Assembly (NCBI GenBank): GCA_015493215.1
Contig: WGDP01000328.1
Span: forward strand, 1 to 35,032
DNA length: 35,032 nucleotides
From: Bacteroidales bacterium
GTDB taxonomy: Bacteria; Bacteroidota; Bacteroidia; Bacteroidales; F082
Direction: 5' to 3'
Shown here one piece after another: positions 1-35,032 of this stretch. The first letter of the stretch is position 1, and every line of letters begins with the position of its first letter. The notes beneath the pieces are model-generated. The model was not told the DNA's origin and did not search any database. It saw only the letters and a list, made by a program, of their open reading frames with translations. A program made the translations under genes and the position numbers.

Positions 1-302
1 ATGCGGGTGGGTTCCCAAAACGGCGGGCCTGCGTATGGGTGAATGATAAAAGGCATACAGCTACGTGCAAAAGCGCTTGCGTTTCGGCTTCAAACATTTA
101 GGTGGGGTTTTAGCGCGTAGGCGTTTGAATGCGACCCTTTTGCCGTAGATGTTGCCTTTTATCAGAGCGGGAGGAAGCATCGTTTTGGGTCGCCTTCTTT
201 GGTTCGTTTCTTGGCGAGACAAGAAATGAACATAATAAAAGCTCTTGGGTGTCTCAATGCGGAAAACAGGAAATATTCTAAGGAAAGGGCAGGATGGTGC
301 CG

Positions 303-334
303 GGGAGATTTCTCCCGTTGGTCGAAATGACACC
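303..334 (-). repeat. Dispersed-repeat-like hairpin element
   Basis: The sequence GGGAGA (303-308), TT, TCTCCC (311-316) is a perfect 6-bp inverted repeat. Next to it on the minus strand is GTCATTTCGACC (320-331), giving the order GTCATTTCGACC then AACGGGAGAAATCTCCC. From memory, near-identical strings recur between genes in many Bacteroidota genomes, where they yield spurious ORFs whose translation starts MSFRP. Only one copy is present in this window, so the repeat status rests on that recollection. Confidence 0.45.
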
Positions 335-362
335 CTCTTTTGCTTTTGGGATACGGATGAAA

Positions 363-409
363 GTCAAGCCCTCGGCCTTTAACGGGTAACAACACCAAGG
401 GTTTGACTT
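363..409 (-). terminator. Possible terminator of the sensor/regulator operon
   Basis: AGTCAAGCCCT (363-373) pairs with AGGGTTTGACT (399-409), an 11-bp stem with one G-T wobble and a 25-nt loop. It begins 5 nt past the response-regulator stop on the minus strand. The following minus-strand sequence is only mildly T-rich, so an intrinsic terminator is plausible but not certain. Confidence 0.35.
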
Positions 410-413
410 ATTA

Positions 414-1067
414 TCAAAGTTCGCCCCTGTGTTCAAAAGCATACTTAATCAAAGCATGGGTTCCGTGGATGTTTAGCTTGTTGCAGATATTGAGCCGGTG
501 TTTTTCAATGGTTTTAACACTCACATACAATTGTTTGGCAATCTCTTTGCTGGTTTTACTTTCCGAAATGAGTTTTAAAATATTTTTTTCAGCAGTGGTA
601 AGCATGCTTATGTTGGCCTGTTCCTCTTGTTTTTTCTTGATGTTGTTTTCACGGTTCAGCAGGAATCCGGAAATAGCAGGACAGATGTAATGATGCCCGT
701 CCAGAACCGATTGGATAGCAATTTTGATTTCTGCCACTGCATTTTCTTTTAGCACATAACCCATCACCCCCATATCGACTGCGCGGTTAAAAAGATGCTC
801 ATCTTTATACATGGTCAGAATGATGATTTTGGTATCCATCTTAAGCCTTTTGCATTCCTGAGCAGCATCCAGGCCGTTCAATACCGGCATGTCAATATCA
901 AAAATCGCCACGTCAAAGATTTGTTCTTTCATAAACTCCAGAGCCAGTGCCCCGTTTTCGGCCTCGGCAACAAAAAAATCTCCGGGGGTTTCTTCCAACA
1001 GATCTTTTAACCCTTTTCTGAAAAGCGGATGATCATCAGCAATTATTATTTTCACCTTATTTTCCAT
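414..1067 (-). CDS. NarL/FixJ-type response regulator
   Basis: A 217-residue DNA-binding response regulator. The N-terminal receiver (about residues 4-120) has the acidic pair D11-D12, the phosphoacceptor D57 in FDIDMP, T85 in ILT and K107 in YVLK, so all the canonical phosphorylation residues are present. The C-terminal part (about 150-212) is a LuxR-type helix-turn-helix with the typical TTAEKNILKLISE and SKEIAKQLYVSVKTIEKHR pattern. Its ATG lies inside the end of the upstream histidine kinase gene (11-nt overlap), so the two are very likely co-transcribed and translationally coupled. It is the obvious cytoplasmic partner of that kinase. Target genes cannot be read from the sequence. Confidence 0.95.
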   Translation of the reverse strand: MENKVKIIIADDHPLFRKGLKDLLEETPGDFFVAEAENGALALEFMKEQIFDVAIFDIDMPVLNGLDAAQECKRLKMDTKIIILTMYKDEHLFNRAVDMGVMGYVLKENAVAEIKIAIQSVLDGHHYICPAISGFLLNRENNIKKKQEEQANISMLTTAEKNILKLISESKTSKEIAKQLYVSVKTIEKHRLNICNKLNIHGTHALIKYAFEHRGEL

Positions 1068-4000
1068 ATTTCACAGGAATTTTTATAAAAATATTTGTTC
1101 CTCTACCTGCAGAAGACCGGATGTCAAATTTACCATTTAATATCCTAACACGTTCTGCAATTCCCGACAATCCGAAGCCGAATTTACGGTCGAATAATTT
1201 TTCATCACTTTCGCCCATGCCAATGCCATCATCCTTAATGGTAATGACAAGAAAATTATCCTGTAAAAGCAGAGTAATGACTGCTTCATCGGCCTTTGAA
1301 TGTTTTATGATGTTGTTTAGGCATTCCTGAACAATCCGGTAGATCTGTATTTCGCTCTTTTCCGGAAATAATTGGTCAATGCTGTCCGAATGAAAATGAA
1401 AAATAGTATTACTGGTTTTATCCATGTCTTCAATCATGGCTCCGATGGCTCGTGTCAATCCCAGCCGGTCAATCAGATAAGGCCGGAGGTTTCTGGAAAT
1501 ATGCCGAATTTCGTCAATGGTGTTTTGCGACTTTTCGGATATATTACTCAACAACTGATTTGCCTGCTCTTTATTTCTTCTCTGTAAGGCCAATGTGCTG
1601 AGATTTTTTATAATCAGCAGATCCTGCCCCACGGCATCGTGCAACTCTTTGGCAATGCGTGTTTGTTCAGCTTCCTGCGATTCCAATAACTGCTCGGTAA
1701 ACTTCTCTTTTTGTCTTTTTTGTGCTTCAAGGTGATTAATCCGGCGGCGATAAAAGGCATAAAGCAAAAATATCAGGAACAGAACAAGCGCTATTTTGAA
1801 GACTGTGGTTCGCCAGAACGGGGGTACAATTTCAACCGGTATGGAAAGCTCATTTTGGCTCCACATACCATCGGAGTTGGTTCCCTTTACCTGAAAAGTA
1901 TAAATTCCGGGATCAATATTTGTAAAAGTGGCCATGCGCTGGCTTGCATTGGTATAAATCCATTTGTCCTGAAAACCTTTCAGCCGGTAGGCATACTTGT
2001 TTTTCATGGGATTGGTGTAATCCAGCGAAGCAAACCGAAAAGCAAAAACATTGTCTTTATAATTTAATTTTATGGCACCCTCAGGGTTCAAAAATCGGGA
2101 AAGTACAACCGGCTTATTAAACAAAAGAAATTGAGTTATTACCACCCTTGGATTATAGGTGCTGTTCTTTAAATCTTCAGGAAAAAAAGAAGTTACCCCT
2201 TTTATGCCTCCGAAAAACAGTTTGCCGTTACTTGTTTCAAGGTAGGCACCTGTATTAAATTCATTGCTTTGAAGCCCGTCATTGAAATCATAGTTTTTAA
2301 ACGATAACTTTTGTGGGTTAAACTTCGACAACCCTTTGTTGGTACTCAGCCAAAGGTTTCCCCGGCCATCTTCCAGAATACCGTAAACCACATCGTTGGG
2401 GAGGCCGCTTTGCGTAGTAAGCCGGATAAACTTATTGGTATTTGAGTCAAATTTATTCAAGCCACCACCGTTTGTCCCAATCCACATATTCCCCATTTTA
2501 TCTTTTGTAATGCATTTTATGCTGTTGCTGCTGATACAATTGGTATCGCCGGGAGTATATAGATACCGTTTTATTTTACCGGAAAAGGGATTAAAGAGCG
2601 AAAGGCCTGAAGCGCTTGTTCCAATCCAGATTCCTTTCGGAAAATCAATAAACATTGCAGTAATGGCAGCAGGTAAAAACCCTTTTTTTTCATCAAAATA
2701 AAAATAATGTTTGTATTTTCCTGATGACAAAACATATTCATCCAACCCTTTGTTGGTTGCCAGCCACAAATTGCCTGCTTTGTCATACTTCATATTATAA
2801 ACTAACTTTCCATAAAAGGAAGCATCACTAATGGTATCCGAGCCATAAATTCTTTTATAGGTGTTATTTAGCGTATTGTAAGCAATTATCCCCGATGACT
2901 TATCGCTCATCCACAACACATTTTTCTCATGCGGAGACTTGGCTATAGTAAAAACTGCAAAGCTCGGAAGAGTGATTTCTTTTCCGTTGGTCTTATTTAC
3001 AAACTTTGCCTTCGTTACTATGCCCGTTTTACTATTTAGTTTATCCAGTCCTCCGTATCCGCCAATCCAGCTATTTTTGTTTTCATCCTCATAAAAGGTA
3101 GTAACGCTGGCAAAACTTAATTTTTTTTTGTTTTTGGAGGTAAAAAGATAATTTTCAAATTGCAATTCCTTAAAGTTTTTTTTCACAATGCCGAAGCCGT
3201 TGGTGCCAATCCACATATTTCCTGAAACATCTTTTAACAAACTAATGATGCGACCCGAATGCGTACCGGTAAAAAGAGGACTTATATCTTCAAATACCGA
3301 TACCGAATCTTTATTAAGGTCATATTCAAACAACAAACCGGGATTAATAAAGTTGGAGAAAAACAACTTCCCTTTCACGGCCATCAGGGATTTGATAACC
3401 AGGAAATCCTTTTTCCTTCCCGGAAGTTTTATTAACGAACGGGTCTCATCATTGTAGTAATAAATCCCATCCAGCGTACCGGCAAACACCTCTCCGTTTT
3501 CATTAACTGCTATAGTAGTAATTACCGGATATTCAGAGGGTTCTTCAGATTTAATTTTTGACAGTTGTTTTTTCTCATAATCAAACCTGTAAAGTCCGTC
3601 ATTCAAAATTCCTATCCAAATGTTTCCCCTGTTGTCGCAGGCAATGGTCCTTACATTATTGATATCTTCTTTATCAGGATAAAATTGTTCAGGAAAAAAC
3701 CGTTCGTTAACCCCTGTCTTTATGTTAAAACGATTAAACCCATGGGTAGTCGAAATCCACAAAACCGTATCACTCTCGTTTTGTTCAAGCGCCAGACCCG
3801 TAATTGTATTACTTGATAAAGTAGCAGAATCATTGGGGATAGAGCTGTAAACCGTAAAACGTTTTGTAACCGGATTAAACTTATTAAGACCACCGCCAAA
3901 AGTTCCAATCCAAAGGTTTCCGGATTTATCCTCAGTAATTGCCCGTACATTATTATTGCTTAAACTCCGGTTGTTCCCTGGCTGATGGCGAAACACTTCA

Positions 4001-4197
4001 AATTCATACCCGTCGTATTTATTGAGTCCGTCTTTGGTGCCAAACCATATATATCCCATCTGATCCTGATAAATGCAATAAATTAAATTCTGTGACAATC
4101 CGTCTTCAATCGTAAGTATCTGATTATGTTTAAGCCCCTGTGACAACAAAGCAACAGGAAATATAATAATCAGCAGAAACGTTACAAATTGTTTCAT
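1057..4197 (-). CDS. Propeller-domain sensor histidine kinase (Reg_prop/Y_Y_Y/HisKA_3)
   Basis: A 1046-residue membrane sensor kinase. Residues 1-20 form a signal peptide. Residues of about 25-700 contain many repeats of the two-component-regulator propeller type (motifs like GNLWIGTFGGGLNKF and GNMWIGTNGGGLNKF), expected to fold as periplasmic beta-propellers. A Y_Y_Y domain spans about 725-788. One membrane segment lies near 799-816, then a coiled linker and a HisKA_3 dimerisation domain with the phosphoaccepting His853 in KELHDAVGQD. The HATPase region has the N box (QECLNNIIKHS, about 958-968) and G boxes (DDGIGMG near 989, GFGLSGIAERV near 1007). Unlike hybrid systems of polysaccharide-utilisation loci it has no fused receiver or AraC domain; the regulator is encoded separately and overlaps its 3' end. 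No carbohydrate-use genes lie nearby, so the signal is unknown. Confidence 0.95.
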   Translation of the reverse strand: MKQFVTFLLIIIFPVALLSQGLKHNQILTIEDGLSQNLIYCIYQDQMGYIWFGTKDGLNKYDGYEFEVFRHQPGNNRSLSNNNVRAITEDKSGNLWIGTFGGGLNKFNPVTKRFTVYSSIPNDSATLSSNTITGLALEQNESDTVLWISTTHGFNRFNIKTGVNERFFPEQFYPDKEDINNVRTIACDNRGNIWIGILNDGLYRFDYEKKQLSKIKSEEPSEYPVITTIAVNENGEVFAGTLDGIYYYNDETRSLIKLPGRKKDFLVIKSLMAVKGKLFFSNFINPGLLFEYDLNKDSVSVFEDISPLFTGTHSGRIISLLKDVSGNMWIGTNGFGIVKKNFKELQFENYLFTSKNKKKLSFASVTTFYEDENKNSWIGGYGGLDKLNSKTGIVTKAKFVNKTNGKEITLPSFAVFTIAKSPHEKNVLWMSDKSSGIIAYNTLNNTYKRIYGSDTISDASFYGKLVYNMKYDKAGNLWLATNKGLDEYVLSSGKYKHYFYFDEKKGFLPAAITAMFIDFPKGIWIGTSASGLSLFNPFSGKIKRYLYTPGDTNCISSNSIKCITKDKMGNMWIGTNGGGLNKFDSNTNKFIRLTTQSGLPNDVVYGILEDGRGNLWLSTNKGLSKFNPQKLSFKNYDFNDGLQSNEFNTGAYLETSNGKLFFGGIKGVTSFFPEDLKNSTYNPRVVITQFLLFNKPVVLSRFLNPEGAIKLNYKDNVFAFRFASLDYTNPMKNKYAYRLKGFQDKWIYTNASQRMATFTNIDPGIYTFQVKGTNSDGMWSQNELSIPVEIVPPFWRTTVFKIALVLFLIFLLYAFYRRRINHLEAQKRQKEKFTEQLLESQEAEQTRIAKELHDAVGQDLLIIKNLSTLALQRRNKEQANQLLSNISEKSQNTIDEIRHISRNLRPYLIDRLGLTRAIGAMIEDMDKTSNTIFHFHSDSIDQLFPEKSEIQIYRIVQECLNNIIKHSKADEAVITLLLQDNFLVITIKDDGIGMGESDEKLFDRKFGFGLSGIAERVRILNGKFDIRSSAGRGTNIFIKIPVKYGK

Positions 4198-4331
4198 TTT
4201 TTGTTGATCGGCATAAAACGTAGTTAATAATTGTGCAATTTAGTAATTATTTTCAATAATATAATACTGAACTTGTTAACCTAATGATAATGAGTGTAAA
4301 ATATTGTAAACCAGAAAATGAATTCCACATT

Positions 4332-4357
4332 CCCCTCCTTGGAGGAGCCAGGGGAGG
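4332..4357. repeat. GC-rich alternating hairpin element
   Basis: CCCCTCC (4332-4338) can pair either with the adjacent GGAGG (4341-4345), giving a tight 5-bp stem with a TT loop, or with GGGGAGG (4351-4357), a 7-bp stem with a 12-nt loop. The two folds exclude each other. The block stands out from its AT-rich surroundings. Elements of this kind (CCCCTCC, GGAGG, GGGGAGG in order) are, from memory, frequent between genes in Bacteroidota. Confidence 0.5.
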
Positions 4358-4474
4358 GTCTGTGAGAAAATATATTTACTTTTCTGATTTGCAATATTTT
4401 ACCAATAGTTCAAATAAAAGACTTTAAACAAGTCCGTATCAAAAGTGCTGAAAACAGGAGGCCAAAACTCACTT

Positions 4475-4508
4475 AAAAAAGGCTGTTTAGAAATAAACAG
4501 CCTTTTTT
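4475..4508 (+). terminator. Strong bidirectional intrinsic-terminator hairpin upstream of sixA
   Basis: AAAAAAGGCTGTTTA (4475-4489) and TAAACAGCCTTTTTT (4494-4508) form a perfect 15-bp inverted repeat around a GAAA tetraloop, with A-run and T-run ends, the textbook shape of a bidirectional rho-independent terminator. It sits only 17 nt before the sixA ATG, and no gene on the plus strand precedes it back to the divergent kinase start. It therefore ends either an unrecognised short transcript or a leader RNA of sixA. Confidence 0.85.
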
Positions 4509-4525
4509 CTTTCTATTTTTACACC

Positions 4526-5017
4526 ATGAAACAGTTGTACATAGCTCGTCATGCCAAGTCATCGTGGGATGATTTTACCATTCCCGACCACGAAAGGCCT
4601 ATTTTGGAAAAGGGAAAAGTTAAAACCTTAAAAGTGGCTGCTGCCCTTAAACAAAAAGGAGTGCTGCCCGATTTAATTATCAGCAGTACAGCCACACGTG
4701 CCAGACAAACAGCACTTTTGCTGGCTGCTGAGCTGGGCTATCCCGAAGAAAAAATTATTTTTGAAAAACGCATCTACCATGCCGATGCCGATGATATTTT
4801 TGATGAGCTTTTCGGACTGGATAACGCCATTTCGTCGGTAATGATTGTAGGCCACAACCCCACCCTTACTGATTTGGCCAATTATTTTTCAAAAACCATG
4901 ATTGATAACCTGCCCACCTCCGCAGTGGCTTCCGTTACCTTTAAAACGGACAAATGGGAAAAAACCGGCTCATCAAAGTTTAAACTTAATTTTATTATGC
5001 GGCCGGGTGAGTTGTAA
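4526..5017 (+). CDS. sixA: SixA-type phosphohistidine phosphatase (histidine phosphatase superfamily)
   Basis: A 163-residue cytoplasmic enzyme of the histidine phosphatase (phosphoglycerate-mutase-like) superfamily. The catalytic signature RHAKSSW gives the nucleophile His9 with Arg8. R58 in SSTATRARQT and His110 in VGHNP supply the rest of the phosphate pocket. Length and motifs fit the SixA family, which removes phosphate from phosphohistidine on proteins such as HPt domains. The frame stays open upstream to 4445, but that extension runs through the terminator hairpin, so I take the ATG at 4526 (MKQLYIARHAK). ppk1 follows 58 bp later on the same strand. The substrate is inferred from the family; the nearby histidine kinase is a possible but unproven client. 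Confidence 0.88.
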   Translation: MKQLYIARHAKSSWDDFTIPDHERPILEKGKVKTLKVAAALKQKGVLPDLIISSTATRARQTALLLAAELGYPEEKIIFEKRIYHADADDIFDELFGLDNAISSVMIVGHNPTLTDLANYFSKTMIDNLPTSAVASVTFKTDKWEKTGSSKFKLNFIMRPGEL

Positions 5018-5047
5018 AGACCCTTTCCCCGATAACCACAAATTCGT

Positions 5048-5055
5048 TACTTTTG
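5048..5055 (+). promoter_or_regulatory. Candidate -7 promoter element for ppk1
   Basis: TACTTTTG is an exact match to the Bacteroidota -7 consensus TAnnTTTG. A TTT lies 21 nt upstream where TTG would be ideal. The expected start of transcription near 5062 leaves a leader of about 14 nt before the ppk1 ATG. ppk1 could thus be expressed independently of sixA. Confidence 0.45.
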
Positions 5056-5075
5056 AAGCAAAAATACAACTTACA

Positions 5076-7145
5076 ATGACACCTGTACACAAACATATCA
5101 ACCGCGAACTTTCATGGCTTCAGTTTAACGAGCGTGTGCTGCAGGAGGCCATGGATACTTCGGTGCCTATTATTGAACGACTTAGGTTTCTGGGAATTTT
5201 TTCCAACAACCGCGACGAGTTTTTCCGGGTTCGGGTGGCTTCCATCCGCCGTATGATGCAGGTGGTTCCCGGAAAGGAGGAAAAACTGGGTTTCAGCCCC
5301 CGAAAACTACTGAAAGAAATTACCCGTACCGTTGAACAACAGGAGGTGTTGTTTACCAATACCTTTAGAAATGTGATGTCCGACCTTGAAAAGGAAAACA
5401 TCTATTTCAGAAACGAAACCCAGCTGTCGCCTTTGCAGGAAACCTTTGTGCAGCAATACTTTCAGGAAAAAGTGCGTCCGTTGCTGTTCCCCATTATTCT
5501 TAATAACCTCAGCAACCCCGATGCCCTTCGCGATAACTCCATCTACCTCGCACTGTGGCTTAGAGACAGCAGTGAAAAGGTGAACGAAGATTTTGCCCTC
5601 GTGCGGGTTCCGTCCGATATTATTTCGCGCTTTTTGTTGCTTCCGTGCAAGGAAAATAAAAAGCACCAGTACATTATTATGCTCGACGATGTAATAAGGT
5701 TTGCCATGGGCGATATTTTTAAACCATTCGGGTTTGATACTTTTGATGCTTACACCATTAAGTTTACGCGCGATGCCGAGCTTGACATCGACAACGATAT
5801 TAAAAAAAGCTTTATCGAACTCATGGAAGAGAGCCTTAAAAAACGGAAAAAAGGGGTGCCGGTAAGGTTTGTTTACGACAACGAAATTCCACCCCATCTG
5901 TTAAAGAAGCTCCTAAAAAAACTACGTATCTCCGATGGCGACAATTTACGTGGAGGTGGCAGATACCATAATTTTAAAGATTTCATGGATATGCCCAATC
6001 CGGGTTCCCCAAATCTGGTATATCCAAAGCTAAAACCCATTCCGCATCCCGATTTTTCGCGCGATGCCAGTCTTTTTAAAGCCATCAAACGCAACGATAT
6101 CTTATTGCATTATCCCTATCACTCGTTTCAGTACATTGTGGATTTGTTACGCGAAGCCTCCATCGACCCCAAGGTAAAATCAATTAAAATGACCTTTTAC
6201 CGTGCGGCACACCATTCAAACGTAATCAACTCGCTTATTAATGCTGCCCGAAACGGAAAAAGCGTTACCGTTTACCTCGAAATAAAAGCCCGGTTCGATG
6301 AGGCCAACAACATCTATTGGGCCGAAAAACTCAGAGAGGAGGGGGTGAATGTTATTAAAACCCTGCCCGGATTTAAAGTGCATGCCAAGCTGATATTGAT
6401 ACGGCGGGTTGAACAGGGTAAAAATCAGTATTACACCAACATAAGCACCGGCAATTTTAATGAGAGCACGGCAAAATTTTATACCGACAGCAGCCTGTTA
6501 ACCTATAACCGCGAGATAGGAAAAGAGGTGAAGGAATTTTTTCAGCTGATTGAATCGCCTTTTAATCCACCTAAGTTTAAACACCTGATTATTGCCCCGG
6601 TACAGATGCGCAACTTTTTTATGAAAGCCCTTTCAACGGAGATAAAAAATGCCAAAGCGGGCAAAGAGGCATGGGCAATTATAAAGCTTAACAACCTTGT
6701 TGATGAAAAGATGGTTAGAAAGCTGTCGCAGGCTTCCAATGCAGGAGTAAAAATCAAACTTATCATCAGGGGTATTTGCGTGTTGATTCCCGGTATTAAG
6801 GGGTTTAGCGAAAATATTTCGGTTATTAGTATCATTGACGTTTTTTTGGAGCATCCCCGTATTTTTGTTTTTGCCAACGGTGGCAATCCCACCTACTATC
6901 TTTCGTCAGCCGACTGGATGATTCGTAACTTCGATCACCGTTTTGAAGTGGCCACGCCGGTTTACGACAACAAGCTGAAACAAGAGCTGTACGACATACT
7001 GCAAATTCAGCTGAACGATAATGTTAAAGCCCGGCTTGTAAATTCCAATCCGCCCAACCGGTATAAAGAAACCGGCAGTAAACAAAAAATAAGGTCGCAA
7101 ATGGCCACCTACGATTATCTAAAACAAAAAAGCCTTGGAGCGTAA
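5076..7145 (+). CDS. ppk1: Polyphosphate kinase 1
   Basis: A 689-residue PPK1, which reversibly polymerises the gamma-phosphate of ATP into inorganic polyphosphate. The start HINRELSWLQFNERVLQEA is the typical N domain. A head (H) domain follows, then two phospholipase-D-like C domains. The autophosphorylated histidine is His436 in FKVHAKLILI and the second catalytic histidine is His593 in FLEHPRIFVF, matching the E. coli positions 435 and 592 closely. The reading frame extends upstream into sixA, but the ATG at 5076 gives the standard N-terminus and length, and lies just behind a promoter-like element. It is the last gene before a convergent regulator and appears complete. Confidence 0.97.
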   Translation: MTPVHKHINRELSWLQFNERVLQEAMDTSVPIIERLRFLGIFSNNRDEFFRVRVASIRRMMQVVPGKEEKLGFSPRKLLKEITRTVEQQEVLFTNTFRNVMSDLEKENIYFRNETQLSPLQETFVQQYFQEKVRPLLFPIILNNLSNPDALRDNSIYLALWLRDSSEKVNEDFALVRVPSDIISRFLLLPCKENKKHQYIIMLDDVIRFAMGDIFKPFGFDTFDAYTIKFTRDAELDIDNDIKKSFIELMEESLKKRKKGVPVRFVYDNEIPPHLLKKLLKKLRISDGDNLRGGGRYHNFKDFMDMPNPGSPNLVYPKLKPIPHPDFSRDASLFKAIKRNDILLHYPYHSFQYIVDLLREASIDPKVKSIKMTFYRAAHHSNVINSLINAARNGKSVTVYLEIKARFDEANNIYWAEKLREEGVNVIKTLPGFKVHAKLILIRRVEQGKNQYYTNISTGNFNESTAKFYTDSSLLTYNREIGKEVKEFFQLIESPFNPPKFKHLIIAPVQMRNFFMKALSTEIKNAKAGKEAWAIIKLNNLVDEKMVRKLSQASNAGVKIKLIIRGICVLIPGIKGFSENISVISIIDVFLEHPRIFVFANGGNPTYYLSSADWMIRNFDHRFEVATPVYDNKLKQELYDILQIQLNDNVKARLVNSNPPNRYKETGSKQKIRSQMATYDYLKQKSLGA

Positions 7146-7420
7146 AAAGCTTAAAAAAGCACTGTTTAAAACCGGTAAACGGTGGAATTGTAAGGGTATA
7201 AATTTGAAAGGGTTTAGGGGCTGACCTTTTGGGTCGAGGCCGGCCAATGCGTGGGCGACCCAAAAGGTCGGGGGGAGAGGGTTAGTAAACATAATTTGAA
7301 CATAACATGTTGTAGCTTGTCTTTTTCGCAAAATGCTGTTGGCGTGTTTTTTCAACCTTTCAGGACTCCACCTGCAAGTCTTCTTTGGCCTGAAAGAGCG
7401 CAGGGTAAGAGCCTGAAGTG
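7146..7420. other. Convergent intergenic region with long inverted repeat
   Basis: This 275-bp gap lies between the 3' ends of ppk1 (plus) and the LuxR-type regulator (minus). No coding frame is supported. It contains a 14-bp perfect inverted repeat (listed separately) and a weaker pair, CTTTCAGG at 7357-7364 and CCTGAAAG at 7389-7396. Confidence 0.6.
7223..7269. repeat. 14-bp perfect inverted repeat (possible shared terminator or REP-like element)
   Basis: GACCTTTTGGGTCG (7223-7236) and CGACCCAAAAGGTC (7256-7269) are perfect inverted copies around a 19-nt loop that itself contains the palindrome GGCCGGCC. The hairpin lies between two converging genes, a position suited to ending transcription from both sides, but there is no T-run after either arm. 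A repetitive extragenic palindrome is therefore an equally good reading. Confidence 0.6.
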
Positions 7421-8077
7421 CTAATCCAACTCAATTATGTTATTTTTCAAAGCAAACTTTACCAAATCAACCGTGGTTTTCAGGTTGATTTTTTTCATAA
7501 TGTTGTTTTTATGCGTTTCAACGGTTCGGATGGAAATAAAAAGTTTATCCGCTATTTCACGGTTGGACAATCCTTCGCCAAAGTTTTTTAAAACCTCAAG
7601 TTCGCGTGGCGAAAGCTCCTGTTGCCTTTGTTGCTTCTCGGCTGTATCGTTGCCCTTTTGATCCAGATAGTTATTAAGCAAAATGTTGGTGATGGTTTTG
7701 GCATAAAACTCATAACCGTTTCGAAGCGTGTAAATGGCTTCTAATATTTCAGAGCGGTTTGTGTCGCTGCTCAAATGTCCTTTTGCTCCGGCTTTTATCA
7801 GTTTTAATATAAACTTTTCGTTGTTGTAAAGCGAGAGTACCAACACTTTAACTTTTGGGAACAACCCTGTAAGTTTTTTAATGTTATCAATGTTTGCCAT
7901 GTCGGGGCTGTGGAAAATAGCCAACACCACATGCACCGGTTCAAACCGTATGGTTTTTGTTAAGTCGTCGAATGTTTGATGACAACCCGAAATTTCAATT
8001 TCATCGGCACCGTTCAGCAAAGCCGAAACAGCATCGCAAATAACAGGGTGTTTTTCAACCAGGGCAACTTTAATCAT
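7421..8077 (-). CDS. LuxR-family regulator with degenerate receiver domain
   Basis: A 218-residue protein with the length and layout of NarL-type regulators: a receiver-like domain (about 1-120) and a C-terminal LuxR helix-turn-helix (about 150-212; LSPRELEVLKNFGEGLSNREIADKLF, then RTVETHKNNIMKKI). The receiver lacks the phosphorylation chemistry. The acidic pair is replaced by E8-K9, the phosphoacceptor position reads VVLAIFHSPDM with Ile54 where Asp is expected, and the conserved Lys is Ser104 (GHLSSD). Ser82 remains at the Thr/Ser position. It should therefore act without Asp phosphorylation, like other atypical receivers. It is divergent from the receiver/ATP-grasp gene at 8153 with facing promoter elements, which hints at linked regulation. 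No kinase gene is adjacent. Confidence 0.92.
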   Translation of the reverse strand: MIKVALVEKHPVICDAVSALLNGADEIEISGCHQTFDDLTKTIRFEPVHVVLAIFHSPDMANIDNIKKLTGLFPKVKVLVLSLYNNEKFILKLIKAGAKGHLSSDTNRSEILEAIYTLRNGYEFYAKTITNILLNNYLDQKGNDTAEKQQRQQELSPRELEVLKNFGEGLSNREIADKLFISIRTVETHKNNIMKKINLKTTVDLVKFALKNNIIELD

Positions 8078-8100
8078 ATTTATTAATTGGTTTTATGCTG

Positions 8101-8131
8101 CGAAAATACAATAATTAAATTAATTTTGTAA
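8101..8131 (-). promoter_or_regulatory. Candidate promoter for the atypical LuxR regulator
   Basis: On the minus strand TTA (complement of 8129-8131) is followed after 20 nt by TATTTTCG (complement of 8101-8108), one mismatch from TAnnTTTG with correct spacing. Transcription would begin near 8094, leaving a leader of about 16 nt. It overlaps the -7 element of the divergent gene. Confidence 0.45.
8121..8128 (+). promoter_or_regulatory. Candidate -7 element for the receiver/ATP-grasp gene
   Basis: TAATTTTG matches TAnnTTTG exactly and lies 24 nt before the ATG at 8153; CTG occurs 20 nt upstream in place of TTG. It falls between the two elements of the divergent minus-strand promoter, so RNA polymerase could not occupy both at once. 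Confidence 0.45.
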
Positions 8132-8152
8132 TACCGCAAAAAAGACTTCTTT

Positions 8153-11100
8153 ATGGGCAAGATCAAAAAATTATCCTATTTAAACCTGCTTGAAATAATC
8201 AGCAAAATCAACGATATTGTTAAACAAAACAAAAATATCGATTTAACATTTACTGAAATTGCTGAAGCAGCCAATCATTACAGAACGGAAAATCAGGCCA
8301 TATTTCTTCGGTTTATTTACAACAATAAAGAGTATAAAACCCCCGGTTTTAAGCATACATCTTTTTGCAGAGAACGCTTTTTTGAAACACTTACAGGCAA
8401 CAAAGGGTATGTTCAGGTTTGCCGGAGTGTACCCACTGCCAACGATAAAAATGTTGTAAACGATCAGGAGTATTTTGTTAATTCGCTTACTAATTTAATA
8501 GTGAGGCACCTAAATACTTACGAAGCACGTGATGAAGATAGTGAAGGTATTGGCAGCTATCAGACAAATGATAGTAAACCTGAAATATTAAGCAGTGCTT
8601 TTTTGCAAAAATTCCTTAATAAGGACACCTTTAGCCGCGATATTTATCACGATTTGATGCCCTTTAAAGTAAAAGAGATATTGTTGATTTCCAGTCTGTA
8701 CGATGCCTATTCCATTGAGCGCGAAGGACGCTTTACCGAGCATATGCTGGGGCAGTACGGGCAGTTAAACCTCACCTCATTTCCGCGAATTACGGGTGCA
8801 GCAACCATTAGTCAGGCTTTTACACTCCTTAAGCAAAAGCATTTCGATTTAATAATTTATATGGTTGGGGTTGACAAGCAAACGCCCATGGTAGTTAGCG
8901 AGCAAATTAAAAACAAATATCCCTACATCCCTATTTATCTGTTGCTTAACAATAACAGCGATGTGGGATACTTTAACCGGCAGGCTCAAAAGCTCAGCTT
9001 TATCGATCGGGTATTTGCCTGGAATGGCGATTCCAATATTTTCTTTTCAATGATTAAGCTGTTGGAGGATAAAATTAATGTTAAAAACGATACACACCTT
9101 GCACAGGTCAGGGTACTGCTTTTGGTTGAAGATTCTTCGGTTTACTATTCGCGATATCTTTCGTTTTTGTATAAGGTGTTGATGGAGCAAACCAAGCAAA
9201 TAATTGAAGATATCAGTGCCGATGAGCTTTACAAAGTACTTAGGATGCGAGCCAGACCTAAAATATTGTTGGCTTCTACTTACGAAGAAGCAACCGATAT
9301 CATTAATAGATACAAAAACTACATGCTCTGTTTGATTACCGATGTTAAGTACGAAAAGAGAGGGGTGGTGGACGAAAATGCCGGGGTAAAGTTGCTGAAA
9401 TATACCCGGAGTGTGCTTAAAAATTTGCCCGTGATTATTCAGTCGTCTGATATTACTTACGAAAAAATTGCCAAAGCCAACAATTCACTTTTTATTTACA
9501 AGAACTCCGAAACCCTTTATGAGGAATTTCGTCAATTTATTACAAACTATCTTGGTTTTGGCGATTTTGTGTTTAAAGATTCAAACGGAAACGAAATTGC
9601 ACGGGCTACAAACATGCGTCAGTTTGAAAATCAGCTTAAACGTATTCCTGAAGATTCGTTGTTGTTTCATTCCAGCCGCGATCATTTTTCGATGTGGCTG
9701 ATGGCGAGAGGAGAAATAAGAGCCGCAAGAATAATTAATCCGAAAAAAGTTTCTGACTTTAGCAGCCCTGAAGAGTTGCGGACCGCCCTTTTAAGTATGA
9801 TTAAGGAACATAGAAATGAGAAGGAAAAAGGCAATATTATTCCCTTTGATGAGGGGGTAGATGTTTCCGAAAACAATATTTTTACCCTTGCTGACGGTTC
9901 GTTGGGCGGCAAAGGCCGTGGGCTGGCATTTATTAATGCACTTATTCATAATTACGAATTTAACAAACACATTCCAGACATAAAAATTCGTACCCCGATT
10001 ACTTTTATTATCGGCACCTACGAGTTTGAAACATTTATTAAAAATAACAAACTGTTAAAACCGGCCATTGAGGAGGCGGATTTTGCCAATGTTCAAAAAG
10101 CCTTTCTGGAAAAAAAGTTAAGTACCGAAACCATAAAAAAAATTAGCCTTTTACTGGATATTATAAAAAAACCTATTGCCGTTCGTTCTTCCGGTTTGTA
10201 TGAAGATTCGCTAACGCAGCCCTTTGCCGGCATTTTTGAAACATACCTGCTTCCCAACAATCATCCAAACAAAAACAAGCGGTTAAAACAGGTGTGCGAT
10301 GCGGTTAAAATGGTTTATGCTTCGGTATATTCAAATATGGCCAAAGGATATGTAAGAGCGGTAAACTATAAAATTGAAGACGAAAAAATGGCGGTTATCA
10401 TTCAGGAGGTGGTGGGCAATGAGTTTGAAGGACTTTACTATCCCCATGTCAGTGGTGTGGCGCAATCGTATAACTTTTACCCTTTTGCCCATATGAAACC
10501 CGAAGAAGGATATGCTGTTGCAGCTGTTGGCCTTGGTAAATATGTGGTTGAAGGTAACAAGGCATTTCGGTTTTCACCCAAATATCCGGCCATCGAAATT
10601 AATTCGCCAAAGGATCAGTTCCGTAATTCACAAGTCAAATTTTTTGCAGTTGATTTACGAAAAAAGGACATAAACATTCTCGAAGGTGAAATGGCAGGCC
10701 TTGCTTATGAAGACATCAGCGTAGCCGAAAAACATGGCACCATTAAACACTGTGTTTCGGTATATAACCCTGATAACAACATGATTTATCCCGGAACAAG
10801 CAAAGTGGGGCCTCGCATAGTTAACTTTGCCAACATTTTAAAATACAACTACATACCGTTGGCAAAAACCCTGGAAGTTACCATGGAACTTGGTAAAGAA
10901 GCCATGGGTACTGCCGTCGAAATTGAATATGCCGTTGATCTTACAAAAGACAAAGATGGCCTGGCATCCTTTTTTATACTTCAAATTAAACCGTTAATCG
11001 ATAGTAGTCAGGACTGTAATGTTGACTTAAATATGATTGACGATGAAAAAGTGGTTTTGTTGTCAAAACAGGGAATGGGCAATGGTGTTATAAAAGGTAT

Positions 11101-11566
11101 TAGCGACATCATTTATATCGATCCGAACGATTTTGACAAGAGCGCTACCGAAGAGATGGCTGAGGAGATTGAAGCGTTTAATGAAAAAATGATTGAAGAA
11201 AAACGAAATTATGTTTTAATTGGCCCGGGCAGATGGGGTACCCGCGATAAATGGATTGGTATTCCGGTAAAATGGCATCAGATTTCAAATGCCAAGGTTA
11301 TTGTTGAAACCAGCTTTCACAACTATCCGTTGGATGCTTCGCTCGGCTCTCATTTTTTTCATAATGTTACCAGCATGAATATTGGATACTTTACCGTTCA
11401 GTCGGAAAAGGGAACCGAAATAATAAATTATCAAAAATTACGACAAAAAAAGGTGGTGGGCAAAGGCCGTTATTTTACCCATGTGCGCTTTGAAGAGCCG
11501 CTTCAAATAAGAATGGACGGGCGTAAAAGAATTTATGTTATCCACGAAACGCTGGATGAAGTTTAA
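8153..11566 (+). CDS. Receiver-fused PEP/pyruvate-binding (PPDK N-terminal-like) protein
   Basis: An 1137-residue cytoplasmic protein. Residues of about 1-125 look like a small sensory, GAF-like fold (inferred). Residues of about 172-305 form a pseudo-receiver (IIYMVG where the Asp should be). Residues of about 318-465 form a second receiver with E326-D327, Asp397 in LITDVKY, S431/S432 and Lys450, so it may be phosphorylated. Residues of about 580-1000 resemble the ATP-grasp nucleotide-binding domain of pyruvate phosphate dikinase/PEP synthase (GGKGRGLAF at 585-593, VRSSGLYEDS at 677-686). A conserved GPGRWGTRD block lies near 1024. I cannot find the phosphohistidine swivel domain motif or the PEP-binding barrel, so it should not be called PEP synthase. 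A phosphotransfer or regulatory role is inferred. Confidence 0.85.
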   Translation: MGKIKKLSYLNLLEIISKINDIVKQNKNIDLTFTEIAEAANHYRTENQAIFLRFIYNNKEYKTPGFKHTSFCRERFFETLTGNKGYVQVCRSVPTANDKNVVNDQEYFVNSLTNLIVRHLNTYEARDEDSEGIGSYQTNDSKPEILSSAFLQKFLNKDTFSRDIYHDLMPFKVKEILLISSLYDAYSIEREGRFTEHMLGQYGQLNLTSFPRITGAATISQAFTLLKQKHFDLIIYMVGVDKQTPMVVSEQIKNKYPYIPIYLLLNNNSDVGYFNRQAQKLSFIDRVFAWNGDSNIFFSMIKLLEDKINVKNDTHLAQVRVLLLVEDSSVYYSRYLSFLYKVLMEQTKQIIEDISADELYKVLRMRARPKILLASTYEEATDIINRYKNYMLCLITDVKYEKRGVVDENAGVKLLKYTRSVLKNLPVIIQSSDITYEKIAKANNSLFIYKNSETLYEEFRQFITNYLGFGDFVFKDSNGNEIARATNMRQFENQLKRIPEDSLLFHSSRDHFSMWLMARGEIRAARIINPKKVSDFSSPEELRTALLSMIKEHRNEKEKGNIIPFDEGVDVSENNIFTLADGSLGGKGRGLAFINALIHNYEFNKHIPDIKIRTPITFIIGTYEFETFIKNNKLLKPAIEEADFANVQKAFLEKKLSTETIKKISLLLDIIKKPIAVRSSGLYEDSLTQPFAGIFETYLLPNNHPNKNKRLKQVCDAVKMVYASVYSNMAKGYVRAVNYKIEDEKMAVIIQEVVGNEFEGLYYPHVSGVAQSYNFYPFAHMKPEEGYAVAAVGLGKYVVEGNKAFRFSPKYPAIEINSPKDQFRNSQVKFFAVDLRKKDINILEGEMAGLAYEDISVAEKHGTIKHCVSVYNPDNNMIYPGTSKVGPRIVNFANILKYNYIPLAKTLEVTMELGKEAMGTAVEIEYAVDLTKDKDGLASFFILQIKPLIDSSQDCNVDLNMIDDEKVVLLSKQGMGNGVIKGISDIIYIDPNDFDKSATEEMAEEIEAFNEKMIEEKRNYVLIGPGRWGTRDKWIGIPVKWHQISNAKVIVETSFHNYPLDASLGSHFFHNVTSMNIGYFTVQSEKGTEIINYQKLRQKKVVGKGRYFTHVRFEEPLQIRMDGRKRIYVIHETLDEV

Positions 11567-11657
11567 TATTGAAGTTTTTTAATGCAGAAATCTTTTCATT
11601 TTGATAAGACGATGGAAATCAGAAAATAAATTCAAGATGTACTTTAAACCTTAACCT

Positions 11658-12968
11658 CTATTTCTTTGCCGAAAAAGAGGTAAACTCATCGTATCCGATA
11701 AGCCGGTCGTAATTGGGAACAATGTTGCGGTAGTAAACATACACTTTGTATAGGTTTTTGGTTTCCCAAAAATCGCCTTCCAACGCTGTTACATCGGCAA
11801 CCTTTTGGCCATGGGGAAGTACAACATATTTGTAATTGTAATAGCCCTGTTTTAAAAACAGGGTTTTGGTGTACATTCTTCGGTTTTTATCGTAATTCAT
11901 CTTGCTGCCGGGGTTAAGCATCCAGTTGGTAAGCTCGCCTATTATATACACATCAGCATCAAAAAAACGTGGAGCTTTCAGTGAAAAATCCACGCGGGCA
12001 TACTCACCTTCAATGTTTGTTTGCTGGTCGTTTCGTGCTTTTATGAACCGCATCCCGTGAATATCGGTATAGGTTTCATATTGCTTTTTGGCTCTTGAAA
12101 AATCAGTATGAAGAATCACTTCGTAGCCGTTGTCCTCGCTAATAATACGCCTTATATTGGGTGCCTGATAATAAAAACTTTTCATATCAAAATACCTGAA
12201 CTGATTACCCCCGTCAAACACAATCCCATCGGGATAATTGTACTCAAGCCGATTGGACATAAAGGTAGTGGGAGCCAAATTTCGTTTCATATTATCCCAC
12301 CTGCCGTTTTGCCTGATAAAAACCCTGACACGCTCATCGGCCTGTGTGTTAAACAAATCCGGAATGCGAACCGTTAAGTCAATTTGCTGTTTGTGCTGCG
12401 TATATTCCAGTTCTTTAGGGTAATACGGAATATCTGTTGCAATGGTTGCAAGGTTTTCGTACACAAAAAACCGTTTGGTAAAAATTACATTTTCATCATC
12501 ATCATTATCTAAATAAACCTTTAAAATATAATTACCCGAAAGCTTTATGTGCATGTCTCCCGAAGGAATTACCGCTTGATAATGAATATAGGATGGGATG
12601 GCATTTAACGAAAAATCGTAGTTTGTGATGTCGCCTTCGGTAAAACCCTCAATGTAATCCATCTGCTGCAAGTCGGAGGTTTGCCAGTTCCGGTCGCAAT
12701 GAATAATCGTATATCTAAAAGTATAGCTTTCAGTGCTTAAATCGTCAAATTCCAATTGAAGTTTTTCTCCCTTGTTTAACTCAATAACCGGATCGGTTAA
12801 CTGATCGCCCAATTGGTACAACAAAACCGTTTGTATGTTGTTGTCGTAAACCAAATCTTCATTTTTTATGGCCTGCGATTGTGCTGTAGATGACAATATT
12901 GTTAAAAAGAAAGACAGAAATAAAAGACTTATTCTTGTTTTAAACATAGACAAAAAATTGTAATTCAT
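11658..12968 (-). CDS. Type IX secretion system plug protein (DUF5103 family)
   Basis: A 436-residue exported protein. The first 29 or so residues form a signal peptide (hydrophobic ISLLFLSFFLTIL, cut near TAQS). The mature N-terminal domain carries the family pattern: IQTVLLYQLGD, PVIELNKGEKLQLEFDDL, YTIIHCDRNWQTSDL, YIEGF and LSGNYILKVYLD. In Flavobacterium the Plug protein closes the periplasmic side of the SprA translocon when it is not bound to cargo or PorV. Its C-terminal part (about 315-400) has beta-rich segments ending in a Gly/Tyr motif (LFLKQGYYNYKYVV). A second Met at residue 8 (12947) is an alternative start that also preserves the signal peptide. It is a single gene, with no other T9SS component in the window. 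Confidence 0.85.
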   Translation of the reverse strand: MNYNFLSMFKTRISLLFLSFFLTILSSTAQSQAIKNEDLVYDNNIQTVLLYQLGDQLTDPVIELNKGEKLQLEFDDLSTESYTFRYTIIHCDRNWQTSDLQQMDYIEGFTEGDITNYDFSLNAIPSYIHYQAVIPSGDMHIKLSGNYILKVYLDNDDDENVIFTKRFFVYENLATIATDIPYYPKELEYTQHKQQIDLTVRIPDLFNTQADERVRVFIRQNGRWDNMKRNLAPTTFMSNRLEYNYPDGIVFDGGNQFRYFDMKSFYYQAPNIRRIISEDNGYEVILHTDFSRAKKQYETYTDIHGMRFIKARNDQQTNIEGEYARVDFSLKAPRFFDADVYIIGELTNWMLNPGSKMNYDKNRRMYTKTLFLKQGYYNYKYVVLPHGQKVADVTALEGDFWETKNLYKVYVYYRNIVPNYDRLIGYDEFTSFSAKK

Positions 12969-12974
12969 TTTTAC

Positions 12975-13006
12975 TTGAAAGTTTGCTTGAAAGGCAGTTA
13001 TCTTTG
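12975..13006 (+). promoter_or_regulatory. Consensus-like Bacteroidota promoter, distal to nuoA
   Basis: TTG (12975-12977), then 21 nt, then TATCTTTG (12999-13006) matches both elements and the spacing of the Bacteroidota housekeeping promoter. Transcription would start near 13013 on the plus strand, over 500 nt before nuoA. It might drive the nuo operon through a long leader, or a short RNA ending at the hairpin near 13185. Confidence 0.5.
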
Positions 13007-13161
13007 TTAAGATTACTAAATTGTTACCTGCAATTTAATGTTTGCATTACAAAGAACGTAAAAATTTAAATCAATATTGCTTTTTTCCACAAAACAAATT
13101 GTATGCTTTGTTCCCGTCCCGTTCTTGAGCAATACGATAGCTATCAGACTCCTCCTCCGTT

Positions 13162-13185
13162 CCCGCGCGAATACCTTCGCGTGGG
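13162..13185 (+). terminator. GC-rich hairpin, possible terminator of a short RNA
   Basis: CCCGCGCGAA (13162-13171), loop TACC, and TTCGCGTGGG (13176-13185) form a 10-bp stem with one G-T wobble. It is followed by the moderately T-rich TAGTTCTTTTC. It lies about 170 nt after the predicted start of the promoter at 12975-13006. It may equally be part of a dispersed repeat. Confidence 0.3.
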
Positions 13186-13308
13186 TAGTTCTTTTCAATC
13201 TTTCGGGTCTTCCTTACACATTTTTGCCTTAACCGAAAAGATTGACCAATCAGCTTTACTACAGAATAGAAAGTTACGAGCGAAGCGAAGCCCGCCCGGA
13301 TGAACATC

Positions 13309-13344
13309 CCTGCCCGTCCGGTCAGGCGGGCGTTCGGACGGGCA
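13309..13344. repeat. REP-like inverted repeat, copy A
   Basis: TGCCCGTCCG (13311-13320) and CGGACGGGCA (13335-13344) form a perfect 10-bp inverted repeat with a 14-nt loop. CCCGCC at 13291-13296 can also pair with GGCGGG at 13325-13330. The 22-nt segment 13309-13330 recurs with a single difference at 30096-30117, inside the nqr terminator. Confidence 0.7.
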
Positions 13345-13543
13345 ATCTTTAAAAATAACCCTGCTTTTTCTGCCATGCTTTTACATTCCTATTAACTGAT
13401 TTATAATACCTTATATATTTTTCTTATTAAGAATTAAAATAAATTGCTTAATCGTTAATAAAAAACCGAAATATCTATAAATGTAGTTTTAACAATATTT
13501 TAAATTCGCCCCTTAAAATTTAATTATCTATATATATTGCTAT

Positions 13544-13894
13544 ATGAATGGTGAATCATTAGTACTTTTTTTTATTCTCGCATTGGTGTTGGTAGGTGGC
13601 GCTATTGTTTTTTCTTCAATACTGTCGCCACGCTCTGCCAGTAAAGGCAAATTTGAGCCTTACGAATGCGGAATTCCCACCGAGGGGCCAACCTGGATTC
13701 AGTTCAGCGTTGGGTATTACCTGTTTGCAATCATCTATTTGGTGTTTGATGTGGAAACGGTTTTTTTGTTTCCCTGGGCGGTGGCCATGAAATCGATAGG
13801 CCTTAGAGCCTTTATCGAAATTATTGTCTTTTTGGTAATCTTGGGTTTAGGCCTGTTGTATGCATGGAAGAAAGGAGCGTTGAAATGGGTGTAA
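13544..13894 (+). CDS. nuoA: NADH-quinone oxidoreductase (complex I) subunit A
   Basis: A 116-residue inner-membrane subunit with three predicted helices. The family loop [13 protein letters not shown] includes Cys42, and the second helix carries the acidic motif [12 protein letters not shown] (Asp69, Glu71). It forms part of the quinone-site/membrane-arm junction with NuoH, J and K. It is the first gene of the nuo operon and its last 10 bases overlap nuoB. Confidence 0.96.
13871..13877 (+). promoter_or_regulatory. Ribosome binding site fixing the nuoB start
   Basis: AAAGGAG lies 7 nt before the ATG at 13885 and is one of the few strong Shine-Dalgarno sequences in the window. It supports 13885 over the upstream in-frame ATG at 13864, which lies ahead of this site. 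Confidence 0.6.
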
Positions 13895-14445
13895 AAATCA
13901 AATCGATGAAAAATGAGGACTTTAAGGACAACCAAACCCTTGAAGACCTGAAAGAGCTGGGCGACAGCGTCTTTTTAACAACCGTAAAGGACTTGCTTAA
14001 GTGGGGGCGTTCCAATTCAATATGGCCGCTCACCTTTGCCACCAGCTGCTGCGGTATTGAAATGATGGCTGCCGGTGCTCCGCGTTTCGACTTTGCCCGT
14101 TTTGGCGTGGAGGTTTACCGTGCCACCCCGCGGCAGGCCGATGTTATTGTGGTTGCCGGTACCATTGTGCGAAAAATGGTGCCCGTGTTAAAACGGCTTT
14201 ACGATCAAATGGCTGAACCCAAATATGTGATTGCCATGGGCGCCTGTGCCGTTTCGGGGGGGCCGTTTATGTACAACACCTATTCGGTGGTTCGTGGGGT
14301 CGATCATGTTATTCCGGTTGATGTTTACATTCCGGGGTGCCCTCCGCGTCCCGAAGCACTGCTGTACGGCATTATGCAGCTACAGCGTAAAATAAAAGCC
14401 GAAGCCCCCGCCCTTAGAACATCGGAAAAGAATAACAAGAAATAA
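13885..14445 (+). CDS. nuoB: NADH-quinone oxidoreductase subunit B
   Basis: A 186-residue peripheral-arm subunit that carries the terminal 4Fe-4S cluster N2, the direct donor to quinone. The four ligands are visible: tandem Cys55-Cys56 in ATSCCGIEM, Cys121 in MGACAVSGG and Cys152 in [15 protein letters not shown]. The open frame begins at 13864, but the ATG at 13885 has a good Shine-Dalgarno sequence and gives the usual N-terminus ([14 protein letters not shown]). It overlaps the nuoA stop by 10 nt, implying coupled translation. Confidence 0.96.
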
Positions 14446-14455
14446 CGCCGGCATT

Positions 14456-14920
14456 ATGGAAAAAAATATGGATTTAACAGCGCTATTGGCCAAAATTGCC
14501 CCTCAGGGAGAGGTGGTTCAGGGCAATCAGTTTCCCGAGTTGACAGTATCGGCAGAACAGCTTTTTGAAACTGCCGAAAAGTTAAAAAACTGCAAAGAGA
14601 TGCCTTTCGACTTCCTGTTGGATTTAACGGCCGTTGATTTTGAAACCAAATTCACGGTGGTTTATCATCTTGAATCAACCAAAACACACGATGTTGTGGT
14701 TCTCCGTACCGATTTGCCCGATCGCAATCATGCCGAGGTGGAAACCGTTTCGGGTTTATGGCCTGCCGCCGAGTTTATGGAGCGTGAAGTGTTCGACCTG
14801 TTCGGCATCCGCTTTAAAAACCATCACGACCTGCGCAGGCTCTTTATGGAAGATGATTACGGCCATCCGCTGCGTAAGGATTTTAAAGATGATATTAACC
14901 TAATTGAATATCCCAACTAA
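14456..14920 (+). CDS. nuoC: NADH-quinone oxidoreductase subunit C
   Basis: A 154-residue 30-kDa-subunit homologue of the peripheral arm. The family signature AAEFMEREVFDLFGIRFKNH, followed by LRRLFMEDDYGHPLRKDF, is intact near the C-terminus. It is a separate gene here, whereas some Bacteroidota and enterics have a fused NuoCD. It starts 10 nt after nuoB. A second Met at residue 5 is an alternative start. Confidence 0.95.
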   Translation: MEKNMDLTALLAKIAPQGEVVQGNQFPELTVSAEQLFETAEKLKNCKEMPFDFLLDLTAVDFETKFTVVYHLESTKTHDVVVLRTDLPDRNHAEVETVSGLWPAAEFMEREVFDLFGIRFKNHHDLRRLFMEDDYGHPLRKDFKDDINLIEYPN

Positions 14921-14921
14921 G

Positions 14922-16052
14922 ATGAGCAAGGACGTAGTTACCAATATAATATTAAGAGATGATGAGGATTATATCATCAACATGGGGCCGCAGCACCCTT
15001 CCACACACGGTGTGTTGCGCCTTGAGGTGTGCCTCAACGGCGAAACCGTAAAATATGTTGTTCCTCACATCGGGTACATTCACCGCGGCATCGAAAAGAT
15101 GTGTGAATACGATACCTACAAACAAATTATCCACCTTACCGACCGTATGGATTACCTGTCGGCGCACATGAACAACGAAGCTGTTTCGCTGCTTGTCGAA
15201 AATGCCCTCGGCATTGAAGTGCCCGAAAGAGTTAAATACATCAGAGCTGCCCTGAACGAGTTGAATCGTATTGCCTCGCACCATTTGTGGTGGAGTGCTT
15301 TCGGAATGGACCTCGGCGCACTGACCACCTTTTTTTACGGGCTGCGCGACAGAGAAAAAATTCTGGATATTTTTGATGAATCTTTTGGCTCTCGCCTGTT
15401 GCATAGCTTTGTTACTCCCGGTGGCCTGATGCACGATGTTCATCCCAACTTCAGGAAAAATATTATGGAGTTTGTTAAGTATTTCAGAAAAAAACTTCCG
15501 GAATACAAAAAACTGCTTACCGACAACATAATCTTTCAAAACCGAACCAAAGGCATTGGTGTAATGACCAAAGAAACTGCCATAGCCTTTGGCGTTACCG
15601 GCCCTTCAGGAAGAGGTTCGGGCTTTTCGTGCGATGTGCGTAAAATTGCCCCCTACGGCATTTACGATCAGCTGGAATTTAACGAAGTACTTTACACCAA
15701 TGGCGACTCTTTCGACCGCTACATGGTGCGCATGGACGAAATGGTTGAGTCGATGAATCTGCTGGAGCAAATAGTAGATAAAATGCCCGAAGGCACCGAG
15801 TTTACCGCCAAAATGAAACCCATTGTCAAGTTGCCCGAAGGCGAATATTTCCAACGGGTAGAAACCGCCCGTGGCGAACTGGATGTGTTTGTGGTTAGCG
15901 ATGGCAAAAAACATCCTTACCGTATGCGTTTCCGCTCGCCAAATTTCAGCAACATGTTTACACTGAATATTTTAGGCCGTGGCCTTAAAATCGCCGATCT
16001 GGTGGCCATCAGCGGCTCGCTTGATCTGGTTATTCCCGATATTGACAGATAA
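14922..16052 (+). CDS. nuoD: NADH-quinone oxidoreductase subunit D
   Basis: A 376-residue 49-kDa-subunit homologue, which with NuoB forms the quinone-reduction site and descends from the hydrogenase large subunit. It shows [18 protein letters not shown] near the N-terminus, [12 protein letters not shown], and the ending [14 protein letters not shown]. The frame can be extended to a TTG at 14904, but the ATG at 14922, 1 nt after the nuoC stop, is the natural start. The hydrogenase-type nickel cysteines are absent, as expected for complex I. Confidence 0.96.
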
Positions 16053-16063
16053 AAATTGATATT

Positions 16064-17152
16064 ATGATATTAGAAATCTACAGTTTTTCATCCTTAACAG
16101 AAGCAATCGACACTGCCTTGAACAACAGCATGGCACCTTGGCTGGCTACCTTAACGGAGTTGGTTATCATAGGCATTGTTTTTCTCAGCTTTTATGCTTT
16201 GCTGGGTCTGTTTCTCGTTTATCTCGAACGTAAGGTTTGCGCCGTAATGCAAAACCGTATCGGCCCCAACAGGGTGGGAAAATGGGGACTGCTGCAAACC
16301 ATTGCTGACCTTATCAAACTTTTGATGAAGGAGCTTATCCCCATTAAAAATGCCGACCAGTTTTTATTTAATCTGGCACCTTATATTGTTATTGCCGCTT
16401 CGTTTATGGCCATGGCGGCGCTTCCGTTTGCCAAAGGCCTTCAGGCCATCGACCTGAATGTGGGCCTTTTTTACATCATGGCCGTATCATCGCTGGGCGT
16501 AGTAGGAATATTAATAGCCGGATGGTCCAGTAACAGCAAATATTCGCTGGTAGGAGCCATGCGTAGTGGTGCTCAAATTATCAGCTACGAGTTGTCGGTA
16601 GGACTGTCGTTGCTCTCCATTGTTATTTTTACGGGCAGCCTTCAACTTTCCGACATTGTTGCCAGCCAGGCCGACGGATGGTGGATTTTTAAAGGACATA
16701 TTCCCGCTTTTTTCGCTTTTGTTATTTACCTTGTGGCCGGTACTGCCGAAATTAACCGCGGGCCTTTCGACCTTGCAGAAGCCGAATCGGAGCTTACGGC
16801 AGGGTTCCATACGGAATATTCAGGTATCAAGTTTGCCTTTTTCTTTTTGGCCGAATACATCAACATGTTTATTGTAGCTGCTGTTGCTGCCACCGTATTT
16901 TTTGGCGGATGGATGCCGCTCCACATTGGTAACTGGCAGGGCTTTAATGCGGTAATGGATTACATACCATCTATTATCTGGTTTTTTGGAAAAACCTTCT
17001 TTATCATCTATTTGATTATGTGGTTTAAATGGACTTTTCCCCGTTTGCGCATCGACCAACTGCTTACGCTGGAATGGAAATACCTGTTGCCACTCAACCT
17101 TATTAATACGGTTATCATTGCGTTTATTGTTTTAATGGGTTGGTACTTCTAA
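16064..17152 (+). CDS. nuoH: NADH-quinone oxidoreductase subunit H
   Basis: A 362-residue, eight-helix membrane subunit linking the quinone cavity to the proton-pumping modules. Family motifs include [33 protein letters not shown], the acidic loop [24 protein letters not shown] and the C-terminal [15 protein letters not shown]. Length is typical. It follows nuoD after 11 nt. Confidence 0.97.
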
Positions 17153-17168
17153 CGGAAAATCAAGTAAA

Positions 17169-17654
17169 ATGAATAGTATAGTAAAATATTTTTCTGAAAT
17201 TTTTGGAGGGGTTCGCTCACTACTCACGGGTATGAGCGTTACCGGCAAATATTTCATCAGCCCGGGGGAAATTGTTACGGAACAATACCCCGAAAACCGG
17301 GCTACCCTTAAAATGACCGATCGTTTTAAAGGAGAGGTTACCATGCCTCACGACGAAAACAATCAGCATCAATGTACCGGCTGTGGTATTTGTGAAGTGA
17401 ACTGCCCCAACGGTGCCATCGAAATTATTACCAAAAAGGTGCCCAACGAAAGCGGTAAACTTGTCAGAGCCATCGATAAGCACATCTATCACCTGTCGAT
17501 GTGTACATTTTGCGAACTCTGCATCAAAACATGCCCCTCGGATGCCATTACCTGGGGACACGATTTTGAACATGCCGTTTTCGACCGTACCAAACTGACC
17601 AAGGTGCTTAACAAACCGGGGTCGTCACTTAAAAAGAAGGAGGCAAAATCATGA
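17169..17654 (+). CDS. nuoI: NADH-quinone oxidoreductase subunit I
   Basis: A 161-residue ferredoxin-like subunit holding two 4Fe-4S clusters (N6a and N6b). The first motif gives Cys69, 72, 75 and 79 (CTGCGICEVNC) and the second gives Cys112, 115, 118 and 122 (CTFCELCIKTC). With NuoEFG absent, this subunit would be the likely docking point for an alternative donor protein. Its stop overlaps the nuoJ start by 4 nt (ATGA). Confidence 0.96.
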   Translation: MNSIVKYFSEIFGGVRSLLTGMSVTGKYFISPGEIVTEQYPENRATLKMTDRFKGEVTMPHDENNQHQCTGCGICEVNCPNGAIEIITKKVPNESGKLVRAIDKHIYHLSMCTFCELCIKTCPSDAITWGHDFEHAVFDRTKLTKVLNKPGSSLKKKEAKS

Positions 17655-18172
17655 CGATAAATGTTATTATGTTCTATCTGTTGTCAACGGTAATCCTTGT
17701 TTTTTCCGTTATGACCATTACCACGCCCAAGGTGTTACGCTCGGCGGTTTATCTGTTGTTTGTGCTAATTGCCACCGCAGGGCTTTACTTTTTGCTGAAT
17801 TATGAATTTTTAGCTGCTGTACAAATAACCTTGTATGCGGGGGGTATTGTGGTGCTTATTATTTTCAGTATTCTGCTTACAAGCCACATCAGCCATAAGC
17901 TTGCCCGGCCGGCACCATGGAAACTGTGGTCGGCGGCAATCAGTTTAATTGTTGGCATTCCGCTGGTGCTGTGGATTATTTTGAACCATACTTTTCAGCA
18001 AAGTGCCAACGAAGTACCTGTTGACATGAAGCTCATTGGTACTCAACTACTCGGAACCGGTAAAAACGGCTATGTGTTACCCTTCGAGCTAATCAGTATT
18101 TTGCTGCTGGCCTCCATGATTGTTGCCATTGTTATTGCAAAAAAAGATAAAGAAGATAAACAACATAATTAA
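17651..18172 (+). CDS. nuoJ: NADH-quinone oxidoreductase subunit J
   Basis: A 173-residue membrane subunit with five predicted helices, including the conserved helix with YAGGIVVLIIFSILLT. It forms part of the E-channel with NuoA, H and K. The ATGA overlap with nuoI indicates translational coupling, and nuoK follows after 6 nt. Confidence 0.94.
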   Translation: MTINVIMFYLLSTVILVFSVMTITTPKVLRSAVYLLFVLIATAGLYFLLNYEFLAAVQITLYAGGIVVLIIFSILLTSHISHKLARPAPWKLWSAAISLIVGIPLVLWIILNHTFQQSANEVPVDMKLIGTQLLGTGKNGYVLPFELISILLLASMIVAIVIAKKDKEDKQHN

Positions 18173-18178
18173 AGTATT

Positions 18179-18496
18179 ATGATTCAAGGAATATCAATCT
18201 ATCATTTTCTAATTGTAAGCAGCCTGATGTTTTTTATTGGGATTGCAGGATTTATTATACGTCAAAACCTGATTACCATTTTGTTGTCCATCGAGCTTAT
18301 ACTCAATTCGGTGGCCATTAACTTTTTGGTGTTCAACAGGTATTTATATCCCGACCAGTTGCAGGGGCATTTTTTCTCGCTGTTTATAATAGGAGTGGCT
18401 GCGGCGGAAGCATCGGTGGCCATAGCACTGATTATTAATATCTATCGACGAATTCATGGTATTAACACCGATGATGTAAACGAAATGAAACATTAA
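18179..18496 (+). CDS. nuoK: NADH-quinone oxidoreductase subunit K
   Basis: A 105-residue, three-helix MrpC-like subunit. The two membrane glutamates needed for proton transfer are present: Glu39 in LLSIELILNSVAINF and Glu77 in AAAEASVAIALII, equivalent to E. coli Glu36 and Glu72. Length and spacing are typical. Confidence 0.95.
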   Translation: MIQGISIYHFLIVSSLMFFIGIAGFIIRQNLITILLSIELILNSVAINFLVFNRYLYPDQLQGHFFSLFIIGVAAAEASVAIALIINIYRRIHGINTDDVNEMKH

Positions 18497-18508
18497 AAAA
18501 ACATAGCG

Positions 18509-20422
18509 ATGGCTGATTATTCATATACACTGTTAATAATTCTGATTCCGTTTTTTGTGTTCCTTTTGTTGGGACTTTTCGGAAACAGGTGGAAGCCCAT
18601 GGTTTCGGGCTGGATTGGAACTACCGGACTGGGGGTTGCTTTTATCCTTTCGCTGATAACTGCGTACCAATATTTCTTTGCCGGTGCCGGCGAAGCTTAT
18701 AGCAAAATTGTTCCTTACGATTTTGTGTGGCTTTCGTTTACCGACACCCTTCAAATTCACATGGGCATTTTGTTGGATCCCATATCGGTAATGATGTTGG
18801 TGGTGGTAACTACCATTTCTCTCATGTCGCACTGGTTCAGTCTTGGCTATATGAAAGGGGAAGTGGGTTTTGAGCGTTACTACTCGTTTTTGTCGCTGTT
18901 TACCTTTTCCATGCTTGGGCTGGTAGTAGCTCCCGACCTGTTTCAAATGTTTATTTTTTATGAGTTGGTGGGCGCATCATCGTTTCTGCTTATCGGGTTT
19001 TATTATCAAAAACCCTCGGCGGTGGCTGCGGCCAAAAAAGCTTTTATTGTTACCCGCTTTGCCGATTTCGGGTTTTTAGTGGGTATTTTAATTTTGGCCT
19101 ATTTTACCAATACGTACGACTTTGCTACCCTCACCAAACCGGGCACCACCATTTTTGCCAACGCTGCCGGAATAACCTTTATGGGTGCATCGGCAATTTC
19201 GTGGGCCATGGGGCTTATTTTTGTGGGTGCTGCCGGTAAATCGGCCATGTTTCCGTTTCACATCTGGTTGCCTGATGCCATGGAAGGCCCTACACCAGTT
19301 TCGGCACTTATTCATGCAGCCACCATGGTTGTTGCGGGTGTGTTTACCGTGGCAAGGCTTTTCCCGGTATATTATTTTCAAACCCCCGACGTGCTGATAC
19401 TGGTGGGGTATGTGGGTGGCTTTACCTCGTTGTTTGCTGCGGTAATTGCCATCACGCAGCACGATATCAAGCGGGTGCTGGCTTTTTCAACGCTGTCGCA
19501 GATAGGTTATATGATGGTTGGCCTCGGCGTATCGCATTATGGCGGCGAAGAGGGGCTGGGTTATATGGCTTCCATGTTTCACCTGTTTACCCATGCCATG
19601 TTTAAAGCATTGCTCTTCCTCGGAGCCGGTTCCATTATTCATGCCGTACATTCTAACATGATGCAGGACATGGGCGGACTACGAAAATATATGCCTGTTA
19701 CGCATATCACTTTCCTTGTGGCTGCATTGGCTATTTCGGGAATTCCGCCATTTTCGGGGTTCTTTAGTAAAGATGAAATCCTGGCAGCGGCTTTCCAAAC
19801 CAACAAGCTGTTGTTTTATACCGAATATATTACTGCCGGTTTGACCTCATTCTATATTTTCCGGCTCTATTTCAATATTTTCTGGGGTAAAGACCGCAAG
19901 TATGAACACACCCCGCACGAATCGCCCATGGTGATGAAAATCCCCTTGATATTTTTGGCTCTTGCCGCCGCTTTTGTCGGATTTCTGCCCTTCCACGAAC
20001 TGGTAACTTCCGACATGAAACCCTTTGAAACGGTTACACACTGGAATCTTGTTATCGCTTCCGTTTCAATAGGAGTGTTGGGTATCGGCTTTGCATGGTT
20101 CCTGTTTAAAAAAGAAAACAGCAAACCTGCTGCCATTGCACAGTGGTTTGGCGGACTTTATACCATTACCTATCACAAGTTTTACATCGACGAAATTTAT
20201 CTGTTTGTAACCAAAAAAATATTGTTCAACCTTGTTTCGCGTCCCATTGCCTGGTTCGACCGGCATATTATCGACGGTTTTATGGTTGGCGTTGGTACCG
20301 TTACGGTTAAAACATCAGATAAAATAAAAGGTTTTCAGTCGGGTAATCTGCAACAATATGCTTTTGCTTTTGTTGCCGGTGCTTTAATCATCGTATTGTC
20401 GCTCCTGTATTATATAGGATAA
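18509..20422 (+). CDS. nuoL: NADH-quinone oxidoreductase subunit L
   Basis: A 637-residue antiporter-like subunit forming the distal end of the membrane arm, with a long C-terminal lateral helix. The proton-channel glutamate lies in FYELVGASSFLLIG, and the paired helix-7 lysine is present in GAAGKSAMFPFHIWLPDAMEGPTPVSALIHAATMV. It is followed by 53 nt before nuoM, the longest internal spacing of the operon. Confidence 0.96.
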   Translation: MADYSYTLLIILIPFFVFLLLGLFGNRWKPMVSGWIGTTGLGVAFILSLITAYQYFFAGAGEAYSKIVPYDFVWLSFTDTLQIHMGILLDPISVMMLVVVTTISLMSHWFSLGYMKGEVGFERYYSFLSLFTFSMLGLVVAPDLFQMFIFYELVGASSFLLIGFYYQKPSAVAAAKKAFIVTRFADFGFLVGILILAYFTNTYDFATLTKPGTTIFANAAGITFMGASAISWAMGLIFVGAAGKSAMFPFHIWLPDAMEGPTPVSALIHAATMVVAGVFTVARLFPVYYFQTPDVLILVGYVGGFTSLFAAVIAITQHDIKRVLAFSTLSQIGYMMVGLGVSHYGGEEGLGYMASMFHLFTHAMFKALLFLGAGSIIHAVHSNMMQDMGGLRKYMPVTHITFLVAALAISGIPPFSGFFSKDEILAAAFQTNKLLFYTEYITAGLTSFYIFRLYFNIFWGKDRKYEHTPHESPMVMKIPLIFLALAAAFVGFLPFHELVTSDMKPFETVTHWNLVIASVSIGVLGIGFAWFLFKKENSKPAAIAQWFGGLYTITYHKFYIDEIYLFVTKKILFNLVSRPIAWFDRHIIDGFMVGVGTVTVKTSDKIKGFQSGNLQQYAFAFVAGALIIVLSLLYYIG

Positions 20423-20446
20423 ACAAAACGGATTTTTTTTGAAAAA

Positions 20447-20479
20447 ATGAATATTAAACATAAAAACATAACAAAGTGA
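20447..20479 (+). other. Ten-codon ORF overlapping the nuoM start
   Basis: An ATG at 20447 opens a 10-codon frame (MNIKHKNITK) whose TGA stop overlaps the GTG start of nuoM in the four bases GTGA. It could couple translation into the GTG start. No homology can be claimed for so short a peptide, and it may be chance. Confidence 0.25.
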
Positions 20480-21978
20480 GTTTTCTAAATTTATTTGTGG
20501 CCGTTCCCGTGTTAACGGTGCTCGGTATTATGTTCACCAAAGATTTAAAAGGAACACGTATTGTTTCGGCCATTGGCATGGGCATACAGCTGATACTGGC
20601 GGTTTATCTAATGGTTTTTTACATGTCGCAGGCAGGCGTTAATAACCTCCATGAAATTATTTTTCAATCCGATTCGGTGTGGTTTCCCAGTCTGAATATC
20701 CACTACTACGTGGGTGTTGACGGCATTGCCTCCGCCATGATACTATTGACGGCCATTGTAATATTTGCCGGAGTTTTCGCTTCGTGGAAGGTGGAATTTT
20801 TACCGCGCGAGTTTTTTATTTCACTCATTGTGCTTGCCACCGGAGTTTTCGGGTTTTTTATCTCCCTCGACCTGTTTACCATGCTGCTTTATTACGAAAT
20901 AGCGGTAATTCCCATGTACCTGCTGATTGGTATTTGGGGAAGCGGCCCCAAAGAGAAGTCGGCCATGAAACTAACTTTGATGCTGATGGCAGGTTCGGCA
21001 CTGCTTATTGCAGGCTTGCTCGGGCTTTATTTTAACTCGTCGGCAGAAGGTGGCCCACTGACCTTTAACCTTATTGAAATTTCAAAAATTACCATACCCA
21101 TTACGGCACAGCGGCTCTTTTTTCCTTTGACGTTTATCGGTTTCGGAGTGTTGGGTGCCCTTTTCCCGTTTCACACATGGTCGCCCGACGGTCATGCATC
21201 CGCGCCTACAGCCGTATCAATGTTGCATGCAGGGGTTTTGATGAAACTCGGTGCTTACGGATGTTTCCGTATTGCCATTTTCCTGATGCCTGAGGCAGCA
21301 CACGAAATGTCATGGTTCTTTATTATTTTAACGGCCACAAGTGTTATTTACGGAGCCTTTGGCGCTATCCAACAAAAAGACCTTAAATACATCAACGCCT
21401 ATTCTTCGGTGAGCCATGTGGGACTTATCCTGTTCGGTTTGCTGATGATGAACAGCACTGCCATTGATGGCGCCATTATGCAAATGATTTCACACGGACT
21501 GATGACAGCACTCTTCTTTGCCCTGATTGGGATGGTTTACGGCAGAACGCATACCCGTAATGTTAACGAAATGGGCGGGTTGCTTAAAATAATTCCCTTC
21601 CTTGGGGTGATGTATATTTTAGCAGGTTTTGCCTCATTGGGACTTCCCGGATTCAGTGGCTTTGTGGCTGAGATGACCATTTTTGTGGGAGCCTTCTTCC
21701 ACAACGATATGTTCCATCGTGTTGCCACAATTATTGTTGTTTCATCCATTGTTGTAACAGCGGTTTATGTGCTGCGAGTGGTAGGTATCATGCTGTTGGG
21801 GCCGGTTCGGCACGAAGAACACCTGAAGCTTAAAGATGCCACCTGGTTTGAAAAGGTTAGCACCATTACCCTTTTGGTTTCCATGGCCGGAATAGGGCTT
21901 TATCCCCTTTGGTTGTCGGATACTATTTTAGGAAGCCTGCAACCTATTATGGAAAAAATTACCATGTATTTACATTAA
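20476..21978 (+). CDS. nuoM: NADH-quinone oxidoreductase subunit M
   Basis: A 500-residue antiporter-like membrane subunit. It starts at GTG (SFLNLFVAVPVLTVLG), since no in-frame ATG lies nearby before codon 19. The channel glutamate Glu141 (LLYYEIAVIPMYLLIG) and Lys257 (HAGVLMKLGAYG) are present. However, the segment before PFHTW reads GFGVLGALFPFHTW, so the helix-7 lysine (E. coli Lys234) is replaced by Leu226. NuoL and NuoN here keep that lysine. From memory, similar NuoM forms with GHxxAPTAVSMLHAGVLMKLG occur in other lineages, so this may be a subfamily trait rather than a defect. Confidence 0.95.
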   Translation: MSFLNLFVAVPVLTVLGIMFTKDLKGTRIVSAIGMGIQLILAVYLMVFYMSQAGVNNLHEIIFQSDSVWFPSLNIHYYVGVDGIASAMILLTAIVIFAGVFASWKVEFLPREFFISLIVLATGVFGFFISLDLFTMLLYYEIAVIPMYLLIGIWGSGPKEKSAMKLTLMLMAGSALLIAGLLGLYFNSSAEGGPLTFNLIEISKITIPITAQRLFFPLTFIGFGVLGALFPFHTWSPDGHASAPTAVSMLHAGVLMKLGAYGCFRIAIFLMPEAAHEMSWFFIILTATSVIYGAFGAIQQKDLKYINAYSSVSHVGLILFGLLMMNSTAIDGAIMQMISHGLMTALFFALIGMVYGRTHTRNVNEMGGLLKIIPFLGVMYILAGFASLGLPGFSGFVAEMTIFVGAFFHNDMFHRVATIIVVSSIVVTAVYVLRVVGIMLLGPVRHEEHLKLKDATWFEKVSTITLLVSMAGIGLYPLWLSDTILGSLQPIMEKITMYLH

Positions 21979-22016
21979 TAATCAACCTGAAAGAGTAACT
22001 TAAATAAAAATATAAG

Positions 22017-23441
22017 ATGGATTTTCAATATATTTTACTTTTAAAACATGAGATATTGCTCACCCTTGCAGCCCTCATCATTTTGTTTGTGGAGCTGTTT
22101 TTGCCACAAAACAAAAAACGCAATGTCATCAATATCTCACTCATAATATTTGCCATTGTTGCTTTCGCAGGTTTTATACCTACTGCACAGGGCAACCTGT
22201 TTGGCGGTTCTTTTCAAGGCAGTCGCCTTACCGATGTGATGAAAGATATTTTAAACCTTGCGGTGTTGATTGTTTTTCTCCAGTCAACAGGATATCTTAA
22301 AAAGAGTGAAAATGCCGATAAAATGGGCGAATATTTTGCGCTGATAATTTTTACACTGATTGGAATGGACTTTATGATTTCTGCCGGCGATTTTATCACC
22401 TTCTTTATAGGGCTTGAAACCGCCAGTATTCCGGTGGCAGGGTTGGCAGCCTACGATAGATACAAAAGAAAATCGGCCGAAGCGGGGGTAAAACTTATTT
22501 TGCTGGCTTCCATTTCGTCAGGGGTTTTGCTGTTTGGCCTTTCGATGATATACGGCGCAACAGGCTCCATCTATTTTGCCGATATTGCCAAAAACATCAC
22601 CGCTTCACCGTTGATAATACTAGGCTTTATCTTTTTTGTAAGCGGAATGGGCTTTAAGCTGTCGCTGGTGCCGTTCCACTTATGGACAGCTGATGTTTAT
22701 GAAGGTTCGCCCATGAATATTACCGCTTATCTTTCGGTGGTGTCAAAAGGCGCAGCAGCCTTTATTTTTACCATCGTACTGTTTACCGTGTTTAAAAATA
22801 TTACCGATTTATGGGAGCTTGTAATGTATGCGCTGGCGGTTATTACCATTACCGTGGGTAACCTGTTTGCATTGCGTCAGGATAACATCAAACGGTTTCT
22901 TGCGTTTTCGTCAATCGCCCAGGTAGGGTTTGTACTACTTGGAATTATGGGTACCGGAGCGCTGGGAATGACTTCGGTAGTATATTTTATGCTGGTTTAT
23001 GTATTTACCAACCTGGCCGCTTTTGGCGTGGCACAAGCTATTTATAACCAAACCGGCGTGGAAACCATTTCGGGCTACAAAGGATTGTATAAAACCAATC
23101 CTAAATTAAGTTTGGTGATGATGCTCGCACTGTTTTCGCTGGCAGGTATTCCGCCGTTGGCAGGTTTCTTCGGTAAGTTTTTCCTCTTTACATCAGCAGC
23201 AAGCCACGGTTATTTTATCCTGGTGGTTATTGCTGCACTCAACGCCACCATTTCGCTCTACTATTATCTGCTGGTTGTAAAGGCTATGTTTATTGATAAA
23301 AACGATAAACCCATTGCCTTTTTTAAAAGCTCAGGGTTGATGCGTGTTAGTTTGTTTATTACCGCCCTCGGTATTTTTGTCGTTGGTTTTGCCAGCGGAA
23401 TTTTCGAATACATCATGTCAATCAGCAGTTCCATATTTTAA
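22017..23441 (+). CDS. nuoN: NADH-quinone oxidoreductase subunit N
   Basis: A 474-residue antiporter-like membrane subunit. The channel glutamate lies in FFIGLETASIPVAGLAAY, and the helix-7 lysine is in GMGFKLSLVPFHLWTADVYEGSP, both as expected. Length is normal and the helices are regular. It is the last recognisable nuo gene. The small unknown gene follows 12 nt later. Confidence 0.96.
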   Translation: MDFQYILLLKHEILLTLAALIILFVELFLPQNKKRNVINISLIIFAIVAFAGFIPTAQGNLFGGSFQGSRLTDVMKDILNLAVLIVFLQSTGYLKKSENADKMGEYFALIIFTLIGMDFMISAGDFITFFIGLETASIPVAGLAAYDRYKRKSAEAGVKLILLASISSGVLLFGLSMIYGATGSIYFADIAKNITASPLIILGFIFFVSGMGFKLSLVPFHLWTADVYEGSPMNITAYLSVVSKGAAAFIFTIVLFTVFKNITDLWELVMYALAVITITVGNLFALRQDNIKRFLAFSSIAQVGFVLLGIMGTGALGMTSVVYFMLVYVFTNLAAFGVAQAIYNQTGVETISGYKGLYKTNPKLSLVMMLALFSLAGIPPLAGFFGKFFLFTSAASHGYFILVVIAALNATISLYYYLLVVKAMFIDKNDKPIAFFKSSGLMRVSLFITALGIFVVGFASGIFEYIMSISSSIF

Positions 23442-23453
23442 AATTTGTAAGCT

Positions 23454-23777
23454 ATGTCACTAAATAAATTTTCACATAATATTATTGAAGTCGATGGAGT
23501 AAGGTGCTCCGTAGTGGAAGACAAGGTTACAAAACCAAGGATGGAGTTTTTAAAAAAGCTGTTGGAACATAATGGTTTTGAGGTCAAAATTGTTCAAAAC
23601 GAAGCGGATAACACCTATACCGTTGCCGTTACCGACATATTGTTTAACACCATCTTATATGTTTACGAGCGTCGCTTGAAAACTCCCGATAACAAAATTG
23701 TTACCCCCGCTTACTGGTTACAAAAATCGAAAAAAGGCGCCGTAAAGGGCGAACCTGATTTTTATTGGGAATCGTAG
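23454..23777 (+). CDS. Small unknown protein at the end of the nuo operon
   Basis: A 107-residue soluble protein that I do not recognise. It has no signal peptide or membrane helix, one cysteine (Cys18), and alternating beta and amphipathic helical stretches: a beta-rich start IIEVDGVRCSVVED, a helix PRMEFLKKLLEHNGF, then strands EVKIVQN and TYTVAVTD. The C-terminal half is basic with conserved-looking aromatic residues (TPAYWLQKSKKG, DFYWES). It starts 12 nt after nuoN, so it is probably co-transcribed, and it is followed by a 367-bp gap before nqrA. An assembly, regulatory or accessory role for the Nuo complex is a guess from position only. Confidence 0.75.
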   Translation: MSLNKFSHNIIEVDGVRCSVVEDKVTKPRMEFLKKLLEHNGFEVKIVQNEADNTYTVAVTDILFNTILYVYERRLKTPDNKIVTPAYWLQKSKKGAVKGEPDFYWES

Positions 23778-24144
23778 TTATGCCTGGGAAATGGATTAAT
23801 TGTTTAGTTGCTCTCTCCATTCTTAAAAAACCTCATAAGCTCTCTGATTTACCTGCCCGACTGCATCAGGAGGGCTTGCAGAACAGCACGTTCGGGCGGA
23901 TAATTCCGTACGAGCTAACGGCTGAAGCGAAACATCCTCTGTTGTTACAATATAACAGTGTATAAGGATTCCGTAATCATTATAATATCAATAGGTTAGT
24001 ATCATTTTTTTTGTTGAATAATTATCTGCACCAATAACTTGGCGTGTCTATTTATAATTTATTCTTAATAATTTTGTAATTTTACCCGTTCTATTTTCAT
24101 TTTATTTAACTTGCGCCAGTTTTATTACATGAATTAATTTAAAT
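23778..24144. other. Intergenic region between the nuo and nqr operons
   Basis: This 367-bp stretch has no supported gene. A 66-codon frame at 23765-23965 has no family resemblance and overlaps the previous gene. The segment 23849-23900 contains CCTGCCCG and CGTTCGGGCGG, distantly like the REP-like repeat at 13309. No good terminator is seen. The 3' half is AT-rich and holds a possible -7 element for nqrA at 24069-24076. Confidence 0.55.
24069..24076 (+). promoter_or_regulatory. Candidate -7 element upstream of nqrA
   Basis: TAATTTTG matches TAnnTTTG exactly. No TTG occurs at the ideal 19-21 nt upstream (the nearest is 27 nt away), so confidence is limited. Transcription starting near 24083 would give a leader of about 60 nt before nqrA. 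Confidence 0.35.
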
Positions 24145-25494
24145 ATGTCAACTATTTATTCTGTTAAAAAAGGCCTTGATATCAAGCTTTTAGGAGAAGC
24201 TGAGAAGGCCATTGTTGACTTGGATGCCAAACGGTTTGCCATAAAGCCCCCCGACTTTATTGGATGTTTTCCTAAAATGCTTATTAAAGACGGTGAAATG
24301 GTAAAAGCCGGAACACCCCTGTTCTTCGATAAGTATAGAGAAAATATTATTTACACATCACCCGTAAGCGGTAAGTTTGTGGAACTCAAACGTGGTGCCA
24401 AGCGTAAAATTTTGGAGTTAATTATTGAGTCGGATGGTAAATTTGAAAGCCTTGATTTTGGAAGTACCGACCCGGGTTCGCTTGATAAAAAGACAGCCAC
24501 CGAAAAATTACTAAAAAGCGGTGTTTGGCCTTTGTTAAGGCAGCGTCCCTACTCGGTAATTGCCAATCCCGATGATATGCCCAAATCGATTTTTGTTTCT
24601 GCATTTAGTTCTGCACCTCTCGCTCCCGATTTTGATTTTGTGATAAAGGGTAACGAAAAAGCGCTTCAGGCAGGCCTGGATGTGTTAACAAAACTTACTT
24701 CGGGTAAGGTTCATCTAAATACACATCAAAAGCTTAACAACCCCGAAAGTTTTAAAAACTTTAAAAATGTTCAGGTTAACACCTTTTCGGGTGCGCACCC
24801 TTCGGGCAACGTAAGTGTACATATTAGCCGTATCGACCCCATTAATAAAGGTGATGTGGTTTGGTACACCGATATACAGGGTGCTATCACCATTGGGAAA
24901 CTATTTTTAACCGGACAATACGACAGCTCCAGAGTGGTTGCCCTCACCGGTTCCGAAGTATTGAAACCACGTTATTACCGTGCGCACATGGGCGCTTGTA
25001 TTACTAATATGGTTGTTGATAACGTTTCGGACAGTAAAAACAGATTTATCAGTGGAGATGTACTCACGGGTACAAAAATTGAATCGGATGGCTTTTTGGA
25101 TTTTTACGATTCACAGATTACCGTAATTCCCGAAGGCGATTATTACGAATTTTTCGGTTGGGCAAAGCCCGGATTTGGCAAATGGAGCTTCTCAAAAACC
25201 TATCCGGCCTGGCTTACTCCCAACAAAAAGTATCGCCTCGACACCAATCTTCACGGCGGGCTTAGAGCTTTTGTCCTGACAGGCCTCTACGAAAAAGTGT
25301 TCCCCTTCGATATTTACCCAATGCAGTTGATGAAAGCCATTTTGGTGGAAGATATCGACCTGATGGAAAATTTGGGGATTTATGAAATTGACGCGGAAGA
25401 TTTTGCCCTTTGCGAAGTGATAGACCCTTCTAAAATTAATATGCAGGAAATTGTCCGTAACGGATTGGAATTGATGCGAAAAGAAATGAGTTAA
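24145..25494 (+). CDS. nqrA: Na+-translocating NADH:quinone oxidoreductase subunit A
   Basis: A 449-residue cytoplasm-facing subunit of the Na+-pumping NQR complex, close to the length of the Vibrio protein. The N-terminal segment with DFIGCFPKMLIKDGEMVKAGTPLFFDK, then ITSPVSGKFVEL-like sequence, forms a biotinyl-lipoyl-like fold. The middle contains GAHPSGNVSVHISRIDP and VALTGSEVLKPRYYR. It contributes to ubiquinone or menaquinone binding. It is the first gene of a compact six-gene operon. Confidence 0.96.
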   Translation: MSTIYSVKKGLDIKLLGEAEKAIVDLDAKRFAIKPPDFIGCFPKMLIKDGEMVKAGTPLFFDKYRENIIYTSPVSGKFVELKRGAKRKILELIIESDGKFESLDFGSTDPGSLDKKTATEKLLKSGVWPLLRQRPYSVIANPDDMPKSIFVSAFSSAPLAPDFDFVIKGNEKALQAGLDVLTKLTSGKVHLNTHQKLNNPESFKNFKNVQVNTFSGAHPSGNVSVHISRIDPINKGDVVWYTDIQGAITIGKLFLTGQYDSSRVVALTGSEVLKPRYYRAHMGACITNMVVDNVSDSKNRFISGDVLTGTKIESDGFLDFYDSQITVIPEGDYYEFFGWAKPGFGKWSFSKTYPAWLTPNKKYRLDTNLHGGLRAFVLTGLYEKVFPFDIYPMQLMKAILVEDIDLMENLGIYEIDAEDFALCEVIDPSKINMQEIVRNGLELMRKEMS

Positions 25495-25517
25495 GTTAAA
25501 AATCAGAATAGTAACGC

Positions 25518-26666
25518 ATGAAAGCGCTTAGAAAATTTATTGACAAACAAAAACCACACTTTCAAAAAGGAGGAAAATTTCATTGGCTCGAATCAACCTT
25601 CGATGGCCTTGAAACCTTTTTATATGTACCCAATACGGTTACAACAAAAGGTGCCCATATAAGAGACTCAATCGACATGAAACGAACCATGATTGTGGTG
25701 GTGTTGGCTACCCTTCCTGCCCTGTTTTTTGGAATGTGGAATGTGGGCTACCAACACTTTTTATCGTTGGGCGAAACTGCCGGTTTTTGGCAAAACATGG
25801 GTTTTGGTGCCCTAAAAGTAGTCCCCATAATTATTGTGTCGTATGCAGTGGGGCTTGGTATTGAGTTTTATTTTGCCCAGATAAAGGGACACGAAATTAA
25901 CGAAGGTTATCTGGTTACAGGTATGCTTATTCCCTTAATTGTACCACCCGATATTCCATTGTGGATACTGGCCATAGCAGTAGCCTTTGCCGTTATTTTT
26001 GGCAAAGAGGTTTTTGGAGGTACAGGTATGAATGTGGTTAACCCTGCTTTGGTTGCCCGTGCTTTTCTCTTTTTTGCCTACCCGGGTGATATGTCAGGGG
26101 GTAAAGTTTGGATTGCCGAAAAAGCAGACACCTTTTCAGGAGCAACTCCTTTGGGTGATGCACTGGTAGGAAACTTTAAACACCTCCCTTCTGTTTCTGA
26201 TATGTTTATGGGTTATATACCCGGTTCGGTGGGCGAAACTTCAACGCTAATGATTCTAATAGGAGCAGCAATCTTACTATTTACAGGAATCGCCTCGTGG
26301 CGTGTGATGGTTTCTGTTTTTGCCGGCGGTTTTGTTATGGGATTGCTCTTTAACTGGTGGGGTGCCAACGATTATATGGAGCTTCCGGCCTACTACCATC
26401 TGGTAATGGGAGGATTTGCCTTTGGCGCCGTCTTTATGGCTACCGACCCGGTTACCTCGGCACAAACACAACGTGGGAAATATATCTACGGCTTTTTGGT
26501 GGGGATGATTGCCGTACTCATCAGGGTGTTTAACCCCGCCTATCCCGAAGGAATGATGCTTGCCATCCTCCTTATGAATGTATTTGCTCCGCTTATTGAC
26601 CACTATGTGATTGAAGCAAATATCAAAAAACGTTTAAAACGACTTAAAGTTGTTGTTAACAGCTAA
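25518..26666 (+). CDS. nqrB: Na+-translocating NADH:quinone oxidoreductase subunit B
   Basis: A 382-residue multi-helix membrane subunit that houses riboflavin and a covalent FMN. The flavinylation motif SGAT is present in DTFSGATPLGDAL, pointing to Thr210 as the FMN-linked residue. Other family segments include FGKEVFGGTGMNVVNPALVARAF and ATDPVTSAQTQRGKYIYG. ApbE, the flavin transferase needed for attachment, is not encoded in this window. It lies 23 nt after nqrA. Confidence 0.96.
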   Translation: MKALRKFIDKQKPHFQKGGKFHWLESTFDGLETFLYVPNTVTTKGAHIRDSIDMKRTMIVVVLATLPALFFGMWNVGYQHFLSLGETAGFWQNMGFGALKVVPIIIVSYAVGLGIEFYFAQIKGHEINEGYLVTGMLIPLIVPPDIPLWILAIAVAFAVIFGKEVFGGTGMNVVNPALVARAFLFFAYPGDMSGGKVWIAEKADTFSGATPLGDALVGNFKHLPSVSDMFMGYIPGSVGETSTLMILIGAAILLFTGIASWRVMVSVFAGGFVMGLLFNWWGANDYMELPAYYHLVMGGFAFGAVFMATDPVTSAQTQRGKYIYGFLVGMIAVLIRVFNPAYPEGMMLAILLMNVFAPLIDHYVIEANIKKRLKRLKVVVNS

Positions 26667-26677
26667 CAGACAGAATT

Positions 26678-27427
26678 ATGAATAATAGTAACGGATATAT
26701 TTTAAGGTATGCTGCCATTATGGTTATCATTGCAGCTGCTTTGCTCTCTTCCGCGGCCATGCTGCTGAAACCCTTTCAGGAACGTAATATGGCCATCGAA
26801 AAAATGGGTGGCATTCTTGATGCTGCAGGCATCAATGGCATTTCTACTAAGGAGATGATTAAATCGTTTAACAACTACGTTACCGAAGAAGTGGTTATTA
26901 ATCAGGATGGAAAAGTGGTTGAAGAGTACAAAGACGGCCCCAAAGAGAGTGGAAAAGCCTTTTCGCTGGGGTTGAAAGAACAGTTTTATAATAAATCGCA
27001 GGGAAAACCCTACGAATTACCACTCTATATTTTATCAAATGAGGGTAAAACAATCTACATTATTCCTATGCTCGGAACCGGGCTTTGGGGTCCCATTTGG
27101 GGTAACATTGCTCTTAAGGACGACTTGAATACCGTTGTGGGTGTATATTTTGACCACAAAGGCGAAACCCCCGGATTGGGTGCTGAAATTACCACCGATA
27201 AGTTTAAAAAACAGTTTGTCGGAAAAAAAATATTTGACGACAAGGGTAACTTTACCTCCATTGAAGTTGTAAAAGGAGGCGCAAAAAAATTACCTAAAAA
27301 CATGCAAATTCATGGTGTGGATGCCATTTCAGGAGGTACTATTACAAGTAAAGGTGTTGATGCCATGCTGAAAAATGTGTTGGAGAGTTATTTACCCTAT
27401 TTTAAAGAATTAAGAAAAAACAAATAA
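26678..27427 (+). CDS. nqrC: Na+-translocating NADH:quinone oxidoreductase subunit C
   Basis: A 249-residue subunit with one N-terminal membrane helix (about 10-30) and a periplasmic FMN-binding domain. The segment GTGLWGPIWGNIALKDD and HKGETPGLGAEI are typical. The flavinylation motif reads SGGTITS (218-224) instead of the usual SGATxT, so Thr223 is the likely FMN-bound residue. The Gly for Ala change is conservative and may be common in this phylum. It sits 11 nt after nqrB and 3 nt before nqrD. Confidence 0.95.
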   Translation: MNNSNGYILRYAAIMVIIAAALLSSAAMLLKPFQERNMAIEKMGGILDAAGINGISTKEMIKSFNNYVTEEVVINQDGKVVEEYKDGPKESGKAFSLGLKEQFYNKSQGKPYELPLYILSNEGKTIYIIPMLGTGLWGPIWGNIALKDDLNTVVGVYFDHKGETPGLGAEITTDKFKKQFVGKKIFDDKGNFTSIEVVKGGAKKLPKNMQIHGVDAISGGTITSKGVDAMLKNVLESYLPYFKELRKNK

Positions 27428-27430
27428 GAT

Positions 27431-28084
27431 ATGAGCGCAGAGACAAAAGAACGTGAACCATTGTTCTCGGCAAAAAACATGAAGCTGGTTACCAAACCGC
27501 TTAACATGGATAACCCCATTACCGTTCAGGTATTGGGTATTTGTTCGGCTTTGGCTGTTACTGCTAAACTAAAACCCGCCATTGTAATGTCCATATCAGT
27601 GATGGTGGTGTTGGCAGCATCCAATGTTGTTGTTTCGCTGTTACGCAACGGCATCCCGCAACGAATCCGAATCATTGTGCAGCTGGTGGTTATTGCCACC
27701 ATGGTAATTTTGGTCGATCAGGTACTAAAAGCCTTTGTTTACGATATTAGTAAACAGCTGTCGGTATTTGTGGGGCTGATTATTACCAACTGTATTTTAA
27801 TGGGACGCCTCGAAGCGTTTGCCATGGGAAACAAACCCTGGCCGGCTTTTTTAGATGGCATAGGCAATGCCCTGGGATATGGTTTGATACTGGTAATCAT
27901 CGCCTTCTTCCGCGAATTGCTCGGTTCGGGTACTTTGTTCGATTTCAGGGTAATCCCTCAGTCTTTTTACGACCTGGGGTATAAAAACAACGGGTTAATG
28001 ATTTTGCCTCCCATGGCACTTATTACCGTGGGTGTTATCATCTGGATTCAGCGTAACCGTAACCGCGATTTAATTGAAAAATAA
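27431..28084 (+). CDS. nqrD: Na+-translocating NADH:quinone oxidoreductase subunit D
   Basis: A 217-residue, six-helix membrane subunit homologous to NqrE and RnfE. The two half-helix cysteines that help bind the intramembrane iron centre are present: Cys38 in LGICSALAVT and Cys121 in IITNCILMGRLEAFAM. The soluble N-terminal extension of about 25 residues is modest. Confidence 0.95.
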   Translation: MSAETKEREPLFSAKNMKLVTKPLNMDNPITVQVLGICSALAVTAKLKPAIVMSISVMVVLAASNVVVSLLRNGIPQRIRIIVQLVVIATMVILVDQVLKAFVYDISKQLSVFVGLIITNCILMGRLEAFAMGNKPWPAFLDGIGNALGYGLILVIIAFFRELLGSGTLFDFRVIPQSFYDLGYKNNGLMILPPMALITVGVIIWIQRNRNRDLIEK

Positions 28085-28115
28085 AACCTGTCAGTAACGA
28101 TTAAAAAGAAATATT

Positions 28116-28733
28116 ATGCAAGAAATATTTAACATATTTATAAAATCGATTTTTGTTGACAACATGGTGTTTGCCTATTTTTTGGGCATGTGTTCGTACC
28201 TTGCTGTTTCAAAAACGGTTAAAACATCCGTAGGACTGGGAATGGCGGTTGTATTTGTTTTGGGCATTACCGTGCCGGTTGATTATTTGTTAAACGAATA
28301 CATTCTTAAACCCGGTGCTTTGGCTTGGGCAGGTGCCGAATTTGCCGATGTGGATCTTAGCTTTTTAAGCTTCATCATCTTTATTGCCATCATTGCATCC
28401 ATGGTGCAGTTGGTCGAAATGGTTGTTGAAAAATTCTCGCCGTCACTTTATGCCTCTCTCGGTATTTTTCTTCCATTAATTGCTGTTAACTGTGCTATTT
28501 TAGGTGGTTCGCTGTTTATGCAGGAACGCGATTATCAAAGCATCGGACAAGCTACCGCCTTTGGCCTTGGCTCAGGTTTGGGATGGTTTTTAGCCATTGT
28601 GGGCATTGCCGCCATTCGCGAAAAAATACGTTATTCCAATGTACCGCCTGCCTTGCGTGGCCTGGGCATTACTTTTATCATTACCGGACTAATGGGGATT
28701 GCTTTTATGAGCTTCCTCGGAATTAAATTATAA
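28116..28733 (+). CDS. nqrE: Na+-translocating NADH:quinone oxidoreductase subunit E
   Basis: A 205-residue, six-helix membrane subunit paired with NqrD. Cys26 in LGMCSYLAVSKTVKT and Cys126 in AVNCAILGGSLFM supply the other two ligands of the intramembrane iron centre. RnfA is the closest relative, but the presence of nqrA, B, C and F makes this NQR rather than RNF. It lies 31 nt after nqrD. Confidence 0.95.
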   Translation: MQEIFNIFIKSIFVDNMVFAYFLGMCSYLAVSKTVKTSVGLGMAVVFVLGITVPVDYLLNEYILKPGALAWAGAEFADVDLSFLSFIIFIAIIASMVQLVEMVVEKFSPSLYASLGIFLPLIAVNCAILGGSLFMQERDYQSIGQATAFGLGSGLGWFLAIVGIAAIREKIRYSNVPPALRGLGITFIITGLMGIAFMSFLGIKL

Positions 28734-28754
28734 TATTAATAAATCGACGAAAAG

Positions 28755-30017
28755 ATGATTTTACTTCAAATATCAATAGGTATGGTTATCGCCATTAGTA
28801 TTGGTGTTTTCCTTGTTATTACGCTTCTGCTGGTAGGCATTCTGCTTTATGCCAAAAAAAAGCTTACCCCTTCGGGAGAGGTTACCATTAAAATAAACGG
28901 GGAAAAAGAGATTGTTACCGAACCCGGTTCCACACTGCTGTCAACCCTTTCGGCACAAAAAATATTTTTGCCTTCGGCCTGTGGTGGTGGCGGAACATGT
29001 GGGATGTGCCGTTTGCAGGTAATGGATGGCGGTGGTACCATTTTGCCAACTGAAAAAGGCTTTTTTACTCGAAAAGAACAAGCTGCCAACTGGCGCTTGG
29101 GATGTCAGGTAAAGGTGCGTCAGGATATGGAAATAGAAGTGCCTGCCGAGGTATTCGGTATTCAGAAGTGGGAGTGCGAAGTGGTTTCTAATAAAAATGT
29201 GGCTACCTTTATTAAAGAGTTTGTTGTCAGACTTCCGGAGGGAGAGCATCTCAATTTTAAATCAGGAGGTTATATCCAAATTGACGTACCTAAACTGGAA
29301 GTCGATTTTAGCAAGGATATTGATGTGGACGAAGAGTATCGTGCCGACTGGGATCACTTTAACATGTGGAGCCTTAAAATGAAAAATAACGAAGAGCAGT
29401 ACCGTGCTTATTCCATGGCTAACCATCCTGCCGAAGGCGATATTGTAATGCTAAACATACGTATTGCCACACCGCCCTGGGACAGGAAGAAAAATGGTTT
29501 TATGAACGTTAATCCCGGTGTTTGTTCATCGTATATCTTTTCGCGTAAACCCGGTGATAAAGTAATGGTTTCAGGTCCTTATGGCGAGTTTTTTATAAAA
29601 GACACCCAAAACGAAATGATGTTTATTGGCGGGGGTGCCGGTATGGCTCCCATGCGCTCGCATATTTTCGACCAGTTTTTAACTAAAAAAACATCGCGAA
29701 AAGCTACTTTCTGGTATGGTGGCCGCTCCAAAAAAGAGCTGTTTTATGTTGACCAGTTTGAGGCCATTGAAAAAGAGTTCCCCAACTTTAAGTTTTCGGT
29801 TGCTCTTTCCGAACCTTTGCCCGAAGATAACTGGACAGGTTATACAGGCTTTATTCATCAGGTAATTTTTGATAACTATCTTAAAACGCATCCCGAACCT
29901 GAAGAAATTGAATATTACCTTTGCGGCCCGCCCATGATGATTGACGCAGTTAAAAAAATGCTTGACGACCTCGGCGTTCCGCAGGAAAATGTTATGTTCG
30001 ACGACTTTGGAAGTTAA
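28755..30017 (+). CDS. nqrF: Na+-translocating NADH:quinone oxidoreductase subunit F
   Basis: A 420-residue NADH-oxidising entry subunit. Order of parts: membrane anchor (about 5-33); 2Fe-2S ferredoxin domain with Cys76, Cys82, Cys85 and Cys117 ([10 protein letters not shown] plus GCQVKV); FAD-binding domain with RAYSMANHP (217-225); NADH-binding domain with [11 protein letters not shown] (292-302) and LCGPPMM (Cys390). All cofactor motifs are intact. It is the last gene of the operon and is followed by a hairpin terminator. Confidence 0.97.
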
Positions 30018-30074
30018 GAGGAGACAGTCACGAATGAGTTAGCCGCTCTTTGTTTTCAATATTTTAGTTTATCT

Positions 30075-30172
30075 CAACAAGCTCGTTCAGGTTTGCCTGC
30101 CCGTCCGGTTAGGCGGGTAACCTGAACGATAATTTTTTTTAGAAGCCACCCACAACAAGCTCATTCGGATTT
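30075..30172. repeat. Imperfect direct repeat flanking the nqr terminator
   Basis: The 20-nt stretches 30075-30094 and 30153-30172 both begin CAACAAGCTC and match at 17 of 20 positions, 78 nt apart. The first copy forms the left arm of the terminator hairpin. Confidence 0.5.
30084..30140 (+). terminator. Intrinsic terminator of the nqr operon, built on a REP-like element (copy B)
   Basis: CGTTCAGGTT (30084-30093) and AACCTGAACG (30119-30128) form a perfect 10-bp outer stem. Within it lies 30096-30117, matching 21 of 22 bases of the repeat at 13309-13330. Eight T residues follow at 30133-30140. It lies 66 nt after the nqrF stop and suits rho-independent termination. Confidence 0.8.
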
Positions 30173-30199
30173 TCCATATAATACTTTATCTTTACACCC

Positions 30200-30706
30200 A
30201 TGTATGCAACAGGTGTAAAGCTGCTAAGCAAATATTTAAAAAAGAAGGTAATCTTTAAATACGGCTTTAATCTCGCTCCCATGTACCGGCGAACCAACGG
30301 GAGGGTGATTTTTGTTTCGGATGACTTAATGACCATCGACATTAAAATCCCTTTGAATTTTAAAAACAGAAATTATGTGGGTAGCATGTTTGGCGGCAGT
30401 ATTTCATCGGCTACCGATCCTGTTTTTATGGTTCAACTGATAAATATTTTGGGCGATGACTATGTTGTTTGGGACAAAGAAGCCACCATTAATTTTAAAA
30501 GACCCGCAAAGGAAACCGCTTTTGCCAGTTTTACTTTTACCCCTGATGAGATTGATACGATTAAAACGGATGTTGCTGCAAATAAAGCAATTAATGTGGT
30601 GAAGCAGGTAAACATTACCGATAAAAACAGGAAAGTAGTTTTTGCCAAATTAACAAAGACCATTTATGTTGCTGATAAGGAATTTTACAAGGCAAAACGG
30701 AGATAG
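30200..30706 (+). CDS. DUF4442 hotdog-fold protein (possible acyl-CoA thioesterase relative)
   Basis: A 168-residue soluble protein with the DUF4442 pattern. An N-terminal helix (KLLSKYLKKKVIFKYGFNLAPMYRRT) precedes strands VIFVSDDLMTIDIKIPL, the segment RNYVGSMFGGSISSATDPVFMVQLINILGDDYVVWDKEATINFKRPA, and a C-terminal beta sheet. Hotdog-fold relatives hydrolyse or bind acyl-CoA thioesters; no activity is proven for this family member. TATCTTTACACCC immediately precedes the ATG and resembles a -7 element, so the mRNA may be nearly leaderless. It is a single gene between the nqr terminator and a convergent TPR gene. Confidence 0.85.
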   Translation: MYATGVKLLSKYLKKKVIFKYGFNLAPMYRRTNGRVIFVSDDLMTIDIKIPLNFKNRNYVGSMFGGSISSATDPVFMVQLINILGDDYVVWDKEATINFKRPAKETAFASFTFTPDEIDTIKTDVAANKAINVVKQVNITDKNRKVVFAKLTKTIYVADKEFYKAKRR

Positions 30707-30768
30707 AGATTTCGAAATGCATGTATTCAAAGTATAAAAAATAAAAGTCAGTGCTAATATTTAATCGG

Positions 30769-32655
30769 CTATTGCTTTTTTTCATTAAGCTTCCGGTACA
30801 GTGTACGCGATTGTGTTGAAAAAATACTCTCCGGATAGTCCTTCATCAGCTTTAAATAAAGTGACGATGCCTTTTTGATATCAGAGAAATATTTTCTGCT
30901 TATCTCTGCACTGTAAAACAGGGCATTGTCGGCTTTAATGCTTTCGGGAAATTGTGTGTAAAGAGCTGTGTAAAGCGAATCGGCTATTTGAAATTTCTTT
31001 TCCTGTTCGTAAACAGAAGCCTCTTTGTAAAGTTTAAACTCGCTTCCTGTGGTGTTGATGGTATTGTCTTCTATTTTCGACAGAAAAATAAGCGCCGAAT
31101 CGGGTTTGTGCTGAAATATATATTGGTCGGCGGCAGCAAACAACCGTAAAGTAAAACCAAGGGTGTCTTCTTCAAGCATATCTTTAATAAATAGCGAAAG
31201 CTCAAGGGCATCGTTGGCAATAAATTTTGAGGTTGCACCCTTTAATATGTCAAGGCGGGTTTTGGCCCACTCAAACTCTCCTTTGTAATAAAATATACGT
31301 GCATTTCGAAATTTTGCTTCGTAACCGAGCGGGTTGTTTCCGAGGTCGTGCTCCACCTGTGAATAAAGCAGCGATGCATCCCAAAACTTTCCGGTAAACG
31401 CCAATATATCAGCAAGCTCCATTTTTAAGACAGCCTTACTTTCGGGCTTCATGGGTATATCAATTGCTTTGTTAAGAAGGTTGATTGCCTGGGCACTTTG
31501 GTTTAGTTTAAATGCCTTGATGTCAGCAAGGTTTTTTACAATGTTGGCGGTGTTCCGGTTGACTCCCAGTTTCTCGATGGCACGGCTTCCGATTTTGTCC
31601 AGTTCAGCCCACTGGTCGGTTTTGCTGTCCGGATTGTTTTCAGCCAGCTTTATTTTTGAAGAAAAATAACCATCGTAACTTTCAATATAGTACGGATTAT
31701 CCTCTTTCTTCTTGATTAGGTATTCAAAACCTTCGGAAGCAATTTTATAGTTATCGTTTGAAAAGGCTATTTCGGCCACTTTGTAAACCGCCTCCTCCTG
31801 CCCGCGATATCTCCTGTCGATGGATTTTGCCTGACGAAGTGCCAGCGAAAAGTCCTTTGTTTGAAGCGAATACCACATTAGCAGCTCGGCATATTGCATG
31901 TTTTCGGGGTCAGCCTGTGCTTTGGTTAGTATCTTTTCCTTAAAAGTTTTCGACAAATTATTGTCCACGTCCATTACCAACAGGTTTTGAATGTTGTTTT
32001 CAACCCTTTTTAAATCGTTGGGGTTTTCGTCAAGTTGGGCAATAAGTGCGTCAAACATTTTACCGTAGTTGCCGGTATAGCGATATGCCGTGGCAATTTC
32101 CATGTTGTAACGATAGTTTCCGAGGTTGTATTTTCTGGCCTTTTCATACACTTTCAATGCGGCATCGCTAAAGCCTTTCGATAGTAAAATATTGGCTGTG
32201 TTTATGATTAAATTGCGGTTATTTGGCAGATTATCAATAAGTTTATTAATGATTCTATCGGACTTTTTGTCCACTCCTTCCAGCGAGTAAACGTAGGCCA
32301 AATCAATACTGTAGCGTACATTTTGCGAAGAAATCCGGATTTGTTTTTTACTCAGCTTTTCAGCCTCTTTGTATTTTTTTAAGTAGATTAGGCTGTTGAA
32401 ATAATAGGTGTAATAACTGTAGCGTTTTTCTTTATTATACAACTCGCCATATAATTGTGCTGCTTTTTCGTAATTACCCCGATAATAATAGGATCGGGCA
32501 AGGCTCTCTTTCGAAGGCGTTTTCAGCTTAAGCGGATTTCCGTTGCTTTGAATGGAAACCGGCTTGTTTTGTGCCACTACTATTGCCGGTGACAATAGCA
32601 AGCCTGTCAGTATGAAAATCAGTGTAATATATAGGCGAATAGAGGTCAAAAGCAA
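30769..32655 (-). CDS. Secreted tetratricopeptide-repeat protein
   Basis: A 628-residue exported protein. A hydrophobic N-terminus (SIRLYITLIFILTGLLLSPAIVVAQ) acts as signal peptide. The rest is helical TPR repeats, for example ARSYYYRGNYEKAAQLYGELYN, AALKVYEKARKY and the C-terminal SLYTALYTQFPESIKADNALFYSAEISRKYF. It probably scaffolds envelope protein complexes, but no partner can be named. There is no ATG that keeps the signal peptide: the frame begins with TTG directly after the serS TAG stop, in the same reading frame. Reinitiation at that TTG, or at the TTG two codons later, is the likely start. Confidence 0.85.
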   Translation of the reverse strand: MLLTSIRLYITLIFILTGLLLSPAIVVAQNKPVSIQSNGNPLKLKTPSKESLARSYYYRGNYEKAAQLYGELYNKEKRYSYYTYYFNSLIYLKKYKEAEKLSKKQIRISSQNVRYSIDLAYVYSLEGVDKKSDRIINKLIDNLPNNRNLIINTANILLSKGFSDAALKVYEKARKYNLGNYRYNMEIATAYRYTGNYGKMFDALIAQLDENPNDLKRVENNIQNLLVMDVDNNLSKTFKEKILTKAQADPENMQYAELLMWYSLQTKDFSLALRQAKSIDRRYRGQEEAVYKVAEIAFSNDNYKIASEGFEYLIKKKEDNPYYIESYDGYFSSKIKLAENNPDSKTDQWAELDKIGSRAIEKLGVNRNTANIVKNLADIKAFKLNQSAQAINLLNKAIDIPMKPESKAVLKMELADILAFTGKFWDASLLYSQVEHDLGNNPLGYEAKFRNARIFYYKGEFEWAKTRLDILKGATSKFIANDALELSLFIKDMLEEDTLGFTLRLFAAADQYIFQHKPDSALIFLSKIEDNTINTTGSEFKLYKEASVYEQEKKFQIADSLYTALYTQFPESIKADNALFYSAEISRKYFSDIKKASSLYLKLMKDYPESIFSTQSRTLYRKLNEKKQ

Positions 32656-33927
32656 CTATTTTATCATGTCGAATCCGGTGTAGCGCTGTAATGCTTTCGG
32701 AATTTTAATTCCTTGGGGAGTTTGATTGTTTTCCAAAAGCGAAGCAACAATACGTGGAAGAGCAAGGGCGCTTCCGTTAAGGGTGTGTGCCAACCGGGTT
32801 TTTCCGTTTTTATCTTTAAATCGCAACTTCATTCTGTTGGCTTGATAACTCTCAAAATTGGATACCGAGCTAACTTCGAGCCAGCGTTTTTGAGCGCCCG
32901 AGTAAGTTTCAAAATCAAACGTAAGTGCCGAAGTAAAGCTCAGGTCGCCACCACACAGACGAAGTATTCTAAAAGGAAGCTCAAGCTTTCGTAACAGATT
33001 GGCTACGTGCTCTTTCATGGTTTCAAGCGTATCGTATGAGTTGTCTGGATGTTCAATTTGTACAATCTCAACTTTATCAAATTGGTGTAGTCTGTTTAAC
33101 CCTCTTACATCTTTGCCGTACGATCCGGCTTCGCGCCTGAAACAGTTGGAGTAGGCAACGTTTTTAATGGGAAAATCCGATTCTTTTAAAATAACATCGC
33201 GATAAATATTGGTAATAGGCACTTCTGCCGTGGGAATAAGGTACAGGTTGTCTTCGTTGACAAAATACATTTGCCCCTCTTTATCAGGTAATTGTCCCGT
33301 GCCAAAACCCGAGTCTTCGTTTATCAGCAAGGGTGGTTGATATTCAAGATATCCGGCTGCAATGGCTTCGTCGAGAAAGAAATTAATCAAAGCACGCTGC
33401 AATCTGGCACCTTGTCCTCTGTAAAATGGAAATCCTGCACCGGTAACTTTACTTCCCAAATCAAAGTCGATAATTTTGTATTTGGCCGCCAATTCCCAGT
33501 GGGGAAGGGCATCGTCGGGAAGATTGGGTAATTTACCCTCTTCAAATACCGTTTCATTGTCCTGGTCAGAGTTGCCACGGGGTACCGACTCATGTGGAAT
33601 ATTGGGCAATTCAACAATTTTTTTGTTAAGCAATGTTGCGGTTTCGGTAAGCTTTGCCGAAAGTAGTTTCGATTGCTCTTTCAATTCAACCGACCTGCTT
33701 TTTGCTGCTTCGGCTTTATCGGCTTCACCCGATTTGTATAGTTGGCCGATGGATTTGGAAATCCGGTTGGCTTCGGCCAGCACGTTGTCCAACTCGCTTT
33801 GGGTGTTTCGCCTGATTTTGTCCAAATCAATAATTTCGTTTAACAGTCCGGTGGCGTCAAAATTTTTAACCGATAAACGCTCGGCCACAAAATCTTTTTT
33901 ATCTCTGATTAATTGTAATGAAAGCAT
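32656..33927 (-). CDS. serS: Seryl-tRNA synthetase
   Basis: A 423-residue class IIa aminoacyl-tRNA synthetase charging tRNA-Ser. The N-terminal coiled-coil arm that contacts the tRNA spans about 27-108. Motifs of the catalytic core are intact: TAEVPITN (233-240), motif 2 with FRREAGSYGKDVRGLNRLHQF (from residue 263; the arginines bind ATP), and motif 3 NGSALALPR (384-392). It has its own promoter-like element. The TPR gene follows with no spacer. Confidence 0.98.
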   Translation of the reverse strand: MLSLQLIRDKKDFVAERLSVKNFDATGLLNEIIDLDKIRRNTQSELDNVLAEANRISKSIGQLYKSGEADKAEAAKSRSVELKEQSKLLSAKLTETATLLNKKIVELPNIPHESVPRGNSDQDNETVFEEGKLPNLPDDALPHWELAAKYKIIDFDLGSKVTGAGFPFYRGQGARLQRALINFFLDEAIAAGYLEYQPPLLINEDSGFGTGQLPDKEGQMYFVNEDNLYLIPTAEVPITNIYRDVILKESDFPIKNVAYSNCFRREAGSYGKDVRGLNRLHQFDKVEIVQIEHPDNSYDTLETMKEHVANLLRKLELPFRILRLCGGDLSFTSALTFDFETYSGAQKRWLEVSSVSNFESYQANRMKLRFKDKNGKTRLAHTLNGSALALPRIVASLLENNQTPQGIKIPKALQRYTGFDMIK

Positions 33928-33943
33928 AATAAACTATTTTTTG

Positions 33944-33951
33944 CAAAGGTA
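33944..33951 (-). promoter_or_regulatory. Candidate -7 element of the serS promoter
   Basis: On the minus strand TACCTTTG is an exact TAnnTTTG match, with TTT 20 nt upstream. It lies 16 nt before the serS ATG, giving a very short leader, and just downstream of the rplU-rpmA terminator. Confidence 0.55.
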
Positions 33952-33971
33952 AGTTTTGTTACGGATTACCG

Positions 33972-34008
33972 AAAATAAAAAAACCCGAAACACAAAGTGA
34001 ATCGGGTT
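33972..34008 (-). terminator. Intrinsic terminator of rplU-rpmA
   Basis: On the minus strand AACCCGA (complement of 34002-34008) and TCGGGTT (complement of 33982-33988) form a 7-bp stem. The stem runs into a T-rich tail (complement of the A-run 33972-33983). It begins 26 nt after the rpmA stop. Confidence 0.75.
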
Positions 34009-34034
34009 AATATTCGGAAATTCTAACTTATCAA

Positions 34035-34319
34035 CTAATTATTTTCAGCTTCTTTTTCTTTGGCCTCGAAAGGCATCACGCTTACGTATGATTTGTCGTT
34101 TCTTCTTTTACGATATTCAACTACACCATCGGTAAGAGCGAACAGCGTATGGTCTTTTCCCATGCCAACGTTAAGGCCGGGATTGTGGGTGGTGCCTCTT
34201 TGTCTGACGATAATATTGCCTGCTTTGGCAAACTGACCGCCGTAAATTTTAACACCTAATCTTTTACTTTCCGATTCGCGACCATTGTGCGAACTACCCA
34301 TTCCTTTTTTATGAGCCAT
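34035..34319 (-). CDS. rpmA: 50S ribosomal protein L27
   Basis: A 94-residue ribosomal protein near the peptidyl transferase centre. It starts [24 protein letters not shown], without the cleavable N-terminal extension found in Firmicutes L27, and contains [23 protein letters not shown]. The order rplU-rpmA is the conserved bacterial arrangement; 37 nt separate the two genes. Confidence 0.98.
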
Positions 34320-34356
34320 TTTTCCTGATTTTAGTTCCGCTAAATACGGATATAAA

Positions 34357-34668
34357 TTAAACAGTTATTTTTTCAATGAGAACTTTACTTAAGTCCTGAC
34401 GGTGACCATTCTGCTTTTGGTATCCTTTTCTCCGTTTCTTTTTAAAGACCAGTATTTTGTCTCCTCTGAGATGCGAAACTATTTTACCATCTATTTTAGC
34501 ACCTTCAACTACAGGGGCGCCAACTTTAACAGAACCTTCGTTGTCAACCAACAGCACTTTATCAAATTCAACTTTAGCACCTTCTTCACCATTCAGCCTG
34601 TGAACAAACACCTCTTGACCCTGCTCAACTTTAAACTGCTGTCCGGCTATTTCAACTATTGCGTACAT
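34357..34668 (-). CDS. rplU: 50S ribosomal protein L21
   Basis: A 103-residue ribosomal protein. It begins [18 protein letters not shown] and contains the C-terminal RNA-binding motif [16 protein letters not shown]. It is the first gene of a two-gene ribosomal operon with a clear promoter ahead and a terminator behind. Confidence 0.98.
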
Positions 34669-34708
34669 TACTAAGTTCTTTTAATTATTGCTTACGATTT
34701 TGGAGGTG

Positions 34709-34737
34709 CAAAAATAGAAAAAAAATCTTATCCGCAA
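34709..34737 (-). promoter_or_regulatory. Promoter of rplU-rpmA
   Basis: On the minus strand TTG (complement of 34735-34737), 18 nt, then TATTTTTG (complement of 34709-34716), an exact -7 consensus match. Reading TTT instead gives a 19-nt spacer. Transcription would start near 34702, giving a leader of about 33 nt before rplU. Confidence 0.65.
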
Positions 34738-34740
34738 ACT

Positions 34741-35032
34741 TTTACCTTAAAAAATATTGAAACATTTAATCCGGACAGGTTAACCGAAACCAATTACTTT
34801 TATCTGATGTCAGGTAATGGTTGTTTATGTGTTGGTTATATGCCTAATCGGTTTTGATGTATCTGATGTGTGTGTTTTTGTGTATAAAGGCGATTAGGGT
34901 TGGCCTGAATGGATTGTTTTGCAACTGATAATCGGTAATTACAGCAAATACGCGTTGCAATTTGCCCTGCTAGGGGTTTGTTTCAGATTATCTTTTTTTA
35001 CCTTATTATATATACCTGTTTAGGTAGATAGC
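34741..35032. other. Window-end intergenic region, no supported gene
   Basis: About 290 bp with no coding frame or RNA gene that I can support. It has small repeats only: TATCTGATGT twice (near 34801 and 34859), and GCCTAATCG (34842-34850) facing CGATTAGG (34891-34898). A gene may start beyond the window. Confidence 0.5.

Follow-up and report, generated by a model that had tools for sequence, protein, structure and literature searches.

A receiver and ATP-grasp fusion protein from a Bacteroidales bacterium carries a predicted phosphohistidine swivel and belongs to a family often encoded near glutamate dehydrogenase

A 35,032-nucleotide stretch of Bacteroidales DNA (the window) encodes, in a single open reading frame at positions 8153-11566 of the forward strand, a 1137-residue protein in which receivers precede an ATP-grasp domain resembling that of PEP synthase (PEPS) and PPDK. 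The question raised by this locus is what such a protein does, and on what it acts. The fusion of receiver and ATP-grasp is real. The domain order is GAF-like domain, pseudo-receiver, receiver, ATP-grasp and phosphohistidine swivel (Table 1), and the full-length model had a pLDDT of 85.3. Neighbouring genes encode a polyphosphate kinase, a LuxR regulator and a T9SS plug. The neighbour clusters identified around family genes were glutamate dehydrogenase (GDH) and LuxR regulators.

Table 1 Features of the fusion gene and its LuxR-type neighbour in the window
Feature	Residues	Positions	Strand	Basis or remark
Divergent LuxR-type regulator, lacking the receiver phospho-acceptor Asp		7421..8077	-	At nine other loci a similar regulator adjoins the gene
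GAF-like N-terminal sensor domain	about 5-131	8153..8545	+	Structural match to DosP
Pseudo-receiver	about 173-290	8669..9022	+	Sub-threshold Response_reg at 208-265; PleD tandem-receiver matches
Receiver with E326, D327, D397, S431, K450	about 319-468	9107..9556	+	Receiver structures, column counts
Linker with weak DUF5752 similarity	484-558	9602..9826	+	H506, S513, W515, R519 invariant in alignment A2
ATP-grasp (PPDK_N) nucleotide-binding domain		9875..11011	+	PF01326; RPH, PEPS and PPDK structures, Z about 17-27
Divergent phosphohistidine swivel	about 960-1137	11030..11563	+	Predicted structure
H1067, candidate phosphorylated histidine	1067	11351..11353	+	Invariant 54/54 and 80/80; second residue of helix 1066-1074

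The part of the protein N-terminal to the ATP-grasp consists of the GAF-like domain, the receivers and the linker. The region that the earlier note had called sensor-like aligned with residues 255-382 of DosP, which we take to be its GAF domain, at Z 13.2 and rmsd 2.9 over 120 residues (VIA, predicted model). The 24 homologues in alignment A1, from which L013 (in-frame stop) and L014, L016, L019, L022 and L029 (size) were omitted, begin later, near residue 150 of the window protein. Column counts were made in alignment A2, comprising the window protein and 53 loci picked for spread from the 75 that remained of 80 named-genome loci among the matches listed, five with a broken reading frame (L063, L069, L093, L101 and L102) having been omitted. 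The pseudo-receiver proposed in the earlier note was confirmed: Pfam Response_reg matched this first receiver only, below its cut-off, and the phospho-acceptor aspartate is absent, position 237 being methionine in the window protein and aspartate in 0/54 sequences (column counts 230-245). The second receiver, described in the note as intact, adopts a receiver fold at Z up to 13.7 against solved receivers. It retains the acidic pair (E326/D327), the phospho-acceptor aspartate (D397) and the lysine (K450) of a response-regulator receiver; E326, D397 and K450 are present in 54/54 aligned sequences and D327 in 50/54, with asparagine in the remaining four. Such receivers fused to an output enzyme are also seen in PorX and PleD, whose receiver folds match, whereas the output of the window protein is a dikinase-like module. 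Three relatives (L038, L053 and L056) reached the DUF5752 cut-off.

The ATP-grasp assignment, also made in the earlier note, was supported by sequence and structure. PPDK_N (PF01326) matched residues 583-958 with an E-value of 7.3e-38 and 131.1 bits against a cut-off of 27. Structure comparison of the window-protein model gave Z 26.7 with RPH (5hv1) and Z 17-19 with PPDK, 1dik being aligned to its residue 514 at Z 19.2. Residues 9..467 of PEP synthase 2ols overlaid residues 575..1134 of the model (Z 26.5, 356 residues), the overlay thus extending into the swivel. Searching PDB sequences with the window protein alone returned almost nothing; the A2 profile retrieved RPH, PEPS and receivers.

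The ATP-grasp domain, ending at about residue 953, leads straight into the swivel, which starts at about residue 960. The earlier note had found no histidine domain. At the level of Pfam this holds, in that PF00391 gave no match in the window protein at E up to 10 and both PF00391 places of the window genome lie elsewhere, yet the predicted fold and the invariant H1067 contradict it. The tail model (pLDDT 91.8) had as its best structural match, for residues 954-1137, the PPDK phosphoryl-carrier domain 2fm4 (116 of 128 residues), with a modest Z of 6.5 that lies in a range where a match may reflect a common arrangement only, other folds reaching Z 5.5. Foldseek with the tail alone returned no match at E 0.001 or better, the top rows being LD-carboxypeptidases, whose C-terminal domain shares this swivelling beta/beta/alpha fold. 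When profiles of the tail and of PPDK swivels were compared, no significant alignment emerged, the ATP-grasp half also aligning poorly, and the swivel claim is therefore based on the predicted structure and the invariant histidine. The motif around this histidine is degenerate, in most cases reading S-x-G-[S/T]-H-F-F rather than GGxT[S/C]H, which puts glycine where the regulatory threonine would be. From the predicted model, the C-terminal tail very likely adopts the phosphohistidine swivel fold.

Absence of a PEP/pyruvate barrel, as claimed in the earlier note, was upheld: at E up to 10, PF02896 gave no match in the window protein, whose chain stops just past the swivel. Of the two parts that would have counted against the layout described in that note, a swivel and a PEP-binding domain, the swivel fold is found and the PEP-binding domain is absent. 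Although the PF01326 match and weak matches to PEPS models could be taken as signs of an ordinary PEP synthase or PPDK under a wrong annotation, it is extremely improbable that the protein is either, given the lack of a barrel and the presence in the genome of a separate PPDK, cut by the contig end, with a canonical TSHAA swivel. PEP synthase proper, which the note had also argued against, was ruled out by the missing barrel and by NCBIfam PEPS models that scored at most 54.1 bits against cut-offs of 598-1063. The window protein shares with PEPS and PPDK the order of ATP-grasp and phosphohistidine swivel, and the swivel overlays. It differs from them in lacking the barrel, in its degenerate histidine motif, in the GAF-like domain and receivers placed in front, and in belonging to a family whose genes are often linked to GDH.

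As to the phylogenetic spread raised in the earlier note, the family proved widespread, with at least 587 related stretches found in the scan. The family was detected in at least 49 of 296 genomes; this figure and the copy counts in these genomes are lower bounds because at most two candidates were scored per genome. Besides full-length proteins, two subclasses were recognised. Short proteins of about 580 residues comprise ATP-grasp and swivel (in L148, PPDK_N lies at 34-413 of 584 residues). Class-1060 proteins end in a nucleotidyltransferase-type motif in 7/10 cases, with Pfam confirmation in the single one scanned; Pfam found no nucleotidyltransferase match in the window protein.

Counting GDH hits of at least 106.9 bits, a GDH gene was found within 3 kb of 42/51 full-length, 9/11 short and 7/11 class-1060 genes, in 40 of the 49 genomes. 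For 36 of the 42 linked full-length genes, the nearest GDH lay upstream and in the same orientation. As a control in the same 49 genomes and at the same threshold, none of 97 PF00391 genes lay within 20 kb of GDH, and 20 of the 97 shared a contig with it. In named genomes, linkage extends over Bacteroidota, Ignavibacteriota, Calditrichota, Desulfobacterales, Gemmatimonadota, Krumholzibacteriota, Bdellovibrionales and Eisenbacteria, among other groups, and was also seen in one Heimdallarchaeota MAG. Among the matches listed for these genomes, GDH was within 3 kb in 41/80 loci; where 3 kb of sequence was present on either side (49 loci), 25 had no GDH within that distance. In close relatives the linkage is loose: a family gene lay within 4 kb of GDH in 19/55 genomes, as did 10/41 type A genes (GDH hits of at least 109 bits, minus broken pieces of G306; the last 12 family rows, class-1060 genes and fragments, omitted).

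GDH was also considered as a strict marker of the family and rejected, being common in genomes without it. Hits of at least 290 bits occurred in 13 of the 20 class members listed out of 247 genomes without a family match, and none of the five of 61 close relatives lacking the family has a GDH of at least 280 bits.

At its own locus the window gene is not adjacent to GDH, and the clue was therefore invisible in the earlier note. The window genome nevertheless keeps two GDH types, type 1 on C174 and type 2 on C306, together with a type B paralogue of the window gene on C270, none of these genes being adjacent to another. In the family-gene tree (trimmed by aligned columns, quick tree method) type A genes group in a single clade, and another clade unites the type B genes with two additional copies from Bacteroidales. 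The window gene lies within clade A (SH-aLRT 98) and is orthologous to the GDH-linked type A members. In the GDH tree, which omits pieces shorter than 200 residues, the GDHs adjoining type A genes make up a clade (support 99/93) in which the C174 GDH is found, and those adjoining type B genes of Bacteroidales make up a second clade (100/99), with the C306 GDH among its members. The paralogue types thus pair with different GDH clades. Seven rows labelled by a full-length neighbour group with the 428-residue GDHs; six of them are an extra 415-residue GDH that follows full-length genes on their downstream side (in Ignavibacteriota, Calditrichota and one Bacteroidetes MAG). The remaining one, L066, has a full-length gene on one side and a class-1060 gene on the other.

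The linkage of many relatives across phyla suggests that nitrogen assimilation is controlled in a way not yet described. We put at about even the chances that the window protein works as a signal-gated histidine dikinase, either on GDH or together with it, a proposal in which we infer the catalysis, the receiver's gating role, the choice of GDH as target and the chemistry on it, and the direction of control. It is consistent with the receiver-controlled phosphotransfer enzyme, possibly acting in trans, that the earlier note envisaged. Signals reaching the GAF-like domain, and the phosphorylation state of D397, would set the activity of the ATP-grasp, which would move phosphate from ATP to H1067 on the swivel and leave AMP, as PEP synthase and RPH do. 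As no acceptor domain is evident in the full-length model of the window protein, the swivel would hand the phosphate to an outside partner. That partner, or the enzyme served by the reaction, would most likely be GDH: type 1 (C174) for the window protein, of type A, and type 2 (C306) for the type B paralogue on C270.

Alternatively, the protein could phosphorylate a metabolite around GDH, such as 2-oxoglutarate, glutamate or another acid, the linkage reflecting a shared pathway. The GDH substrate is a 2-oxo acid, like pyruvate, which counts towards this reading. The pair of ATP-grasp and histidine swivel is likewise found in RPH and in the two-component aromatic dikinases HpeHI, CreHI and PpsAB, and the characterised enzymes with this fold pair that are described in PMC4844700 and PMC12167813 act on small molecules. 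RPH phosphorylates rifampin, HpeHI phenols and PEPS pyruvate; RPH homologues are frequently misannotated as PEPS (PMC4844700). A substrate-binding domain is placed between the ATP-grasp and the swivel in RPH, and in HpeHI it accompanies the swivel on HpeH, whereas none is evident in the window protein. With no acceptor domain evident in the full-length protein and the short class being about the size of ATP-grasp plus swivel, there is no evident second site for a small substrate; the GAF-like and receiver input also fits a regulator, and a metabolite as acceptor is considered rather unlikely.

The ATP-grasp and swivel might instead sense ATP/AMP without catalysis, the protein switching GDH allosterically and type A possibly being a degraded enzyme. 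Receivers usually work through protein contacts, which would suit such a role. The position of PPDK R337 is K946 in the window protein, with lysine in 23/54 and arginine in 31/54 aligned sequences, and type A could therefore be catalytically altered. However, K587, R678, E925, Q944 and H1067 are invariant in 80/80 chosen sequences from three subclasses (12 that failed the motif cut were included uncut), a pattern difficult to account for unless phosphohistidine chemistry takes place, and a purely allosteric protein is judged unlikely.

Control of the GlnE/GlnD type is covalent modification of nitrogen enzymes, using nucleotidyltransferase domains. A histidine dikinase acting on GDH would resemble it as a regulatory modification at the ammonium-assimilation step, and a nucleotidyltransferase-type motif is present in most of the class-1060 relatives examined; here the target would be GDH and the chemistry would proceed through ATP-grasp and histidine swivel. 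A broader reading can be offered tentatively, as possible though doubtful: the family may covalently modify GDH in trans, each paralogue serving its own GDH type, by phosphorylation or, in the nucleotidyltransferase-carrying class, by nucleotidylylation. It would constitute an undescribed switch of ammonium assimilation spread over many phyla of bacteria, with at least one Heimdallarchaeota MAG besides. Titles and abstract openings in the open-licence literature, among the matches listed, gave no description of the family or its GDH link. GDH is a central point at which ammonium enters metabolism, and a dedicated, signal-gated, ATP-dependent partner for it would, if the reading is right, add a new layer of nitrogen control and give a function to hundreds of genes with PEP-synthase-like domains that lack the PEP-making part.

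The window protein, the receiver/ATP-grasp fusion, was searched against Pfam, modelled with AlphaFold2 on a 54-sequence alignment (mean pLDDT 85.3) and compared with solved structures. The earlier note had described a sensor-like N-terminal region, a pseudo-receiver, a receiver with intact E326, D327, D397 and K450, and a nucleotide-binding domain like that of pyruvate phosphate dikinase (PPDK), and all of these were borne out. The N-terminal region matches the part of DosP that forms its GAF domain. The first receiver, where a below-threshold Response_reg match lies, lacks the phospho-acceptor Asp (position 237 is Asp in none of the 54 aligned sequences). The second has the receiver fold, with E326, D397 and K450 in 54/54 sequences and D327 in 50/54. 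At the ATP-grasp position corresponding to PPDK R337, Lys occurs in 23/54 sequences, the window protein included, and Arg in 31/54. The profile search proposed in the note returned PPDK_N (PF01326) and no match to PF00391 or PF02896 at E up to 10, in keeping with the missing PEP barrel that it had claimed.

Coordinates of the features in the window, in one related locus and in the window protein
Feature	Location	Strand	Remark
Window protein ORF	window 8153-11566	+	1137 residues
LuxR-type regulator	window 7421-8077	-	divergent from dikinase gene; receiver lacks phospho-acceptor Asp
Reg_prop/Y_Y_Y histidine kinase	window 1057-4197	-	two-component pair with next row
LuxR response regulator	window 414-1067	-	phospho-acceptor Asp intact
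Full-length class-1060 protein	L157:2193-5369	-	adjoins glutamate dehydrogenase
DosP match	residues 5-131		Z 13.2
Receiver match	residues ~319-468		Z up to 13.7
DUF5752	residues 484-558		weak Pfam match
PPDK_N	residues 583-958		E 7.3e-38
PEP synthase 2ols (9-467)	residues 575-1134		Z 26.5, rmsd 3.7, 356 residues
PPDK phosphoryl-carrier domain 2fm4	residues 954-1137, modelled alone		pLDDT 91.8; Z 6.5, rmsd 3.6, 116/128 residues

The note had also reported a missing histidine domain, which is very likely wrong: in the models, a phosphohistidine swivel domain is present at the fold level. Of the complete swivel and PEP-binding domains that the note had set against its own reading, the first was found as a fold and the second was absent. 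The best VIA match of the separately modelled tail was 2fm4, and the same list held further PPDK chains, the His domain of rifampin phosphotransferase (RPH) and EIN-Ntr. With the whole model, RPH chains match at Z 21-27, and PPDK chains reaching residue 505-514 at Z 17-19. By itself the tail Z is not decisive, because unlike folds follow at Z 5.5 and VIA cautions that a Z under 8 may reflect merely a common arrangement. The swivel fold does, however, agree with three other points. The whole-model alignment to PEP synthase continues through the swivel domain. H1067, the candidate phosphorylated histidine, heads helix 1066-1074 after a strand, which is the topology of phosphoryl-carrier domains. 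H1067 is also invariant in 63/63 full-length, 7/7 short and 10/10 class-1060 sequences, as are K587, R678, E925 and Q944. The PEP synthase consensus at its histidine is GGxT[S/C]H (PMC12167813), and the family motif is mostly S-x-G-[S/T]-H-F-F; the regulatory Thr is therefore Gly here. The swivel domain escapes Pfam, and profile-profile alignment did not detect it either.

At least 587 related stretches were found when one genome of each species was scanned. The 80 loci among the matches listed include Bacteroidota, Ignavibacteriota, Calditrichota, Desulfobacterales, Gemmatimonadota, Krumholzibacteriota, Acidobacteriota, Bdellovibrionales, Spirochaetaceae, one Heimdallarchaeota MAG and others. 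The dikinase family was present in 56/61 genomes of the window's family and order, usually as two paralogues, and in at least 49/296 genomes drawn across the phylum. The two paralogues are type A (~1140-1180 aa, like the window protein; N-termini variable, with a PAS domain in one locus, L056) and type B (~1000 aa). The short class (~555-604 aa) comprises ATP-grasp and swivel. Class-1060 proteins (776-1066 aa as read) comprise an N-terminal region, ATP-grasp and swivel, followed in 7/10 proteins read by a nucleotidyltransferase-type motif (FGS...SDIDL or close), which is lacking in L155, L157 and L160; NTP_transf_2 was found in the one class-1060 protein scanned with Pfam (L152, E 2.8e-7). The window's genome has a PPDK-like frame of 1376 aa (contig C264; loci L004, L141), in which a long N-terminal part precedes PPDK_N and a canonical swivel motif; relatives carry similar frames (1376-1405 aa).

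Glutamate dehydrogenase (GDH) was the commonest neighbour family by neighbour-gene clustering (42/80 loci among the matches listed). On tblastn recount of these loci it lay within 3 kb in 41/80, and in 24/49 of those having 3 kb on both sides. Independently, in the 49 genomes of the phylum-wide draw that have the family, GDH (PF00208) lay within 3 kb of 42/51 full-length, 9/11 short and 7/11 class-1060 genes, so linked in 40/49 genomes; for 36/42 linked full-length genes the nearest GDH was upstream on the same strand. Linkage by chance is expected at well under 1%, since a genome of 3-4 Mb has about two strong GDH matches, and in the same genomes 0/97 PF00391 control genes lay within 20 kb of a GDH (20/97 were on a contig with one). 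Among close-relative genomes, a family gene lies no more than 4 kb from a GDH in 19/55. GDH also occurs without the family: of 20 class members that lack a family match, 13 have a GDH scoring at least 290 bits. The dikinase family is thus tied to GDH, but GDH does not everywhere need the family. Neither family gene of the window's genome adjoins a GDH, the neighbours at the window locus being polyphosphate kinase, a LuxR regulator and a type IX secretion plug protein. Six loci (L145-L149, L151), several cut by the stretch end, have the operon-like order GDH, short ATP-grasp/swivel protein, class-1060 protein, and the complete class-1060 protein of L145 ends in the nucleotidyltransferase-type motif. 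In one relative (G306), GDH occurs only in several pieces (C159, C225), some with in-frame stops, and a type B gene remains on C226.

The pairing follows GDH type. The nearest GDH scored at least 278 bits (~450 aa) for 40/42 linked full-length genes; for the other two (G251, G255) it scored 231 bits, with one of at least 281 bits also within 3 kb. Linked short (9) and class-1060 (7) genes had GDHs of 230-255 bits (~428 aa). The two kinds are split by a 100/100 branch in the GDH tree, except that seven rows with a full-length neighbour group with the 428-aa GDHs. Within Bacteroidales, the GDHs next to type A genes group in one clade (99/93) and those next to type B genes in a second (100/99). 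The window genome has a GDH in each (contigs C174 and C306); its family proteins likewise fall in clade A (the window protein, SH-aLRT 98) and clade B (the C270 paralogue). The order GDH1, A, B, GDH2 was found in seven loci (L041, L047, L051, L052, L057, L058, L062) and in L056, where GDH1 is split into two pieces.

Regulators similar to the divergent LuxR-type protein lie near the family gene in nine other loci among the matches listed: upstream on the other strand in seven (L036-L039, L042, L049, L055; an extra ORF intervenes in L036 and L055) and downstream in two (L059, L064). Of the ten proteins, only that of L042 retains the phospho-acceptor Asp. The two-component pair in the window is a possible phosphodonor system near the dikinase gene.

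The window protein differs from PEP synthase in lacking the PEP barrel and from RPH in lacking the acceptor domain, and both identities were rejected on these grounds. Judging from the residues checked, the first half-reaction of these enzymes could be within its capacity. In RPH and its kin, as described in PMC4844700, the His attacks the ATP beta-phosphate in the ATP-grasp domain, which is followed by a swivel to the acceptor site; by this mechanism, H1067 would take phosphate from ATP, releasing AMP and phosphate. Since no acceptor domain is evident in the window protein and the minimal unit, as the short class suggests, consists of ATP-grasp and swivel, the phosphate acceptor should be a separate molecule. 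The GDH linkage and the clade-specific pairing suggest GDH itself as that acceptor; gating of the reaction would be the role of the receiver and the GAF-like domain. No description of this dikinase was found in titles or abstract openings in the part of the open-licence literature searched. The window protein is best called a His-swivel dikinase variant with a regulatory front end and, likely, a protein partner.
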